A stretch of 64,000 bases of DNA, from NCBI GenBank assembly GCA_946413245.1, contig CAMKJS010000003.1, positions 1-64,000 on the forward strand, written 5' to 3'. Positions within the stretch are counted from its first letter, which is position 1. Each line of letters begins with the position of its first letter. A model generated the notes under the pieces. It had not been told where the DNA came from and did not search any database. It worked only from the letters and a program-made list of their open reading frames with translations. The DNA comes from an uncultured Clostridia bacterium. GTDB taxonomy: Bacteria > Bacillota > Clostridia > Christensenellales > Aristaeellaceae. Positions 1-64,000 of this stretch are shown here, piece by piece. The translations under genes were made by a program, and so were the position numbers.

Positions 1-73
1 AAAATCGAGATGCAGTTATTGTTTGCTTACCCAATTTTCAAATGAGACTGCCCTGCCCTTCCTTTTATAAAGA

Positions 74-102
74 TTGACGGAATCCCCAAAAAAAGGTATA
101 CT
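74..102 (+). promoter_or_regulatory. sigma-A promoter of the polysaccharide operon
   Basis: A -35 box TTGACG (74-79) and a -10 box TATACT (97-102) are separated by exactly 17 nt. Transcription would start near 109, more than 300 nt ahead of the first convincing start codon at 423. No gene is visible upstream in the window, so this is the likely promoter of the first operon. The call rests on sequence match only. Confidence 0.75.
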
Positions 103-108
103 GTCTGT

Positions 109-422
109 GGTTTGCATACCCGCAAGCCTTGTTTGTGTACGATTCAAACCCGTTGGTTTTCACAGCCGTCATCTGGAAGCCCTCATCGTCCGGAAGTCCT
201 GCGCCGGAGCCTTTCTCCGGCGGCCTTCCCGCACACCGAGACTCCTGTTCAAAACGCGCACCGTGGCCTGCGGGCGCGCGGAGACGGAGGACATAGCCCC
301 GGCCTTCCGGCTCAGGAAATCCTGACCCGACGGACGGCGAAGCTATGCCTGAATCCGGGGGAATCCGACGGCTTTTTTTGTTTTCGAATCATTATCAGCC
401 ATACAGAAGGACGGATCGCGAT
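109..422 (+). promoter_or_regulatory. long structured 5' leader, no gene
   Basis: About 310 nt lie between the promoter and the start codon at 423. Two frames are open here, but neither encodes a recognisable protein or has a ribosome site. Visible structure includes a 7-bp hairpin GCCGGAG/CTCCGGC (203-221), which outer GGAAG/CTTCC pairing can extend, and a 6-bp hairpin CAGGA/TCCTG near 313-325. A T-rich tract follows at 372-386 without a clear stem just before it. Long polysaccharide operons in Firmicutes often carry leaders that control termination or antitermination; such a role here is inference. Confidence 0.4.
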
Positions 423-2480
423 ATGTGGATTGCAGACAAACCGGAGGGACCCCGTTCCTCCCGCAGGCGGCGCAACTGGAAAATCGTCGCCGCTTTTGTC
501 GCCCTGCATGATTTTGTCGCCATCTGCTTTGCCTATCTCTTTTCTCTCCTGATCCGCTTTGACGGCATGATCGACCAGATCCCGGCGCGGTATCTGAATC
601 CCTATCTGCGGGTCATTTTCCCCGTAGCCCTCGGCTCCGTCATCCTTTTCGGGCTCCTCCGCATGTACCGGTCCATGTGGAAATATACCAGCGTGGCGGA
701 CGTGGTGCGGGTCATCGCCGGCTGCGTGATTTCCTCCGCGGCCCATACCGCGCTGATCTCCGTCCTTTTCCCCCGGCGGATGCCCCTGTCGTATCATATC
801 GTCGGCGCGGGCCTTCAGCTGGCGCTGCTGCTGGGCAACCGCTTTCTGCTGCGGGTCATTTTCTCCCTCAAGCGCCACGACGCTTCCGGCACGGAGTCCA
901 AACGCGTCATGATGATCGGCGCCGGCAACGCCGGCCAGATGATCTTCCGGGATATGAACCGGGCCAGCGAGGTCCACGACCGGGTGGTCTGCTTTATCGA
1001 CGACGACAAGAACAAGTGGGGCCGTTATCTGGACGGCGTTCCCGTTGTCGGCGGCCGGGACGATATCCTGTCCGCGGTGGACCGGTATCACGTGGACAAG
1101 ATCTATCTCGCCATTCCCAGCGCCACCGTGCAGCAGAAGCGGGATATCCTGAACATCTGCGCGGAAACGGGCTGTGAGCTCCTGCAGCTGCCGGGTATGT
1201 TCCAGTTTGTGCTGGGGCAGGTTTCAGTCAGCGCCATGAAGAAGGTATCCGTGGAGGACCTGCTGGGCCGGGAGCCCATCAAGGCCGACATGGAGGAGGT
1301 TTTCGCCTTCATCAACGGCAAAACCGTCATGGTGACCGGCGGAGGCGGCTCCATCGGCTCCGAGCTCTGCCGGCAGATTGCCGCGCACAATCCGAAGCAG
1401 CTGATCATCTTCGATATCTACGAGAACAACGCCTATGCCATCCAGCTTGAGCTGCGGGACAAGTATCCGGAGCTGAACCTGGTCACCCTGATCGGTTCGG
1501 TGCGGGATTCCCGCCGGATGTTCGGGGTGTTTGAGAAATACCGGCCCCAGATCGTCTACCACGCCGCGGCGCACAAGCACGTGCCCCTCATGGAGGACAG
1601 CCCCTGCGAGGCCATCAAGAACAACGCCATCGGCACCTACAAGACCGCCTACGCGGCCATGGTGCACGGCTGCGAGCGCTTTGTCCTGATTTCCACGGAC
1701 AAGGCTGTGAACCCCACCAACATCATGGGAGCTTCCAAGCGCCTGTGCGAAATGATCATTCAGTCCTTCGACAAGCGCATCAAGGAGGACCGGGCGGGCG
1801 AGATTCCGCAGATCTTCACCCACGAAGGCGCGGAGAACGCGGACCGGGACGGCACCGGGGAGATCTTCCGGAATATCCGCACCGAGTTTGTGGCGGTGCG
1901 GTTCGGCAACGTCCTGGGCTCCAACGGCTCCGTGATCCCGATCTTCAAGCGGCAGATCGAGCGGGGCGGTCCCGTGACCGTCACCCATCCGGACATCATC
2001 CGGTATTTCATGACGATCCCGGAAGCCGTCTCCCTGGTCATGCTGGCCGGCACCTACGCGAAGGGCGGGGAAATCTTCGTGCTGGACATGGGCAGCCCGG
2101 TCCGGATCGATACCCTGGCGCGGAACCTGATCCGGCTTTCCGGTTTCCGGCCGGACGAGGACATCAAGATCGAGTACACCGGCCTGCGCCCCGGCGAGAA
2201 GCTGTATGAGGAAAAGCTCATGGCCGAGGAAGGCCTCCAGAAAACCGAGAACGACCTGATCTTCATCGGCAACCCGATTCCCTTCGACGAGCAGCTCTTC
2301 CTGGACAAGCTGGAGAAGCTGACCGACGCCGCCTACGCCAACAAAGAAACGGACATCCGCCGCCTGGTGGTGGACATGGTCAGCACTTACCATCCCGACA
2401 ACGGCGGCCCGGAAGGCGCGGGAAAGGAAAACGGAACACAGGAAGCCGCCAAGCAACAGGCAACTGTATCCGCTGAATGA
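423..2480 (+). CDS. UDP-sugar 4,6-dehydratase/epimerase, membrane-anchored (PglF/CapD family)
   Basis: Polysaccharide_biosynth_2 family enzyme of about 685 aa that makes a 4-keto-6-deoxy UDP-sugar (typically from UDP-GlcNAc) at the inner membrane face. Four N-terminal membrane segments (about residues 20-140) precede a CoA-binding-like Rossmann domain with GAGNAGQ (about 165). The catalytic Rossmann domain follows, with GGGGSIGSELCRQ (about 305) and the family motif ISTDKAVNPTN; Asp-Lys of TDK is the catalytic pair in PglF. An insertion of about 35 charged residues before FVAVRFGNVLGS is absent from the paralogue at 3499. The ATG at 423 is preferred over one at 345 because GAAGGA lies about 11 nt upstream and the protein then begins at the expected position. 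It probably supplies a deoxy-amino-sugar precursor to the polysaccharide locus. Confidence 0.88.
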   Translation: MWIADKPEGPRSSRRRRNWKIVAAFVALHDFVAICFAYLFSLLIRFDGMIDQIPARYLNPYLRVIFPVALGSVILFGLLRMYRSMWKYTSVADVVRVIAGCVISSAAHTALISVLFPRRMPLSYHIVGAGLQLALLLGNRFLLRVIFSLKRHDASGTESKRVMMIGAGNAGQMIFRDMNRASEVHDRVVCFIDDDKNKWGRYLDGVPVVGGRDDILSAVDRYHVDKIYLAIPSATVQQKRDILNICAETGCELLQLPGMFQFVLGQVSVSAMKKVSVEDLLGREPIKADMEEVFAFINGKTVMVTGGGGSIGSELCRQIAAHNPKQLIIFDIYENNAYAIQLELRDKYPELNLVTLIGSVRDSRRMFGVFEKYRPQIVYHAAAHKHVPLMEDSPCEAIKNNAIGTYKTAYAAMVHGCERFVLISTDKAVNPTNIMGASKRLCEMIIQSFDKRIKEDRAGEIPQIFTHEGAENADRDGTGEIFRNIRTEFVAVRFGNVLGSNGSVIPIFKRQIERGGPVTVTHPDIIRYFMTIPEAVSLVMLAGTYAKGGEIFVLDMGSPVRIDTLARNLIRLSGFRPDEDIKIEYTGLRPGEKLYEEKLMAEEGLQKTENDLIFIGNPIPFDEQLFLDKLEKLTDAAYANKETDIRRLVVDMVSTYHPDNGGPEGAGKENGTQEAAKQQATVSAE

Positions 2481-2491
2481 GAGGGGAAATC

Positions 2492-2950
2492 ATGAAAGCA
2501 GGAACCAGGCAGCGAATCTTCTGGATCATCCTGACGCTTCTGGTCATGGCGGTGATTTTCTATTTATCCTCTCAGTCGGGCCGTACGTCTATGCGTCTCA
2601 GTGATTCCGTCGCAAACGCGCTGCACATAGAAAAAGCGGGGAATGTCAAGGCTTCTGACCGTCCGCTTCTGTTCGGACTGACGCTGCGCAAAATGGCGCA
2701 TATTTTCCTTTATTTCCTTCTGGGCATCTGCATGACCGGATCGATGAAGGGCCTGAAGGCCCGCGTTCCTCTTTCTATCGGTGCCTGTTACCTGTATGCT
2801 GTCCTGGATGAGCTGCACCAGATTTACAGTTCCCGGGACGGTCGCTGGGATGATACCCTGATCGATCTGATCGGCATCCTTCTGGGTGTTGCCCTGTTCC
2901 TGGCTGTCGCCGCTCTGCAGTGCTATATTCAAGGAAAAAGAGCAACATAA
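2492..2950 (+). CDS. VanZ family membrane protein
   Basis: A 152-aa VanZ-like protein. Membrane segments appear at about residues 8-28, 65-85, 90-108 and 125-145. The family signature is visible: RKMAHIFLYFLLG, then YAVLDELHQIYSS and a later D-x-x-x-D-L-I-G-I-L-L-G segment. VanZ in Enterococcus gives low-level teicoplanin resistance, but most relatives have no known role. The ATG at 2492 is chosen over 2477 because GAGGGG (2481-2486) sits 5 nt before it and this avoids overlap with the preceding stop. It follows the dehydratase by 11 nt, so it is probably cotranscribed. Confidence 0.85.
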   Translation: MKAGTRQRIFWIILTLLVMAVIFYLSSQSGRTSMRLSDSVANALHIEKAGNVKASDRPLLFGLTLRKMAHIFLYFLLGICMTGSMKGLKARVPLSIGACYLYAVLDELHQIYSSRDGRWDDTLIDLIGILLGVALFLAVAALQCYIQGKRAT

Positions 2951-2995
2951 TCATATACCAAGGATGTTTTCAGAATCAAATGGGAGGAGTAGAGA

Positions 2996-3220
2996 ATGGA
3001 ATATAAAATCAAATTTATTTGGGATGAAGAAGCAGGCGTATGGATTGCAACCAGTGATGACGTCCCTGGCTTAGTGTTGGAATCCGGTTCTTTTGATGCG
3101 CTTGTGGAAAGAGTGCGCTATGCGATTCCAGAGCTCTTGGAGTTAAACAGCCGAAAAGCATCTTCCTATAATCTTACATTTTTGTCAGAGAGGCATGATA
3201 AGGTGTTTGCAAATGGCTGA
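2996..3220 (+). CDS. DUF1902/HicB-like antitoxin
   Basis: A 74-aa protein of the HicB-like DUF1902 type. It opens with the partially folded RNase H-like pattern: a strand ending in IWDEEAGVWIATSDDVPGL, then an LVERVRYAIPELLEL helix. It lacks the C-terminal HTH or ribbon-helix-helix domain of full-length HicB. GGAGGAG sits 6 nt before the ATG. Its end overlaps the next gene, a HicA-like toxin, by 8 bp, which supports translational coupling and an antitoxin-first (hicBA) order. In this family the protein should bind and neutralise the partner RNase; autoregulation is uncertain because no DNA-binding domain is evident. Confidence 0.8.
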   Translation: MEYKIKFIWDEEAGVWIATSDDVPGLVLESGSFDALVERVRYAIPELLELNSRKASSYNLTFLSERHDKVFANG

Positions 3221-3410
3221 ATATGAGAAAAAGGTCCGTGATAAATTGAAAGAACATGGATGTTATTTTGTGCGGCGTGGGAAGGGCGATCATGATATCT
3301 GGTATAGTCCGATTACGGAAGTGAATGTAACAGTCGATGGGAAAATCAAATCCAGGCACACAGCAAACGAGATTATGAAGCAAAGTGGAATTGAGTTTCG
3401 ATTCAGGTAA
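3213..3410 (+). CDS. HicA-like mRNA interferase toxin
   Basis: A 65-aa HicA/YcfA-type double-stranded RNA-binding fold. It shows the typical layout: a helix (VRDKLKEHGCYFVRRG), then the G-x-H motif in GKGDHDIWYSP, where the His is the family's catalytic residue, then a strand and a final helix (ANEIMKQSGIEF). HicA toxins cut mRNA at the ribosome. The ATG at 3213 lies inside the end of the DUF1902 antitoxin gene, the usual arrangement of a coupled toxin-antitoxin pair. An in-frame ATG at 3195 would extend the overlap and is less likely. The pair sits between two paralogous dehydratase genes and may stabilise the locus (inference). Confidence 0.82.
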   Translation: MAEYEKKVRDKLKEHGCYFVRRGKGDHDIWYSPITEVNVTVDGKIKSRHTANEIMKQSGIEFRFR

Positions 3411-3498
3411 GCTTAACGGATTACATGCTTTGATACCGGTAAAAGAACAACAGAATCATTATCTGATTCGAAGAAGGTGCTGAACCATTAAAAAGAGA

Positions 3499-5310
3499 AT
3501 GCTCTGGATTCTCCTGGATGCGCTGTTTGTGATCATCGGACTGGTCGTATCCGTGGAGTTTTACTTTTCCCTCAGCGTATCCCAGGCCCGCGTGATCCAG
3601 ATGAGCAGGACCCTGCCGGTTCTGCTTTTTGCGACGCTTCTCGGCCTCTGGTTCAGCGGGATCTATAAGTCGATCCTGCGATACGCGAGCGTGGATACAC
3701 TGCTCCAGGCGATCATCGCCACGCTGGCCGGAACCGGCGCCACCTATCTGATCAGCCTGATCGTCTCCCTGTTCTCCCACACGTATGAGGATCAGATCGG
3801 AATGCGGCTGATTCTCATGCCCCGCCCCATCTATTTTATGCAGTGGGTCATCACCCTGGCCCTGGTGGGCGGCAGTCGCTTTCTGATCCGGTACCGGGCA
3901 AGCGAAACCGGAAAAAAGGGAGAAAAAAGGAACCGGATTCTCGTGATCGGCGCCGGCTATGCCGGCGCCACCGTCATCCGTGATATTCAGAACGGCCGCT
4001 ACGGGAACAGCGTCGCGGTTGCTGTCCTGGACGACGACCCCTCCCGTCTCCACTCCTCCATTTCCCGGGTGCCGGTGGTGGGCACGACGGACGAGGTGGA
4101 GGAAACTGTCGAAGGATACGATATCGACGAGATCATCATCGCCATCGCCACACCGAAAGGCGAGATTTCGGATCTCCTCAATACCTGCATCTCCACCGGA
4201 GCCCATCTCCTGATTTATTCCGGTGTCCGGGAAGGCGCCGGCGCCCGGGAGGTCAATATCGCCGACCTGCTGGGCCGGCCGGAAACCCACCTCAATATGG
4301 GGAAGGTTCAGGACTTCTTCAGCGGAAAGCGCGTCCTGATTACCGGCGGCGGGGGATCCATCGGATCCGAGCTGTGCCGCCAGGTTCTTTCCTTCACCCC
4401 GGAAAAACTGGTTCTCTATGATATTTCCGAGAATTACATGTACGATCTGTTCTTCGAGCTGAAGGAGAAGTACGGCGAACTTGTTGCCAACACGGTGGTG
4501 CTGGAAGTCGGAAGCGTGCGGGATGAGGAATCCCTCCTGCGGGTCATGCAGAAATACAGGCCGGAGATCGTGATTCACGCGGCGGCCCACAAGCATGTTC
4601 CCCTGATGGAGCTCAGCTCTGAGCAGGCGATCCTGAACAACGTGTTCGGGACCTGGAAAACCGCGAAAGCCGCCGTTGCGTGTAATGTCAAACGATTCGT
4701 CCTGATCTCCACTGACAAGGCGGTCAACCCCACCAACGTCATGGGTGCTTCCAAGCGCCTGGCGGAGATCATCATCTCCTCCATCCCCCGGGGCAACACC
4801 GAGTTCATGGCGGTTCGGTTCGGGAACGTTCTCGGGTCCCACGGCTCCGTGGTTCCCATCTTCGAGCGCCAGATCCGCGCCGGAGGCCCCGTCACGATTA
4901 CGGATCCCAACATCATCCGCTATTTCATGACGATCCCCGAAGCCGCGAGCCTGGTTCTCCAGGCGGCCAGCATCGCCAAGGGCGGCGAGCTCTTCATCCT
5001 GGATATGGGCGAACCGGTCCGGATCAAGGATCTGGCTGAGAAAATGATCCGCCTTTACGGCAAGGGAACGGAAGAGATCGTCTGTACCGGCCTTCGCCCC
5101 GGAGAGAAGCTCTATGAGGAACTCCTTCTGGACAAGGAAAACGACAGGGCCACCGAGCGCGACCGCATCTATGTCGCGAAGCAGGAGACCTACGACTGGA
5201 GCACCGTCGAAACCTGGCTGCACACCCTGGAAGGCTGCCTGGAACAGCATGGGGACGTAAAGGCGGCTCTGAAGGAAATCCTGCCAACGTATCATGAAGC
5301 AAAACCATGA
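3499..5310 (+). CDS. UDP-sugar 4,6-dehydratase/epimerase, second paralogue (PglF/CapD family)
   Basis: A 603-aa paralogue of the gene at 423 with the same plan. Four membrane segments occupy about residues 1-125. A CoA-binding-like domain carries GAGYAGATVIRDI (about 155), and the catalytic SDR domain carries GGGGSIGSELCRQ (about 283) and ISTDKAVNPTNVMGASKR. It lacks the charged insertion seen in the first copy. The reported ATG has no good ribosome site. An in-frame ATT at 3487 would give M-K-K-R-M-L-W and stands 9 nt after AGAAGG (3472-3477), so a rare ATT start is possible. Two paralogues may act on different UDP-HexNAc substrates or form sequential steps; this cannot be decided from sequence. 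Confidence 0.87.
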   Translation: MLWILLDALFVIIGLVVSVEFYFSLSVSQARVIQMSRTLPVLLFATLLGLWFSGIYKSILRYASVDTLLQAIIATLAGTGATYLISLIVSLFSHTYEDQIGMRLILMPRPIYFMQWVITLALVGGSRFLIRYRASETGKKGEKRNRILVIGAGYAGATVIRDIQNGRYGNSVAVAVLDDDPSRLHSSISRVPVVGTTDEVEETVEGYDIDEIIIAIATPKGEISDLLNTCISTGAHLLIYSGVREGAGAREVNIADLLGRPETHLNMGKVQDFFSGKRVLITGGGGSIGSELCRQVLSFTPEKLVLYDISENYMYDLFFELKEKYGELVANTVVLEVGSVRDEESLLRVMQKYRPEIVIHAAAHKHVPLMELSSEQAILNNVFGTWKTAKAAVACNVKRFVLISTDKAVNPTNVMGASKRLAEIIISSIPRGNTEFMAVRFGNVLGSHGSVVPIFERQIRAGGPVTITDPNIIRYFMTIPEAASLVLQAASIAKGGELFILDMGEPVRIKDLAEKMIRLYGKGTEEIVCTGLRPGEKLYEELLLDKENDRATERDRIYVAKQETYDWSTVETWLHTLEGCLEQHGDVKAALKEILPTYHEAKP

Positions 5311-5345
5311 ATTTGGATAAAACGAATTTTGGGAGTAATTCAAAA

Positions 5346-5960
5346 ATGCAGGATGCAATCATCCGTTGGGCCGCAGAGCTGCAAAGTATAGCGCAGGCCG
5401 GTTTGTTTTACAGTAAAGATGTGTTTGACTGGGAGCGGTATCAGCGGATTCGGGATATTGCTGCCGAGATGGTTTCATCGAGAACCGATCTGCCCTTACC
5501 GAAAATCAACAGCCTGTTTTGCGGGGATGTTGGTTATCAAACGCCAAAGGTTGATACTCGTGCTGCCATTATCCGGAACGATAAGATTCTTCTTGTGCGC
5601 GAAAGGAATGATAAATGGTCGGTTCCGGGTGGGTGGTGTGATTTTAATCTTTCACCAATGGACAATACTGTCAAGGAAGTGAAGGAAGAAGCCGGCCTGG
5701 ATGTAAAGGTCCTGCGTTTGATTGCTGTTCAGGACCGTGATAAACACAATCAGCCCAAATACATATACAGTATCGTGAAAATCTTCTATTTGTGTGAAGC
5801 CATCAGCGGCTCGTTTAAGAAAAACATAGAAACCAGTGAAAGCCGCTATTTTGGGTTGCACGAATTACCGGTTCTTGCGGAAGAAAAAGTCAATCGGGAA
5901 CAGATCGAAATGTGCGTGAACGCATATCATGACCCCAATTGGAGAGCCCTGTTTGACTAA
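5346..5960 (+). CDS. NUDIX hydrolase
   Basis: A 204-aa protein. An N-terminal helical NUDIX_N-type region (about residues 1-60, starting MQDAIIRWAAELQ) is followed by a NUDIX domain. The NUDIX box is readable from GGWCDFNLSPMDNTVKEV to KEEAGLDV, with the R-E-x-x-E-E element present as K-E-V-K-E-E. Relatives hydrolyse ADP-ribose or other nucleoside diphosphate-linked compounds. An ATG at 5307 overlaps the previous stop, but the ATG at 5346 has GGGAG 10 nt upstream and matches the usual N-terminus of the family. Base composition is lower in GC than the dehydratase before it, suggesting a separate origin. A link to nucleotide-sugar turnover is inference. Confidence 0.82.
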   Translation: MQDAIIRWAAELQSIAQAGLFYSKDVFDWERYQRIRDIAAEMVSSRTDLPLPKINSLFCGDVGYQTPKVDTRAAIIRNDKILLVRERNDKWSVPGGWCDFNLSPMDNTVKEVKEEAGLDVKVLRLIAVQDRDKHNQPKYIYSIVKIFYLCEAISGSFKKNIETSESRYFGLHELPVLAEEKVNREQIEMCVNAYHDPNWRALFD

Positions 5961-6079
5961 CCCCTGCAGCTGTTCTCAGTGGCAATGGTTTAAAGGCTTA
6001 TTGCCAAAGACAACCTGGGATTCCGGCGGAAGCAAAAGATCAGGACCATGTATTAGATATTTATAAAGGTTGGGATTGA

Positions 6080-7615
6080 ATGTACAAGAGAAGTGCCGAA
6101 GGCTGGCTGAAGCATATCGACTTCATCCTGTGGGATGTGCTGATTCTGCAGGCAGCATTTGTTCTGGGCTATATGATCCGCCACGGATGGGGCCTGTGGC
6201 CTTATCTGAGATCAGATTACAAATCCCTGGCGATTGTGCTGGTTGCGGTGGATATTCTGGTCGCTGTTGTTTTCAACACCATGCACAACGTAATGAAACG
6301 CGGGTATCTGAAGGAACTCAGCGCCACGTTTAAGCATGTTGTGCTGGTGCTGGCGATTATGTCCTTCTACCTGTTTTCCACCCAGGCGGGTGATATCTAT
6401 TCCCGTATTACGATTTACCTGACCGCGGCGTTTCATTTTACGCTGGGTTATATTATCCGGATTCTTTGGAAACCGCTGATCCGAAAGATCAGCAAAGGGA
6501 AAAACAAGAATACCATGATCCTGGTGGCGGACGAAAGCGCAGTGGAGAAAATCGTCCGGAGGGCCAGCGAATTCGACGGCTTCGAGTATGCCGGTCTGGT
6601 ATTGAGTAACAGAAACGCCACCGGGGCGACCGTATGCGGAATCAAGGTTGTCGCGGACCTGGTGAACGCCGCGGATTATATCTGCCGGAAATGGGTGGAC
6701 GAGGTATTCGTTTATCCGGAGCACCTGACAGACCTGAAGACGACTTCCTACGAAGCGGTCGAAGACTTTATCGACGACACATACGGAACCAAAGACCCCG
6801 GAAAAATGGAAAAACCGGCTGACCAATCGGATGTGGCGAAGCTGATTGAGCAATGTCGGGAAATGGCTATTCCGGTCCATATCCGCCTGCCGATCTCCAG
6901 CGTCGGCGGAAAAAGCTTTATTGAAAAGGTCGGCGGATACAACGTTCTGACAATGACCGCCAACTTCGCGAGCCCGTTCCAGATGGTGCTGAAAAGGGTT
7001 GTGGATATACTCGGCGGCCTGGTGGGCAGCTTCTTCGCGTTGATCCTGATTGCTGTCATCGGTCCGAAGATTAAAAAGGAAAGCCCGGGGCCCATCCTGT
7101 TCAAGCAGACGCGGATCGGAAAAAACGGCAAAGAATTTACGTTCTATAAAATCAGGTCCATGTATCTGGACGCGGAGACCCGGAAAAAGGAGCTCATGGC
7201 CCAGAACCGCGTCTCAGACGGCATGATGTTCAAGCTGGATTTCGACCCGAGGATCATCGGCAACAAGATCGTCGACGGGAAGCAGGTTACCGGGATCGGC
7301 GAAAAGATCCGCTCCACCAGCTTGGATGAGTTCCCGCAGTTCTTTAACGTATTGAAAGGCGATATGTCCCTGGTCGGCACGAGGCCGCCGACGGTGGACG
7401 AGTGGGAAAAATACAAATACCATCACAGGGCACGCCTTGCAACAAAGCCCGGTCTTACCGGCATGTGGCAGGTCAGCGGAAGAAGCGAAATCACTGATTT
7501 CGAAGAAGTGGTAAAACTGGATACGGAATACATCAATAACTGGTCTATCGGGCTTGATATCCGTATATTGCTGAAAACAGTCAAAGCTGTTTTGAAAAAG
7601 GATGGCGCTATGTAG
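6080..7615 (+). CDS. Undecaprenyl-phosphate sugar phosphotransferase (initiating transferase)
   Basis: A 511-aa WbaP/CpsE-type polyisoprenyl-phosphate hexose-1-phosphate transferase, the enzyme that starts repeat-unit assembly on undecaprenyl phosphate. Four or five N-terminal membrane segments (about residues 15-135) and a CoA-binding-like middle domain precede the bac_transf catalytic domain (about 305-511). That domain begins with a membrane-associated helix (KRVVDILGGLVGSFFALIL) and contains GPILFKQTRIGKNGKEF, the KIRSM element, TSLDEFPQFFNVLKGDMSLVG and the TKPGLTGMWQVSGR signature. The sugar (Gal-, Glc- or GlcNAc-1-P) cannot be read from sequence. It heads the glycosyltransferase series. 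Confidence 0.92.
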   Translation: MYKRSAEGWLKHIDFILWDVLILQAAFVLGYMIRHGWGLWPYLRSDYKSLAIVLVAVDILVAVVFNTMHNVMKRGYLKELSATFKHVVLVLAIMSFYLFSTQAGDIYSRITIYLTAAFHFTLGYIIRILWKPLIRKISKGKNKNTMILVADESAVEKIVRRASEFDGFEYAGLVLSNRNATGATVCGIKVVADLVNAADYICRKWVDEVFVYPEHLTDLKTTSYEAVEDFIDDTYGTKDPGKMEKPADQSDVAKLIEQCREMAIPVHIRLPISSVGGKSFIEKVGGYNVLTMTANFASPFQMVLKRVVDILGGLVGSFFALILIAVIGPKIKKESPGPILFKQTRIGKNGKEFTFYKIRSMYLDAETRKKELMAQNRVSDGMMFKLDFDPRIIGNKIVDGKQVTGIGEKIRSTSLDEFPQFFNVLKGDMSLVGTRPPTVDEWEKYKYHHRARLATKPGLTGMWQVSGRSEITDFEEVVKLDTEYINNWSIGLDIRILLKTVKAVLKKDGAM

Positions 7616-7642
7616 TATACAGCGAGAATCATTATCTGGGGT

Positions 7643-8929
7643 TTGAAGATATTGGATTTATTAGGGATGGAGGCCAAAGTAGTGGCTGAAGATAACAATA
7701 AGATGCCTGACAAACCGGTTCAGCATGTGTTTATTATCGGTTCCAAATCAATAGGGCAATATGGCGGGTATGAGACGTTCGTGGACCGTCTGATTGGCGA
7801 ACATGAAAAAGAAAAATCTCTCAAATATCATGTTGCGTGTAAAGCAAACGGTGACGGATACATGGATGAATCGAAACTGAATCCGATTCGTATCATAAAA
7901 ACCAATAAAGACGGATCAGTCACAGAATTTGAATATAAGAATGCTCATGTTTTCAAGATCCCATGTCCGGCAATCGGCCCTGCCGTGGCGATATATTACG
8001 ACCGGGCAGCGGTAAAATACAGTATTGAGTATTGCAAAGAAAACCATATTGAGCACCCGATTTTCTATATCCTTACATGCAGAATCGGACTGTTTATCAA
8101 TCCTTTGGTAAAGCAGATCAGAGCTATTGGCGGAAAGTACTATCTCAATCCGGACGGGCATGAATGGAAACGGGCGAAATGGCCGGCACCGGTAAGAAAG
8201 TACTGGAAATGGTCAGAGAAGAAGATGGTTGCTTGTGCCGACCTTGTGATTTGTGACTCGGTTAATATTGAAAAGTACATAAAAGAAGAATATCATCATC
8301 CGAATACTACATATATAGCATATGGTGCGGATGTAGAGAAATCATCGCTCCCTGATACCGATCCAAAGTTTGTAAACTGGCTGAATAAAAACAACCTTAA
8401 AACTGAGCAATACTATCTTGTTGTGGGCCGGTTTGTCCCGGAAAACAATTATGAGACGATGATTCGTGAGTTTATGAACAGCAAATCCTCCAAAGATTTT
8501 GCCTTGATTACCAATGTGAATGACGAATTTCTGGCAGAACTGGAGAGCAAGCTTCATTGGAAAAGGGATCCCCGGATCAAATTTGTCGGGACGGTTTATG
8601 ACCGAGAGCTTCTGAAGAAGATCCGTGAAAATGCCTACGCGTATTTCCATGGGCATGAAGTCGGCGGGACGAATCCGAGCTTGCTGGAGGCATTAGGATC
8701 GACAAACCTGAATCTTCTGCTGGATGTAGGTTTTAACCGAGAAGTTGGCCAGGATGCCGCTCTTTATTGGAGTAAAGCAGAAGGAAATCTGGCGGAATTA
8801 ATCGACAGAGTTGATACTATGGACAGAAAGCAGTGCGAAGAATATGCCCATAAGGCAAAAGAACGCATAAAAAGCGCGTACAGTTGGCAGTTTATCGGAG
8901 AAGAATACAGAAAAACGTGGAATAAATGA
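7643..8929 (+). CDS. DUF1972/GT4 glycosyltransferase, Cps2T/WchF-like rhamnosyltransferase
   Basis: A GT4-fold glycosyltransferase with an N-terminal DUF1972 domain. The tell-tale opening is VFIIGSKSIGQYGGYETFVD, and the donor-binding half carries VVGRFVPENNYETMIREF and the E-x7-E-like HGHEVGGTNPSLLEALG. Streptococcal relatives (Cps2T, WchF) add rhamnose as the second sugar of the repeat unit. That fits a dTDP-rhamnose pathway lying downstream, but donor and linkage are inference. Start is uncertain. The TTG at 7643 follows only a weak GGGG; ATGs at 7667 and 7703 are in frame, and the latter begins just before the conserved domain. Confidence 0.83.
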   Translation: MKILDLLGMEAKVVAEDNNKMPDKPVQHVFIIGSKSIGQYGGYETFVDRLIGEHEKEKSLKYHVACKANGDGYMDESKLNPIRIIKTNKDGSVTEFEYKNAHVFKIPCPAIGPAVAIYYDRAAVKYSIEYCKENHIEHPIFYILTCRIGLFINPLVKQIRAIGGKYYLNPDGHEWKRAKWPAPVRKYWKWSEKKMVACADLVICDSVNIEKYIKEEYHHPNTTYIAYGADVEKSSLPDTDPKFVNWLNKNNLKTEQYYLVVGRFVPENNYETMIREFMNSKSSKDFALITNVNDEFLAELESKLHWKRDPRIKFVGTVYDRELLKKIRENAYAYFHGHEVGGTNPSLLEALGSTNLNLLLDVGFNREVGQDAALYWSKAEGNLAELIDRVDTMDRKQCEEYAHKAKERIKSAYSWQFIGEEYRKTWNK

Positions 8930-8961
8930 GATGCCCAAAGACTTAGAAAGGACAATTCCAA

Positions 8962-10128
8962 ATGAAAAAAGCAGTTATTGTTGGTGGCAGCAACGGAATA
9001 GGTCTTGCTATTTGTAATAATCTAATTGCGAAAGGGTATTTTTTGGAGATTTGCGACAGAAGTATTCCGGAAGATGGGAAATTGGATACAAATAGTTTCC
9101 ACTTCAACTACTGTGATCTTTCTGTTTTCGATGAGTCTGTTTTTATTCCGTTGGCAGAAGATTTGGACGTTGATCTGCTGATGATTACAGCTGGTATAGG
9201 CCGTGTGGCGGATTTTCAAGCTCATCATTTGGTGGAAATTGATAAGATTATTACCGTTGACACGATTTCCACAATCAAGCTTATCCATATTTTCTATAGT
9301 CGCATTCTTAGTAAGAAAACTTTTTATGCTGGGGTTATGGGGAGTATAAGTGGTTGGATGTCTACACCGGCAGCAGCGGTTTATGCCGCCGCGAAAGCGG
9401 GGATTGTTCGTTTCATTGAATCTGTGAACATAGAACTGGAACTGGCCGGAACGGATAATCGTATTCTTGATGTTTCTCCTGCCTCTTTCAAGGGAAGCAA
9501 GTTCTATGGAGGAAAGAACGATCTGACGATTACAAGTCCGCTGGCGGATCAGATCATAGAGCACCTTTTTGCTCGTGATACTCGCTTTATCCCAGAGTAT
9601 GAAGAAACGTTTAAGGCTGTTCTGGAACGATACCATGACGATCCTCATGAGTATGGCCTGCACAGCTACCAATATAAAAAGGATTCCGGGCGAATTGATA
9701 ACAGCAAGAAAGTAAAAATCGGGTATTTGTCTGGCACTTTTGATTTGTTCCATGTTGGGCATCTTAATCTGCTTCGTCGTGCAAAAGAGCAATGTGATTA
9801 TCTTATAGTCGGAGTACACGAGAGCGGCAAGTGGAAAGGAAAAGAAACATTTATTCCGCTTGAGGAACGTAAAGCGATTGTTGGCGCTTGCAAATATGTA
9901 GATAAAGTCGTGGATTCCTGCAGAGAAGATTCCGATGCTTGGGATTTATGGCACTATGATAAATTGTTTGTTGGATCCGATTACAAGGGTACAGAAAGAT
10001 TCGTTCGTTATGAAGAGTATTTCAAGGATAAAGGCGTGGAAATTGTTTATTTTCCTTATACACAAGGAACAAGCAGTACACAAATCAGGAAAACGGTAAT
10101 GATGAAAACGAATGAAAACAAAGAATAA
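8962..10128 (+). CDS. Bifunctional SDR reductase-cytidylyltransferase
   Basis: A 388-aa fusion. Residues 1-235 are a short-chain dehydrogenase with the nucleotide-binding turn GGSNGIG (about 8-14) and catalytic Y-x-x-x-K as YAAAK (about 140-144). Residues 248-385 are a TagD-like cytidylyltransferase with GTFDLFHVGHLNLL (the HxGH motif, about 257-268) and a C-terminal GTSSTQIRKT resembling the RTxGISTT motif. Such a pair should reduce a phosphorylated keto-sugar to an alditol phosphate and activate it as a CDP-alditol; ribitol-5-P or glycerol-P are the known precedents. The exact substrate is not readable. A LicD-family transferase gene follows 12 nt later, completing a plausible synthesis-transfer route. 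An AGAAAGGACA ribosome site precedes the ATG. Confidence 0.8.
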   Translation: MKKAVIVGGSNGIGLAICNNLIAKGYFLEICDRSIPEDGKLDTNSFHFNYCDLSVFDESVFIPLAEDLDVDLLMITAGIGRVADFQAHHLVEIDKIITVDTISTIKLIHIFYSRILSKKTFYAGVMGSISGWMSTPAAAVYAAAKAGIVRFIESVNIELELAGTDNRILDVSPASFKGSKFYGGKNDLTITSPLADQIIEHLFARDTRFIPEYEETFKAVLERYHDDPHEYGLHSYQYKKDSGRIDNSKKVKIGYLSGTFDLFHVGHLNLLRRAKEQCDYLIVGVHESGKWKGKETFIPLEERKAIVGACKYVDKVVDSCREDSDAWDLWHYDKLFVGSDYKGTERFVRYEEYFKDKGVEIVYFPYTQGTSSTQIRKTVMMKTNENKE

Positions 10129-10140
10129 CGGAGACCAGCT

Positions 10141-10977
10141 ATGAGTAATATTGATTTGCTTCATCAGGTTGACTTGAACATTGTCAAAGAAGTTGTTTCG
10201 ATCTGTGAGAAATATGGACTCATCTATTATATGTTGGGTGGAACCATGCTTGGAGCGATTAGACATAAAGGGTTTATTCCGTGGGATGACGATATTGATT
10301 TGGGAATACCAAGAAAAGATTATGAACGATTCCTTCAGGTGGCCCCTAAAGAGTTATCTGCTAATTTAAAAGTAGTGAATTATCATACCGATCCTGAATA
10401 CCAGTATTATATTACCCGAATTCTTGATACAAAGACAAAGGTTGTTGAAGAACGGATAGGGAACGACAACAAATATACAAATGCATCCATTGATATTTTT
10501 CCTGTGGACGGCACACCAAACAATGCACTTTTAAGGGAAATATACTTTTTTCGCGTCCTTTATCATAGAGCTCTCATGTCGCTTTGTTACAAAGACTCTA
10601 TAGACAGAAAGCGCCCACGGGGTGGGGCTGAGAAGGTTCTTCTTTGGATAATGGAACGGATTCCTGTAGAGAAGATGACTACTCCGTATAAGCAAAAGGA
10701 AGCAATTGATAGACTTTTGCGTAAGCAAAAGATCGAAGGGGCAAAATATATAGGTAATATAATGGGCGCTTATCGAACGAGAGAAATAGTTCCGGCAGAA
10801 TTTTATGGTAAAGGTAAAATGTATCCTTTTGAAGACATAGAACTTCGAGGCATGGAGTTAGCTGATGAGTATTTGAAATATACATATGGGGAATATATGC
10901 AACTACCGCCAGAAAACAAGCGGAAAACACATTTTAAAATTTTAGAAATTGATGGCAAGGTGATAGAAAATGAATGA
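10141..10977 (+). CDS. LicD-family phosphotransferase
   Basis: A 278-aa LicD nucleotidyltransferase-fold protein. The signature is a helix ending YYMLGGTMLGAIRHKG followed by GFIPWDDDIDLGIPRKDY, where the G-T-x-L-G and D-D-D-I-D elements bind metal and substrate. LicD members move phosphocholine, ribitol phosphate or related groups from CDP-carriers to cell-surface glycans. Directly after a cytidylyltransferase fusion, a CDP-alditol donor is more likely than CDP-choline, since no choline kinase or choline transporter is nearby (inference). Its end overlaps the next ATG by 8 bp, indicating translational coupling. The domain sits in the cytoplasm; no signal peptide or membrane segment is visible. 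Confidence 0.88.
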   Translation: MSNIDLLHQVDLNIVKEVVSICEKYGLIYYMLGGTMLGAIRHKGFIPWDDDIDLGIPRKDYERFLQVAPKELSANLKVVNYHTDPEYQYYITRILDTKTKVVEERIGNDNKYTNASIDIFPVDGTPNNALLREIYFFRVLYHRALMSLCYKDSIDRKRPRGGAEKVLLWIMERIPVEKMTTPYKQKEAIDRLLRKQKIEGAKYIGNIMGAYRTREIVPAEFYGKGKMYPFEDIELRGMELADEYLKYTYGEYMQLPPENKRKTHFKILEIDGKVIENE

Positions 10978-12007
10978 ACGATATGATAACTTGGATGGCT
11001 TGAGGACTATATCCTGTATAGGTATCATTGCTATGCACGTAAAGGCAAATGCTGATTATCAGATTTCAGGATATGTTTTTGACTCAATTATTCCATCCTG
11101 GTCATTATTTGTTTATTTGTTTTTGTTAATTAGTGGATTCGGGATGTTCTGTGGGTATTATGAGAGATTTCGGAATAATACAGTTGATGTGAATCAGTTT
11201 TATCAAAAGCGCTATAAAAAAATACTTCCTTTCTTTTTGTCTTTAATTATTATAGATGTAATTATAGAACATTCGGTCACACATATCATTGAGGGTTTAA
11301 CAGAAGCCACCCTTGTCTTTGGGCTTCTGCCTAATAATCAGCCAAATGTAATAGGTGTTGCATGGACACTTGGTGTAATCTTTCTTTTTTATATGCTATT
11401 CCCATTTTTCGTTTGGCTATGCTGGAATAAGAAGAGAGCGTGGTTTGGTTTTATTGTCTCTATTATAATAAATATCTTCTGTGATATTTATTTCTTTACG
11501 GACAAGTTTGTTGTTTCAGATTTTGCCCCTCGACATAACTTTTTATATTGTGCTCCCTTTTTTATTGGAGGGGGCATAATCTATCTGTACAAAAAAGAAA
11601 TCAAAGAGTTCGTTAAACAAAAAAGATGGATGTGCCTTACAGGGTGTATAACAATATCAATTCTTTATTATGCTTTAGCTCATCCTAATATTGATATAAA
11701 TCGCCCTGGCCCAATACTTTTAATTGTTTTTATACCATGGCTGTGCTATGCTATTTCTGTTAATAGTAGGATTCTCAGCAACAAAGCAATGAAATACCTG
11801 AGTGGAATAAGTCTGGAACTATACTTGGCACAAATGGTTGTTTTTAGAGCAATTGAAAAAATAAAGTGCCTATATCTCTTTGGTACAGGATGGATTAGTT
11901 TCATTATAGTATTATTTGGAATGGTTGTTGGATTGATTGTTTTTATCGAAATTTGGAAAAAACTGTGGATGGTTATTGAGAAAAGAATACTAAGATTTGG
12001 GGAATAA
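10970..12007 (+). CDS. Acyltransferase 3 family membrane protein
   Basis: A 345-aa integral membrane O-acyltransferase (OafA/WecH type). It starts NLDGLRTISCIGIIAMHVKA; the R and the conserved His of helix 1 are the family's functional residues. About ten hydrophobic segments follow. Members decorate polysaccharides with O-acetyl or other acyl groups across the membrane. It overlaps licD by 8 bp, is AT-rich like its neighbours and is followed after 4 nt by the next glycosyltransferase start. The sugar it modifies is unknown. A second acyltransferase lies at 18648. Confidence 0.88.
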   Translation: MNERYDNLDGLRTISCIGIIAMHVKANADYQISGYVFDSIIPSWSLFVYLFLLISGFGMFCGYYERFRNNTVDVNQFYQKRYKKILPFFLSLIIIDVIIEHSVTHIIEGLTEATLVFGLLPNNQPNVIGVAWTLGVIFLFYMLFPFFVWLCWNKKRAWFGFIVSIIINIFCDIYFFTDKFVVSDFAPRHNFLYCAPFFIGGGIIYLYKKEIKEFVKQKRWMCLTGCITISILYYALAHPNIDINRPGPILLIVFIPWLCYAISVNSRILSNKAMKYLSGISLELYLAQMVVFRAIEKIKCLYLFGTGWISFIIVLFGMVVGLIVFIEIWKKLWMVIEKRILRFGE

Positions 12008-12011
12008 AAAA

Positions 12012-13175
12012 ATGGCGAAAATATTGTTTATAAGATCAACCCCATATGATGAAGATTTGAATGGATATAATGTTCAAGGGGTAGGCATAGCAAAAGCTTT
12101 CTGTACACTTGGACATGATTGTGATTATTTGAATTTCCATAAAACAAAGGAAGATATCATTGATCTATGCGAAATAAATGGTCATAAGGCGAGGGTTATT
12201 CTAACAAAACGCATCAGGTTACTAAGAACAGGGATATCCTTAAAAGCATTAAAATCAAGCTTTTTATCGCAATATGATATTGTAATCTGTCGAGAGTACA
12301 ATCAATTGATGACGCATCTTATTGCGAGGAAACATTCGAATACATCCATGTATTCCGGACCATACTGGAACATGTTTATGATTCCCTTCTTTTCTTCTAT
12401 TTATGATTTTTTATTTACAAAAAAGATGAACACAGAGCTAAGATGTAAGTTCGTAAAATCACAACTGGCTCAAAAGTTCCTTGAAGCGAAAGGATACACT
12501 GATCTGGTTGATGTAGGTGTGGGATTGGATATAACACGGTTCGACAATGTTGGATGTAAAGAGACAACGACCGAACTCGTTGATTATATGCAGAAGAATA
12601 GATGTATATTATATATAGGTACACTTGATGCAAACAAGAATATATCCTTCATTATTGATGTATATGCTAAAGTCCTTGAAAACGCCCCTGATGTAAAGCT
12701 GATACTTGTTGGAAAGAGCAAGCAATCGTATAAAAATAAATTGAGAGGGAAGAGTGATAAATCGTATTATGATGAACTCATTCAGACAGTTCCTGAATAT
12801 ATACAAAAGAATATAAAACATATAGAAAGAATCGATAATCCGCAGCTCCAGTTTATTTATCCATTGGCTAAAGCTTTTATCCTGCCTTCAATTCATGAGA
12901 TTTTTGGAATGGTAATGTTGGAAGCGATGTACTTTGGTGCACCTGTTATTACTAGCTGCAATGGTGGTTCATCTACATTGATCAAAGATGAACGATTTGG
13001 AAAGATGATAAAAGAATACAACCCATCTTTGTGGGCGGATGGAATTCTTGAATACTTGAACAATGATGACTATACTAAACTCGTAATAAATAATTGCAAA
13101 AGACTAATTCGGGAAAAGTATACTTGGGAATCTATTACTGCAAAAATGATGGAATGCATAAACAACGTGAAATAA
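12012..13175 (+). CDS. GT4 family glycosyltransferase
   Basis: A 387-aa GT-B glycosyltransferase. The N-terminal half starts AKILFIRSTPYDEDLNGYN. The C-terminal half has the donor-site glycine loop region CILYIGTLDANKN and the E-x7-E motif as EIFGMVMLEAMYFGAP. Start 12012 is chosen because GGGGAA precedes it by about 9 nt; the ATG at 11997 would overlap the previous gene. Acceptor and donor are not predictable. It lies inside the AT-rich cassette and ends 18 nt before the UDP-sugar dehydrogenase gene, so all these genes form one transcription unit. Confidence 0.87.
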   Translation: MAKILFIRSTPYDEDLNGYNVQGVGIAKAFCTLGHDCDYLNFHKTKEDIIDLCEINGHKARVILTKRIRLLRTGISLKALKSSFLSQYDIVICREYNQLMTHLIARKHSNTSMYSGPYWNMFMIPFFSSIYDFLFTKKMNTELRCKFVKSQLAQKFLEAKGYTDLVDVGVGLDITRFDNVGCKETTTELVDYMQKNRCILYIGTLDANKNISFIIDVYAKVLENAPDVKLILVGKSKQSYKNKLRGKSDKSYYDELIQTVPEYIQKNIKHIERIDNPQLQFIYPLAKAFILPSIHEIFGMVMLEAMYFGAPVITSCNGGSSTLIKDERFGKMIKEYNPSLWADGILEYLNNDDYTKLVINNCKRLIREKYTWESITAKMMECINNVK

Positions 13176-13193
13176 TATAGGGAGGAAACGCAT

Positions 13194-14516
13194 ATGAAGC
13201 TTTATGAAAAACTTCTCAACAAGACAGAATCTCTTTCTCTGGTAGGACTTGGATATGTAGGTATGCCAATTGCTCATGCATTTGGGAAAAAGGGGATTAA
13301 TGTTATTGGTTTTGATTTAAATAAAGAAAAAATTGAATTGTATAAATCCGGTATAGATCCAACTAAAGAAGTTGGGGACGAAGAGATTAAAAAAACGAAC
13401 ATTATATTTACATCTGATGAAAAAGATTTACAAAAAGCGAAATTTCATATTGTGGCTGTCCCGACCCCGGTAAATACAGATCACACTCCTGACTTAACTC
13501 CAGTTATTAGTGCGTCTGAGATTCTTGGTAGAAATCTCACGGTTGGCTCTATTGTAGTTTATGAGTCCACAGTTTATCCGGGATGTACAGAACATGTTTG
13601 CATACCAATTCTTGAAAAAGAAAGTGGATTAAAATGTGGTGTGGATTTCAAAATAGGATATAGTCCTGAACGCATTAATCCTGGTGATAAAGTACATAGA
13701 CTTGAAAATATTCATAAAATCGTGTCCGGTATGGATGCGGAGAGTCTGGAAGAAATTAAAGCTGTGTACGATCTTGTAATAGAAGTTGGAACTCATCCAG
13801 TTTCCAATATTCGAACAGCTGAAGCTGTAAAGGTTGTAGAAAACAGTCAGCGCGATATAAATATTGCTTTTATGAATGAGCTCGCAATGGTATTCGATCG
13901 AATGGATATTGATACAAATGAAGTCGTAGATGGTATGAATACGAAATGGAATGCCCTTGGATTCCGTCCTGGACTTGTTGGTGGCCATTGTATTGGTGTG
14001 GATCCATATTACTTTACTTACGAAGCAGAAAAACTTGGTTATCATAGTCAGATTATTCTCAATGGCCGAATTGTGAATGATAGTATGGGAGCATATATTG
14101 CGGATACGGCTATAAGAAAAATGATAGAAGCCGGACAAGCCCCTAAGAAGAGTAAAGTAGTTATTTTGGGATTAACATTTAAGGAAAACTGTCCAGATAC
14201 ACGGAACAGTAAAGTTGATGATATTATTAAGCAACTACATAAATATGGAATTACGCCAGTTGTTGTTGATCCTTGGGCGTCAGAGCGCGATGCTTTGCAC
14301 GAATATGGAGTAAAGTTAACAGCTATGGAAAAAGTAGCAGACGCAGATTGCGTGATCGTGGCAGTAGCGCATAATGAATTCCGCGAAATGCCTTTATCAA
14401 GCATAAAGAAATTGTTTAAAAATGTTTCCGATGGTGAAAAGGTAATCATCGATGTCAAAGGAATATATCAAGTAAAAGACTTAATTAAGTCAGGATTAGT
14501 ATGGTGGAGACTATAA
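13194..14516 (+). CDS. UDP-HexNAc/UDP-glucose dehydrogenase family (TviB/WbpA-like)
   Basis: A 440-aa nucleotide-sugar dehydrogenase that oxidises C6 of a UDP-sugar to a uronic acid using two NAD+. Three domains are evident: NAD-binding with GLGYVGMPIAHAFG (about 19-32); a central helical domain with YESTVYPGC; and a UDP-binding C-terminal domain with TFKENCPDTRNSK. The catalytic cysteine is in GGHCIGVDPYY (about residue 265). The sequence style (VPTPVNTDHTPDL, SPERINPGD) is that of the TviB/VipA/WbpO group acting on UDP-GlcNAc or UDP-GalNAc rather than UDP-Glc. An acidic residue in the polysaccharide is therefore likely. GGGAGGAAA precedes the ATG. Confidence 0.9.
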   Translation: MKLYEKLLNKTESLSLVGLGYVGMPIAHAFGKKGINVIGFDLNKEKIELYKSGIDPTKEVGDEEIKKTNIIFTSDEKDLQKAKFHIVAVPTPVNTDHTPDLTPVISASEILGRNLTVGSIVVYESTVYPGCTEHVCIPILEKESGLKCGVDFKIGYSPERINPGDKVHRLENIHKIVSGMDAESLEEIKAVYDLVIEVGTHPVSNIRTAEAVKVVENSQRDINIAFMNELAMVFDRMDIDTNEVVDGMNTKWNALGFRPGLVGGHCIGVDPYYFTYEAEKLGYHSQIILNGRIVNDSMGAYIADTAIRKMIEAGQAPKKSKVVILGLTFKENCPDTRNSKVDDIIKQLHKYGITPVVVDPWASERDALHEYGVKLTAMEKVADADCVIVAVAHNEFREMPLSSIKKLFKNVSDGEKVIIDVKGIYQVKDLIKSGLVWWRL

Positions 14517-14627
14517 AAAAATAAGGAATTTTAAATATTTAGATAATCATTTTTGGTAATTGGTGTTTTACTCAAGCGTTTTGAATCTGTGTTGGACCAT
14601 TCTATGGGTTATATATGAGGTATATGT

Positions 14628-15740
14628 ATGAAGGTACTAATGATAGAGCACTTTCTACCATTTAATAGTTATTCAAAAGAGCTGTCTAAATCGTTAAGCA
14701 AATTAGTTAATCTAACTGTCTTAACAAAGAGGAATTATGTGGATGATGGAAAAGTAAACTGGAACGTTAAACCGTGTTTGAATATTGCCGATTCGAAGAA
14801 TAAATTTTATACTGCGATAACTATGATTATTGCATGGATATATATTATCAAGGAATTACTCTTCGGGGGATATGAAATAGTTCATGTACAGACATTTCAT
14901 TCACGAGCTATAGAAATGTTTATTTATAAACACTTAGCAAAGGGCAGGCTTGTGTATACAGTACACAACATACTCCCTCACGAATCTTCAGGAAAAGAAA
15001 AAGAACAGTATAAGAAATGGTATCAAAGTTGTGATTTACTAATTGTTCATAATTTATATTGCAAAGACTTACTTGAACATGAATATGGAATTTCAAACAA
15101 AATATGTATTATGCCATTTGGTGTATATGAATTGAATAAACAATATGCAAAAACAAAAGAAGAAAAAACTCATAAAGAACTAATACAATTTGGTTCAATA
15201 CGAAAATACAAGGGGATAGATATTTTAATTCAAGCAATTGCGGAATTAGACGAGAAAATAAAGGATAAAATCCATGTAACTATTGTTGGAAAACAATACA
15301 AAAAACTGGATCCAACTGATTACAAAAAGATGATAAGTGACAGGAATCTTGAAAGCATTATTTCATTTAATCCAGACAGAATAAGTGATGAAGAGTTGTT
15401 TTCTATGATTTCCAATTCAGATGGTTGTGTTTTTCCCTATAGAAATATTTATGGAAGCAGTGCAATTATGATGGCATATGCATTTGACAAACCTGTCATA
15501 GTAAGTGATATTCCGACTTTTATCGAAGAGACAAATAATTGCAAAACGGGATTAAAATTCCGCAGCGAGGATATCACTAGTCTTAGAGATTCCATTATTG
15601 AATTTCTGAATTTGGATGAACATGATCTAGAAGGTTTTCAAGCAGAAATAAAAAAGCTGGTAAAGGAAAAGTATAATTGGGAGAATTCCTCAAAGATTTT
15701 AAAAGATGCATATTCTCAGATAATTGAAAAGTTGAAATAA
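14628..15740 (+). CDS. GT4 family glycosyltransferase
   Basis: A 370-aa GT-B protein. The N-terminal acceptor domain runs MKVLMIEHFLPFNSYS to GRLVYTVHNILPHESSG. The C-terminal donor domain has QFGSIRKYKGIDILIQA and a C-terminal FPYRNIYGSSAIMMAYAFD region in place of the classical E-x7-E, as in several capsule glycosyltransferases. A GAGGTAT site precedes the ATG. About 110 nt separate it from the dehydrogenase gene and hold no gene. The truncated IS66 element starts only 25 nt after its stop. Specificity is unknown. Confidence 0.83.
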   Translation: MKVLMIEHFLPFNSYSKELSKSLSKLVNLTVLTKRNYVDDGKVNWNVKPCLNIADSKNKFYTAITMIIAWIYIIKELLFGGYEIVHVQTFHSRAIEMFIYKHLAKGRLVYTVHNILPHESSGKEKEQYKKWYQSCDLLIVHNLYCKDLLEHEYGISNKICIMPFGVYELNKQYAKTKEEKTHKELIQFGSIRKYKGIDILIQAIAELDEKIKDKIHVTIVGKQYKKLDPTDYKKMISDRNLESIISFNPDRISDEELFSMISNSDGCVFPYRNIYGSSAIMMAYAFDKPVIVSDIPTFIEETNNCKTGLKFRSEDITSLRDSIIEFLNLDEHDLEGFQAEIKKLVKEKYNWENSSKILKDAYSQIIEKLK

Positions 15741-15756
15741 TCAATGCTATCTTATT

Positions 15757-15764
15757 ATGCTTTT
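15757..15764. repeat. 8-bp target-site duplication, left copy (ATGCTTTT)
   Basis: ATGCTTTT stands immediately before the IS66 left end and is repeated at 17114-17121 immediately after the right end. Eight base pairs is the duplication length known for the IS66 family, so the insertion borders are certain within a few bases. Confidence 0.88.
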
Positions 15765-17113
15765 GTAACTGTTCAGCCGTAGGTTAGAAAGTATCAAAAG
15801 ATCGATTTTCCAAAAAGATTCCAAAACCCGAGTGTCGAATACTTCTATTATAAGGGAATCAAGGGATGGAGGTGTTTGAATGGATCAGTCCGAACTGATG
15901 CAGACGCTGATTGGACAGATCCGCATTCTGAACGAATCGAACGCCGCCAAGGATACCCAGATAACTGCACTGACGGAACAAGTAGCCAAGCTGACTGCTC
16001 TGATAGAGGAACTGACGCGTAAGAAGAACAGCAATAATATTCCAAGCCGCCGCCCGAAGGACGACTGGAGAGACCTGCTCCCAAGAGCCTTCGCGGGAAG
16101 AGCGGAAAGAAACAAGGTGGACAGCCGGGACATAAAGGAACTGGGATGAAGCTTGACCGAGAACCGGATCAAGTTGAGGAATATGTTCCCGATAAATGCA
16201 AGAAGTGTCCGCAGTTCGGCCAGTGCAAGATGAAGTGTTGCGACACGCGCTATGAGTATGAGGTTCAAGTTGATACGAAACTCATTGCTCACAAAGAGAT
16301 GGGCTGTATATGCCCCTCTCGGGAGAGAGACCCCAGGGTGATTTTCCGGCAGGAAATACCGGAAGCAAGCAATACGGTGCAGGGGTGTTCGTGTTGGTGA
16401 ATACACTCCTGACGGTAGGCTACGCGAGAGTGGACCGAACAAAGAAGTTGCTATCCTGCTTGAGAATTCCAATTAGTACTGGTGCAATCCAGAATATGCT
16501 GGGTAGAGCAGCTGCGGCAGTAGTGGAACCAGTTGATAGGATTAAAGATCAGATTTCCGGCAAGGATGTAGTCAGTTTTGACGAAACCGGACTCCGCGCA
16601 GCTGGTTCCCTCCATTGGCTTCATTGCGCCTGCAGTGGTCTATGGCGCTTCTACACCGTGCATAAGAAACGTGGTGAGGAAGGAATGGAAGCCATGGGTA
16701 TACTTCCCGGATTTACGGGAGTAGCCGTCCATGATTTCTGGTCCTCCTACAAGAAGTTAAAGGCTGTAATCCACGCAATGTGTTGCCAGCATCTTGAATG
16801 CGAACTGGTATATGCCGAGAAACCAGAAACCAGAAGTGGGCTGGGAAGCTCCGTAAGCTACTGCAGGGGATGTGCCATGCCAAGAACCAACTGATGGCGG
16901 AAGGCAGAACGTTCTTCACGGAAGAAGAATTGCAGCAATAACTGAAACAATATGACCGTATGGTTGCCAAGGGACTGGCAGCAAATCCGCTGCCGGAACG
17001 GAAACCGGGAAAGCGAGGGCAGTTGAGGAAAGGAAAGATACGCTGCCTTCTGAAAGACTGCGCAATGGCATTGCTCTTTCGCTGGACGAATCATGGCAGG
17101 ACTGAACAGTTAC
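15765..17113 (+). mobile_element. IS66-family element, internally decayed
   Basis: A 1349-bp element with matching ends. The left end GTAACTGTTCAGCC (15765 on) is the reverse complement of the right end, which finishes CTGAACAGTTAC (17113), and 8-bp direct repeats flank both. Normal IS66 elements are about 2.5 kb with tnpA, tnpB and tnpC. Only a damaged tnpC remains, so this is a deleted, non-autonomous copy, inserted between a glycosyltransferase and the wzy gene. Confidence 0.88.
15880..17100 (+). pseudogene. IS66 transposase TnpC, frameshifted remnant
   Basis: The reading frame can be followed in pieces. The N-terminal leucine-zipper-like helix ends KKNSNN (15880-16035). A shift leads to the basic stretch KKQGGQPGHKGTGMKLD. 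The zinc-finger region CKKCPQFGQCKMKCC follows (16146-16310), then another shift into VSFDETGLRAAGSLHWLH and AVHDFWSSYKKL, the first two acidic residues of the DDE domain. Further shifts come near 16840 and an in-frame stop at 16938-16940. The C-terminal segment with the third acidic residue (NNQAERD type) is missing. The protein cannot be functional. Confidence 0.85.
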
Positions 17114-17121
17114 ATGCTTTT
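17114..17121. repeat. 8-bp target-site duplication, right copy (ATGCTTTT)
   Basis: Exact copy of 15757-15764, directly following the IS66 right inverted repeat. Confidence 0.88.
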
Positions 17122-17233
17122 TATGGTTTGCACGAGAAAAGACGTGAGAATTTCATAGATTATTTCTTTGATATACCGTGGCATTTATTATTCCAGCCTT
17201 ATTGGGCTGAAACTGATTAGGAAAGCGAATGAT

Positions 17234-18418
17234 ATGAACTGCATGAGAAGTATGCGCCAATTTACGTATTATGATATCGGGTATTTTTTGGCAATATGTG
17301 GTTATATGGTTCAAATATCATTTATAAAAGGAGCCCGATATATTTCACTGGTGCTAGAAATATGTGCAATTCTGATTTTTATTGCTGTGACAATAAGAAA
17401 AAGAGAAAAGTTTCGAGTATTAGTATGGTATTTTTTGATTTTATCGTTATTTGCTATATCAGCTATCCGATTAAGAGATGCTACATTTATAATAATAATT
17501 GTAACAACATTTGCCTATCGCGGTAATGACTTCGACAACTTGGTAAGAAAAGACATGTATTTCCATCTGCTTGGGTTATTAGCAGTTGTTGCATTATATT
17601 TTGCTGGACTGGTGGAAAGCAGAGACTTAGTCAATGATGGTGAAATACGGCATTCACTCGGTTTCTCCCATCCCAATAATTTAGGAGCGGTTTTATTCTG
17701 TATCGCAGGTGATTATTTTTACTTCCACTATAAGAAGAATAAATTGACTTCATATTTCTTCTATATCTTTTTAGTCGCTTTTTGCTGGTTTATACCAAGA
17801 AGCAGGACATGTGCGTTATTAATTTCATTTATGACAATAGTTGGGTTATTTGTTGGGCTATTTAAGCGTAAGCATAAAAAAATAGAAAAACTTATATTAT
17901 ATATTTCTACTTCCTTGTTCTTTGTTTTTCCATTTATATCATACTATTTTCCTATGCAATATGGATCAGGAAAAACTTGGATTAGTCAAATTGATACATT
18001 ACTATCGCATAGAATATATTTGTCACATATTGCTCTAGAAAAATATCAAATGCATCTATTTGGCAATATAATACAAACTCAAAAGTATATCAATGCTATT
18101 AACGTGGCCACAGAAGATAGAAATCTAATTGATAATGCATATGTATATATTGGACTAAATTTTGGCATAATCGCATTGCTTTTTCTTTTAGGGATTATGT
18201 TATTTATATATATATATGCATTAAGAAAAGAGAAGCAGCAAATTTGTTATTGCATATTGTTTGTTTTGATTTATGCGATTACAGAACAACGGGCTTTTAA
18301 TATAGGAGTAAATATTTTTGTAATATATTTTCTTACAGCACTTCAAAAGAATAAGCCTGATTTCAATGTCTCATATCACAAGTTTATTCAGTATCAAATG
18401 TTTCAAAAATCAATATAG
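17234..18418 (+). CDS. O-antigen/capsule repeat-unit polymerase (Wzy-like)
   Basis: A 394-aa very hydrophobic protein with about ten to twelve membrane segments. Its larger extracytoplasmic loops contain GEIRHSLGFSHPNNLGAVLF and PRSRTCALL, patterns common in Wzy polymerases (R-x-x-x-G-F-x-H-P-N-x-x-G). Wzy joins undecaprenyl-linked repeat units outside the membrane. Identification rests on topology, the GFxHPN motif and context with Wzx and an initiating transferase, because Wzy proteins share little sequence. ATG 17234 is preferred to 17168 because AGGAAAG lies 9 nt upstream; the earlier ATG overlaps the IS66 border region. Very AT-rich. Confidence 0.78.
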   Translation: MNCMRSMRQFTYYDIGYFLAICGYMVQISFIKGARYISLVLEICAILIFIAVTIRKREKFRVLVWYFLILSLFAISAIRLRDATFIIIIVTTFAYRGNDFDNLVRKDMYFHLLGLLAVVALYFAGLVESRDLVNDGEIRHSLGFSHPNNLGAVLFCIAGDYFYFHYKKNKLTSYFFYIFLVAFCWFIPRSRTCALLISFMTIVGLFVGLFKRKHKKIEKLILYISTSLFFVFPFISYYFPMQYGSGKTWISQIDTLLSHRIYLSHIALEKYQMHLFGNIIQTQKYINAINVATEDRNLIDNAYVYIGLNFGIIALLFLLGIMLFIYIYALRKEKQQICYCILFVLIYAITEQRAFNIGVNIFVIYFLTALQKNKPDFNVSYHKFIQYQMFQKSI

Positions 18419-18434
18419 CGTCGTTAGTGAACAA

Positions 18435-18658
18435 AGAATATAACCCCATCTTAGATGGGGGACCAGGCGAAGTCGTAGCATTGCGTGAAGGCTCACAGGA
18501 AAATCTCCTATGATATACTGAATGTGGGTTTCGTAACCACAACAGACATAGGAGGGATCCAGATGGACGATAAGAGTATACAACATACTCGATGGAATTG
18601 CACGTACCATTTAGTATTTATTCCAAAGAACAGATGGAGACCAAAATATGATGAATAA
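18435..18658 (+). mobile_element. IS200/IS605-family left-end remnant
   Basis: A perfect 7-bp hairpin CCCCATC-TTA-GATGGGG (18444-18460) stands ahead of a short tnpA start, as at the left end of IS200 elements. The distance from hairpin to tnpA start (about 100 nt) and the strong GGAGGG ribosome site fit. Everything after 31 codons of tnpA is lost, so only the left end remains. IS200 elements make no target duplication, so the outer border is approximate. Confidence 0.72.
18563..18658 (+). pseudogene. IS200 transposase TnpA, N-terminal stub
   Basis: The ATG at 18563, with GGAGGG 7 nt upstream, opens a 31-codon frame reading SIQHTRWNCTYHLVFIPKNR, the canonical first beta-strand of Y1 (HUH) IS200 transposases. 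It runs to a TAA at 18656-18658 that overlaps the start of the next gene. The HUH motif and catalytic Tyr are absent. It is shorter than usual gene-calling limits, so it is easily missed. Confidence 0.78.
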
Positions 18659-19730
18659 GAAGAGAATAGATGCGTTTGATTATTTGCGATCGCTCGCGAC
18701 TATACTAGTAGTATTAGGACATAGTGCTTTCTATACTATAACAACCAATACTCCGGAAATAGGAATAGATTTTTCACAATCAATCATAGATAATACGATA
18801 ATCTATCGTTTATATATCATTTTTGGCGGATTAATCTATTCTTGTCATATGCATGTTTTTATGGTTTTATCCGGAATGATATATGCGTTTAGTCTTGGAT
18901 CAGGAAAATATACCAACTTCAAGATATTTATAAAAAATAAATTAAAGCGTTTACTTATTCCATATGTATTAGTGTCCTTACTTTATAATATACCAGTTCT
19001 CCTTATTTCGGGATACTTTAACAGCAATAATCTTTTTTATAATATCTGGTTATATTTAATAGGATTTGGGAAAAATCATTTATGGTTTTTAATTACACTG
19101 GTTTATATATTCTTTATTGTGCATATTATCTATATTATAAAGAATAAAATGGTTTTTCTGGTAGTTTATTTCTTCTCAGTTATATTGTGCATCTTTATAG
19201 ACAGTGGCATAATTCAATTAACAGAGCTTCTATATGTGGATAGATTGTGCTTGTACTTATTCTGGTTTATGACGGGTGTTATTGTGCATTATTTCCTTCA
19301 AAATAAAAAATCTTGTATTACATATGATCATGTTCCGCGATACTTTCCCTGGATAATGCTAGTAGTATGGTTATTGGTTTATGGGGGATACAGAGTAAGC
19401 AAAATATATGTTTTATTTTTTATGGCAAGGATAACTGGCGTTATCTTTTTTGTTTTGCTTTCAATTTTCCTAAGTGAAAGAAAAATAAAGAAGATTGAAC
19501 ATTATAATACAAAACTGTGTGATTTATCATTTGATATATATTTATATGGGGTTCCTTTGAACTATATAGTTCTTGTGGCTTTTGTAAGCATTTTTCCCGT
19601 ACCGTATTCTATGAGTTGGTTTAGTAGCGGTGGGCTAATAATTCTTCGTATTATAACACAAATGCTTATACCAATGTTCATACATTATATTGTTTGCTGG
19701 GGAAAAAACTTAACTAAGCAGAATCAATAA
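18648..19730 (+). CDS. Acyltransferase 3 family membrane protein
   Basis: A 360-aa membrane protein of the acyltransferase 3 superfamily. The opening RIDAFDYLRSLATILVVLGH holds the family His in helix 1. The next segments include ARG/LYS-rich turns (IKNKLKRLLIPYVLVSLLY) and about ten membrane spans; GFGKNHLWFLITLVYIFF is the usual W-F motif. It would O-acylate a sugar of the repeat unit. The ATG lies inside the tail of the IS200 stub, so the ribosome site (TGGAGA, about 8 nt upstream) is made of IS-derived sequence and the promoter may be too. Alternative start ATG 18651. Confidence 0.85.
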   Translation: MMNKKRIDAFDYLRSLATILVVLGHSAFYTITTNTPEIGIDFSQSIIDNTIIYRLYIIFGGLIYSCHMHVFMVLSGMIYAFSLGSGKYTNFKIFIKNKLKRLLIPYVLVSLLYNIPVLLISGYFNSNNLFYNIWLYLIGFGKNHLWFLITLVYIFFIVHIIYIIKNKMVFLVVYFFSVILCIFIDSGIIQLTELLYVDRLCLYLFWFMTGVIVHYFLQNKKSCITYDHVPRYFPWIMLVVWLLVYGGYRVSKIYVLFFMARITGVIFFVLLSIFLSERKIKKIEHYNTKLCDLSFDIYLYGVPLNYIVLVAFVSIFPVPYSMSWFSSGGLIILRIITQMLIPMFIHYIVCWGKNLTKQNQ

Positions 19731-19763
19731 TCAAAATATGAGTAAACAGAGGGGGTATATACT

Positions 19764-20798
19764 GTGAAAAGAGCACTGATTACAGGGATTACAGGGCAGG
19801 ATGGAAGTTATTTGGCAGAACTGTTGCTCGAGAAAAAGTATCAAGTTCATGGTATTGTTAGGCGAGCTTCTGTACCAACAACAGAACGTATAAATCATAT
19901 ATTAGATCAGTTAATTATTCATGAAGGAGATTTAAGCGACAGCTCTAGTATTAACCGAATCATAAATATAGTAAAGCCAGACGAAATTTACAATCTTGCG
20001 GCTCAAAGCCATGTTCAGGTATCATTTGAGGCAGCAGAGTATACAGGTGATGTCGATGCATTGGGCGTTCTACGTATATTGGAGGCAGTACATAATGCTG
20101 GCTTGGATAAAACGTGTCGAGTATATCAGGCGTCTACAAGTGAACTATATGGAAAGGTTGAGGAAGTTCCTCAAAATGAAAATACGCCATTTCATCCATA
20201 TTCCCCTTATGCAGTAGCGAAATTATATGGACTTTGGATGGTGCGTCAATATAGAGATGCTTATGGTATTTATGCTTGTAACGGTATATTGTTTAACCAT
20301 GAAAGCGAGCGTCGAGGGGAGAATTTTGTTACCAGAAAGATAACCCGGGCGGCAGGTCGAATTGCCTGTGGCTTGCAAGATCATCTAGAACTTGGAAATC
20401 TTGATAGCTTACGAGATTGGGGATATGCAAAAGACTATGTGGAATGCATGTGGCTTATCCTTCAGCAGGAAGAACCGGATGATTATGTAATAGCTACTGG
20501 GGTACAACATACAGTACGAGAGTTTACTACTTTAGCATTTTCATATGTTGGAATAGATCTTGAGTGGAAAGGTACCGGAGTTAACGAAAAGGGGTATGAT
20601 AAAAAAACAGGGCGTATGGTGGTTTGCACCAATCCTAAATGGTACCGTCCTACAGATGTTGTCAATTTATGGGGGGATCCAACGAAAGCACGAACAAAAT
20701 TGGGATGGAATCCCCAGAAAACATCATACGAGGAACTGTGTCGCATTATGGCCGAACATGATCTAAAGTTAGCAGGGGAAGAGGTATTAAAAAAGTGA
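19764..20798 (+). CDS. gmd: GDP-mannose 4,6-dehydratase
   Basis: A 344-aa extended SDR enzyme that converts GDP-D-mannose to GDP-4-keto-6-deoxy-D-mannose. The NADP-binding motif is [15 protein letters not shown]. The catalytic triad is in [11 protein letters not shown] and the following [12 protein letters not shown] (Y-x-x-x-K), and [19 protein letters not shown] is diagnostic for Gmd. The GTG start follows GAGGGGG by 9 nt. It overlaps the reductase gene by 4 bp. The substrate is supplied by the ManC protein encoded at 23867, on the far side of an IS1380 insertion. Confidence 0.95.
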
Positions 20799-21712
20799 AA
20801 GTACTGATTACCGGTGGTTCTGGTTTTTATGGTACACATCTTTGTGAAGAATTCAAATCCCATGGGTATGAAGTCATTTCTTGTGACATAAGACCGAATA
20901 ATAATGTCTTCTTTTTAGATATAATGGATCAACATATGATTCAAAAAACACTTGAAGAGTATCAACCTGACATTATAGTAAATATGGCAGGACAAGCAAA
21001 TGTGGGTTTGTCTTGGGAAAAACCACAATTGACAGTACAGTTAAATACTATAGGATTTATTAATATTTTAGAAGCAGTGCGTAAGATGTCTAATAGAACG
21101 CGTGTAATTGCTATTGGCAGTTCGGACGAATATGGAAACATGAAAGAAAGAGGTGTAAATGTATCAGAAACTGATCCAGTAAAACCAACAACACCTTACG
21201 CGATCTCAAAGTTGTCACAGGAATTATTTGCAAGTTTATATGTTGAAAACTATGGATTGGATATTTGCATGGTTCGGCAGTTTAATCTGGGTGGACCTGG
21301 GCAAATGAAAGGCTTTTTGATTTCAGATTTTGCTTCGGGTATTGCGGAAATTGAATTTAATAAGACACATTACCTGTGTGTAGGTAATCTGGATAGTGAG
21401 CGTGATTTTACCCATGTAAAAGATGCGTCAAGAGCTTTACGATTAATTGCTGAAAAGGGACATACCGGAGAGATTTATAATATATGCTCTGGTAGGTCTT
21501 ATAAGGCAAAGGATATATTGGATAGATTGATGGGCTTTGCTAGAACAACAATTAATATTGTCCAGGATCCAACAAGAATGCGGCCAAGCGATACGCCTGT
21601 TCTCCGAGGAAACCATGATAAGCTTACTGCTCATACTGGATGGAAACCAGAATTAGACTTGGATAGTATTTTGCATGATTCGCTAAATTATTGGAGAGAA
21701 AGAATGATATAA
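20795..21712 (+). CDS. rmd: GDP-4-keto-6-deoxy-D-mannose reductase (RMD-type)
   Basis: A 305-aa SDR enzyme with [14 protein letters not shown] (N-terminal nucleotide loop), GSSDEYGN and [10 protein letters not shown] (Y-x-x-x-K). Proteins of this type reduce C4 of GDP-4-keto-6-deoxy-mannose to give GDP-D-rhamnose; a C4-epimeric product, GDP-6-deoxy-D-talose, is the main alternative. It is unlike Fcl/WcaG (GDP-fucose synthase), which is larger and epimerising. The GTG start overlaps the gmd stop in GTGA, a strong sign of coupling. Its TAA ends at the exact base before the IS1380 terminal repeat. Confidence 0.87.
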
Positions 21713-23358
21713 CCTGAATCCGTAAAACTCGAACCTTGAAAACTTGCCAGACACGTTGAAATCATTGGTGCCAAGGCACATTATTCAGTACCGTGGAAAT
21801 ACACCCATCAGGTGCTGAAATTATAGTGTTTTCAAACCCTCCATGGTATAATAGAAGCAAAAGGAACGGAGGAATTTCATGTACAAACCACGTATTGAAG
21901 TCGTATTCGGAAACGAACGGATCATCTCCCCAGCGGCCTGAATATCGTGGGTGCGATGCTGGGAAAAAGCGACTTCAAGAAGCGGTGTGATCGCCGGAAG
22001 GTAGACCCGAAACGCAGCCAACCGCAGATCAAGGACGGTGATATCCTGCTGACCTACACCGGTCTGCTGACACTGGGTAAAACCTCTTATGAATCCGTCT
22101 ATGAATTTGACGATGATCCGGATTACTTTCAGAATGCTCTGGGGGTTGCCAGAGAAAATCCCTTCAGCGGAAACCATTCGTCAACGGATAGATGACATCG
22201 GCGACAGCCTGCGCACCAACCTGCTGGACGCCAACGTGGACATGTTTGTGACTCACGGTGTATTTCACGGAATACTGCCGGGAGGAGAGATACCTGTGGA
22301 CATGGACGTGACTCCTTTCGATAACTCCAAGACGATGAAAGAAGGTGTATCCCGGACATACAAAGGATTTGACGGATATGCGCCTATGGTAGCCTACATT
22401 GGGACTGAGGGCTTCATGGCGAACATTGGACTCCGTGAAGGAAAACAGCATTGCCAGGCGCATACACCGGAATTCATGAAGGAAACCCTGGCGGTATCAC
22501 ACCGCATGACAGACAAACCGCTGCTGATCCGAATGGATTCCGGCAATGATGCTGCTGATAATCTGGAAATCCTGATCGAGGATGGATCCTGGTTCATCAT
22601 CAAAAGAAATCCGCGCAAGGAATCCAAGGAAGGCTGGCTGAACGAACTGCGAGGCGGCTGTAAAGATATCCGTCATCCGCGCCTTGGAAAAGGCGTCTAT
22701 GTTGGAACCACCTGGAAGGACGTCTCCTACAAGACCGGTTCCGGGGAAACAAAGGCAATGGGAATGCGGATCGTCTACGAAATCATTGAGCGCACCATTG
22801 ATAAGCATGGTCAGATCCTTATGTTCCCGGACATTGAGCTGAACATATTCTGGACCAACCTCGGATGGTCGGATGATGATATCATCGCTTCCTACCATGC
22901 TCACGGGGAAAGCGAGCAGTACCATAGTGAGCTGAAAACCGACATGGATGTAGAGCGCCTTCCTTCCGGGAAGTTTGCTACCAATGCCCTGGTTCTGGAA
23001 CTGGCGATGATCGCCTACAATCTTCTCCGGATGATTGGCCAGGAATCCCATAAACATAAGCGGCCAACCAAGAGGAAGGTTCGCCGCCGGAGGCTACGGA
23101 CAGTGATTGAAGATCTAATGCTTTGTGCCAGCCATTTCACAAAGCATGCGCGGCGTCTGATTATGGCTCTGGGATGTAGCAACACATGGCGATATGCCTT
23201 TTGGGGTGTCTGGAAACGGTTTGCTCTTTCATAGTTCGGTGACAAGTACATAGTCACCGGGCAGGGGATTGTTTTTGTTTACCCCTTTGGCGATAATCGC
23301 CGATAAGGACAGTCAAACTCAGTATTAGGCCGATGGAATGAGTTTCACGGATTCAGGC
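21713..23358 (+). mobile_element. IS1380-family element, decayed
   Basis: About 1.65 kb. The left end CCTGAATCCGTAAAACTC (21713 on) matches the reverse complement of the right end (GAGTTTCACGGATTCAGG, ending 23357), with one mismatch in 18. ATAA occurs just before the left end (21709-21712) and at 23359-23362, one base after the right repeat, so a 4-bp duplication as in IS1380 is possible but offset by one base. It has separated gmd-rmd from manC. Confidence 0.85.
21879..23234 (+). pseudogene. IS1380 transposase, two frameshifts
   Basis: A DDE transposase of about 450 residues read in three pieces. The start ATG 21879 follows ACGGAGG and reads YKPRIEVVFGNERIIS. A single-base loss near 21929 ends that frame; the second frame (21947 on) runs through KKRCDRRKVDPKRSQPQIKDGD. 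A one-base gain near 22153 shifts to the third frame, which continues to 23234. That part holds VDMDVTPFDNS (first Asp), PLLIRMDSGNDAADNL (second Asp) and YHAHGESEQYHSELKTD (Glu region). The C-terminal half is intact, so decay looks recent. Confidence 0.88.
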
Positions 23359-23368
23359 ATAAACAGCA

Positions 23369-23629
23369 GTGGATTTGAACGAGATAGCGGCAAATGAAAC
23401 TAGGAAGCTGAACGGAGAACTTCCTGTGACTCCGAAAAAGAAGCCGGGCCCAAGAAAGGATCTCATCACCAGAAGTATGATGCTGACGGAAATCCAGTCA
23501 AGGCCAAGCCCGGTCCGAAGCCCGGATCACGTCACAAGGTCAGATACAACAAAGATGGTTCTGTAAGAAAAAAAGCCCGGCCCGAAGTCTGGCTCTCACC
23601 ATAAAAAGAAGGTTGAAATGAATGGATGA
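23369..23629 (+). pseudogene. broken small gene with KPGPK-GS-HK repeats
   Basis: A degraded frame beginning near the GTG at 23369. With two shifts it reads KKKPGP, then GSHHQKYDADGNPVKAKPGP, KPGSRHKVRYNKDGSVRK, and KPGPKSGSHHKKKVEMNG before a TGA (23627-23629). It is thus three copies of a basic KPGPKxGSxHK unit separated by 10-12 residue spacers with D-G-N/S. The unit resembles AT-hook-like basic repeats; no family is recognised. It abuts the IS1380 right end and may be a truncated resident gene or part of another element. Confidence 0.45.
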
Positions 23630-23866
23630 CAATTACCGAAATTCGTGTTTGAAAGTCAGAACTTTGGGTATAAATGGCGTTAGCCGTTTCATAATCAATT
23701 CTATCAGCAAGGGGATCAGATGGAAGACTTAGGAGAAAGATTTCTGCGGATATCTCAAAATCGGGTTTTGTTAAAAGAGAAAAGCATGGTGTTTCAATAA
23801 TCTGAGAGGATTAGTTAATTTGTAGCCCGCTTTTCTACAAATAGTTTTGCTCAATAGGAGATTACA
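23630..23866. other. intergenic, no gene
   Basis: About 240 AT-rich nt. The only structure seen is a 7-bp hairpin TTTGTAG/CTACAAA (23819-23841) shortly before the manC ribosome site. Promoter elements for manC are not convincing. Confidence 0.4.
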
Positions 23867-25180
23867 ATGAATGTCATTTTGTTGTCTGGGGGATCCGGCA
23901 AACGACTTTGGCCCTTGTCAAATGAGATAAGGTCTAAACAGTTCCTGAAAATTTATAAACTTGAAGATGGAACGTATGAGTCTATGGTTCAGAGAGTATA
24001 TCGCCAGATAAAATCTGTTGATGAGCAAGCAAGAATTGCGATAGCAACTTCTAAAAGTCAAGTTTCTTCGATTTTGAATCAAATTGGTGATCAAGTTGGC
24101 TTATCTGTGGAGCCGTGTCGAAAAGATACTTTTCCTGCAATTGTATTAGCAACAGCATATATGCATGATATAATGAAAGTTGACTTAGAAGAGGCGGTTT
24201 GCGTATGTCCAGCTGATCATTATGTAGAGCCAGAGTATTATCAAACAGTAAAAAAATTGTCTGAACAAGTATCAAACAACGAAGCAGATTTAGTGTTAAT
24301 GGGAATAGAACCAACCTATCCGAGTGATAAGTATGGATATATAATACCGCATGGTTTAGGAAACGTTGATTGGGTTGATGAATTTAAAGAAAAGCCAGAT
24401 GAGGAAACAGCAAAGACTTTTTTATTACGTGGTGCATTATGGAATGCAGGCGTTTTTTCCTTTAAACTAAAATATGTATTAGAAAGAGCAAAAACAGAAT
24501 ATGGGATAACTGATTATTATCAGCTGCTTGCAAATTATGGAAAACTAAAAAAAATTAGTTTCGATTATGCTGTTGTGGAAAAAACAAAAAAAATTCAAGT
24601 CGTAAAATATTCTGGGAAATGGCGGGATATTGGCTCATGGTCTATGTTTACGAAAACTATGGAAGATGATGTTGTAGGAAAGGTAATTAAGGACAAAACA
24701 TGCTGCAATACACATATAATTAATGATTTAGATATACCAATTCTTTGCTTGGGGTTGAAGGACATTACAATAGCGGCAAGTCCAGACGGTATGTTAGTAT
24801 CTGCAAAAAGTAGGACTGATTCAATAAAAGAATATGTAGAGAACATAGATCAAGGTATAATGTATGCCGAAAAATCCTGGGGGGTTTTTCATGTTGTCGA
24901 TGTTGGAACCAATAGTTTGACTATCAAAGTATCCATGAAAGCAAATGATCATATGAACTACCATTCACATGATCATAGAGATGAGATCTGGATAGTTGTA
25001 TCAGGAAAGGGAAAAGTAATTGTTGATGGAACAGAACAAGCAGTAAACCCTGGTGATACAATTACTATTAAAGCTGGTAGTAAGCATACGATTTTCTCAT
25101 ATACAGACCTTATCTTAATTGAAGTACAAATTGGAAATAATATAAATGTTACCGACAAACATAAGTATGATTTACCATAA
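23867..25180 (+). CDS. manC: Mannose-1-phosphate guanylyltransferase / mannose-6-phosphate isomerase
   Basis: A 437-aa type II bifunctional enzyme giving GDP-mannose. The N-terminal nucleotidyltransferase has LLSGGSGKRLWPLSNE (GTP binding) and an EFKEKPDEETA element corresponding to FVEKP. The C-terminal cupin (about 335-430) has the metal-binding MNYHSHDHRDEIWIVVSG pattern of the isomerase domain. It is slightly shorter than typical ManC (about 460-480). TAGGAG precedes the ATG by 6 nt. Together with gmd and rmd it gives a full path from mannose phosphate to GDP-D-rhamnose. Confidence 0.92.
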   Translation: MNVILLSGGSGKRLWPLSNEIRSKQFLKIYKLEDGTYESMVQRVYRQIKSVDEQARIAIATSKSQVSSILNQIGDQVGLSVEPCRKDTFPAIVLATAYMHDIMKVDLEEAVCVCPADHYVEPEYYQTVKKLSEQVSNNEADLVLMGIEPTYPSDKYGYIIPHGLGNVDWVDEFKEKPDEETAKTFLLRGALWNAGVFSFKLKYVLERAKTEYGITDYYQLLANYGKLKKISFDYAVVEKTKKIQVVKYSGKWRDIGSWSMFTKTMEDDVVGKVIKDKTCCNTHIINDLDIPILCLGLKDITIAASPDGMLVSAKSRTDSIKEYVENIDQGIMYAEKSWGVFHVVDVGTNSLTIKVSMKANDHMNYHSHDHRDEIWIVVSGKGKVIVDGTEQAVNPGDTITIKAGSKHTIFSYTDLILIEVQIGNNINVTDKHKYDLP

Positions 25181-25279
25181 TAAGACTAATTGATGTAATG
25201 AACGTTTTGTGATTATTTATTCTTGCATTTTGATGGTTCCGGAAGGGAGCATAATATTTCTAGAATGGGTGGAGCATTA

Positions 25280-26815
25280 ATGAGGGAAAAAGCACATGTT
25301 TTTGTGACAATGTTCATTAGCTTCTTGGCTGTTCTGCTCAATTGCTTTATTAATTTATACTTAACTCCGATAATAACGAATAATGTTGGCGTTGAGGCAT
25401 TTGGGTTTGTTACATTAGCTAAGCAATTTACGAATTATGCTGCTATTGCGATGATGGCATTAAACTCATATGCTGCAAGATATATGACTATATCATATAT
25501 GCAAAAAGATATTGAAGATTACAAAAAGTACTATAATACAGTCTTCTTTGCTGATTTCTTTATCGGTAGTATTATACTAGTCGTCGGTATCCTGGTGATT
25601 ATAAAAATAGAATTGCTCATTAATATTCCATTGAGCATTATAGGAGATGTTAAGTTTCTTTTCCTTTTAACATTTGTGACGTTCTACTTCACTACGGTTA
25701 CTACTGTATTTTCTGCATCGGGATATGTAAAAAACCGTCTTGACGTTATTAATACAATAAAAGGGGGTTCGTATCTAGTTGAAATCATTGCTTTGATAAT
25801 TTGTTATAAAGTGTTTACGCCTCATGTATGGTATGTTGGACTGGCAACATGCTTAGCCGCAATGATCATGTTTGGAGGAGCTCTGATATCAACAAAAAAA
25901 ATGATCCCGGAATCAAAAATCGAATATAAATACTTTAATTATATGTCATTAAAAAAATTGGTACTAGAAGGAATATGGAACACTGCAAATAGTTTAGGGA
26001 ATATGCTGAATACAGGACTTGATTTACTTGTTTCCAACTTGTTGCTAAGTGCATTATCGATGGGGCAAATATCAGTATCAAAAACAATTAATAATTTAGT
26101 TTATATGCTATATACTACAGTAGCTCAGCCATTTCATCCCATTTTTTTAAAAAAATATGCTGATGGTGATACGAAGGGTTTGATCGCTGAATTAAAGTAT
26201 TCTATGAAAATATGTGGTATGCTGTCAAATGTTGTATTTGGAGGCTTTTGTGTATTAGGTTTAAGCTTTTATCGTCTTTGGATACCTACACAGGATATAC
26301 GGAAAATCTATGCACTTACAGTAATAGCAATGATTCCATGCTTGTCCGAAGGATGCGTTTTCCCATTATATTATATATATACATTAACAGTAAAAAACAA
26401 AGTACCCTGTATTGTTACCATTATAGGCGGTTTGTTAAATGTGTTTGGAATGGCAGTATTAATCAAATACACCAATTTGGGAGCTTATTCAATAGTAATT
26501 ACAACAGCGGTCATAATGAATATCATCAACATTGTGATAAATCCTATATACATGAGTCATTGCCTTAGGATCTCCAAAAAAACATTTTATCCAACTTTAT
26601 TTCTAAATATTCTTTGTTGTACGGCAGCGATCTGTATCATGCTTTTGGTATCATATTTATTTACCAGTAATCCTGGCTGGATAATGTTCATTATAGAGTG
26701 CTTGATATGTGGCTCTTTGGGTATATTAATTCAATTGGTTATCATGTTTAGGCCAAAAGAGATTCAATCATTAGTGGAAAAAATCAGGATGAAACTGTAT
26801 AAGAGAACTACATAG
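25280..26815 (+). CDS. Wzx-like polysaccharide flippase (MVF/PST family)
   Basis: A 511-aa protein with about twelve to fourteen membrane spans. It starts with HVFVTMFISFLAVLLNCFIN and the family-typical NNVGVEAFGFVTLAKQFTNY, where G-x-x-x-F/Y-G follows the first helix. Wzx proteins flip undecaprenyl-linked repeat units to the outside for Wzy. The ATG at 25280 with GGTGGAG 6 nt upstream is preferred over 25223, which would add a non-hydrophobic tail. The IS1182 element lies about 20 nt downstream of its stop. Confidence 0.88.
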   Translation: MREKAHVFVTMFISFLAVLLNCFINLYLTPIITNNVGVEAFGFVTLAKQFTNYAAIAMMALNSYAARYMTISYMQKDIEDYKKYYNTVFFADFFIGSIILVVGILVIIKIELLINIPLSIIGDVKFLFLLTFVTFYFTTVTTVFSASGYVKNRLDVINTIKGGSYLVEIIALIICYKVFTPHVWYVGLATCLAAMIMFGGALISTKKMIPESKIEYKYFNYMSLKKLVLEGIWNTANSLGNMLNTGLDLLVSNLLLSALSMGQISVSKTINNLVYMLYTTVAQPFHPIFLKKYADGDTKGLIAELKYSMKICGMLSNVVFGGFCVLGLSFYRLWIPTQDIRKIYALTVIAMIPCLSEGCVFPLYYIYTLTVKNKVPCIVTIIGGLLNVFGMAVLIKYTNLGAYSIVITTAVIMNIINIVINPIYMSHCLRISKKTFYPTLFLNILCCTAAICIMLLVSYLFTSNPGWIMFIIECLICGSLGILIQLVIMFRPKEIQSLVEKIRMKLYKRTT

Positions 26816-26825
26816 GGTTTGCTCA

Positions 26826-26834
26826 CCCCCCCCC
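26826..26834. repeat. C9 tract at left border of IS1182
   Basis: Nine consecutive C residues directly outside the left terminal repeat, matched by C8 at 28917-28924 outside the right one. The simplest reading is insertion into a C-run that was duplicated as target site. Confidence 0.7.
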
Positions 26835-28916
26835 AGACCGTCCGAAAACCCTATATTTCCAATGGATTTCCGTCGGTTTGACATCAAAAATCTTGGTTTT
26901 CCGCCCGATTTATCTCAAAACCCGCTTTCGAACCTTGGCAACTGAATAAAATACGCTATTTGACAGGTATCAGACGGGTATTATCAGGGATTATCCCCTG
27001 ACTTTCTGCATCAGTCCCCAGAAACCGAATAAGTTTTCAACTCTTGCAAGATTGTATCCCATCGACAAGAGTGCGAATTTACCATGCGTTTTCAGCTTTC
27101 CTTTCAGCAGGAAGTATGTTGCACCCATGGCTTGCTTCAGTGTTCCAAAGGAATGCTCTGAAAGGCACATCCGCAGATTCATCTTCTTGCGATCTGGTCT
27201 CAGCTTGAAGCGGACAATCTTGACTTTCTCGAACTTCCGTTTCGGAAGCTTTGGTGGATCCGTTTTGTCAGAGTCGTCTTTGTCATCCCGCGGATACCAT
27301 CGGACCAGCCGTTCAAGCTTATCCTTAGTGAAATCAACTTCTTTCCACTTCGTGATTCCTCGAGCAGTTACACATTGTCCTCTGTACGGACAAAGGAAGC
27401 AGGCAAGTTTGTTCGCATATCTGGTAACTCCGTTCTTCTTAATGCATTTCTTCCGGAGCGTTCCACCGCCCGGACAATACACCAGATCCCGTTCCGGATC
27501 GCGGACAAAATAACCTTCTTTGGCTCGAGCCCTCATTTCTTCTTCCGAACCGAACGGACTTTTGACTTTCGAAGCGTTTTCATCCCGGATCATTCGCCGA
27601 ACTTCGACAACCTCGATATCTTTCAGAATCCCTTCATAAGCTTCCGGAATCACTCCGGCATGAAGACACTTCTTCAGTTCTGCGCTATCCGTGCTTTCCG
27701 GATGAAGATCTTCCGTTTCCTGGTAATCCATCTCCAGATCGTATTCATCTTTTCCATCTGGAAGAACTACATGAGGGATGACACCTTTCTCCAGGCAGGC
27801 AATCATATCCTCAGCTTTGTCATAGCCTTTATCCGCCACAGCCTCGAGAATTTTCCCTTCGTTTTCCTGTTGCAGTCCCTCTGTGGTCGGAGCCATCATC
27901 CCATGGTCTGTCACCTGATTCGTGACTTCATAATCCATAATCAGGTGTGTCTCAGAACTGACGGCTGTCTGCACATTGTAGGAAACATCCATGTCGTTTT
28001 TGTTCTTCATCAGCCGGGCATCGGCATCGTCAGGGAAAGCTGAGTCAGACTGTCGCGCTCCATGATTTCCCGGTAGCCGCGATACTTTTCGAGGCGTTCC
28101 TGAGCTTCTTTCAGCTTCGCTTCCAGTTCTGCTTTGGTCAGCGTTCCTTCGGAATCCTCTTCCTTATCTGCTTCTTCAATCAGCCGGAGATATTCCTGAG
28201 TGTGATCATCCAGCCATTTAATCCGGTCGTCCAACTTCATAATGGTGAAGTTGCGGTCCTTGGAATTGACTGCCCGGAACTTGCTTCCATCGATTGAGAC
28301 GAATCCAGTATCAACATCCACCGTGACCCTGCGAACAAACTCTTTAAAAACCTTCTTCAGGTTGGCAATGTTATCTTTCCTGAAATCAGAGATCGTTCTG
28401 AAATCCGGTTTCAGGCCGCCCAGCATCCAGATTACTTCAATATTGGTTTCGCAGGCGCGGGCCAGTTTTCTGGAAGAACGGATGCTGTTCCGGTATCCGT
28501 AAAAGAACAGCTTCAGGAGACTCTTCGGATCAAAGCAGGGACGACCTTCGAAACTTGGTTCTGCCTTGGTGAATCCCATTTCGGTCAGATCAAGATGTTC
28601 CACAAAACAGTCAATGACACGTGCCATGCTGTCCCAGGCAACCATAGTGTCCAGACTGTCCATAGTGACCTGATAACGATCGATTGGCTTCGGGATGTAT
28701 GGCATTCGGAGCACCTCGCAATATCTTGTTCTGAGCTGCTTCTATTATACCACATACTACTCTGAAAGTCTTTATTTTCAACGTTCGTAGCGTACTTTAT
28801 TCAGTTGCAAAGGTGCGATTCTGTGTATTGAGATGAGAGATCATTTCATCTCTCATGGATGGATATTAACTCGGCAGATTATCTTTCAGAAAACCTCAGA
28901 GGTTTTCGGACGGTCT
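26835..28916 (-). mobile_element. IS1182-family element
   Basis: About 2.08 kb bounded by 16-bp perfect inverted repeats AGACCGTCCGAAAACC (26835-26850) and GGTTTTCGGACGGTCT (28901-28916). One transposase on the minus strand fills it, broken by a single frameshift. GC content and codon use are higher than in the surrounding AT-rich cassette, marking recent arrival. It separates wzx from the dTDP-rhamnose genes. Confidence 0.9.
26991..28705 (-). pseudogene. IS1182 transposase with one frameshift
   Basis: About 570 residues in two frames. The N-terminal part (28705 down to about 28024) has the IS1182 opening YIPKPIDRYQVTM and GRPCFDPKSLLKLFFYGY, then DTGFVSIDGSKFRAVNSKD with the first catalytic Asp. 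The C-terminal part (about 28010 to 26991) has MKNKNDMDVSYNVQTAVSS and KGYDKAEDM, then the DDE-Tnp_1 tail SEHSFGTLKQAMG. The frames meet at S-L-T / D-A-D-A-R-L-M-K-N; one missing base near 28025 explains the break. The start is placed at ATG 28705, 6 nt after GAGGTG; a GTG at 28714 is also in frame. Confidence 0.88.
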
Positions 28917-28924
28917 CCCCCCCC
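28917..28924. repeat. C8 tract at right border of IS1182
   Basis: Eight C residues directly outside the right terminal repeat, partner of 26826-26834. Confidence 0.7.
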
Positions 28925-29018
28925 TAAAAAAATAACAAACACAACGGTTAGAGGCTGATTCGTGGTACTCTAAATACATAATACATATACACATAATTAA
29001 GGAATTGGAGTTTATTTG

Positions 29019-29933
29019 ATGAAGATTTTTGTTACAGGGATTGGCGGGCAGCTAGGGCATGATGTCGTGAATAATGCTTTTTTACGTGGCCATGACGTCA
29101 AAGGGAGTGATATTGCTCCGATCTATAGTGGAGTAATTGATGGAAGTGCAGTTGTCAGTGTGCCTTATATTCAGCTTGATATAACAGATGAATCGGCTGT
29201 TTTTGCTGCGATAAATGATATCAAGCCGGATGCTGTTATTCATTGTGCTGCCTGGACAGCTGTGGATGCAGCAGAGGATGAAGAGAACAGAGCAAAAGTA
29301 GACGCAATCAACCATCTTGGAACACAATATATAGCTAAAGCTGTAAAAGCAGTTGATGCGAAAATGATCTACATTTCTACGGACTATGTATTTGATGGAA
29401 AAGGAGAACGTCCCTGGCAGCCGGATGATAAATGTTATGCACCGCTGAATGTTTACGGGCAAAGTAAGCTTGATGGAGAATTAGCAGTATCTTCATTGCT
29501 TGAAAAGTTTTTTATTGTTCGGATAGCATGGGTGTTCGGTTTGAATGGTAAAAACTTTATCAAGACAATGATCAATGTCGGAAAGACACACGAAACGGTT
29601 CGTGTTGTCAATGATCAGATTGGAACGCCCACATATACCTTGGATCTTGCCCGTCTTCTTGTGGATATGGTAGAATCAGAAAAATATGGATATTATCATG
29701 CAACCAATGAAGGCGGATATATATCCTGGTATGATTTTTGTCTGGAGTTTTATAAACAGTATGGGCTCAGCACAAAGGTTATTCCTGTTACGACTGCAGA
29801 GTATGGGCTTAGTAAGGCGGCAAGACCGGAAAACAGCCGGCTTGATAAATCAAAACTGATCAAAGAAGGCTTTACGCCGCTTCCGGATTGGAAGGATGCG
29901 GTAAGCCGGTATCTGAAAGAGGCGAATATATAA
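29019..29933 (+). CDS. rfbD: dTDP-4-dehydrorhamnose reductase
   Basis: A 304-aa SDR enzyme for the last step of dTDP-L-rhamnose synthesis. Visible are the nucleotide loop GIGGQLGHDVVNNA, HCAAWTAVDAAEDEE, the catalytic STDYVFDGKG and VYGQSKLDGE (Y-x-x-x-K), and the substrate loop RIAWVFGLNGKNF. Start ATG 29019 follows GGAG by 8 nt; a TTG at 29016 is the alternative. It overlaps rfbC by one base. The order D-C-A differs from the common A-C-B-D layout. Confidence 0.94.
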   Translation: MKIFVTGIGGQLGHDVVNNAFLRGHDVKGSDIAPIYSGVIDGSAVVSVPYIQLDITDESAVFAAINDIKPDAVIHCAAWTAVDAAEDEENRAKVDAINHLGTQYIAKAVKAVDAKMIYISTDYVFDGKGERPWQPDDKCYAPLNVYGQSKLDGELAVSSLLEKFFIVRIAWVFGLNGKNFIKTMINVGKTHETVRVVNDQIGTPTYTLDLARLLVDMVESEKYGYYHATNEGGYISWYDFCLEFYKQYGLSTKVIPVTTAEYGLSKAARPENSRLDKSKLIKEGFTPLPDWKDAVSRYLKEANI

Positions 29934-30538
29934 TGGGACAGATAACGATACAAAAGGATTTGGAAGGTATTAAAGGCCTGTGCCTGATTATTCCTGCCGT
30001 ACATGGGGATTCCCGCGGATATTTTATGGAAACATATTCTCAGCGGGATATGGAGGAAGCCGGTTTATTCATTCATTTTGTTCAGGATAATCAGTCTCTT
30101 TCTGGTAAAGGCGTTTTGCGCGGTTTGCATTTTCAGAAGCAGTATCCGCAGACGAAACTGGTACGCGTCATTAAAGGTGAAGTGTTTGACGTAGCGGTTG
30201 ATCTGCGGGCTGAATCTCCGACATATGGGCATTGGCATGGAGAGTTGCTGTCTGAAGAAAACAATCATCAGTTCCTGATTCCACGCGGGTTTGCGCATGG
30301 CTTTCTTGTTTTGTCAGATGTAGCGGCTTTCTGCTACAAATGTGATGACTTTTATCATCCGAATGACGAGGGCGGAATGGCCTGGAATGATCCGGATATA
30401 GGAATTGATTGGCCAAAGCTTACAGGTGAGTACAAAGGCGATGCAGCAGCTGACGGATACCAGGTTGATGGGGTTCCTCTGAAGCTTTCTGAAAAAGACC
30501 AGAAATGGGTTGGCTTAAAAGAAACATTCAAATTTTGA
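29933..30538 (+). CDS. rfbC: dTDP-4-dehydrorhamnose 3,5-epimerase
   Basis: A 201-aa RmlC cupin. Motifs: HGDSRGYFMETYSQRDM, QDNQSLSGKGVLRGLHFQ (catalytic His in RGLHFQ), VDLRAESPTYG, and FLIPRGFAHGFLVLSD followed by F-C-Y-K-C. The C-terminal GMAWNDPDIGIDWP is also characteristic. The ATG overlaps the rfbD stop (TAATG) and GAGGCG lies upstream, giving close coupling. It epimerises C3 and C5 of the 4-keto-6-deoxyglucose intermediate, whose producer (RfbB) is not encoded in this window. Confidence 0.95.
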   Translation: MGQITIQKDLEGIKGLCLIIPAVHGDSRGYFMETYSQRDMEEAGLFIHFVQDNQSLSGKGVLRGLHFQKQYPQTKLVRVIKGEVFDVAVDLRAESPTYGHWHGELLSEENNHQFLIPRGFAHGFLVLSDVAAFCYKCDDFYHPNDEGGMAWNDPDIGIDWPKLTGEYKGDAAADGYQVDGVPLKLSEKDQKWVGLKETFKF

Positions 30539-30553
30539 TGGAGGTATCCTCGC

Positions 30554-31441
30554 ATGAAAGGGATTATTCTTGCCGGCGGTTCAGGAACTCGCCTTTATCC
30601 ATTAACCAAGGTAACGAGTAAACAGCTTCTTCCTATCTATGATAAACCGATGATCTACTATCCGCTCAGTACGCTCATGCTGGCGGGGATCCGGGATATT
30701 CTGATTATCAGCACACCGGAAGATACCCAGAGGTTTGAGCATCTTCTTGGCGACGGATCGCAGTTTGGGATCTGTTTGTCCTATGAGGTGCAGCCATCTC
30801 CCGACGGCCTGGCGCAGGCTTTTATTCTCGGCGAGGAATTCCTGGCCGGCGGTCCCGGAGCAATGGTTCTCGGAGATAATATTTTTTACGGGAACGGTTT
30901 CCGGAGCATGCTGAAGGCGGCTGTAAAGAATGCGGAGGAAAACGGCAGAGCAACCGTATTCGGATACTATGTTCCGGACCCTGAACGCTTCGGGGTAGTT
31001 GAATTCGATGAAAACGGACGGGCATTGTCCATTGAAGAGAAGCCAAAGAACCCAAAATCCAACTATGCAGTGACAGGCTTGTATTTCTATCCTGCAGGAG
31101 TGGCGGATCGGGCGAATCAGGTAAAGCCCTCTGCCCGGGGAGAACTGGAAATCACTACACTCAATGATATGTACCTGGCGGACGGAATTCTGGACGTGCA
31201 GCTGCTGGGCCGTGGGTTTGCCTGGCTTGATACGGGAACAATGGTGTCCCTGCTGGCTGCCGCGAATTTCGTGGAAATGATTCAGAGCAGACAGGGAATC
31301 ACGATTTCCGCGCCGGAGGAGATTGCGTTTATAAACGGGTTTATAGGGAAGGAAAAGCTGATGGAATCGGCGAAACTGTACGGAAAGTCCCCTTACGGAG
31401 AGCATTTACGATCTGTCGCGGAAGGAAAGGTTCGGTATTGA
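30554..31441 (+). CDS. rfbA: Glucose-1-phosphate thymidylyltransferase
   Basis: A 295-aa RmlA-type nucleotidyltransferase. [20 protein letters not shown] is the dTTP-binding signature; [23 protein letters not shown] (metal-binding Asp) and [20 protein letters not shown] follow. The length is normal for the short-form enzyme. GGAGG lies 9 nt before the ATG. It catalyses the entry step to dTDP-sugars and is part of the rfbD-rfbC-rfbA-glf run. Confidence 0.95.
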
Positions 31442-31484
31442 AAAGAAGCAGCAGAAAATGTCGCTTTTCTAGAAAGGGGAAGAC

Positions 31485-32618
31485 ATGTATAGCTTCCTAG
31501 TTGTCGGTGCAGGATTGTATGGTGCTACGGTTGCAAGAGAACTGACTGATCATGGGCATTCTGTTCTTGTGATTGAACGCCGTTCGCATATTGCCGGGAA
31601 CGTATTTACCTATCAGCTGGAAGGAATCAATGTTCATCAATACGGTGCACATATATTCCACACAAACAATTCTGCCGTCTGGTCTTATGTTCAGCGTTTT
31701 GCAACCTTTAACCGGTTTACGAACAGTCCGGTAGCGAATTATAAGGGTGAACTGTATTCTCTTCCCTTTAACATGTACACGTTTAATCGTATATGGGGGG
31801 TTGTGACGCCGGCAGAAGCAGCGAAAAAGATCGAGGAGCAGAGGAAAGCCAGCGGCATTACGGAGCCAAAGAATCTGGAGGAGCAGGCAATTTCTCTGGT
31901 TGGTATTGATATTTATGAAAAACTGATTAAAGGGTATACACAGAAACAATGGGGAAGACCGTGTGATCAGTTGCCTGCCTTTATCATCAAAAGGCTGCCG
32001 GTACGTCTGACTTTCGACAACAATTATTTCAACGCTTTGCATCAGGGGATTCCGGTTGGCGGGTATACAAAGATGGTTGAAAAAATGCTGGTCGGAATTG
32101 AGGTTCAGCTGGGTGTGGACTATCTTGCGGACAAAGGAAAATGGGATAAGCTGGCTGAGAAGGTTATTTATACTGGTCCGATTGACGCATACTTTGATTA
32201 CTGCCTTGGGAATTTGGAATACCGTTCAGTCCGGTTTGAAACAGAGTTGCTGGATATGCCGAATTTCCAGGGGAATGCTGCGGTGAATTATACGGATGCG
32301 GAGACACCGTGGACCCGGATTATTGAACATAAATGGTTTGAATTCGGAAAGGATGAGCAGGGGAACGATCTGCCTAAGACTGTGATTTCCCGGGAATACA
32401 GTTCTGAGTGGAAACCGGGGGATGAACCGTATTATCCGGTGAATGATGAGAAAAACAGCAAATTATATAAAGAGTATAGGAGACTCGCAGATCAGGAAAA
32501 GAATGTGGTATTCGGCGGCAGACTGGGAGAATACAAGTATTACGATATGGACCAGGTGATCGCTGCGGCGCTGGAAAAGGCGCGGGAACTGTTGGAAAAA
32601 GGAAACTCGACACCATGA
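31485..32618 (+). CDS. glf: UDP-galactopyranose mutase
   Basis: A 377-aa flavoenzyme interconverting UDP-Galp and UDP-Galf. The FAD-binding loop is VVGAGLYGATVARELTDHG with IERRSHIAGNVFTY. Further landmarks are YGAHIFHTNNSAVW, GYTQKQWGRP, RLPVRLTFDNNYFN and the C-terminal GRLGEYKYYDMDQVI. All are standard. GAAAGGGGA precedes the ATG. It implies galactofuranose in the polysaccharide, so a Galf transferase should be among the local glycosyltransferases. Confidence 0.95.
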   Translation: MYSFLVVGAGLYGATVARELTDHGHSVLVIERRSHIAGNVFTYQLEGINVHQYGAHIFHTNNSAVWSYVQRFATFNRFTNSPVANYKGELYSLPFNMYTFNRIWGVVTPAEAAKKIEEQRKASGITEPKNLEEQAISLVGIDIYEKLIKGYTQKQWGRPCDQLPAFIIKRLPVRLTFDNNYFNALHQGIPVGGYTKMVEKMLVGIEVQLGVDYLADKGKWDKLAEKVIYTGPIDAYFDYCLGNLEYRSVRFETELLDMPNFQGNAAVNYTDAETPWTRIIEHKWFEFGKDEQGNDLPKTVISREYSSEWKPGDEPYYPVNDEKNSKLYKEYRRLADQEKNVVFGGRLGEYKYYDMDQVIAAALEKARELLEKGNSTP

Positions 32619-32643
32619 TGTTATAAGGCAGGAGGCAAACGAC

Positions 32644-32982
32644 ATGAAATTCTACAAAATCGACGATCAGATTGTTATCAGTGACAAGAGCTTATCCGTC
32701 GGCGAAGAGCTTACGGCAAATACGACGGACGGGGCGCATGAAAAGCATGTGCCGGTGATTGAGATCGCGGACGACGTGGTTACGGTCAAAGTCGGATCCG
32801 TCGAACATCCGTCCCTCCCGGCTCACTATATCGAGTGGATTCTGCTGGAGACGGAGCAGGGCTTCCAGATTCATTATTTGAAACCGGGGATGAAGCCGGA
32901 GGCGGCATTCAAGGTGAACGAGAAGGCGGTTGCGGCCTATGAATACTGCAATCTCCACGGGCTGTGGAAGGCCGAGGCATAA
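32644..32982 (+). CDS. Superoxide reductase (desulfoferrodoxin C-terminal domain), lacking centre I
   Basis: A 112-aa superoxide reductase that would reduce superoxide to peroxide with no oxygen release, as in anaerobes. The Fe(His)4Cys centre ligands are all visible: His35 in EKHVPVIE, His55 in VEHP, His61 in HYIEW, and Cys102 and His105 in CNLHGLW. The family's Glu33-Lys34 pair is also present. The N-terminus keeps M-K-F-Y and the ANTTDGA linker of desulfoferrodoxins, but the four cysteines of the desulforedoxin centre are gone. Electrons must then come straight from rubredoxin or a similar donor. It lies 26 nt after glf; GGAGG precedes the ATG. Confidence 0.88.
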   Translation: MKFYKIDDQIVISDKSLSVGEELTANTTDGAHEKHVPVIEIADDVVTVKVGSVEHPSLPAHYIEWILLETEQGFQIHYLKPGMKPEAAFKVNEKAVAAYEYCNLHGLWKAEA

Positions 32983-33056
32983 GGAGAGAATATTGCTGCC
33001 GGGGGATTTCCCTGGTAGCATGATGACTTGTGTGATTTGAAATGAAGGAGACTGAC

Positions 33057-33491
33057 ATGGGCGGAAAAACGGAGCGAAGTCCGAGCGGGGAGTTTATCAG
33101 GATGATCTGCGCGCTGTATCACGACCGGTATGACGACCGGGAGGAAGACAGCAGGCCCGGAGGGGAGAGCTGGCAGCCGGGGATCCGGGCAATGCACACG
33201 TCCTTGGAGCAGTTCCGGAAGGAGCTGGAAGGAAAAGGAATCCGGATGAGCACCGCCAAGATCCGGAAGATCCTGATTACCGGAGGACTGTGGTCCACCG
33301 AAAGATCCCGGGAGGCGGCCCGATTATATGAGGAATATGGCTCCATCCGCCGGGTGGTGGAGGAGCTGGGGCTGTCGGTGGGGGCAGTGATCACATACCT
33401 GCCCTATCAGAAAGGGGTATATGACCTGGAGGAAAAGAGCGGGAATGCCCGGAGGATCGAGCGGTACAGAGAAAACCACCGGCGTCGTTAA
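33057..33491 (+). CDS. Hypothetical HTH-like protein
   Basis: A 144-aa basic, charged protein. The middle reads STAKIRKILITGGLWSTERS, then EYGSIRRVVEELGLSVGAVI, a helix-turn-helix-like segment like the ends of sigma or resolvase DNA-binding domains, then TYLPYQKGVYDLEEKS. The tail is Arg-rich. I do not recognise a named family; DNA binding is inference from the HTH-like segment. The ATG at 33057 has AAGGAG 6 nt upstream; an in-frame ATG at 33042 overlaps that site. The stop codon lies inside the loop of the convergent terminator hairpin. Confidence 0.6.
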   Translation: MGGKTERSPSGEFIRMICALYHDRYDDREEDSRPGGESWQPGIRAMHTSLEQFRKELEGKGIRMSTAKIRKILITGGLWSTERSREAARLYEEYGSIRRVVEELGLSVGAVITYLPYQKGVYDLEEKSGNARRIERYRENHRRR

Positions 33492-33502
33492 GGCGCCGGT
33501 GG
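33476..33502 (-). terminator. rho-independent terminator of the amino-acid ABC operon
   Basis: A perfect 9-bp stem CCACCGGCG/CGCCGGTGG with a 9-nt loop. Read on the minus strand it is followed by TTTTCT, so it ends transcription of the ABC operon. On the plus strand there is no U-run, and the stem overlaps the end of the HTH-like gene. Confidence 0.72.
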
Positions 33503-33526
33503 AATGATGCGGAATATCAAGCGATA

Positions 33527-34267
33527 TCAGCTGTTGAGCACCCGCTTCAGGAACTCCCGGGTACGCTGGTTATCGGGGTTGGTGAAGATTTTCGCTGGAG
33601 GGCCTTCCTCCTCGATAACCCCGTCCGCCATATAGACCACATGGGTGCTGACGTCCCGGGCAAAAGCCATTTCGTGGGTGACCACCAGCATGGTCATGTT
33701 ATCCTTCGCCAGGGATTTCATGACGTCCAGAACCTCGCCCACCATCTCCGGATCCAGGGCCGAGGTGGGCTCGTCGAAGAGCAGGACCTCCGGCTCCATG
33801 GCCAGGGCCCGGGCGATGGCGACCCGCTGCTTCTGCCCGCCGGAAATCTGATCCGGCCGGGCGTTGATGTAGGGGGCCATGCCGACCTTGTTCAGATAGT
33901 ACAGGGCCCGCTGCCGGGCTTCCTCCTTCTTCACATGGGAGACCTTCTGCTGTCCGATCATGCAGTTGGCAAGAACCGTCATGTTGCTGAACAGGTTGAA
34001 GCTCTGGAAGACCATTCCCACTTTGGCCCGGTAGGCGGAGGGATTGATTTTCCCTTTTGTCACATCCTGCCCGTGGAAAAGGATTTCCCCGGTGGTAAGA
34101 GTTTCCAGCAGGTTGATGCAGCGCAGCAGCGTGGATTTACCGCTTCCGCTGGCTCCGATGATGGTGGTGACGTCCCCCTTGTCGACCGTGAAGTCGATAT
34201 CCTTCAGAACCGCGTGAGACCCGAAGGCTTTGGAGAGGTGACGGATTTCCAGAATATGCCCGCTCAT
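33527..34267 (-). CDS. Polar amino-acid ABC transporter, ATP-binding protein (GlnQ/HisP type)
   Basis: A 246-aa ATPase: Walker [15 protein letters not shown]-loop [13 protein letters not shown], signature [15 protein letters not shown], Walker [16 protein letters not shown] and switch VVTHEM. This is the PAAT family architecture for polar amino-acid uptake. It is the last gene of a three-gene minus-strand operon (binding protein, permease, ATPase), overlapping the permease by 4 bp (ATGA). The specific amino acid cannot be told. Confidence 0.95.
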
Positions 34268-35094
34268 GATTTCCCTCCTTTGTAATCCTTGCTGATTTCA
34301 TCAAAGGGGGAAACGGCGTCTTCCGGAAGGGAGTACGTTCCGGCGGACATAACCAGGCTGTCTGTGCTGACCAGTTCGTAATCCGATTTGCCCGCCAGCT
34401 TCTTTTCCAGCTTGCGCAGAAGGAAGGAAGCGAACAGGGTCAGGCAGAGATAGCCCACCATCTCCATGAAGGCGGAGGGGAAGTATTTGAACACGGCGCC
34501 GGAAACCATCTTATGAACGGCGAAGAAATCGGAAAACCCGATAATGAACATGACGGAGGTATCCTTGACGTTGATGATGTAGTTGTTCCCGATCTGCGGC
34601 ATGATATTGCGCAGGGTCTGGGGCAGGATCACGTAAAGCATGGTTTGCCAGTGATTCATGCCGACGGCCTTCGCTCCCTCGGACTGGCCGGGGTCGATGC
34701 TCATGATGCCGCCGCGGACGGATTCCGCCATATAGGCGCCGGTATTGACGGACACCACGATGATGCTGACGGTCCAGATATCCCGGAAGGAGACGCCGAA
34801 GAAATAGGGCATACCGTAATAGATGAATACGGCCTGCAGGATCATGGGGGTGCCGCGGAAAACTTCCACATAAGCCCGGAGAATGATCCGGATGAATTTC
34901 AGGAGCGCCTTTTTCAGAAACGGATCGGCAGGGCCGCAGGGAATCGTCTGCAGAATACCGCAGAAGAACCCGATAACGCAGCCGATGAGGGTAGCCACCA
35001 CCGACAGGATCAGGGTGTTCGAGATCCCGGTCAGATAGACTGTGCCGTACTTGGCCCAGAGGGATCCGATATCGGAGATAAGCTGTGCAAACAT
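34264..35094 (-). CDS. Polar amino-acid ABC transporter, permease
   Basis: A 276-aa HisM/GlnP-type permease with about five membrane spans. It has [19 protein letters not shown] and the EAA coupling loop [22 protein letters not shown] near residue 160. A C-terminal tail of about 45 hydrophilic residues after the last span (from [13 protein letters not shown]) is longer than usual. Only one permease gene is present, so it should act as a homodimer. It lies 4 nt downstream of the binding-protein gene. Confidence 0.94.
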
Positions 35095-35098
35095 ACGC

Positions 35099-35938
35099 TT
35101 ATTCGCTCAGAGGCTGAATCCGGATGGCTTCCTGCATAAGGGCGTTGAAGTCGTCTGCGGTCTTGCCGCTCAGATAGCTGTTGATGGCGTCCACCAGGGC
35201 GGTGTTGCCCTTCTGGACGGAGATGCCGATGTTGATTTCTTCTTCGGAGACCTGGAAATCATCCCCGCTGCCGGCAAAGTCCAGAAGCACCAGATCCGGA
35301 TAGGCGATCAAAGCGCCCTGGGCGGTGGGCATATCCGTGCAGACGAAATCCACGGTGCCGGATTCCACAGCCATCAGCATGGCGGGAGCGGATTCAGCGG
35401 GCATGGCGATCTGCGCATTGGGAATCTGGGGCAGGCAGGAATCGTACCAGATGGTGCCGCTCTGGCTGGTGCAGCTGCCGCCGGACAGTGCGGAAATGCC
35501 CTTGGCTTCGGCGAACTGGCTGCCCTGCCTGGTGAGGCAGACGATGGTGGCGTAGAGATACGGGCCGGCAAAATCGACGGCTTCCATCCGCTCAGAGGTC
35601 ATGCTCTGCCCGGCGATGACCGCGTCACAGACACCGGACTGCACCGCGGGAATCAGGGAATCCCAGTCCAGCTGCATGATTTCCAGCTTCCAGCCGTTGG
35701 CTTCGCAGATGGCTTTAGCGGTCATAACGTCATAGCCGTTGGCATAAAGCACGGAATCCTTGATCGGGACAGCGCCGTTGGAATCGTCAGGCTGGGCCCA
35801 GTTGTATGGGGCATAGGCGCATTCCATGGCCACGGTGAGGACGCCGTCCTCCAGACCGGGGATCACGGAGTCGGCACAGACCGGCAGTGCCATGAGGGCC
35901 AGGGCCAGAACCAGCAGGAGAGAGAAGAATTTCTTCAT
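35099..35938 (-). CDS. Polar amino-acid ABC transporter, substrate-binding protein
   Basis: A 279-aa SBP_bac_3 protein with a signal peptide (MKKFFSLLLVLALALMALPV, cut after CA-D). No lipobox cysteine follows the cleavage site, so it may be released or held by other means, unusual for a Gram-positive binding protein. Typical features: VAMECAYAPYNWAQPDDS at the start of the mature domain, the amino-acid clamp region VIAGQSMTSERMEAVDFAGP and the C-terminal GISVQKGNTALVDAINSYL. GGAAGG precedes the ATG. Confidence 0.92.
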   Translation of the reverse strand: MKKFFSLLLVLALALMALPVCADSVIPGLEDGVLTVAMECAYAPYNWAQPDDSNGAVPIKDSVLYANGYDVMTAKAICEANGWKLEIMQLDWDSLIPAVQSGVCDAVIAGQSMTSERMEAVDFAGPYLYATIVCLTRQGSQFAEAKGISALSGGSCTSQSGTIWYDSCLPQIPNAQIAMPAESAPAMLMAVESGTVDFVCTDMPTAQGALIAYPDLVLLDFAGSGDDFQVSEEEINIGISVQKGNTALVDAINSYLSGKTADDFNALMQEAIRIQPLSE

Positions 35939-35975
35939 AACAAACCTTCCTTTCGTTCAGTCAGAATGTAATGAC

Positions 35976-36003
35976 AGTGTACCCCGAAGGATTGTACAGA
36001 TAA
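35976..36003 (-). promoter_or_regulatory. possible promoter of the amino-acid ABC operon
   Basis: Read on the minus strand, TTATCT and TACACT are separated by 16 nt about 40 nt before the binding-protein start. The -35 match is weak. A divergent strong promoter for the plus strand lies just beyond at 36032. Confidence 0.4.
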
Positions 36004-36031
36004 AGTTTTTTTTCGCCATTTTGGGGCCGGG

Positions 36032-36060
36032 TTGAAGGAAAAGGGGCTGTATGCTATAAT
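36032..36060 (+). promoter_or_regulatory. sigma-A promoter upstream of the split membrane protein
   Basis: TTGAAG (36032-36037), a 17-nt spacer, then TATAAT (36055-36060). The start codon at 36090 is about 23 nt after the expected transcription start. Confidence 0.72.
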
Positions 36061-36089
36061 CCGGGATGGAAACCAACGAAGGAGGAGTT

Positions 36090-37136
36090 ATGAACGTATT
36101 GAATGTAATCCTGTGGGTTGTGGTGCTGGTCATCATGCCCATGGGCGTAGGGGCGGCGGTATGTCGCTGGCTGGCGGTGGGGATCCACCCGGCCAAACTG
36201 TATCTGGTGGGGACCTTTACGGAGTGGGCTCTGTTTCAGCTGGTGACAGTTCCGATGGTGTGGTACCGGATGCATTTCCGGCCGCTGTGGATCGGAATGA
36301 CCATAGTACTGGGGCTGCTGGCGCTGCTCGGATGGGCGCTGCTGATTGCAAACCGGGGACAGCAGGAGCAGAAACCGGAACGGAAGAAGCCAGGCGCGGC
36401 GGCGATCATCGTGACGGTGATCATGATCCTGGGATTCCTGTTCCTGGCATATGAGCTGGCAGTGCACCAGAGGCCGGACAAGGATGATGCCCGCTATGTG
36501 GCGGTTGCTCTGGATATCGTGAATAGCGATACGATATTCGGAGTGGATGCTGCCACAGGGCTGCCGGCGGCGAGGATTACTTTGGAAATGCAGCGGGACG
36601 CAATAGCTCCTTATATGGTTTATATAGCCTATGTGGCGCAGGTGACAGGAACGCATGCGACGATTATATCGCATAGTGTCCTGCAGATGTCTTTCCTGCT
36701 GGCTATGCTGGCGGTTTACTGGCTTCTGGCGGAACGCTTCTTCCCGGGGGATCTGTTCGCAAAAAGTGCGGCGGTGATCCTGATTTTCACGATGATTGTG
36801 TTCGGGGATCATGTATCTGTGCTGGAAAACGTAGCACTGTGGCGCGTGTGGCAGGGAAAGGCGGCGGTAGCCGGCTTGGGAGTTCCCTTTGCTTACTGGG
36901 TAGGGACACAGATCGACGACCGGCCCAAGGGATGGAAAGCTTATCTGCTGTTTTACATTACTATGTTGGCGTTTTGCTTCCTATCTATCATGGGCTTGGT
37001 ACTGGGAGTTGTATTCTGTGGTGGATTCGGTGTGGCGTATGGGATCCGGCGGAAATCTCTGTGGGTGACAATCAGGTGCTTTGTTCCGCTGCTGTTTTTC
37101 GCGGGATATTACTGGGTGTATACCCTCTATAACTGA
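36090..37136 (+). CDS. Multi-spanning membrane protein, N-terminal part (DUF6077-like)
   Basis: A 348-aa protein with about nine membrane spans and an outside loop carrying HQRPDKDDARYVAVALDIVN, a pattern with D-D-A-R/Y as in GT-C-like and DUF6077 membrane proteins. GAAGGAGGAG lies 1-2 nt from the ideal distance to ATG 36090; the ATG at 36066 has no site. The frame ends at a TGA (37134-37136) just after ...YYWVYTLYN. The next ORF (37151) begins in the -1 frame and continues with membrane spans and a soluble tail. The two together (about 615 aa) look like one ancestral gene broken by a frameshift, but reinitiation is possible. Function unknown. Confidence 0.62.
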   Translation: MNVLNVILWVVVLVIMPMGVGAAVCRWLAVGIHPAKLYLVGTFTEWALFQLVTVPMVWYRMHFRPLWIGMTIVLGLLALLGWALLIANRGQQEQKPERKKPGAAAIIVTVIMILGFLFLAYELAVHQRPDKDDARYVAVALDIVNSDTIFGVDAATGLPAARITLEMQRDAIAPYMVYIAYVAQVTGTHATIISHSVLQMSFLLAMLAVYWLLAERFFPGDLFAKSAAVILIFTMIVFGDHVSVLENVALWRVWQGKAAVAGLGVPFAYWVGTQIDDRPKGWKAYLLFYITMLAFCFLSIMGLVLGVVFCGGFGVAYGIRRKSLWVTIRCFVPLLFFAGYYWVYTLYN

Positions 37137-37150
37137 GGGGAGGGAGAGCG

Positions 37151-37954
37151 TTGCTGACATCTGAACTTACTGGGCTGGCTATACAAGGACAGTACGTGTT
37201 TCTGCAGGGTTATCTGCTCAAGGTCCCCTACACCTGGATTGCTTTGGTGGCAGCGGTATATCTGTGGATTTTCCATAAGGAGATCCGTTGGAAAGTGCTG
37301 TTTCCACTGGTGCTGTTCATGATTGCCATCATCAGCAATCCATTAACTTACAAATACAGTTTCGGACGATATTGGCGGATGTTCTGGATCTTCCCCAGGG
37401 GAATCCTGATTGCCATGGCGGTTGTGGATCTCTTCCGGAGGTTTAAGAATCAGTGGATTCGGCTGATCGCACTGGCTGCGGCTGTGCTTCTGATTTTCTT
37501 CACGGGAGCCAGTTGGTTCAACGACAAAACCGTGAAGCCGGCGTATACAGCCTACAAAATAGACGAAGGGCTGCCGGAACTATGTGATCGGATGCTGGAG
37601 GAGAATCCGCATCCGAAGGCGATATTTACCGGTCCCTGGGCACCGCTGATGGTGCGGCAGTATTCCTCGGATATCGAGCTGCTGTGGGGAAGAAATGCTT
37701 ATGGACCGTTTATTCTGCCACTCAGCGCGGAGGCGAAGGCTATTTATAATACTTGGAATTCAAATCCGCACAACTGGGAGGCACTGTTTGCGTACGCGAA
37801 GGAAAACGGATACGATTACATCGGAACAACAACAAAAGGAAAAAAAGTTAAGAATGCAGCGAAGGAAAACGGGTATAAGATTATTGCCGAAGCCGGGGAT
37901 TACTATCTGTTTGCCAACAAGAAACGAAGCATTCAGGCAAAAGGGGATCCCTGA
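37151..37954 (+). CDS. Multi-spanning membrane protein, C-terminal part (DUF6077-like)
   Basis: A 267-aa continuation in the -1 frame relative to 36090-37136. It has four to five membrane spans, then an extracytoplasmic domain of about 110 residues (KAIFTGPWAPLMVRQYSSD, NGYDYIGTTTKGKKVKNAAK). The tail resembles the C-termini of YfhO- and GT-C-like proteins, where a Rossmann-like lobe follows the membrane part. The TTG start follows GGGAGG by about 6 nt, so it could be translated as a separate subunit. A base loss near 37131-37136 is the alternative. Confidence 0.55.
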   Translation: MLTSELTGLAIQGQYVFLQGYLLKVPYTWIALVAAVYLWIFHKEIRWKVLFPLVLFMIAIISNPLTYKYSFGRYWRMFWIFPRGILIAMAVVDLFRRFKNQWIRLIALAAAVLLIFFTGASWFNDKTVKPAYTAYKIDEGLPELCDRMLEENPHPKAIFTGPWAPLMVRQYSSDIELLWGRNAYGPFILPLSAEAKAIYNTWNSNPHNWEALFAYAKENGYDYIGTTTKGKKVKNAAKENGYKIIAEAGDYYLFANKKRSIQAKGDP

Positions 37955-37966
37955 TACGGGTTACGT

Positions 37967-37995
37967 TTGCTTTTTCAAGGCTGCTATGATAATAT
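37967..37995 (+). promoter_or_regulatory. promoter of the Wzz-like gene pair
   Basis: TTGCTT (37967-37972), a 17-nt spacer and TAATAT (37990-37995), about 50 nt before the TTG start at 38044. Confidence 0.55.
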
Positions 37996-38043
37996 GATAT
38001 CTGTATATCCCTGTATGGATGAGCGGAGAAGGAGGGAAGCCGG

Positions 38044-39630
38044 TTGGAGAACAACGGAACGGAAAAGGACAGGCAGATTCAGCTGGTGCTGAATGCGCCC
38101 GGACAGGGGGAGGAGGACTCTATTGACTTGGGCCGGGTGTTCCATAATATGAAACTGAAGGCCCGGGTGTTTGCCTGGGTTCTGGTGCTGTGTATGGTGG
38201 TGGGTTTTTGTGCTCCGTTGTTGCTGTATCAGATCAAGCATCCGGAGCTGACGGTGTCCACCGTGGCGACGCTGGACTATGAGCTGCGGTATAGCTGGGA
38301 AGACCTGCTGGAGATGGCTTCGACTAAAAAGGAGCGAGAGCGTATTACCCAGGCTCAGCTGGCCAACGATGTCACGCAGCTCTTCCGGCAGGTGACGGAC
38401 CTGACGGCGCCGGATCTGACATCGCTGGACCTGAACCAGGTGACCTCCTCCTATGTGCTGAACAACGCCCTGGATGGGATGACCCTGAGCCAGAAGGTGG
38501 ACGCAGAGCAGCTGCGGAAGAATATCACAATTCAGCGGATTCTGACGGAAAAGAGCCGGCAACAGCAGGAACTGATTTCCGGCATGCTCGACAGCAAGAA
38601 CAACGACGCCTACGAACAAGCGCAGAGCATGCGGCTGACCTACAGCAATCAGTTCATTGTAAAGCTGAAAAACGGGTTCGGGGATGAGGAAGAAAAGATA
38701 AAACAGGATCTGGATGACGATGAACTTCGGGCCCTGCTGAACCGGATTATGATCAGCTACAACGAGTATCTGGTGCGGACCTACGCGGATACCCGGCTGC
38801 CCACCGATGAGATTTCCATCATTGACACGGAAGATATGGATATTCTGGAATCTCTGGAGCAGCTGCGGACGGCGGAGCAGAACCTTTACAATTACTGCAA
38901 TAACAAATCCATCCAGGAAAAGAATTACCGCTCCGCGGTGACCGGGCATACCCTGCGGGACTGGATGGAAGCCCTGCAGACCGTGGCGGATACTCACATT
39001 GACTATCTTTACGCTTACGTGTTTGCCGAAGGTATCGCACAGAACCCGGCAGAGCTGGTGTCCAACTACGAATATCAGCTGACCAACGCCCGGCTCTCCC
39101 TGGACGAGGTCAATGCCAACATCGCGGAGACGAAAGAAATCCTGGACAGCTACAAGAACGACAGGATCTTTGTGTCCATGCAGGAGAGCGACGGCTCCCG
39201 GGGGACCACGGATACCACTGCCTATTACAATCAGCTGGTGCAGCAGCAGGCGGCATACTATACGACAAAGCGCAGCCTGGAAACCACGATTGCCGACCTG
39301 GAGAAGAAAATTGCCCGGCTGCTGAACGCGGAAAGCACGGATCTGGGAACCGTGAAGGATGAGCTGGACAGTGCGATTCAGGCCACCTACGCGATCTATC
39401 AGGCTGTGTACGCCCATATGCAGGAAATTCAGGAGGGAACGGCGTTCCTGAACTATGTGCGCCACACGGAAGCTCAGGGGAAGATGGACAACTTCCTGAC
39501 GGCGAATCTAAAGATGATCATCATCGGTGTTGTGGGTGGGGCTGTGATTGCCTGCGGCCTGTGGTTCCTGGCGGCCCTGGCGCCTGAATTCCGGCGGGAT
39601 AACAAAGAAAAGGAGGCGGCGCGGGCATGA
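38044..39630 (+). CDS. Wzz-like chain-length/co-polymerase membrane protein
   Basis: A 528-aa protein with Wzz topology: a short cytoplasmic N-terminus, a first span (VFAWVLVLCMVVGFCAPLLL, about residues 43-62), a long extracytoplasmic region rich in predicted coiled coil (about 70-480) and a second span near the C-terminus (IIIGVVGGAVIACGLWFLAA). No tyrosine-kinase domain is attached. Such proteins set polysaccharide chain length or bridge to an exporter. The TTG start is supported by GGAGGG 7 nt upstream; no ATG fits. The gene overlaps the next, similar gene by 4 bp (ATGA), suggesting a heteromeric pair. Confidence 0.72.
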   Translation: MENNGTEKDRQIQLVLNAPGQGEEDSIDLGRVFHNMKLKARVFAWVLVLCMVVGFCAPLLLYQIKHPELTVSTVATLDYELRYSWEDLLEMASTKKERERITQAQLANDVTQLFRQVTDLTAPDLTSLDLNQVTSSYVLNNALDGMTLSQKVDAEQLRKNITIQRILTEKSRQQQELISGMLDSKNNDAYEQAQSMRLTYSNQFIVKLKNGFGDEEEKIKQDLDDDELRALLNRIMISYNEYLVRTYADTRLPTDEISIIDTEDMDILESLEQLRTAEQNLYNYCNNKSIQEKNYRSAVTGHTLRDWMEALQTVADTHIDYLYAYVFAEGIAQNPAELVSNYEYQLTNARLSLDEVNANIAETKEILDSYKNDRIFVSMQESDGSRGTTDTTAYYNQLVQQQAAYYTTKRSLETTIADLEKKIARLLNAESTDLGTVKDELDSAIQATYAIYQAVYAHMQEIQEGTAFLNYVRHTEAQGKMDNFLTANLKMIIIGVVGGAVIACGLWFLAALAPEFRRDNKEKEAARA

Positions 39631-41141
39631 AAACGATAAAGAAAACGCACTGGCTGCGGAATACTCTGATCGTGCTGATCATCTGCGGGATCCTTGGAAC
39701 GATTATTTCGCTGATTCAGTTTTTTGGGAATCCCGAGAAAACGTATGCCGGCGCTACGCTGCTGTTGTCTTTCAATGGAGCGGGAGACGGAGTGGCTCCC
39801 AACGGGAACGAATATGATATCAATGAGGCTCGCCTGGACGAGGTGCTGGAGAATGCTCTCGAGAAGGCGGAACTGACGGATAAATATACCGCGGAGCAGC
39901 TGCGGGACAACCTGGTAATTACCGGCGCTTATCCTGAAGATATCACGGAGCAGGTTCTGAGCTTCGACAGTCTGCTGGACTTCGCGGCGGATCGTAAACT
40001 GACTGTGACAGACTATTATCCGACAGAATACAGCATTGTTCTGTATAATACTTTCGACTCAACGATCAGTGACAAAAATCTGACTGCCCTGGTGAAAAGT
40101 ATTACGGAAGCCTACCGGGAATACTTCGTGCGGAAGTATTCCGTGAAATGGGACAATGAAATCGGGATGGCGGGCCTGGCCAGCCTGGACTATACCCAGC
40201 AGATGACTGTGCTGAGCCAGAACCTGACTCAGGCGTCCCGCTTCGTGAGTGAAATGTATACCAAGGAACCGGCTTTCAAAGCCGGGGGCATAGGGTTCAA
40301 CGACATATTGGCCCGGCTGCAGAGCCTGAATACCAATGAGGTTTCCCGGCTGGAGGCCAGTATCGTGCAGAACGCCCTGACCAAGCAGGAAAACCGCCTG
40401 CTGACCCAGTATCGCTATCAGATCGAAACCTGGGGCAATCAGAAGGAACACATGCAGGCGGAGCTCAAGGAGCTGGAGACCTTGATTGCCGGATATGAAA
40501 AAGGGGAAATCATTTATCTGAGCACATCCAGCTCTCTGAATCAGGTGGGCGGTACGTCTTCCACGACCTATGATACGCTGGTGCGGCGGCGTACGGATAT
40601 CGTGGCGCAGATTAACCGGATCAGCACAAATATCGCCCAGGTTCAGAAACGCATCGAGGAGCTGGTGGGCACCGGCGCGGTGAGCGAGGAGGCGGCTGCG
40701 GAAGTGATCGCTGCGGCCGAGGAAGCGACTGCGGAAACAGCTGAATCAGGAGCGGCTCCGGAAGGAGAAGCAACGGAAACGGTTTCTGCAGAGACTGCGC
40801 AGCAGGAAACTGTGACAGAGCTGAGTAATGAGGAAAAGGCTGAACTGCATGCACAGCAGACTGCCGAGCTGCAGGGGAAAATCGACAAGCTGGTGAAGAA
40901 ACAGGATGAAGTGATCGCGGATCTGAATACGCTGCTGACGGCCTACAACGAAGAGGAAATGACCGAAGGTACGATTCGCCTGCTGTCAGTGAAAGCACAT
41001 CGGCCGAAGATTCTCTCGGGCACCTTTGTGAAGCAGACGATCAAGGTCGCGGGACCCATCTGCGCGGTAGGCTTCATGGTATGCCTGATTCTGCTGATCC
41101 GCAGCAGAAGGAAAGAAGAGAAGGAAGCGGCGGCTGCGTAA
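39627..41141 (+). CDS. Wzz-like membrane protein, partner of 38044
   Basis: A 504-aa protein of the same plan. The first span is LRNTLIVLIICGILGTIISL (about 10-29), followed by a long outside part with coiled-coil stretches (about 230-320 and 395-450) and a second span (VAGPICAVGFMVCLILLIRS). Between the coils lies an Ala/Glu/Thr-rich low-complexity stretch (about 350-395, EAAAEVIAAAEEATAETAES) that looks like a flexible linker. Translation is coupled to the preceding gene. Relation to Wzz is by topology and context; no enzymatic motif is seen. Confidence 0.68.
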   Translation: MKTIKKTHWLRNTLIVLIICGILGTIISLIQFFGNPEKTYAGATLLLSFNGAGDGVAPNGNEYDINEARLDEVLENALEKAELTDKYTAEQLRDNLVITGAYPEDITEQVLSFDSLLDFAADRKLTVTDYYPTEYSIVLYNTFDSTISDKNLTALVKSITEAYREYFVRKYSVKWDNEIGMAGLASLDYTQQMTVLSQNLTQASRFVSEMYTKEPAFKAGGIGFNDILARLQSLNTNEVSRLEASIVQNALTKQENRLLTQYRYQIETWGNQKEHMQAELKELETLIAGYEKGEIIYLSTSSSLNQVGGTSSTTYDTLVRRRTDIVAQINRISTNIAQVQKRIEELVGTGAVSEEAAAEVIAAAEEATAETAESGAAPEGEATETVSAETAQQETVTELSNEEKAELHAQQTAELQGKIDKLVKKQDEVIADLNTLLTAYNEEEMTEGTIRLLSVKAHRPKILSGTFVKQTIKVAGPICAVGFMVCLILLIRSRRKEEKEAAAA

Positions 41142-41213
41142 GCTGCTTTGCCGTAAAATGGTTTATCGTTACGGGCTCTGCTGCCGCGGAGTCCGTAATT
41201 CTTTTGGGCAAAA

Positions 41214-41242
41214 TGGACAGAATATGCATTCTATGATAAAAT
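41214..41242 (+). promoter_or_regulatory. sigma-A promoter for the GT/LRR fusion gene
   Basis: TGGACA (41214-41219), a 17-nt spacer and TAAAAT (41237-41242), 55 nt before the start at 41297. Confidence 0.62.
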
Positions 41243-41296
41243 GAACTTCAGCCTGAATCCCGGCCTGATATCTTCGGACGGATGGGAGGAATGACC

Positions 41297-43759
41297 ATGC
41301 GTGAAACAAATACAAGAGCCCGTTGCGGCCTCTTTTTTGCCGCGGTATTGGTGCTGAGCGCCGCTGTGCGCTGCGCGCTGGCGCTGCTGCCTTCCCGTAC
41401 GGCGGCGATTTACGGGGATGAACTGCTGGCGCTGGAGATCGCCAAGAACATCCGGGCGGGCGGTGGGATTGCTTTGTACCACACGCCGGTGGCCTTCCTC
41501 CGGGTGCTGTACCCCCTGCTGCTGTCCCCCTTCTGGATGATCCGGGATGCGGGGGTGCGGCTGGCGGCGATGTCCGTGTTCAACGCCCTGCTGATGACTT
41601 CCGCCCTGATTCCCGGCTGGCTGCTGGCCCGCCGGCTGCTGAAGGAAGCCTGGCAGATCCGCCTGTCCCTGCTGTTCCTGGCCCTGGCGCCGGATATGGG
41701 GCTGGCGGTGCCCTTTCTGGCGGACGCCCTGTATTTTCCCCTGCTGCTGTGGGGTGTTTATTTCTTCGTGCGTTTTCTGCAGAAGCCGGAGAGCCGGGTC
41801 TTTCCGGCGGTGCTGGGATGCTGGGCCTGCCTGCTGGTGCTGACGAAGGGAAGCGGCTGGGCTTTCCTGGCGGCCGTTCTGGTCGCTGCCGGAGCAAACC
41901 GGGAAGGTTCCCGGGGGCAGCGGGTGCGCCATGTGCTGGTCTGCCTTGGGACATTTCTTGTGCCGTGGCTGGCGGTGCGGCTGCTGTGCGGCGGGCTGAG
42001 CTTCTCCGCCGTTTCCGCCCTGTTTGCCGAAATGACCGGGCCGGGGCGGGTATTCTTCGCCGTGTATTCCGCGGTGCTGCTGCTGTTCTGGTTTGCGCTT
42101 TCCCTGGGCTTTTTCCCGGCCGTGCTGCCCCTGTCGCGGGCGGGAAGCCTTTCCCACGGGAAAAAGAGGCTGCTGCTGTTTGCCGCCCTGTACGGCGTGC
42201 TGACTGCTGTCGGCTCGGCATTCGCGGCTGCGGGCGGCGACCTGGATGAAAACCGGGTGCAGCTGCGGATGATGATCGGAGCGTTTTATCCCTTCCTGCT
42301 GCTGTTTTTCGCGCTGCCGGAATCCCCGGAGGAGGGAAAGCCCAGTCCCTGGGCGCTTCTGTGGGGAGCGGGGCTGGCGCTGCTGTTTGCCGCCGCGCCG
42401 GTGCTGCGGAGCGTGGTGGACGCGCCCGGGCTGCACGCCTGGGCGGCGCTGCGGCAGAACAATGCCGCTTTTGACTGGATTCTGCGGGGCGGAGCCGCGG
42501 CGACGGCGCTGGCCGGCTATCTGCTATACCGCCGCTTTGGGATGAAAGCGCTGCGCGGCTTTCTGCTGCCCCTGGTGGGAGCTGCCATGGTGCTGAATCA
42601 GTTCGCGTTCCTGCGGGATGTACGGCAGGAGGAGACCGCGCCTTCCGGGAAGATCGTGCAGGAGGCCGCGGCGCTGGAGGAGGCGCTGCGGGGAGAAGAA
42701 GGGAATCTGCTGATTCTGGCGGAAGAGGCGGAGGACCCGAACCTGAAAGCACTGACTGCCCGGGTCAGCCGGAACGGATATCTGCTGCTGCGGAAGGATC
42801 TGCTGACCATGGCCGGGGAGGACGCTTCCGCGCAGCTTTCTATGGCGACGACGAAAATTCCGTATCTGTTTAACGAATACGCGCCGGGTGAAAGTGTTGC
42901 TCCCGGGCTGATCGATCTGGTTCTGTGCCCGGCGGGCATGAAGGCGCTGGACGCGGAAAGCTACGAGGACATCACTCCGGAAGGGGTGAGCAGATGGCGG
43001 CTGCTGCGGGCGAAGGACGCCACGGTGCTGGCGGCGGCGGACCTGGTGTCCCGGCCCCTGGGAGAGGAAATCACCTTCGGGCTGGATCAGGAAGCGAATT
43101 TCCGGAACCTGCCTGTGTCAGGATTCCTGGAACCGGAGGAAGAAAGCACCTGGGCAGCGGGACGGGAGGCTACGGTCATCGTGAAGCCAACCGGCTGGGC
43201 AGGCGAAGACCTGGTGCTGCGCTGGCAATGGACCGCTACGGATCCGCTGCGGGCGGACCCGCTGCCCTGCCAGGTATACGCGGGGGAGACCCTGGTATCC
43301 GAAGAACCTCTTGCCATGAGCGGCGGCCGGAAACGGATTATGATTCCGGCGTCCGCCATCGGGGAGGACGGGAAACTGGTTCTGCGCTTTGTGTTCCCGA
43401 GCATCAAGGAAAGCGCGGAGGTGAACGGGTGGAACCGCACGGCGGCGTTCCGTTCCCTGCGGGTGACGCCTGCGGAGGACGCGTTCTTCGTGCCGTCCGG
43501 TATCCGGGATATTCCGGAGGAGGCCTTTGCGGGGATGAACGCGAAGATGCTTTATCTGGCACCCGGCGTGGCGACGATCGGGTCGAAGGCTTTCGCGAAC
43601 TGGAAGAATCTGGAGAGAGTGTATATTCCCGCGACGGTGTGGAATATTGCGGAGGACGCGTTTGAGGGGTGTCCCGACACCATGGTATGGGTCGGGCCGG
43701 CCAACGGAACGGCGAAGAAGTTTGCGGAAGAGCATGGGATAGCATACGAAATTGAATGA
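41297..43759 (+). CDS. GT-C-like membrane glycosyltransferase fused to LRR_5 repeats
   Basis: An 820-aa protein. Residues 1-450 contain about eleven membrane spans. After the first one, AAIYGDELLALEIAKNIRAG has the D-E pair that is catalytic in GT-C enzymes using lipid-linked sugars. Residues 450-720 are an extracytoplasmic mixed domain. Residues about 730-815 are BspA-type LRR_5 repeats (IRDIPEEAFAGMNAKMLYLA, ATIGSKAFANWKNLERVYIP, WNIAEDAFEGC). Joining a GT-C-like core to a BspA leucine-rich tail is unusual. The tail may hold a protein acceptor or the cell wall (inference). ATG 41297 has GGGAGGA 6 nt upstream. Confidence 0.75.
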   Translation: MRETNTRARCGLFFAAVLVLSAAVRCALALLPSRTAAIYGDELLALEIAKNIRAGGGIALYHTPVAFLRVLYPLLLSPFWMIRDAGVRLAAMSVFNALLMTSALIPGWLLARRLLKEAWQIRLSLLFLALAPDMGLAVPFLADALYFPLLLWGVYFFVRFLQKPESRVFPAVLGCWACLLVLTKGSGWAFLAAVLVAAGANREGSRGQRVRHVLVCLGTFLVPWLAVRLLCGGLSFSAVSALFAEMTGPGRVFFAVYSAVLLLFWFALSLGFFPAVLPLSRAGSLSHGKKRLLLFAALYGVLTAVGSAFAAAGGDLDENRVQLRMMIGAFYPFLLLFFALPESPEEGKPSPWALLWGAGLALLFAAAPVLRSVVDAPGLHAWAALRQNNAAFDWILRGGAAATALAGYLLYRRFGMKALRGFLLPLVGAAMVLNQFAFLRDVRQEETAPSGKIVQEAAALEEALRGEEGNLLILAEEAEDPNLKALTARVSRNGYLLLRKDLLTMAGEDASAQLSMATTKIPYLFNEYAPGESVAPGLIDLVLCPAGMKALDAESYEDITPEGVSRWRLLRAKDATVLAAADLVSRPLGEEITFGLDQEANFRNLPVSGFLEPEEESTWAAGREATVIVKPTGWAGEDLVLRWQWTATDPLRADPLPCQVYAGETLVSEEPLAMSGGRKRIMIPASAIGEDGKLVLRFVFPSIKESAEVNGWNRTAAFRSLRVTPAEDAFFVPSGIRDIPEEAFAGMNAKMLYLAPGVATIGSKAFANWKNLERVYIPATVWNIAEDAFEGCPDTMVWVGPANGTAKKFAEEHGIAYEIE

Positions 43760-43786
43760 ACCATGTTTCGTTCAATTGTCAGCCGA

Positions 43787-43952
43787 GGAGAATTTCGCGT
43801 CTGCGGACGCGACCAGGGCTTTCCTTCCCGCAACCTCAATAGTCGTAACTCCACACAGTGGAGATTACTCCTTTTCGGTTGACCTCAGCTCTGACAAGCA
43901 TCCCGCCGCTGGCGGTTGTCAGCGCTTCGCCCCCGGACCTTCGGTTACATAA
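43787..43952. repeat. structured intergenic repeat, family B copy 1
   Basis: It begins with hairpin TCGCGT-ctgcgg-ACGCGA (43795-43812) followed by CCAGGGCTTTCC. Hairpins CTCCAC/GTGGAG (43849-43863) and CTGACAA...TTGTCAG with inner CCGCC/GGCGG (43891-43922) come next, and it ends in CCCGGACCTTCGG. Copy 2 at 56125-56300 shares the first hairpin (stem changed, loop kept), the CCAGGGCTTTCC string and the GGACCTTCGG end, with different inner arms. Confidence 0.65.
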
Positions 43953-43978
43953 ACAAGCAAGAGGTGAAAACAGTACAG

Positions 43979-44767
43979 ATGGAACGCATCGGAGATACTC
44001 TGAAAGAGATCTGGGCGTACCGGATGATGGTGCGGTCCCTGGTGCATAAGGATCTGCGCGGGCGGTACCAGGCCAGCGTGCTGGGGTTTCTGTGGACGTT
44101 CATCGTGCCGCTGTGCCAGCTGCTGGTGTACACCGTGGTGTTTTCCGTGATCCTGCGCAGCCAGATGGAGAAGTTCTATCTGTATCTGTTCGTGGCGCTG
44201 ATCCCCTGGAACTTTTTCTCCGCCTGCCTGACCACCGGCTCCGGGTGCATCCTGTATCAGGGGTCCCTGGTGAACAAGATTTACTTTCCCCGGGAAGTGG
44301 TGCCCATCGCCTACGTCACCAGCGCCTTTGTGAACATGTGCTACTGCGGCGTGGTGGTGTTCGCGGTGTGCCTGATTTCCGGCGTGCGGTTCACTTTTGC
44401 CGGGCTGCTGTGCCTGCCCCTGGTGATGCTGGAGCAGTACATGTTCGTGCTGGGAGTGACGATGATCACCAGCTCGGTGAACGTGTATTTCCGGGACCTG
44501 GAGCATATTCTGACGATCCTCAGCATGGCCTGGATGTTCATGACGCCCATCATGTACGACATGAGCATGGTGCCGGAGAAGCTGCAGCCCCTGTTCCGGC
44601 TGAACCCGATGACGGGATACATCATGTCGTACCGGGATATCCTGTACTGGGGTACGGTGCCTGATGCGGGGCGGCTGGCGATCTCCGGGGCGGTGGGCTT
44701 CCTGGTGATGGCGGCGGGGTTCGCGGTGTTCGGGCGGCTGAAGCGCCGGTTCTCGGAGGTGATGTGA
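43979..44767 (+). CDS. Polysaccharide/teichoic acid ABC exporter, permease (Wzm/TagG type)
   Basis: A 262-aa ABC-2 membrane protein with six spans. The N-terminal amphipathic part has VRSLVHKDLRGRYQASVLGF, the standard Wzm/TagG opening (L-x-x-R-D-x-K-x-R-Y-x-x-x-x-L-G). It moves a finished lipid-linked glycan across the membrane with the adjacent ATPase. The start is ATG 43979 (GAGGTGA 11 nt upstream); a GTG at 43964 in frame is an option. The gene ends one base before its ATPase gene, so they form one unit. Confidence 0.9.
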   Translation: MERIGDTLKEIWAYRMMVRSLVHKDLRGRYQASVLGFLWTFIVPLCQLLVYTVVFSVILRSQMEKFYLYLFVALIPWNFFSACLTTGSGCILYQGSLVNKIYFPREVVPIAYVTSAFVNMCYCGVVVFAVCLISGVRFTFAGLLCLPLVMLEQYMFVLGVTMITSSVNVYFRDLEHILTILSMAWMFMTPIMYDMSMVPEKLQPLFRLNPMTGYIMSYRDILYWGTVPDAGRLAISGAVGFLVMAAGFAVFGRLKRRFSEVM

Positions 44768-44768
44768 G

Positions 44769-45980
44769 ATGGCGGAGACACTGGAAAAACCTGTGGTGAT
44801 CGACGTGCAGCACATCGCCAAGCAGTTCCGGGTATATGAGGACGGCAGCGCCACCATGAAGGAGAAGATCCTTTTCCGGGCGCGGAGGAAATACGAGGTG
44901 CACCCGGTGCTCCGGGATATCTCCTTCCAGGTGCGGAAGGGAGAAGCCCTGGGGCTTATCGGGGTCAACGGCAGCGGCAAGAGCACCACGCTGAAGGTGC
45001 TGACCAGGATCCTGTATCCCGACAGCGGAACCCTGAAGATGACCGGGCGGGTATCCAGCCTGCTGGAGCTGGGGGCCGGATTCCATCCGGACCTGAGCGG
45101 GCGGGAAAACATCTATATCAACGCCTCCGTGTTCGGCCTGAGCCGGAAGGAGATCGACCGGCGGCTGCAGGGGATCATCGACTTCAGTGAGCTGGAGGCG
45201 TTTATCGACACGCCGGTGCGGACCTATTCCTCCGGCATGTTCATGCGGCTGGCCTTTGCCGTGGCGGTAAACGTGGACGCGGACATCCTGCTGATCGACG
45301 AGATTCTGGCGGTGGGGGACGCGGGCTTCCAGGCCAAATGCTTCCAGAAGATGCAGGAGATCAAGGCCGGGGGCACCACCATCGTGATCGTGAGCCACAA
45401 CCTGAACCAGATCGAGCAGATCTGCGAGCGGACCATCTGGATCGACGGCGGCTATATCCGGAAGGAGGGAAGGCCCCGGGACGTGCATCCCCAGTACCTG
45501 GCCTTCATGGCGGAAAAGGAGCTGGCGAACCGGGCGGCTGACGCGCCGGAAGACGAGGAACGCACGGGAACCGGGGAAGCCCGGATGGAGAAGATCACCG
45601 TGCTGGACGGGGAGGGAAAGGAACGGAAAACGTTTACCCCGTGGGAACCCATCACCGTACGGATCGACTATACCGCGGAGAAGGAGCTGCCCGGGGCGGC
45701 AGCGGCCGTTTCCCTGTACCGGGGGGACACCTATCTCTTCAGCGCCGACACCCTGGCGGACACGGCTGAGCCCCTGAAGCTGCGGACAAAGGGAGCGCTG
45801 GAGCTGTGTATCGACAATCTGCCGGCGGCCGGCGGCGTTTATACCCTGGATCTGGCGCTTCGGCGCTCCGACGGGCTGGAATACGACCATATCCGGCGGG
45901 CAGCGGAAATCGCCATCGCGGAAAGCGCGCAGGCCGGGGGAATTTTCTCCCTGAAGCGCAGCTGGCGCCATACGGACTGA
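44769..45980 (+). CDS. Polysaccharide/teichoic acid ABC exporter, ATPase (Wzt/TagH type)
   Basis: A 403-aa ATPase. The nucleotide-binding domain (about 1-245) has Walker A GVNGSGKSTTLKVL, GLGAGFHPDLSGRENIY-type sequence (ELGAGFHPDLSGRENIYINA), signature YSSGMFMRLAFAV and Walker B DILLIDEILAVGD. These D-L-S-G-R-E-N features mark the Wzt/TagH group. A C-terminal beta-sandwich-like domain (about 280-395), with KRTFTPWEPITVRIDY-like strands, corresponds to the glycan-recognising domain of Wzt. So recognition of a chain-end modification is possible. ATG follows GGAGGTGATGTGAG. Confidence 0.92.
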   Translation: MAETLEKPVVIDVQHIAKQFRVYEDGSATMKEKILFRARRKYEVHPVLRDISFQVRKGEALGLIGVNGSGKSTTLKVLTRILYPDSGTLKMTGRVSSLLELGAGFHPDLSGRENIYINASVFGLSRKEIDRRLQGIIDFSELEAFIDTPVRTYSSGMFMRLAFAVAVNVDADILLIDEILAVGDAGFQAKCFQKMQEIKAGGTTIVIVSHNLNQIEQICERTIWIDGGYIRKEGRPRDVHPQYLAFMAEKELANRAADAPEDEERTGTGEARMEKITVLDGEGKERKTFTPWEPITVRIDYTAEKELPGAAAAVSLYRGDTYLFSADTLADTAEPLKLRTKGALELCIDNLPAAGGVYTLDLALRRSDGLEYDHIRRAAEIAIAESAQAGGIFSLKRSWRHTD

Positions 45981-46074
45981 CCGGTCCGGACGTTTGCCGG
46001 GCTGTGAAACCCATAAAATATTAAGCAAATGTGAAAAAATGTGAAAAAATCGCGGTGAAAACGTCAAAAAATAG

Positions 46075-46103
46075 TTGCAAAACAGGGAAGTATCCATTAT
46101 AAT
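46075..46103 (+). promoter_or_regulatory. sigma-A promoter of the LRR_5 surface protein gene
   Basis: TTGCAA (46075-46080), a 17-nt spacer and a perfect TATAAT (46098-46103), 41 nt before the start at 46145. An AT-rich stretch with a GTGAAAAAAT repeat lies upstream and may act as an UP element. Confidence 0.78.
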
Positions 46104-46144
46104 CAAAGGACCAAACGGGTTTTTTGGATGGGAGGTTTATGCAA

Positions 46145-48880
46145 ATGAGGAAAATAGCATTTTTGCTGGTCCTGTGTCTGCTGCTGCAGGCGGTTGGCGT
46201 GCCCGCGCTGGCGGGGAAGGCGTCTGAAACCGTCTCCGCGGAGCTGAATACCCTGAAGACAGAGGCGAAGAGTGAAGTCTCTCTGGCCTCCCTGAAGGCC
46301 GGCAGCGTGATTTATTCCAACGCGAAGGCCACGAAAAAGGCGGTCACGCTGGGCAAGAAGGCCACGGTGGCTGTGCTGGACCGCGGGAAGGACGTCGCGA
46401 AAATCCAGTATGCCGCGCTGAACGCCAAAGGCAAGGCCGAGCTGCGCAAGGGCTACGTGAAGGGCGAGGAGCTGAAAAAGCTCTCCAAGGCGCAGGCGGA
46501 GAAATGGCAGAATACGAAGCACAAGGGCGCCGTGAAGGGCGAGGGCGGCTTCATGCTGGTGCCGGTGGAAGAGGCGGCTGTCTCCGTGAAGCCGGAAGAA
46601 GCGCCGCAGGAGCCGGAACAGGAGCCCGAAGAGCTGCCGAAGGAGCAGGCTGCCGCGAAGGCGGACGGATCTGAAAAAGACGGCGTCCGCGGCGAGGAAG
46701 CCGTGGACGGCGTGATCGAGGGGACCTTCACCAACGCCTCCGAAGTGGTTGTCGGCGACTATAAACTGCGCCTGAGCGACCATTATATTACGGACTATCT
46801 GGGCACGGCGACCGTGATCACGATCCCGAAGAGCCTGAAGGTGAACGGCGTGGCGAAGCAGGTGCGCGGTATTTCCGAGACGGCTTTCGCCCGGAACACG
46901 AGCATCACCAGCATCACCCTGCCGAGCGCGAAATGGTTCACGAAGGTGGACCGGGGCGCCTTCCAGGGCTGCACCGGGCTGAAGAGCGTGAGCATTCCGA
47001 ACTACGTGACGGAAATCGGCGTGGACGCTTTCAACGGCTGCACGAGCCTGAGCAGCGTGAGCTGGTCCGACAAGCTGGAGATCATTCTGGACAGCGCGTT
47101 CTACGGCTGTTCGAGCCTGACGGGCCTGTCCCTGCCGACTTCGGTGCTGTACATCAGCAACAACGCCTTTGAGAACTGCAGCGGCCTGGTCAAGGTGACG
47201 CTGCCCGAAGGCCTGCTGGAGATCGGCATCGGCGCCTTCAAGGGCTGCACCAGCCTGGAAGGTATATATATTCCCGACAGCGTGACGCTGGTGAACAACT
47301 CCGCGTTCGAAAACTGCACGAGCGCGCTGGTGCTGGATCTGTCCACCGGCCTGACGGAGATCAACAACTTCGCCTTCAAGGGCTGCATCAGCCTGACGGA
47401 GCTGAACATCCCCAAGGGGATTAAGCGGATCGGCCGGGAAGCGTTTGCCAACTGTTCCAACCTGGGCATCGTGGACGATATTCCGAAGACTGTGACACTG
47501 ATTGCCGAGCGGGCCTTCGCCGACTGCTCTCCCGAGTGTATTTACGTGATCAACTGCCGGAACGCCGAGTTCCTGGAAGACGCTTTCGGCTACTACGGAT
47601 ACTTCTTCGCCTATCCGCTGAACAAGGATAAGGTGACGAAGTCCAACGCGACGCTGTACTGCGAAACCCATCCGGGATTCACCCTGCTGTCCTTCAAGCA
47701 GGTGAACTTCGTGAACCGGTGCTTCAAGGAAATGCTGCTGCACGGCGCCACCACCGCGGAGAAGTTCTACTGGGTGCGCCACATGGTGGAAGGGACCGAA
47801 AGCATGGCTTCCCTGATGACCTTCCTGGCGTTCCACGAAGACTTTGTGAAGCGGCTGGATGAAGGCAGCCTGACGAAGATGGCGGGTCTGGGCATCATCT
47901 ACAATCTGATGATGAATCAGAAATACAGCAGCGCCACCAGCAACGCCGCCAAGAAGATGAAGAACTACCTGAACGTGGACATGAGCTTCCGCTACGTGAT
48001 CAACAAGATCGCAAGGCTGAAGCGCTGCGACTGGAACATGCACCGGTACGGCTTCCTGGCCGGAAGCCTCTCGATGATCGAAGGCCGGGACATGAGCTAC
48101 AAGGCCACGAAATATACCTATCAGACATTCAAGACGCTGACCGGGAAGACCATTACGACCAGTGACCTGAACTACTGGACCATGGGCTTCCACGACAAGA
48201 GCCTGAACGTGCCCCAGTATCTGGATACGCTGATCAAGACCAAGGACTTCAAGGGACTGTATCAGACGAACACCGCCAAGGTGAAGGCCCTGTCCTCCGT
48301 GATGTATAGGGCTAAGGACCGGCTGAGCAACACCCAGTGCACGAACCAGGGCAAGAGCCTGCTGCGGGGCATGAGCCAGGACTGGCTGGTGGACCACATG
48401 GGCGACACCGCCAAGTTCCGGAACTACTGCCGGGACAACAACGTGCCTTACGGACGGCTGGATCTGCCGGAAGACCGTGACTGGAACGAAATGGTGACCT
48501 ACCTGCTGTACCGCTGCATCAAGATCGGCTACGACCGGAACTACAAGGTGGACGAGCTGAACGAGTGGGCCGGAAAGATCCGCCGGAAGCAGCTGACCGT
48601 GGCGAACGCGGTGCTGGCCTTCGTGACCAGCGACGAGTGCTACGACCAGTATCCGGACGATCCCGACGTTCCCGGACGGAACTCCGCCTACAACAAGGCG
48701 TACGTGACGATGCTGTACAGAGTGTATCTGAACAGGTATCCCACCGCGGCGGAACTGGCGACCCAGAGCGCGAAGCTGGCCCGGAAGATTTCCCGGACGG
48801 CGGTGGCCCGGAGCATCTCCGGAACGCAGGAGTGGCGGGATTATCTGAAGAAGTTCAAGATCGTGTACGATAAGAAGTAA
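46145..48880 (+). CDS. Secreted BspA-like LRR_5 protein with DUF4214 domains
   Basis: About 911 aa. It has a signal peptide (RKIAFLLVLCLLLQAVGVPA-LA, cleaved near residue 24), then an SH3-like domain (about 55-120) and a Pro/Glu-rich linker (about 150-185). Six to eight LRR_5 repeats (about 240-480) follow, with the F-x-G/N-C-x-x-L motif (AFQGCTGLKSVSIPNYVTEI, AFENCSGLVKVTLPEGLLEI). The second half contains two DUF4214-like helical blocks (FVNRCFKEMLLHG near 520 and YVTMLYRVYLNRYPTAAEL near 855), found in S-layer and adhesin proteins. No LPxTG or cell-wall anchor is visible. Start 46145 has GGAGG 9 nt upstream. A role in adhesion is inference. Confidence 0.85.
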   Translation: MRKIAFLLVLCLLLQAVGVPALAGKASETVSAELNTLKTEAKSEVSLASLKAGSVIYSNAKATKKAVTLGKKATVAVLDRGKDVAKIQYAALNAKGKAELRKGYVKGEELKKLSKAQAEKWQNTKHKGAVKGEGGFMLVPVEEAAVSVKPEEAPQEPEQEPEELPKEQAAAKADGSEKDGVRGEEAVDGVIEGTFTNASEVVVGDYKLRLSDHYITDYLGTATVITIPKSLKVNGVAKQVRGISETAFARNTSITSITLPSAKWFTKVDRGAFQGCTGLKSVSIPNYVTEIGVDAFNGCTSLSSVSWSDKLEIILDSAFYGCSSLTGLSLPTSVLYISNNAFENCSGLVKVTLPEGLLEIGIGAFKGCTSLEGIYIPDSVTLVNNSAFENCTSALVLDLSTGLTEINNFAFKGCISLTELNIPKGIKRIGREAFANCSNLGIVDDIPKTVTLIAERAFADCSPECIYVINCRNAEFLEDAFGYYGYFFAYPLNKDKVTKSNATLYCETHPGFTLLSFKQVNFVNRCFKEMLLHGATTAEKFYWVRHMVEGTESMASLMTFLAFHEDFVKRLDEGSLTKMAGLGIIYNLMMNQKYSSATSNAAKKMKNYLNVDMSFRYVINKIARLKRCDWNMHRYGFLAGSLSMIEGRDMSYKATKYTYQTFKTLTGKTITTSDLNYWTMGFHDKSLNVPQYLDTLIKTKDFKGLYQTNTAKVKALSSVMYRAKDRLSNTQCTNQGKSLLRGMSQDWLVDHMGDTAKFRNYCRDNNVPYGRLDLPEDRDWNEMVTYLLYRCIKIGYDRNYKVDELNEWAGKIRRKQLTVANAVLAFVTSDECYDQYPDDPDVPGRNSAYNKAYVTMLYRVYLNRYPTAAELATQSAKLARKISRTAVARSISGTQEWRDYLKKFKIVYDKK

Positions 48881-48898
48881 TGACACCCTATCCCCCTG

Positions 48899-48966
48899 CC
48901 CCTTCCCCTCCAGGGGAAGGGGGTAAAAAATAAAGCTTAATTGGGGGCTTCGCCCCCAATTAAGCT
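48899..48966. repeat. two adjacent perfect palindromes
   Basis: Palindrome 1 (48899-48922) is CCCCTTCCCCT/AGGGGAAGGGG with a 2-nt centre. Palindrome 2 (48934-48966) is a 14-bp stem AGCTTAATTGGGGG/CCCCCAATTAAGCT with loop CTTCG. No T-run follows on the plus strand. On the minus strand both are followed by T-rich sequence, but no minus-strand gene ends here. They look like dispersed palindromic repeats. Palindrome 1 resembles a unit that often produces spurious PLPLEGKG-type translations. Confidence 0.7.
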
Positions 48967-48967
48967 G

Positions 48968-49033
48968 AGAAAGACTTTCTCCGGGGGAATGGGAACGAAA
49001 AAAGCCGGGAAAGATTCTCTCCGGGGGAATGGG
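48968..49033. repeat. direct repeat, two units of about 29 nt
   Basis: GAAAGACTTTCTCCGGGGGA (48968 on) recurs as GAAAGATTCTCTCCGGGGGA about 40 nt later, both followed by ATGGGA. It lies between the palindromes and the terminator. Confidence 0.6.
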
Positions 49034-49049
49034 AGAAACAGAAAGAAAA

Positions 49050-49090
49050 ACGAGACTTGGGATCATGGAATCCCGGGTCTCGTTTTTTCT
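49050..49090 (+). terminator. rho-independent terminator after the LRR_5 gene
   Basis: A 14-bp stem (49050-49063 with 49070-49083, two G-T pairs) with a 6-nt loop, followed by six T. It is the only good plus-strand terminator after 48880. Confidence 0.85.
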
Positions 49091-49185
49091 TTCGTGAATA
49101 GCCTGTAAAGTCAACGATTTTCGCTTGACATTATGGGGTATTCTTGCGCTGTGCATTGGAGGCAAAAGCGAAATCGCAAGACAAG

Positions 49186-49214
49186 TTGCGAAAACAGTCT
49201 TTTCTCGATATAAT
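49186..49214 (+). promoter_or_regulatory. promoter of the vapBC-like module
   Basis: TTGCGA (49186-49191), a 17-nt spacer and perfect TATAAT (49209-49214). The direct repeat AATAGCCTGT occurs at about 49098 and again about 49231, one on each side of the promoter; it could be an operator but spacing is long. Confidence 0.65.
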
Positions 49215-49301
49215 ATTACGTGACGGCTAATAGCCTGTCATGATAGATGTATTCCAAGATGTATTAGGTTTTAGCGATAACGATAGGAGATGCGGATACA
49301 T

Positions 49302-49511
49302 ATGACGATTTATCAGGAAGCGCACGCAAAAATCGATACTTTCCCTGAAGAAACAGTACAGATTTTTATTCAGTTAATGGACAAAATGAAAACAACTTCT
49401 TTTGAAAAAGATAAAACAGCTGATAAGAAAAAACGATTTCTGGAAACTGCAGGAAAGATCGATATTGATGGAGATGCCATATTGAAATTGCGTGAGGAAA
49501 GCATGATATGA
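49302..49511 (+). CDS. Putative antitoxin (vapB-like position)
   Basis: A 69-aa acidic/basic helical protein: IYQEAHAKIDTFPEETVQIF, a Lys-rich centre and KIDIDGDAILKLREESMI at the end. The C-terminal D-G-D-A-x-x-x-L-R-E-E-S-M pattern is common in antitoxins encoded before PIN toxins. The stop overlaps the toxin ATG (ATGA). Start ATG 49302 is favoured; AGGAGA lies 11 nt upstream and overlaps an earlier in-frame ATG at 49290. Confidence 0.7.
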   Translation: MTIYQEAHAKIDTFPEETVQIFIQLMDKMKTTSFEKDKTADKKKRFLETAGKIDIDGDAILKLREESMI

Positions 49512-49909
49512 GAATTCTGGCAGACAGTAATATGTTTATTGATTTCTGGAGAAATCCGACACAGCAAGTAGTTGACATCTTTTCAAAAGAAGATGTTGTG
49601 ATCTGCGGTGTTGTGAGATGTGAACTGCTTCACGGGGCAAAATCTGATAAAGATTATAATCATATCAATTCAGTTCTTGATGCCTTTGAAGAATTGCTTT
49701 TTGAAGAATCAGACTGGGAATTACTGGGCAAGCAGCTTTATCAGCTTCGGATTAAAGGAATTACAGTTCCGCTTTCAGACGCGATAATTGCATATGTGGC
49801 GATAAAAAACAAGATTCCCGTATGGACCAAAGATCAGCATTTTTCTTATATGCAGCAAATCTTGAAAGATCTTTCGATTATGGCATGCGCGGATGAAAAG
49901 ACTGACTGA
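49508..49909 (+). CDS. VapC-like PIN-domain ribonuclease toxin
   Basis: A 133-aa PIN protein. Acidic metal-binding residues are seen in ILADSNMFIDFWR (Asp5), the RCELLHGAK helix (Glu near 40), VPLSDAIIAYVAI (Asp near 93) and VWTKDQHFSYM (Asp near 112). VapC toxins cut tRNA or rRNA. It is translationally coupled to the antitoxin. The pair forms a small unit of low GC between two high-GC genes, with its own promoter and terminator, as expected of a transferred module. Confidence 0.88.
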   Translation: MRILADSNMFIDFWRNPTQQVVDIFSKEDVVICGVVRCELLHGAKSDKDYNHINSVLDAFEELLFEESDWELLGKQLYQLRIKGITVPLSDAIIAYVAIKNKIPVWTKDQHFSYMQQILKDLSIMACADEKTD

Positions 49910-49927
49910 GAAAGCTTCAGGAACAGC

Positions 49928-49967
49928 AAAAAACGAAACTCTGAAAGAAGCAGGGTTTCGTTTTTTT
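49928..49967 (+). terminator. rho-independent terminator of the toxin-antitoxin module
   Basis: Stem CGAAAC-t-CTG / CAG-g-GTTTCG with a 7-nt loop, preceded by six A and followed by seven T (49961-49967). Confidence 0.88.
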
Positions 49968-50041
49968 GCTAAGCGGGTATTATTTGTCCGCGACAGTCGC
50001 GACATCTGCTACATCTGCGGTCTGTGGAAAGCACGTGTTTT

Positions 50042-50070
50042 TTGACACGAACGGATATATACGATAAAAT
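50042..50070 (+). promoter_or_regulatory. sigma-A promoter of the GT2-DUF2142 operon
   Basis: A perfect TTGACA (50042-50047), a 17-nt spacer and TAAAAT (50065-50070), 46 nt before the GTG start at 50117. Confidence 0.82.
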
Positions 50071-50116
50071 AAATTTTTAAAGGAAAGTAAGCTTCTTCAG
50101 GGGAGGAGGGCCGGCG

Positions 50117-51928
50117 GTGGAGAAGGTCAAGGAAGCGCTGAGACGGTACGAACGGCTGTATCAGGGGCTGAGCTTTCTGCGGTGCTGGAAGGTGAGCGGA
50201 AAGAAGGAAGCCCTGAGAAGGTACCGGGAGCACTGGGAGGAAAAGCGCATCCGGGAAGAAATCTGCCGGGCCAATGCCCTGAGCGAAGAGGAACGGCAGC
50301 GGCAGGAGGAAACTTTGTTCCCCCGGACGGTTATGTACAGTATTACGGTACCGCTGTACAATACGCCGGAAGCCTTCCTGCGGGAGATGCTGGACAGTGT
50401 GCGGGGGCAGACCTGGAAGCAGTGGGAGCTGTGCCTGGCGGACGGAAGCGACCCGGACCACGCCTACGTCGGCGAAATTGCCCGGGAGGCCGCGGCGGCG
50501 GATTCCCGGATTCATTACTGCCGGCTGGAAAAGAACGGGGGCATCTCGGAAAACACGAACAGGTGCATCGAAATGGCCACGGGAGAATACGTCGTTCTGT
50601 TCGACCATGACGATCTGCTGCATCCCTCCGCCCTGTTCGAGGTGACGAAAGCGCTGAACGAGCGGGACGCGGACTTCGTATACACGGACGAAACCACCTT
50701 CCGGCTGGAACCGAAGGACGCCTACAATGCCCACTTCAAGCCGGATTTCGCGCCGGATACCCTGCGGGGAAACAATTATATCTGCCACCTGACCGTGTTC
50801 CGGAGAACGCTGCTGGAGAAAGCCGGCGGCGGCTTCCGGAAGGAATACGACGGCAGCCAGGACTATGACCTGATTCTGAGGCTGACAGAGCAGGCGAAAA
50901 CCATCCTGCATATTCCGCGGATTCTGTATTACTGGCGAGCCCACGCCGCCTCCGTGGCGGAAAGCGTAGGCGCGAAGCCCTATGTGATCGAGGCTGGGCG
51001 CAAGGCGATCGCGGCCCATCTGAAGCGCATGGGGCTGGAGGGCGAAGTGCTGGACAGCCCGGTGCCATCCATTTACCGGGTGCGCTACGCGATTCAGGGA
51101 GAACCGCTGGTTTCCATCCTGATTCCGAACTGCGACCACCGGGAGGATCTCCTGCGCTGCGTTAACAGCATCCGGGACAAGAGCACCTGGAAGAACTGGG
51201 AAATCATCATCATCGAGAACAACAGCAAAGAGCCGGAAACGGAAGCCTGTTACGACGAACTGAAGAAGGATCCCCGGATCCGGGTCATCCGGAGGGAGGG
51301 GGGCTTCAACTTCTCCGCCCTGAACAACCTGGGAGCCCGGGAAGCCAAAGGGGAACACCTGCTGCTGCTGAATAACGACACGGAAGTCATCGCGCCGGAC
51401 TGGATGCAGGAAATGCTCATGTACAGCCAGCGGGAGGACGTGGGCGCGGTCGGCGCGAAGCTGTATTATCCGGATGGGACGATTCAGCACGCGGGCATCG
51501 GAGTGGGCCTGCTGCATCTGGCGGCCCACATGCACCGGCATTTTCCCGCGGAACACCCCGGATACATGGGGCGGTTGTGCTATGCCCAGAACCTGAGTGC
51601 GGTGACAGCCGCCTGCATGATGGTGCGAAAGGACGTATGGGACAGCCTGGCCGGGATGGAAGAGGATTTCCCGGTGGTATTCAACGACGTGGATTTCTGC
51701 CTGCGGGTGCGGGAAAGCGGAAAGCTGATCGTATGGACGCCCTGGGCGGAGCTGACCCATTACGAGAGCAAAAGCCGGGGACCGGATGAGGACACACCGG
51801 CGAAAAAGGCCTTCTTTATGGCGGAAACGAAGAAGTTCCAGGAAAAATGGAACGGGTTCCTGACAAAGGGAGACCCTTACTACAACATTAACCTGACAAG
51901 AGACAGGGAGGATTTTTCAGCACGATGA
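50117..51928 (+). CDS. Double-domain GT2 glycosyltransferase
   Basis: A 603-aa protein. A short helical N-terminus is followed by a first GT2 domain (about 75-290: YSITVPLYNTPEAFLREMLD, FDHDDLLHPSAL). The second GT2 domain spans about 330-590 (VSILIPNCDHREDLLRCVNS, LLLNNDTEVIAPDW as the DxD-type motif, and VVFNDVDFCLRVRESGKLIV as the acid-base ED region). Both catalytic centres look intact, so it may add two sugars in turn, as in O-antigen or rhamnan polymerising transferases. GTG start with GGGAGGAGGG 6-7 nt upstream. It overlaps the next gene by 4 bp. Likely partner of the ABC exporter (inference). Confidence 0.88.
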   Translation: MEKVKEALRRYERLYQGLSFLRCWKVSGKKEALRRYREHWEEKRIREEICRANALSEEERQRQEETLFPRTVMYSITVPLYNTPEAFLREMLDSVRGQTWKQWELCLADGSDPDHAYVGEIAREAAAADSRIHYCRLEKNGGISENTNRCIEMATGEYVVLFDHDDLLHPSALFEVTKALNERDADFVYTDETTFRLEPKDAYNAHFKPDFAPDTLRGNNYICHLTVFRRTLLEKAGGGFRKEYDGSQDYDLILRLTEQAKTILHIPRILYYWRAHAASVAESVGAKPYVIEAGRKAIAAHLKRMGLEGEVLDSPVPSIYRVRYAIQGEPLVSILIPNCDHREDLLRCVNSIRDKSTWKNWEIIIIENNSKEPETEACYDELKKDPRIRVIRREGGFNFSALNNLGAREAKGEHLLLLNNDTEVIAPDWMQEMLMYSQREDVGAVGAKLYYPDGTIQHAGIGVGLLHLAAHMHRHFPAEHPGYMGRLCYAQNLSAVTAACMMVRKDVWDSLAGMEEDFPVVFNDVDFCLRVRESGKLIVWTPWAELTHYESKSRGPDEDTPAKKAFFMAETKKFQEKWNGFLTKGDPYYNINLTRDREDFSAR

Positions 51929-54132
51929 AAACCCCGAAGCGATGGCTGCGCCGGCTGATTCCGGCCGCGGCAGCCCTGCTCCTGGCCATTGGGCTGGAAG
52001 CGGTGCAGATTGCAAGCCAGCCGAAGCGGTATACCGGCGAGACCCGGACGATCCGGGAAGCCGGAGAGGTCGATTTCTCCCGCTGTGAGGTGACCGGCTG
52101 CGAAGTCCGGGAGGACCGGCTGAACACCCAGGGAGAGGGATCCGTGATCCTGTATGACCTGGGAGAGCCGACAGAGCTGCCCATCCTGCGGTTCGTCAAC
52201 CGGAAGCATTTGCGGGAGGACGTGGAAATCACCGTGGAGCTGGCCCGGGAGGGAGAAGATTTCAGGGAGGAGAATACACTGCGCCTGACCGCCGAAAAGG
52301 GCGGCTCCTCCTGGGAAACGACCCCGCCCGCGGGCGCCTGGAAAACACTGCGGGTAACCGTGGACGGAGCCATGAGCCTGCGGCAGATTCTCTGGAGCGA
52401 GGGGGAGGAAGAGCTCCTGGCGCTGGAGGAACCCATGCGGCCGGGACGGATTCTGCTGACGGCTGTGCTCGTCTGGCTGGGGCTGCTGGGCTGGACCGGG
52501 CTGCACGTGGGACAGCGGATTGCGGCGGGCCTTCGGGCAGGGTGGAATGGCCTGACGGCGGACGGGCGGCGCACGGCTGTCCATGCCGGTATTTTTCTGG
52601 CAGCGGGGGCTGCCGGGTACGCGCTGGCCAGGGTGCTTCTTCCCGGCGGCTTCGGAGCGGAAATGAACCTGCCGAAGCAGTGTCTCTGCGGGGCAGCGGG
52701 AATGATCTCGGCCTGCCTGTGCACCTTCCGGAAGACGCTGGGAAGAAAGCCGGAGGTGCTGTTCGCGTTGATTGCCCTGACCGTTGGGGGCCTTATGGTC
52801 TGGGCGAGTCCGGACGAAATGATCAGCTGGGACAACGCCTATCATTATAAGCAGGCCGTGAATATGTCCTATCTGGGAGAGACGCGGCTGACAGCCCAGG
52901 ATTACCGCATGATGGACGATCAGTTGGGCTGGCAGGAGTTTTTCGAGAGCCCGGAAGCCCGGGAAAAATGGCTGGCGGATCAGGATACGCGCTACCGCGG
53001 CGGCGCGGAAACAGCCACTGCGGAAGCGCCGGACTGGAAAAGCGTGTGGGAGTTCTTCCCCGGAGTCGGGCTGTATCTGGGCCGGGCGCTGGGCCTGCGG
53101 TATTTCGCGGTGTTCAATCTGGGGCGCATGGCGGGGCTGATTACCTTTGTGCTGCTCGGTTTCCTGGCGATCCGGAAGCTGAAGAGCGGGAAGATGATTC
53201 TGGCGCTGACGCTGCTGGTACCCACGATTCTGTATCTGGCCAGCGTCTATTCCTACGATACGGGAGTCCTGGGATTCACGGCGCTGGGGCTGGCCTGGTT
53301 CTTCGGGGAAGGACAGGAGCCGGAGAAAAGGCTGACCCGGGGAAATGCCCTGATCATGCTGGGCAGCCTTTGGTTCGGGATCCTGGCAAAGGCGATTTAC
53401 GCGCCGCTCCTGCTGTTGCCCCTTTTTCTGCCGAAGAGCAAGTTCCGCCCGGCGGGAGAACCTCGGGACGGAAAAACCCTGAGCCGGAAAAGCTTTTTCC
53501 TGCTGGACGCGGCGGCGCTCCTGCTGCTGTGCGCCACCTTCCTGCTGCCGCTGCTGTTCGGGAAAACCGAATCCGACACACGGGGCGGAGAGACGGTGGA
53601 CGTGTATGGACAGATCCGCTTCGTGCTGGAAGATCCGCTGCGGTACGCGGGAATCTTGCTGAATCATTTCAGCGGCTGTATTTTCGGGCAGCCGTCGGAT
53701 TGGGTGCTGCTGGATTACGCCTACCTGGGAAAGGCTTCCTGCCGGAATCTTTTTGCGGGCCTGCTGATCGCCGCGGCCTTTACCGACAAGGGAGAGGCGG
53801 ACCGGTGCCTGGAGCGGCGGTGGGGCTCCCGGGGAATGATTCTGCTGATTCTGGCAGGCACGGCCTGCCTGACGGTGACTTCCATGTATCTGCTGTTTAC
53901 GCCGGTAGGACAGAACTCCGTCTCCGGCGCCCAGGACCGGTATCTGTTCCCCCTGTACTGGCCGGCCCTGATGATTGCCGGATCGGGCTGGGTCGCCGGG
54001 CTGCTGTGGCGGGGATCGGAACGGGGCAGGGAGCTCCGGCGGGAGGTTTATAACGGGTTCCTGTTCGCCCTGGCGTCTTTCGTGCTGCTGGCGGCGATGT
54101 ACGGAAACCTGATCGGTAAGTTCGCGGGTTAA
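51925..54132 (+). CDS. DUF2142-type polytopic membrane protein
   Basis: A 735-aa protein. A first span (about 12-30) is followed by a soluble outside domain (about 35-170) and about ten more spans. DEMISWDNAYHYKQAVNMSY (about 310) holds a D-E ... D-N-x-x-H/Y loop like GT-C enzymes and DUF2142 proteins, and a second outside loop has tyrosine- and tryptophan-rich sequence. DUF2142 proteins occur in surface-polysaccharide clusters, probably as glycosyltransferases using lipid-linked donors. Activity is unproven. Its ATG overlaps the stop of the GT2 gene (ATGA). Confidence 0.75.
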   Translation: MKTPKRWLRRLIPAAAALLLAIGLEAVQIASQPKRYTGETRTIREAGEVDFSRCEVTGCEVREDRLNTQGEGSVILYDLGEPTELPILRFVNRKHLREDVEITVELAREGEDFREENTLRLTAEKGGSSWETTPPAGAWKTLRVTVDGAMSLRQILWSEGEEELLALEEPMRPGRILLTAVLVWLGLLGWTGLHVGQRIAAGLRAGWNGLTADGRRTAVHAGIFLAAGAAGYALARVLLPGGFGAEMNLPKQCLCGAAGMISACLCTFRKTLGRKPEVLFALIALTVGGLMVWASPDEMISWDNAYHYKQAVNMSYLGETRLTAQDYRMMDDQLGWQEFFESPEAREKWLADQDTRYRGGAETATAEAPDWKSVWEFFPGVGLYLGRALGLRYFAVFNLGRMAGLITFVLLGFLAIRKLKSGKMILALTLLVPTILYLASVYSYDTGVLGFTALGLAWFFGEGQEPEKRLTRGNALIMLGSLWFGILAKAIYAPLLLLPLFLPKSKFRPAGEPRDGKTLSRKSFFLLDAAALLLLCATFLLPLLFGKTESDTRGGETVDVYGQIRFVLEDPLRYAGILLNHFSGCIFGQPSDWVLLDYAYLGKASCRNLFAGLLIAAAFTDKGEADRCLERRWGSRGMILLILAGTACLTVTSMYLLFTPVGQNSVSGAQDRYLFPLYWPALMIAGSGWVAGLLWRGSERGRELRREVYNGFLFALASFVLLAAMYGNLIGKFAG

Positions 54133-54168
54133 TATTATTTAACATTGACTGGCCTGGAGGTAAGAAGG

Positions 54169-54891
54169 ATGCCGGGATTGAGCGCATACAGCGGAGACCT
54201 GGACTACAGCTACGCGCCGGGTGTGTTTCCGGCGATGGAGTGTCTGCTGCGGAAGCCGGAGCTGGCGCGGCGGGTGCTGATTCACTCTTCCGCCCGAGGA
54301 CGGGAAGGCGTGGAGCGGCTGGAGAAGCTGGCCGGAGAGATCGGCGTGCGGATCGAGGAGGCAGACCGGGCGCTGGCACGGATCAGCGGAAAGGAAAACT
54401 GCTGGGCCGCGGCGGTGTTCCGCAAGCAGGAGGAACTGCCGGATCCGACGCGGCCCCATGTGGTGCTGCATCATCCGGGAGACTGCGGGAATGTGGGCAC
54501 GATCATGCGGACGGCGCTGGGCTTCGGCATTCGGGATGTGTGTCTGATCCGGCCCTGTGTCGATCCGTTTGATCCCCGGACGGTGCGGGCCAGTATGGGG
54601 AGCCTTTTCGGGCTGCGGGTCAGCATGTTTGCGTCCATGGAGGAATACAGGGAGCAGGCCGGGGAGCGGCAGCTGTATCCCTTTATGCTGGACGCGTCGG
54701 TGCCGATGGAGGAGGTTTTGCCTCCGGCGGCGGAACGGCCGTGGACGCTGGTGTTCGGGAATGAGGGCAGCGGGCTGCCGGCGGAGTTTGCCGCACTGGG
54801 GCAGCCTGTCAGAATTCCCAGCAGCACGGAGATCGATTCGCTGAATCTGGCGATCGCGGCGGCCATCGGGATTTACGCGTTTACGAGATGA
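54169..54891 (+). CDS. SpoU/TrmH-family RNA 2'-O-methyltransferase
   Basis: A 240-aa SPOUT methyltransferase. Motif 1 is PGDCGNVGTIMRTALGFGI (Asn and Arg for 2'-O-methyl transfer), motif 2 is WTLVFGNEGSGLP and motif 3 is VRIPSSTEIDSLNLAIAAAI; together they form the SAM-binding trefoil knot. A substrate-binding N-terminal region of about 95 residues precedes it. The target (rRNA or tRNA 2'-OH) is not readable. ATG 54169 has GGAGGT 7 nt upstream. The last codons border the regulator's operator. Confidence 0.88.
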   Translation: MPGLSAYSGDLDYSYAPGVFPAMECLLRKPELARRVLIHSSARGREGVERLEKLAGEIGVRIEEADRALARISGKENCWAAAVFRKQEELPDPTRPHVVLHHPGDCGNVGTIMRTALGFGIRDVCLIRPCVDPFDPRTVRASMGSLFGLRVSMFASMEEYREQAGERQLYPFMLDASVPMEEVLPPAAERPWTLVFGNEGSGLPAEFAALGQPVRIPSSTEIDSLNLAIAAAIGIYAFTR

Positions 54892-54892
54892 A

Positions 54893-54919
54893 ATTTGTTC
54901 GTACTTTTTACGGACAAAT
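54893..54919. promoter_or_regulatory. AraR-like operator, inverted repeat
   Basis: ATTTGTTCGTA (54893-54903) and its inverted partner TACGGACAAAT (54909-54919), an 11-nt repeat with one mismatch and a 5-nt centre. The half-site ATTTGT-CGTA is close to the known AraR box ATTTGTACGTACAAAT. A further ATTTGTCTGG half-site lies between the -35 and -10 boxes at about 54935. It sits just upstream of the regulator's own promoter, suggesting autoregulation. Confidence 0.68.
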
Positions 54920-54921
54920 GC

Positions 54922-54950
54922 TTGAAAGAGAAGAATTTGTCTGGTAGAAT
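54922..54950 (+). promoter_or_regulatory. sigma-A promoter of the GntR/LacI-type regulator
   Basis: TTGAAA (54922-54927), a 17-nt spacer and TAGAAT (54945-54950), 48 nt before the ATG at 54999. Confidence 0.75.
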
Positions 54951-54998
54951 GTACACAACATAACGGAAAGCCCGGAACGGGAGGGAGAGGACGTGCCG

Positions 54999-56099
54999 AT
55001 GTTGGAAGGACAGCCCAAGTATCTGCGGGTGGCGGACATCCTGCGGCGGGAGATCGCTGAAGGTGTTTTTCAGGACGGACAGGTGCTGATGACAGAGGAA
55101 GAACTGCGGTGCAGGTTCGGGGTGAGCCGGCAGACGGTGCGGCAGGCGATCGCGCAGCTGGAGGACGACGGCCTGGTGGACCGGCGCCGGGGCAGCGGCA
55201 CTTACGTGCGCCACGGGCCGAGAAAGCGCCAGGGGCTGCTGCATGTGGGCGTGCTGACCAGCTATATTACGGACTATATCTCCCCGAATATTCTCAGCGG
55301 CATCGAGACGGTAATGAACCAGCACGGCGTGGTGATGAACCTGAGCGCGACGCTGAACGATCCGCGGATGGAGAAGAACATTCTGGCCCGGATGACGGAC
55401 GGACAGGTGGACGGGCTGATCGTGGAGCCCTGCCGCAGCGCGGAGGGCACGCCGAACGCGGACTGCTACCGCCATCTGGCGGAGCGCAACGTGCCGGTGA
55501 TCTTCATGAACGCGTACTATCCGGAGCTGAAGGGCATGCCCCACGTGATCATGGACGACGCGGGCGGCGGACGGGCCGCGGCGGCGGAAATCCTGAAGCG
55601 GGGTTACCGGAAACCGGGCTGCGTGTTCAAGACGGACGACATGCAGGGCGCTGAGCGCGGCCGGGGGTTCCTGGAGGAAATGAAGGAACAGGGAATGGAA
55701 ATTCCGGAGGAGAACATTCTGTTCTTCACCACGGAAGACCGGATGGACCTGTTCGATACGCCGGCGGGCCGCCGCTTCCTGGAGCAGGCGGAGAATCCGG
55801 AAACCATGGACAGCGTGGCCTGCTACAACGATATTTTTGCCGTGCGCCTGATGGAAGCCATGCGGAAGCGTGGAATCCGCAAGCCGCGGGAGCTGGGGAT
55901 CATCGGCTTCGACAACGCGATGGTGTCTGAAATGACCCGGCCGGCGCTGACCACGCTGGGCCATCCGAAGGAAGCTTTCGGATCCCTGGTGGCGGAGAAG
56001 CTGCTGCGGATGATGGACGGGGTGCGGCAGGAGAGCGTAAGAATGCCGTGGAGGCTGGTTGAAAGGGACAGTCTGCCCCTGGTAAATAGTATTGTTTAA
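54999..56099 (+). CDS. AraR-like transcriptional regulator (GntR HTH, sugar-binding domain)
   Basis: A 366-aa regulator. The GntR winged helix (about 5-70) has YLRVADILRREIAEGVFQDG and RFGVSRQTVRQAIAQLEDDG, then GSGTYVR. The rest (about 80-355) is a periplasmic-binding-like sensor domain (YITDYISPNILSGIETVMNQ, IIGFDNAMVSEMTRPALTTL). This combination is that of AraR, the arabinose repressor of Firmicutes. The operator at 54893 supports that group. No arabinose genes are adjacent, so the effector is unknown. ATG 54999 has GGAGAGG 8 nt upstream; a GTG at 54993 is too close to it. Confidence 0.88.
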   Translation: MLEGQPKYLRVADILRREIAEGVFQDGQVLMTEEELRCRFGVSRQTVRQAIAQLEDDGLVDRRRGSGTYVRHGPRKRQGLLHVGVLTSYITDYISPNILSGIETVMNQHGVVMNLSATLNDPRMEKNILARMTDGQVDGLIVEPCRSAEGTPNADCYRHLAERNVPVIFMNAYYPELKGMPHVIMDDAGGGRAAAAEILKRGYRKPGCVFKTDDMQGAERGRGFLEEMKEQGMEIPEENILFFTTEDRMDLFDTPAGRRFLEQAENPETMDSVACYNDIFAVRLMEAMRKRGIRKPRELGIIGFDNAMVSEMTRPALTTLGHPKEAFGSLVAEKLLRMMDGVRQESVRMPWRLVERDSLPLVNSIV

Positions 56100-56124
56100 T
56101 ACTAATTTTCTTTCATATAAAAAG

Positions 56125-56300
56125 GTTTTCGCTTCTGCGGAAGCGACCAGGGCTTTCCGAGTGCCCGGGGCTGCCGCCCGTTCCTCGCTGAAGAAGAGCC
56201 ACTGGCTCTTCTTCCAGGCGCTCCGAACCCCTGGACCTTCGGTCCGATACTTATTTGGCGGGGTAGTCAAAGCTTTGCCCCTGGACCTTCGGCCCGTAAG
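56125..56300. repeat. structured intergenic repeat, family B copy 2
   Basis: Hairpin TCGCTT-ctgcgg-AAGCGA (56129-56146), then CCAGGGCTTTCC as in copy 1. A long hairpin CTG-AAGAAGAGCC-act-GGCTCTTCTT-c-CAG (56188-56217) is followed by two copies of CCTGGACCTTCGG (56240 and 56279 areas). It lies directly upstream of rlmH, which has no evident ribosome site of its own. Confidence 0.65.
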
Positions 56301-56311
56301 TAAAAAAGAGT

Positions 56312-56791
56312 ATGGGAATATTGATTTTAGCAGTGGGGAAGCTGCGGGAGAAGGCGTACCGCCAGATGGCGGACGAGTATCTGAAGCGGCTGAGCCGCTT
56401 CGGAAAATACGAGGAAACGGAGATCCCGGATCTGGCGGAGCCGGAGAACGGGAGCGCTGCCCTGGAGGAGCAGATCAAAACCCGTGAAGGGGCGGAGCTG
56501 CTGAAGCGGATCGCGCCCCGGGATCATGTGATCGCCCTGACCATCGGGGGCAGGCGGCCGGACAGCCCCGGTCTGGCGGCGCGGATCGCGGATCTGCGGG
56601 CCCAGGGCGCCGGAAGGCTGGTGTTCGTAATCGGCGGCAGCCTTGGGCTGGGAAAAAACATCCTGGAGCGGGCGGACGAGGAGCTGAGCATGAGCCCCAT
56701 GACCTTCCCACACCAGCTGGCCCGGGTCATGCTGCTGGAGCAGCTGTACCGGTGCGAAAAGATCCTGGCCGGGGAGCGGTACCACAAGTGA
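56312..56791 (+). CDS. rlmH: 23S rRNA (pseudouridine1915-N3)-methyltransferase RlmH
   Basis: A 159-aa SPOUT methyltransferase, the normal length for RlmH. Landmarks: ILAVGKLREKAYRQMADEYL at the start, the SAM-binding loop LVFVIGGSLGLGKNILERAD, and the C-terminal SMSPMTFPHQLARVMLLEQL with YRCEKILAGERYHK. It methylates pseudouridine 1915 in helix 69 on the assembled 70S ribosome. No clear Shine-Dalgarno is visible; the family B repeat ends about 12 nt before the ATG. Confidence 0.96.
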   Translation: MGILILAVGKLREKAYRQMADEYLKRLSRFGKYEETEIPDLAEPENGSAALEEQIKTREGAELLKRIAPRDHVIALTIGGRRPDSPGLAARIADLRAQGAGRLVFVIGGSLGLGKNILERADEELSMSPMTFPHQLARVMLLEQLYRCEKILAGERYHK

Positions 56792-56848
56792 GGGAACGAA
56801 ACAGGCGGGTGAACCGTCTGTATGGATGAGAGAGGCGGGTGATCCGGA

Positions 56849-57496
56849 ATGCGGAAACGCGGAATCCGGACGGCGGCAATTCTGCTGACGCTGGCGGTGC
56901 TGCTGGGGGCAATGCTGTTCTCGGCCGCGGAACCTGTGGCAAAGGCGGGGACGGAACCGACCCTGCAGGAGCTTCGGACGGAAACGCGGACGGACAGCGA
57001 ACCGCAGGCGAACCGAAGCCGGAAGAAGAAAAACACGGCGACGCCGCGGCCGACGGAGACGCCGGCCCCCGACGGGGAGGAGTTCATTCCGACGCCGGTG
57101 CCGGAGGGGCCCATCATCGACCCCCAGAGCATCGCGGACTATGTGTTTGCCCACGGAGAACTGCCGGACAATTTCCTGACCAAGGCGGAAGCCCAGGCGC
57201 TTGGCTGGGACAGTTCCCGGAACGACGTGAGCGACGTGGCGCCGGGCATGAGTATCGGCGGGGACCGCTTCGGAAACTACGAGAGGCGGCTGCCGGTGGT
57301 GCACGGGCGGCAATACTATGAAGCGGACTGCTTCTACACCGGCGGAAACCGGAACGCCTACCGGATCATCTATGACAACGAAGGGCATGTATGGTACACA
57401 GCGGACCACTACCAGACCTTCACGGAGCTGTTTCCGACCGGGACGAAGGGCTATGTATGCCCGGTTGTGAGCCCGGTACCCCGGCGGAGGCGGTGA
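56849..57496 (+). CDS. Secreted barnase-family ribonuclease
   Basis: A 215-aa protein. It has an N-terminal signal or anchor (AAILLTLAVLLGAMLFSA, about 9-26), a basic and Pro/Thr-rich linker (about 50-88) and a barnase domain (about 90-197). The barnase pattern is close: SIADYVFAHGELPDNFLTKA, ALGWDSSRNDVSDVAPGMSIGG, YYEADCFYTGG and DHYQTFTEL. All active-site residues align: Lys112 (Lys27), Glu158 (Glu73), Arg168 and Arg172 (Arg83, Arg87) and His187 (His102). Two cysteines (161, 204), absent from barnase, could form a disulphide. No barstar gene is in the window. It would degrade RNA outside the cell. Confidence 0.9.
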   Translation: MRKRGIRTAAILLTLAVLLGAMLFSAAEPVAKAGTEPTLQELRTETRTDSEPQANRSRKKKNTATPRPTETPAPDGEEFIPTPVPEGPIIDPQSIADYVFAHGELPDNFLTKAEAQALGWDSSRNDVSDVAPGMSIGGDRFGNYERRLPVVHGRQYYEADCFYTGGNRNAYRIIYDNEGHVWYTADHYQTFTELFPTGTKGYVCPVVSPVPRRRR

Positions 57497-57518
57497 CTGA
57501 TTAAGGAGAGAGGAGTAC

Positions 57519-59507
57519 ATGAATAAAAAGAAGATTCCGGCCCTGGCCGGAGTGCTGGCGCTTTGCCTGCTGCTGACGGGCTGCTATATCGCCCCGGACG
57601 ACGTGAGCACCGGCGGAAACCAGAGCACGGTGAACAACCGGCCCTTTGCGACCCTGGCGCCCACTGCAACAGTGTATATGGAGCCGGATACGGTGGTGGT
57701 TCCTTCCCAGGACGTGTTCGGGGGAGCCGGCGGCGCCGTACAGGCGGTGAACACGGCGACGCCCACCCCGGACCCGGCCTCGCAGGATGCCGGCGGGAAC
57801 GATTACTGGACTACGGTGCAGCCCGGGGGAATTGCCGTGATCACGGAACAGCCCACGGCCCAGCAGCTGCCGACAGCGGTGCCTCTGACGGGAACCGCTG
57901 TGCCGGCACCGGGGACCATCGGGGTGATTACCGCGGGACCCACGGCCACCCGGGCGCCGGTGACCCCGACGCCCACGCCGAAGAGCCTGCAGCTCGGCTT
58001 CACCGGCAGCGACGAGGTGCGGAGCCTGCAGAAACGGCTGAAGGAACTGGGATACTACAAGGGAAACGCGGACGGAGACTTCGGCCCCGCCACGGACAAG
58101 GCCGTGAAGGAGTTCCAGAAGGCCAACGGACTGACGGCGGACGGCAAGGCCGGCGCGAAGACCCTGGAGAAGCTGTATTCGAAGGAAGCGGTCAGCTATG
58201 CCCAGGCGCACGCGACAGCGACCCCGAAGCCCACTGCCCGGGTAACGGCGCGGCCTACCGCGCGGGTGACGGCAACGCCGCGGGCTACAGCGACGCCGGA
58301 TCTGAGCAAGGATTATTATCTGCAGCTCGGTTCCAAGGGCAACCGGGTCACCCAGCTGCAGAAGCGGCTGATCTCCCTGGGATGGCTCAGCGGCAAAGCG
58401 TCAGGAACCTATGACGAGGACACGGAAGCCGCGGTGCGGGCCTTCCAGCGGAAGACACCGGGACTCTGGGAAGACGGCGTGGCCGGCCCCGGAACCCTGA
58501 AGGCTGTTTATTCCGAAGATGCCGCCCGGAGCAGCGCGCCGGTTGCCGGCAGCGGAGAAACCCTGGAAATGGGCTCCGAGGGAGACGAGGTCAAGGCCCT
58601 GCAGAAGCGGCTGAAGGAGCTGGGGTACCTGAAGGGCAGCGCGGACGGCAAGTTCGGCGTGGCCACCCAGGCGGCGGTGATCGCCTTCCAGCAGAACAAC
58701 AAGCTGACGGCGGACGGCAAAGCCGGCTCCGCGACCCTGCGGAAGCTGTATTCCAGCGACGCGATCCGCTCCGGCGGAAACGCCGTGAACATCGACAGCT
58801 CCGGCTCGGGAGGCCGGGACACCTCCGGCATTTCCTCCACCGGGTACGTCACCCTGGAGGAAGGCTCCACCGGGGAGCAGGTGAAGAACCTGCAGAAGCG
58901 GCTGAAGGAGCTGGGTTACTACAAGGGAAACGTGGACGGCAGCTTCGGCGAGGGAACCACCGCCGCGGTGATGGCTTTCCAGCTGCGGAACAACCTGACC
59001 GTGGACGGCAAGGCCGGCCCGGCGACCCAGCGGGTGCTGTACGGCAGCAAGGCTGCCATTACTTACTCCGCCCTGCGGATGGGGGACACGGGGCAGGCTG
59101 TGAAGAACCTGCAGTATACCCTGTACGAGCTCGGGTACTACGACGGCTCCATCGACGGGGTGTATGGCCAGACGACGTCGGACGCCGTGCGGGCCTTCCA
59201 GATTCAGAACAAGCTGAGCCCGGTGGACGGCGTGGCGGGAAGCAACACTCTGGCCAGAATGTATTCCAGCGACGCGGTGCCGGCGACGGCGGCCAACGTG
59301 GACTACGATACCGTGCGGCCCGGCGACCGGGGCGAAGTGGTGGTGGAGATTCAGGACTGCCTGATGGATATGGGATACCTGGACGACATCACCGGGATTT
59401 ATGACGACGCGACGACGGAAGCTGTGAAGGCGTTCCAGCGGGATCACGGGCTGACTCCGGACGGCGTATGCGGGGCGAAGACTCTGGTGATCCTGTTTGG
59501 GTATTAA
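57519..59507 (+). CDS. Lipoprotein with six peptidoglycan-binding repeats
   Basis: A 662-aa protein. The lipoprotein signal ends LLLTGC (Cys at about residue 22). A Thr/Pro-rich stretch (about 40-160) precedes six PG_binding_1 domains. Their unit is LQKRLKELGYYKG...DGxFGxxTxxAVxxFQxxNxLTxDGxAGxxTLxxLYS, starting at about residues 165, 265, 350, 450, 520 and 600. A second Thr/Pro-rich linker lies between units 1 and 2. No catalytic domain is attached. It should sit on the membrane surface and bind peptidoglycan. It begins 22 nt after the barnase-like gene, so they are probably cotranscribed. Confidence 0.9.
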   Translation: MNKKKIPALAGVLALCLLLTGCYIAPDDVSTGGNQSTVNNRPFATLAPTATVYMEPDTVVVPSQDVFGGAGGAVQAVNTATPTPDPASQDAGGNDYWTTVQPGGIAVITEQPTAQQLPTAVPLTGTAVPAPGTIGVITAGPTATRAPVTPTPTPKSLQLGFTGSDEVRSLQKRLKELGYYKGNADGDFGPATDKAVKEFQKANGLTADGKAGAKTLEKLYSKEAVSYAQAHATATPKPTARVTARPTARVTATPRATATPDLSKDYYLQLGSKGNRVTQLQKRLISLGWLSGKASGTYDEDTEAAVRAFQRKTPGLWEDGVAGPGTLKAVYSEDAARSSAPVAGSGETLEMGSEGDEVKALQKRLKELGYLKGSADGKFGVATQAAVIAFQQNNKLTADGKAGSATLRKLYSSDAIRSGGNAVNIDSSGSGGRDTSGISSTGYVTLEEGSTGEQVKNLQKRLKELGYYKGNVDGSFGEGTTAAVMAFQLRNNLTVDGKAGPATQRVLYGSKAAITYSALRMGDTGQAVKNLQYTLYELGYYDGSIDGVYGQTTSDAVRAFQIQNKLSPVDGVAGSNTLARMYSSDAVPATAANVDYDTVRPGDRGEVVVEIQDCLMDMGYLDDITGIYDDATTEAVKAFQRDHGLTPDGVCGAKTLVILFGY

Positions 59508-59519
59508 TTCAGAGTTGAG

Positions 59520-59640
59520 AGCGAGCGAGAGAAGCGTCAGCACAGTGTGCTGTCCTGCGAAGCAGGAAGCGACTCGAGCTCGTTAGCGCGAAACGAGTAC
59601 AGACGACGCTCCAAGTCGGCTGTACGACGATTGAGCGAAC
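59520..59640. repeat. structured intergenic repeat, family A copy 1
   Basis: 121 nt aligning without gaps to 63420-63540 (offset 3900). It holds hairpins CAGCAC/GTGCTG (59540 region) and TCCTGC-gaa-GCAGGA. It also holds an 11-position stem GTACAGaCGAC (59597-59607) with GTCGgCTGTAC (59615-59625) closed by loop GCTCCAA. In the second copy both arms differ but still pair, and the loop is identical. Confidence 0.82.
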
Positions 59641-59703
59641 GAGAGTTAAGAGTGAAGAGTTGAGAGCGAATGTGGAGATTTGAGTGAAAGGAAGGAATAG
59701 TTA

Positions 59704-60537
59704 ATGTCAGAATGCACACATGACTGCAGTACATGCGGAGCCGATTGCGCGAGCAGGGGCAACCCGCAGGAGAGTCTGCTGGAGCCGCAGAACGCGAACA
59801 GCAATATCAAAAAAGTGATCGCCGTGGTGAGCGGCAAGGGCGGCGTTGGCAAGAGCCTGGTCACCTCCCTGCTGGCGGTGCTGGCCCGGAGACGGGGCGA
59901 GAAGACGGCGATCCTGGATGCGGACATCACCGGGCCCTCCATCCCGAAAATGTTCGGCGTGCGGGATCCCGCCATGGGAAGCGAAGAGGGTATTTTGCCC
60001 TGTGAGACCCGGACGGGAATCAAAACCATGAGCATCAACCTGCTGCTGGAGCATGCCACGGATCCGGTGATCTGGCGCGGCGCGCTGATCGCCGGCACCG
60101 TGAAGCAGTTCTGGACCGACGTGGTCTGGGGTGACGTGGACACCATGTTCATCGATATGCCTCCGGGAACCGGCGACGTACCGCTGACTGTGTTCCAGAG
60201 CCTGCCGGTGGACGGCATCATCATCGTGACCAGTCCGCAGGAGCTGGTGGGCATGATCGTGGACAAGGCCGTGAATATGGCGAAGATGATGAACATACCG
60301 GTGCTGGGAATCGTGGAAAACATGAGCTATATTCCCTGCCCGGACTGCGGAAAAAAGATCTATCCCTTCGGAGAGAGCCATACGGCGCAGGTCGCGCTGG
60401 AACACGGGGTTCCGCTGCTGGCGCAGATGCCTATCGATCCGGCTCTGGCCCGGTCCTGCGACACCGGCGTGATCGAGCTGTTCAACGAAGCGTGGCTGGA
60501 TCCGGCTATGGACGCTATTGAGAGAGTGAAGAGTTGA
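59704..60537 (+). CDS. Mrp/NBP35-family Fe-S cluster carrier ATPase
   Basis: A 277-aa P-loop protein. The N-terminus has a Cys cluster (ECTHDCSTCGADCAS). The deviant Walker A is VVSGKGGVGKSLVTSLLAVL, then LDADITGPSIPKMFG and the switch FIDMPPGTGDVPLTVFQS. The C-terminal CxxC (YIPCPDCGKKIYPFG) binds the bridging cluster between two subunits. This family assembles or delivers Fe-S clusters. The normal length is reached. GGAAGGAA precedes the ATG. Confidence 0.93.
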   Translation: MSECTHDCSTCGADCASRGNPQESLLEPQNANSNIKKVIAVVSGKGGVGKSLVTSLLAVLARRRGEKTAILDADITGPSIPKMFGVRDPAMGSEEGILPCETRTGIKTMSINLLLEHATDPVIWRGALIAGTVKQFWTDVVWGDVDTMFIDMPPGTGDVPLTVFQSLPVDGIIIVTSPQELVGMIVDKAVNMAKMMNIPVLGIVENMSYIPCPDCGKKIYPFGESHTAQVALEHGVPLLAQMPIDPALARSCDTGVIELFNEAWLDPAMDAIERVKS

Positions 60538-60593
60538 GAGCGAAGAGTTGAGAGTGAAGAGTTGAGAGTGAAGAGTTGAGAGTGAGGAGTAGA
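60535..60593 (+). repeat. tandem repeat of about 15 nt (GAGAGTGAAGAGTT)
   Basis: Four near-identical units of GAGAGYGAAGAGTT follow each other from the mrp stop codon, then an inverted stretch CTCCACTCTC appears at 60599-60628, so the whole can fold back. Single or double units of the same sequence also stand beside the family A repeats at about 59650 and 63390. Confidence 0.75.
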
Positions 60594-60649
60594 AAAACTC
60601 CACTCTCCACTCTACAAACTCCACTCTCAGGTTAAGGGGGTGAGGAGAT

Positions 60650-61843
60650 ATCGCCAGAGGAACACAAAGCATCAACGATCAGCTGTACAGGTTCAGAACA
60701 AGGAACGCAGCGGACAGCCGGACACCTTCGCCGGAACAGGTCCGGCGGCGCCAGATCCGGAACTGGATCATTCTGGTGGGCATTGTGCTGGCGATTCTGC
60801 TGGGAGTACACTTCCTGCGCCGGTACGGACAGGCCAAGGAAATCGGCGCCACGCGGCTGCCGTGCTACAGCAACCAGAGCGTGACTCCCTTCCGGGACGG
60901 GCTGGTCTACTATGACGGCGCGACCATCCACCACCTGAGCAGCTCCGGCACGATCCGCTGGAGTTTTCCGACTGGCGCCGGCGTCGTATTCACCGCGGGG
61001 CCGACTCACCTGGCTGTGTGGGGCGGGAATCAGCTGTATCTGGTGGACAAGGACGGGAACGCCACCTACAATGACAACCTGGAAGGCCAGGTGCAGTTTG
61101 CCCGGCTGGGCGAGCGGTACGCGGCCGTCGTGGTCGGCGAGGATACGGCACCGAAGCTGATCGTCAAGGACCTGAACGGGACCCAGGTGGACATCGAGCC
61201 GGAAGCCTTCCAGGGGCTGATGATTCTGGATACGGGCTTTTACGGGGACCAGGGGCAGTACCTGTGGACCCTGAGCATGGACGTGTTCGGGACGGCGGCC
61301 AATACGATCCTGAATACCTTCCAGGTGGGCAAGATGAACACCGGCGAGGTTTCCCTGGGGGAAAACCTGACTTACAAGGTGATTTACGAGAACGGCCGGC
61401 TGCGGGTGTTTACGACCCAGCAGGTGTATACCTACGACTACAAGGCCGTGCAGGACACCAACGCCACGATGCTGGTGTACGGCTGGAAGCTGATCGACGC
61501 CGAAATCCCGGAGCGGGGGAACGCGCGGATGCTGCTGGCTCCGACGAGCCAGACCAGCAGCGCTCAGATTATCCAGGAGCTGCGGGTGCTGGAAGGGAAC
61601 TCGGACAAGCGGTACACGCTGCCGACCAACTGCGTCGGGGCGACGATCTACAAGGGGAACATTTACGCCGTATCCGCGGATTATGTGTACCGGGCGGATA
61701 TGAACAGCCAGCGGTTTTTCGGGTATAAGATTCCGGTGCCGGAGGGAACGCTGATTAACGGGTACGCCGGCGTCACCCAGGACGGGAAGATGCTGCTGAG
61801 CTCCGGCGAAACCATGTATTCGATGAGTTTACCGGTAAACTGA
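60650..61843 (+). CDS. Membrane-anchored extracytoplasmic protein (DUF5711-like)
   Basis: About 397 aa if started at 60650. A basic cytoplasmic N-terminus (ARGTQSINDQLYRFRTRNAA) is followed by one span (NWIILVGIVLAILLGVHFL) and a large outside part of beta-strand repeats (GLVYYDGATIHHLSSSGTIR, LYLVDKDGNATYN), like a propeller. DUF5711 is the nearest family I can name, tentatively. The only ATG/GTG in the area, GTG 60776, lies inside the span with no ribosome site. AAGGGGGTGA (60634-60643) stands 6 nt before an ATC at 60650, which would begin the protein naturally, so a rare ATC start or a mutated ATG is likely. Function unknown. Confidence 0.65.
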   Translation: MARGTQSINDQLYRFRTRNAADSRTPSPEQVRRRQIRNWIILVGIVLAILLGVHFLRRYGQAKEIGATRLPCYSNQSVTPFRDGLVYYDGATIHHLSSSGTIRWSFPTGAGVVFTAGPTHLAVWGGNQLYLVDKDGNATYNDNLEGQVQFARLGERYAAVVVGEDTAPKLIVKDLNGTQVDIEPEAFQGLMILDTGFYGDQGQYLWTLSMDVFGTAANTILNTFQVGKMNTGEVSLGENLTYKVIYENGRLRVFTTQQVYTYDYKAVQDTNATMLVYGWKLIDAEIPERGNARMLLAPTSQTSSAQIIQELRVLEGNSDKRYTLPTNCVGATIYKGNIYAVSADYVYRADMNSQRFFGYKIPVPEGTLINGYAGVTQDGKMLLSSGETMYSMSLPVN

Positions 61844-61936
61844 GTCGGAACACCCGTCCGGGCTGCCAGTAACTTGCAGGGAAAAAGAAAAATACGTAAG
61901 ACGGAAAAACGGAAACCTATTCAGGAGGAGAAGAGG

Positions 61937-63385
61937 ATGGCCAAGGAGAAAAAGCAGGAGTTTGTAACCCACATTACCCCCAGGAGTGAAGACTTTTCCC
62001 AGTGGTATACGGATGTGATCAAGCAGACCGAGCTGTGCGACTACGCGCCGGTGCGGGGCTGCATGATCATCCGGCCGTACGGCTATGCTATCTGGGAACG
62101 GATTCAGGCGGAGATGGACAAGCGCTTCAAGGAAACCGGCGCGGAGAACGTGTATTTCCCGATGCTGATTCCGGAAAGCCTGCTGCTGAAGGAGGCGGAG
62201 CACGTGGAAGGCTTCGCGCCGGAAGTGGCCTGGGTCACCCAGGGGGGACAGGAGAAGCTGCAGGAGCGCCTTGCGGTGCGGCCCACCAGCGAGACCATTT
62301 TCTGCGCGATGTACTCCAAGTGGGTGCAGACCTGGCGGGATCTGCCGATGATGTATAACCAGTGGTGCTCCGTGATGCGCTGGGAGAAGGCCACCCGGCC
62401 TTTCCTGCGGACCAGCGAGTTCCTCTGGCAGGAAGGCCATACCATCCACGCCACCGCGGAGGAGGCGGAGGAGGAGACCCTGAAGATGCTGGGGGTTTAC
62501 CGGGAAGTGGCGGAGGACGTGCTTGCCCTGCCGGTGTATGTGGGCCGGAAGAGCGAAAAGGAAAAGTTTGCCGGCGCCCGGGCCACCTATTCCATGGAAG
62601 CCATGATGCAGGACGGCAAGGCGCTGCAGGCGGGCACCAGCCACAACTTCGGCACCAATTTCTCCGAAGCTTTCGACATCCAGTACCAGAGCAAGGAAGG
62701 CAAGCTGGAATACGTGCATGAGACCAGCTGGGGCGTCAGTACCCGGCTGATCGGCGCCATCATCATGACCCACGGCGACGAGCGCGGCCTGCGGCTGCCG
62801 CCCCGGATCGCGCCGATCCAGGCGGTGATCCTGCCTATCGCGGCCCACAAGGGCGGTGTGCTGGAAGCCTGCGGGAAGCTGTATGACGAGCTGAAGGCGG
62901 CCGGCTTCCGGGTGAAGCTGGACGACCGGGATACCGTAAGTCCCGGATTCAAATTCAACGACTGGGAGCTGAAGGGCGTGCCGGTGCGGCTGGAGGTCGG
63001 TCCCCGGGATCTGGAGAACGGCGTGGTGACCGTGTTCCGCCGGGATACGCTGGAGAAGTTCACCCTGCCGCTGAACGAGATTGCCGAAAAGCTGAGCGAG
63101 CTGCTGGACGACATCCAGAAGACCCTGTACTGTCAGGCGAAAGCGTTCCGGGACGAGCGTACTGTGACCGTGCACAATATGGAAGAGCTGGAGAAGGCCG
63201 TGGACGCCGGCTTTGCCAAGGCCATGTGGTGCGGCGAGCGGGCCTGCGAGGACGAAATCAAGGACAAGTTCAACGCCAGCAGCCGGAATATGCCCTTCGA
63301 CCAGGAAGGCGAGACCTTCGGCGACACCTGTGTGTGCTGCGGGAAGAAGGCAAAGCACGTGATGTTCTTTGCGAAAGCGTATTAA
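61937..63385 (+). CDS. proS: Prolyl-tRNA synthetase, type 3 (archaeal/eukaryotic type)
   Basis: A 482-aa class II synthetase charging tRNA-Pro. Motif 1 region [17 protein letters not shown], motif 2 as [21 protein letters not shown], and motif 3 as ISRVLT-side sequence [21 protein letters not shown] are in order. The anticodon-binding domain begins [17 protein letters not shown]. The C-terminal zinc-like region has [11 protein letters not shown] and [20 protein letters not shown], as in the type without an editing insertion. AGGAGGAG lies 8 nt before ATG 61937. No T-box leader fits in the short upstream gap. Confidence 0.96.
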
Positions 63386-63419
63386 ACCAGAGTGAAGAGT
63401 TGAGATTGAAGAGTGGAGA

Positions 63420-63540
63420 GCGAGCGAGAGAAGCGTCAGCACGGTGTGCTGTCCTGCGAAGCAGGAAGCGACCTGAGCTCGTTAGCGCGAAAGGGAGTGG
63501 AGATCCCGCTCCAAGGGGTTTCCACGACCATTGAGCGAAC
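63420..63540. repeat. structured intergenic repeat, family A copy 2
   Basis: Aligns without gaps to 59520-59640. The variable stem here is GTGGAGATCCC (63497-63507) with GGGGTTTCCAC (63515-63525), 11 pairs of which two are G-T, around the same GCTCCAA loop. The flanking CAGCAC/GTGCTG and TCCTGC/GCAGGA hairpins are kept, and both copies end in ATTGAGCGAAC. Confidence 0.82.
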
Positions 63541-63559
63541 GTGGGAGGAGTAAGAAAAC

Positions 63560-64000
63560 GTGGTAGTATATGTGGACGCGATGGGCGGAGACCTGGCGCC
63601 GGAAGCGCCGGTGAAGGGCACCGTGGAGGCGCTGCGGAAATATCCGGATCTGAAGGTGATCCTGGCGGGCAAGCTGGACGAGATCGAGCCGCACCTGGCC
63701 GGCGCGGACGACGTGCGGGACCGGATTACCCTGGAGGACGCGCCGGAGGTGATCACCAACCATGAAAGCCCCGTGATGGGCGTGCGCAAAAAAGTGCATT
63801 CCGCCACAGTGCAGGGGATGCTGAAGGTGCGCAGCGGGGAAGCCGACGGCTTCGTCTCCGCCGGATCAACCGGCGCTACCCTGGCCGGCGGAATGTTCCG
63901 GCTGGGCCGGATCCCCGGCATCGAGCGGCCGGCCCTGGCGCCGCTGCTGCCCAACGGCAAGGGACATTTCCTGCTGATCGACTGCGGCGCCAACGTGGAC
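63560..64000 (+). CDS. plsX: Phosphate acyltransferase PlsX, N-terminal part (runs off the window)
   Basis: The first 147 codons of PlsX, which makes acyl-phosphate from acyl-ACP for phospholipid synthesis. The opening YVDAMGGDLAPEAPVKGTVE is diagnostic (D-A-M-G-G-D-x-x-P), followed by NHESPVMGVRKKVHSA, GFVSAGSTGATLAGGMFRLG and FLLIDCGANVD at the window edge. The GTG start has GGGAGGAG 12 nt upstream. It lies 174 nt after proS, beyond the family A repeat. Confidence 0.93.
   Translation, partial: MVVYVDAMGGDLAPEAPVKGTVEALRKYPDLKVILAGKLDEIEPHLAGADDVRDRITLEDAPEVITNHESPVMGVRKKVHSATVQGMLKVRSGEADGFVSAGSTGATLAGGMFRLGRIPGIERPALAPLLPNGKGHFLLIDCGANVD

Follow-up and report, generated by a model that had tools for sequence, protein, structure and literature searches.

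A dispersed ~120-nt element with a covarying two-arm fold as a candidate mobile hairpin in one bacterial family

ERIC elements have a length of 127 bp, and BOX elements are modular. Both are described as intergenic and present in many copies (PMC10969869), and the same source describes the Rickettsia palindromic elements (RPEs) as small, dispersed palindromes of ~150 bp that can lie in frame within ORFs. The RPEs of R. conorii are described as bearing a CGTC tag (PMC3733652), and REPs as being recognised in the form of folded single strands by RAYT-type enzymes (PMC8266576).

The ~120-nt element described here shares features with each of these systems. It resembles RPEs in being a small dispersed palindrome of ~100-150 bp whose positions vary between species and through which two phage ORFs run, but it is set apart by its description: its hosts are different, its two-arm structure contains G.A motifs, it sits mainly between genes or in RNA genes, and it has no constant CGTC end. 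Like the REP/REPIN/BIME group with its RAYTs it consists of multi-copy extragenic palindromes, REPs act as folded single strands, and RAYT-like genes are found in 24 of the 45 genomes of the genus; however, the element has ~120 nt where REPs have 20-40 bp (PMC3733652), and it shows a branched fold with no GTAG/CGTC foot. The likeness to ERIC and BOX (intergenic, multi-copy, with a similar size in the case of ERIC) is one of description. With the structured bacterial RNAs in Rfam the element shares a conserved branched fold and covariation, whereas it differs from them in being mobile, in being poor in wobble pairs outside stem C and helix P0, and in having no Rfam match.

Two copies in the window and their fold

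The window (the whole stretch of 64,000 nt that was analysed) holds two copies of the element on the same strand, where the sequence-only reading had located a pair of intergenic repeats, and a third family member on the other strand. The features are as follows.

43827..43934, - strand: third family member, subfamily C (R1 21.8 bits, E 0.0029, filters off)
57519..59507: ORF with peptidoglycan-binding repeats (Pfam PG_binding_1), neighbour of copy 1
59517..59643, + strand: element copy 1, subfamily A (R1 146.8 bits, E 2.2e-31)
59520..59584, + strand: arm 1 of copy 1, with helix P0 (59520-59526 with 59578-59584)
59529-59531/59573-59575 and 59534-59535/59569-59570, + strand: short helices of arm 1 of copy 1 (predicted fold)
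59538..59552, + strand: hairpin A of copy 1, CAGCAC-AGT-GTGCTG (covariation)
59553..59567, + strand: hairpin B of copy 1, TCCTGC-GAA-GCAGGA (covariation)
59587..59637, + strand: arm 2 of copy 1, with P1 (59587-59589 with 59635-59637), GA motifs, a short variable helix and stem C
59597-59607/59615-59625, + strand: stem C of copy 1, loop GCTCCAA at 59608-59614, the covarying stem of the sequence-only reading (covariation)
59704..60537: mrp (ParA/NUBPL), neighbour of copy 1
61874..63385: prolyl-tRNA synthetase ORF (TIGR00408, 620.9 bits), neighbour of copy 2
63416..63543, + strand: element copy 2, subfamily A (R1 137.0 bits, E 3.4e-29)
63437..63466, + strand: hairpins of copy 2 (A 63437-63451, B 63452-63466)
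63497-63507/63515-63525, + strand: stem C of copy 2, loop GCTCCAA at 63508-63514 (sequence, covariation)
from 63560: plsX, neighbour of copy 2

Copies 1 and 2 are 86.5% identical (blastn E 1.1e-36, copy 2 against copy 1), and two 16-mers taken from them occur exactly at both copies and nowhere else in the window with up to 3 mismatches allowed. Their alignment had been described as gap-free, but the blastn segments measure 125 and 126 nt, so that it contains one 1-nt gap, located in the short variable helix below stem C (CGA vs GGGA). The neighbours named earlier were recovered as an Mrp/NUBPL-type P-loop NTPase and as the N-terminal part of PlsX, a protein truncated by the window end that scores 114.3 bits to the plsX model over this part. 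The third family member, which is the first row of alignment A3 (17 copies), has the same arm 2 and a different arm 1.

One strand of the element can adopt a fold with two arms side by side. Arm 1 leads from helix P0 through short helices of 2-3 bp, lying between G.A-rich internal loops, to hairpins A and B, and arm 2 leads from P1 through a GA motif, a short helix and another GA motif to stem C. With P0, P1 and the short helices added this fold is richer than the one noticed before, of which the two small hairpins and the 7-nt loop GCTCCAA, unchanged between the copies, are present as claimed. The 11-position stem reported as altered on both arms has kept its pairing, but it is not fully Watson-Crick in either copy: read directly from the sequence, stem C consists of 10 Watson-Crick pairs and one A.G mismatch in copy 1, and of 9 Watson-Crick pairs and two G.T wobbles in copy 2. 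Base pairing between the loop of stem C and the 5' end of subfamily B was considered by eye and dropped.

Covariation and the share of wobble pairs

Within alignment A1, comprising 39 of the 42 full-length copies found, 92.5% of the cells are paired and 31 of the 41 pairs show double changes. None of 500 shuffles reached any of these measures, slid controls gave 30-38% paired cells, and the double-changed cells numbered 266 against 79 in the shuffles, representing very strong covariation. The 17 subfamily C copies in A3, which carry another first arm, repeat this result, with 95.5% of their cells paired and double changes in 25 of 34 pairs. In both alignments the arms vary with pairing kept, and the compensatory changes preserve pairing in the manner of a structured RNA. 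The fold is retained through these paired changes, and the repeats are more than plain duplications, as had been argued from the two copies in the window.

The same argument had been extended to selection on structure in RNA or in single-stranded DNA. That the fold is kept agrees with this, but moving from there to RNA is questionable, since G-U wobbles like those of a genuine RNA from this genus are missing over most of the fold. The G-U share of paired cells is 3.7% in A1 when two G.U-rich P0 positions are set aside, 1.8% in A3 and 0.7% in hairpins A and B of A1, against 10.2% in RNase P RNA from this genus (30 of 31 matches used, with 29 distinct sequences). We relied on RNase P RNA because ARAGORN draws canonical pairs only and is therefore unusable as an A.C control. 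Ratios of G-U to A.C are 1.8 in A1 (again less the two P0 positions), 3.3 in A3 and 1.0 in hairpins A and B, compared with 16.7 in RNase P RNA, and among distinct ungapped alleles of hairpins A and B the ratio is 7:11.

Stem C is the exception. In the larger alignment A2 (123 distinct of 126 copies) it holds 64 G-U, 909 Watson-Crick, 15 A.C and 202 other cells, a G-U share similar to that of tRNA; this share and one P0 position that is G.U in 39 of 39 A1 copies fit RNA better. When all 41 pairs of A1 are counted, the G-U share is 7.6%, which is not far from RNase P RNA and weighs against a reading as DNA.

Spread and insertion sites

The covariance model built from the 39 copies gave 35 matches in the window's own genome and matches in 40 of the 45 genomes of the genus. 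In a sample of the order, 9 of 297 genomes match, all of them from the window's family; as far as this sample reaches, the element is found in one bacterial family. A known RNA family was rejected, with no Rfam matches in the window at the gathering score and, at E <= 1, no match covering the element at any of 10 loci. We found no title or abstract start in the literature that describes the element, and an entry may exist inside a large candidate-RNA supplement, for example that of PMC8040213. A blastn search of plasmid and phage collections with copy 1 gave no match, and thus no sign of spread by plasmids or phages. A pattern scan of viral contigs yielded six stretches, of which five match R1 at E <= 0.01 (two weakly, with 24.7 and 23.5 bits) and one (L396) matches the pattern and not R1.

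Insertion sites include tRNA-gene loops, rRNA operon 3' flanks, a REP-like repeat, phage ORFs and gene spacers. In 30 mrp loci scanned, one from each of 30 among 38 matching genomes, the element is present only at the window's own locus; a leader or riboswitch of mrp was rejected on account of the 29 other loci, and a structured RNA serving mrp is unsupported. In one further genome (G047) an independent copy lies ~240 nt before mrp, inside a larger repeat that also precedes another gene, an observation that weighs against a mobile DNA. In the REP-like repeat, for which occupied sites were read by script, the occupied sequence (L201) is ..GCGTGG/GGAGCGAG..GGATGCGG/AGAGATCTC, and three empty copies elsewhere (L177, L213 and L218) read ..GCGTGGAGAGATCT, which in this single clean comparison amounts to a clean insertion of ~119 nt with no target duplication, or one of 2 bp (GG) at most. 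A phage ORF carries the element and 10 related loci lack it; for the L395 phage ORF, the 3 related loci, two of them identical in sequence, did not supply an empty site that was informative. Two phage ORFs read through the element, which is inserted antisense in one of them, and overlaps with ORFs of 120 aa or more, which may not be real genes, were seen for 35 of 125 copies.

The association with tRNA genes is pronounced in two closed genomes, where 8 of 27 copies in one and 9 of 32 in the other have an intact tRNA gene no more than 600 bp away (5 and 6 tRNA genes, respectively), against expectations of 0.28 and 0.34 (the weakest tRNA match per genome being excluded, with 51 of 52 and 48 of 49 used). 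An interrupted tRNA-Ser gene adjoins an intact tRNA-Ser gene, in tRNA-Val(CAC) the element lies inside the variable loop, and the breakpoints in tRNAs fall at positions in the D-loop, variable loop and T-arm. These sites do not have the exact exons of an intron: at the junctions read, one or more tRNA bases that should follow GG have been substituted or are missing, and several tRNA hosts are partial tRNA copies. At rRNA operons the element occupies the 3' flank, antisense and downstream in the four loci checked. GG precedes 50 of 54 subfamily B starts and 21 of 39 subfamily A starts (93 of 126 rows classified, with 33 lacking a recognisable start left out). The remaining 18 starts of subfamily A depart from this rule, and the GG of subfamily B may be part of the element. 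The terminal inverted repeats and target-site duplications of classical DDE-transposon MITEs were not found, and the left and right ends in A1 are not inverted copies of one another. The empty mrp loci, the REP-like site and the tRNA and phage cases together support the mobile hairpin element that the sequence-only reading had offered as an alternative to RNA.

Upstream neighbours are co-directional with the element in 67 of 102 cases and downstream neighbours are evenly oriented (55 of 107), from crude ORF calls for 125 of 126 copies; the upstream co-direction may reflect either a function as RNA or an insertion process linked to transcription. A multi-copy functional RNA selected for its fold, either trans-acting or an mRNA 3'-end or leader element, would agree with this co-direction, with the strong covariation, with the wobbles of stem C and P0 and the all-pair share, and with the inheritance of copies at orthologous tRNA-Ser and tRNA-Val sites with the fold kept. 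We consider such an RNA unlikely, however, given the wobble deficit elsewhere, the even downstream orientation, the absence of an Rfam match over the element, the lack of a conserved gene partner (29 of 30 mrp loci are without the element), and the placement of copies antisense in a phage ORF, in tRNA-derived sequence and antisense downstream of rRNA operons.

The tRNA breakpoints, and sense tRNA pieces found on both sides of the element at several loci, would also fit an insertion by way of RNA, in which element RNA is joined to tRNA or 5S RNA and then reverse transcribed. Insertions occur at non-RNA sites as well, and RVT_1 (PF00078) was not found in G000, G001, G002, G008, G023, G041 or G050, the seven genomes with the most copies among the 14 of the genus that were searched; a reverse transcriptase partner was rejected on this basis, and the route as a whole is highly implausible.

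Candidate routes of movement

Template switching at hairpins or stalled forks can generate paired changes, for which there is a published precedent (PMC8794818), and it could copy, invert and homogenise palindromes as a passive product of DNA metabolism with no dedicated enzyme. A snapback order of tRNA, terminator, antisense tRNA, element and sense tRNA is consistent with such a process, as are partial unit repeats, whole stems exchanged between orthologous copies, and a modest excess of flank complementarity (16 of 122 copies past the 5% point vs ~6 expected, with 122 of 126 copies used and mismatched flanks as the control). Nearest neighbours in subfamily C show 64 double vs 22 single changes at 80% identity, but the ratio of double to single changes at 85-97% identity is 0.97 in A1, 0.58 in A2 and 0.70 in RNase P RNA, with no consistent excess over the latter; one-step paired substitutions were rejected, as the nearest-neighbour test gave them no consistent support. 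The clean ~119-nt insertion in an unrelated repeat and the copies in phage ORFs exceed local copying, and we judge template switching a distinctly unlikely explanation.

A REP-like element mobilised by host RAYT-like Y1 transposases would have candidate enzymes at hand, as the genomes with RAYT-like proteins carry 1-4 each (E 1e-30), and one protein matches the NCBIfam model of the REP-associated tyrosine transposase with 63 bits (below the cut-off of 80). Copy number correlates with the number of RAYT-like genes (Spearman 0.40), but genome completeness alone correlates equally (0.42). Some genomes have copies and lack the gene, and others have the gene and few copies: nine genomes with at least five copies have no RAYT-like match (E 1e-30), only one of the nine being at least 90% complete, and in 3 of 16 genomes elements are present and a Y1_Tnp match is absent. 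Among the 30 Y1_Tnp loci fetched out of 42 matches (RAYT-like and others), 29 lack the element, so that it does not flank these genes as REPs do. Neither end of A1 bears a constant GTAG/CGTC tag, and the CGTC before hairpin A is not conserved in all A1 rows. A Y1/RAYT partner is demonstrated neither by neighbourhood nor by co-occurrence, and this route appears quite improbable. The match at the one other Y1_Tnp locus is partial, and no enzyme is tied to the element, which also counts against the mobile DNA favoured below.

On balance, we think that the element is probably a non-autonomous mobile hairpin of ~120 nt, selected mainly as a folded DNA strand and moved in trans. The folded single strand would be both the main target of selection and the substrate of a putative enzyme acting in trans, a role that a Y1/HUH protein or another single-strand nuclease/strand-transferase could fill. 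Single strands may be exposed at replication forks, cruciforms or transcribed tRNA genes, and such exposure would account for the choice of sites. The copies before mrp and plsX would be landing sites with no role for either gene; because mobile copies with the same fold are scattered over odd sites, including tRNA genes, the repeats most probably do not act as a switch that controls adjoining genes. A more specific version is tentative and on the doubtful side: a lineage-specific, modular mobile DNA origami with a constant arm 2 and an exchangeable arm 1 (A, B and C), which may insert behind GG, with no target duplication, in tRNA-gene loops and further hairpins, be mobilised by a putative new enzyme and also be carried by phages.

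Covariation of textbook quality, a pattern commonly read as proving a functional RNA, is here coupled to mobility and a wobble deficit, which points to selection at the level of DNA, and RNA-discovery pipelines would probably class the element as a novel ncRNA. The question of how such palindromes move is shared with RPEs, ERIC and CGTC-tagged repeats, and with its empty and occupied sites, tRNA-gene targets and phage copies this element offers a good system for studying the movement of small palindromes that lack a known transposase.

Element copies and their two-arm fold

Both repeat copies proposed by the sequence-only reading are present in the window, and a third family member, absent from that reading, was also found:

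59517-59643: copy 1, subfamily A
63416-63543: copy 2, subfamily A
43827-43934, (-) strand: third family member, subfamily C

Copies 1 and 2 are 86.5% identical, and their alignment, described as gap-free, contains one 1-nt gap. The claimed change on both arms of one stem (stem C) is borne out by pair-by-pair reading, with 10 Watson-Crick pairs and one A.G in copy 1 and 9 Watson-Crick pairs and two G.T in copy 2. Matches in the window to the 16-mers GTCCTGCGAAGCAGGA and GCTCGTTAGCGCGAAA are confined to these two copies, with up to 3 mismatches allowed. The genes beside copies 1 and 2 encode PG-binding repeats, Mrp/NUBPL, prolyl-tRNA synthetase and PlsX. GA-rich 7-nt repeats (AGAGTGG/AGAGTTG/AGAGTGA) stand at 59510-59520, 59641-59680 and 63390-63416 and adjoin 12 of the 22 own-genome matches listed (counted by eye), and TAGGAGG-type 7-nt repeats adjoin copies at other loci. 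The motif GGAAAGCCCTGGTCGCG..CGCGAAAT follows the third window copy, with similar versions behind copies at two other loci (L054 and L397).

In arm 1 of the element, helix P0 is followed by a GA motif and 2-3 variable pairs, then by an AA/GA loop with two pairs after it, and last by hairpin A (loop AGT in most copies) and hairpin B; arm 2 comprises, in order, helix P1, GA, AA with two variable pairs, GA, and stem C (loop GCYCCAA in most copies). Arm 2 is common to three subfamilies, A, B and C; in subfamily B, P1 is of the CAACC/GGTTG type and P0 is non-Watson-Crick (by eye), and subfamily C has a differing arm 1. Across the 41 pairs tested in an alignment of 39 copies (A1), 92.5% of cells are paired (shuffled mean 75.8%), 31 pairs are double-changed (mean 21.3 in shuffles) and double changes affect 266 cells (mean 79.0 in shuffles); none of 500 shuffles equalled any observed value, and the slid-structure control paired 30-38% of cells. 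The 17-copy alignment of subfamily C (A3) has 95.5% of cells paired and 93 double-changed cells against 23.4 in shuffles. Folding energy is far lower than in shuffles for three of four copies (z -3.9, -4.3 and -4.1) and weaker for the subfamily B copy (z -1.8). These results demonstrate the fold of the element.

Copy number and host range

With copy 1 as query, blastn matched 21 own-genome places (21 of the 31 candidates scored) and 15 of 41 genomes, every one in the window's genus. The covariance-model search proposed with the original two copies, carried out with a model from A1 (R1), gave 35 own-genome matches. Other counts reach 46 (G002), 40 (G041), 37 (G001), 36 (G008) and 35 (G023); 40 of the genus's 45 genomes have at least one match, among them all 13 with completeness >=90% and contamination <=5%. 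An order-wide sample yielded matches in 9 of 297 genomes, all from the window's family; in another genus of the family (G262, L103 3200-5100), copies lie within a several-hundred-base repeat holding its own inverted pieces (by eye). A pattern scan of public genomes found at least 116 stretches. Among the 80 titles listed, 78 are Clostridia-type records, for the most part rumen or gut MAGs and some under the names Lachnospiraceae, Christensenellaceae or Candidatus Limiplasma, and the remaining two (Kangiella and Symploca) carry no R1 match.

Mobility and insertion sites

The element is mobile. Among 30 mrp loci scanned in the genus, an element match is confined to the window's own locus, and the mrp spacer, 196 nt long there, measures 22 nt in G024 and 12 nt in G009, the two relatives that match best. 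A 31st mrp locus (G047) has an independent copy about 240 nt upstream of mrp, which is a point against pure chance; this copy lies within a larger repeat that also stands before another gene. A REP-like repeat reads TGTCATCTCGACCAAG..GCGTGGAGAGATCT when empty (L177, L213, L218) and carries about 119 nt between GCGTGG and AGAGATCTCC when occupied (L201), these being different repeat copies and not one orthologous site. A 162-aa phage ORF contains the element in its last third (a weak R1 score of 23.5 bits), and the element is missing from 10 related loci. On two viral contigs, a 272-aa ORF reads antisense through a subfamily C copy directly before its PG-binding domain (residues 210-268). Head-to-tail arrays are present. 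One GC-rich composite array (L053 2300-3700, G060) has four head-to-tail copies at 122-bp spacing, two more beyond a gap, and other palindromic sequence around them.

In two closed genomes, an intact tRNA gene stands no more than 600 bp from 8 of 27 copies (G023; 5 genes) and 9 of 32 copies (G041; 6 genes), where random placement would give 0.28 and 0.34. Several copies lie within tRNA-derived sequence (by eye):

D-loop, after GG: L051, L024
variable loop, after GG: L009, L021, L055
T-arm of tRNA-Ser: L012, L014, L058

GG directly precedes the start in 50 of 54 copies of subfamily B and 21 of 39 of subfamily A, and at subfamily B starts it may be the element's own sequence. One interrupted tRNA-Val is called by Infernal as a 192-nt tRNA (35.1 bits, gathering score 29), 3.2 kb from an intact tRNA-Val(CAC). 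Other loci show the unit tRNA, terminator hairpin, antisense tRNA 3' half, element and sense 3' end. At L055 (650-8000, G023), the 7.5 kb after an intact tRNA-Val(CAC) contain three tRNA-Val-like copies, partial or full, each with an element in the variable loop, resembling attachment-site leftovers of integrated elements. At L058 (1200-1610), a promoter-like upstream region and tRNA-Ser(CGA) form a tandem duplicate, the first tRNA interrupted by the element and the second intact, and G001 and G005 are arranged similarly. The tRNA genes at or near copies include C34 anticodons (Ser CGA, Ala CGC, Val CAC, Arg CCT, Pro CGG, Thr CGT, Met CAT) and Val GAC, without C34; several are isoacceptors that tend to be dispensable.

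The element also lies antisense to and downstream of the rRNA operon at four loci (L122, L199, L186, L214). At L122, three elements alternate with degenerate 5S copies, two of which (41.9 and 38.7 bits) barely pass the 5S cut-off and a third falls short of it; L214 has one degenerate 5S copy, below that cut-off. The L122 region lies at 300-1140 (G002), and its three elements fall within about 620 bp. About 470 nt separate an element copy in G002 from a Gut-1 RNA (RF01706; 60.2 bits, gathering 50) at L214 383-464.

Level of selection and candidate enzymes

In the RNase P RNA of this genus (29 distinct sequences from 30 loci), G-U makes up 10.2% of paired cells and the G-U:A.C ratio is 16.7, compared with 7.6% and 3.8 for A1 in full, 3.7% and 1.8 for A1 minus two G.U-rich P0 positions, 1.8% and 3.3 for A3, and 0.7% and 1.0 for hairpins A and B, a comparison weakened by the lower divergence of the control (mean identity 86% versus 72% and 70% for the element). 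When distinct ungapped alleles are counted, hairpins A and B give G-U:A.C of 7:11, and 57 distinct tRNA genes have 6.7% G-U. Counting against a wobble deficit are stem C in a 126-row alignment (64 G-U, 909 Watson-Crick, 15 A.C and 202 other cells) and one P0 position at which 105 of 123 distinct copies have G.U. The ratio of double to single changes is 6.8 for the element versus 1.6 for RNase P, but because the larger ratio is not seen consistently among close copies we do not count it as evidence. Template switching can produce paired changes, according to PMC8794818. The evidence favours selection on the element at the DNA level without proving it.

Of 16 genomes searched, 13 have Y1_Tnp matches, and the proteins inspected resemble REP-associated tyrosine transposases (RAYT) in most cases, one scoring 63 bits against the NCBIfam model for these transposases, below its cut-off of 80. 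Only 1 of 30 Y1_Tnp loci has an element match, a partial one. Copy number correlates no better with RAYT-like count (Spearman 0.40) than with completeness (0.42); the former is 0.48 in the 25 genomes at least 85% complete. In nine genomes that carry 5 or more copies, no RAYT-like match was found at E 1e-30. RVT_1 was found in 5 of 16 genomes and, among 14 genus members searched, in none of the 7 most copy-rich. For one RAYT-like protein (L415-L417), with the G041 version as query, G001 and G023 are reported to have 100% identical versions, although the three genomes are classed as different species.

No name or description of the element was found in the literature searched; its closest kinds are the Rickettsia palindromic element and CGTC/GTAG repeats (PMC10969869, PMC3733652, PMC8266576). 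The repeats are a real mobile structured repeat family.
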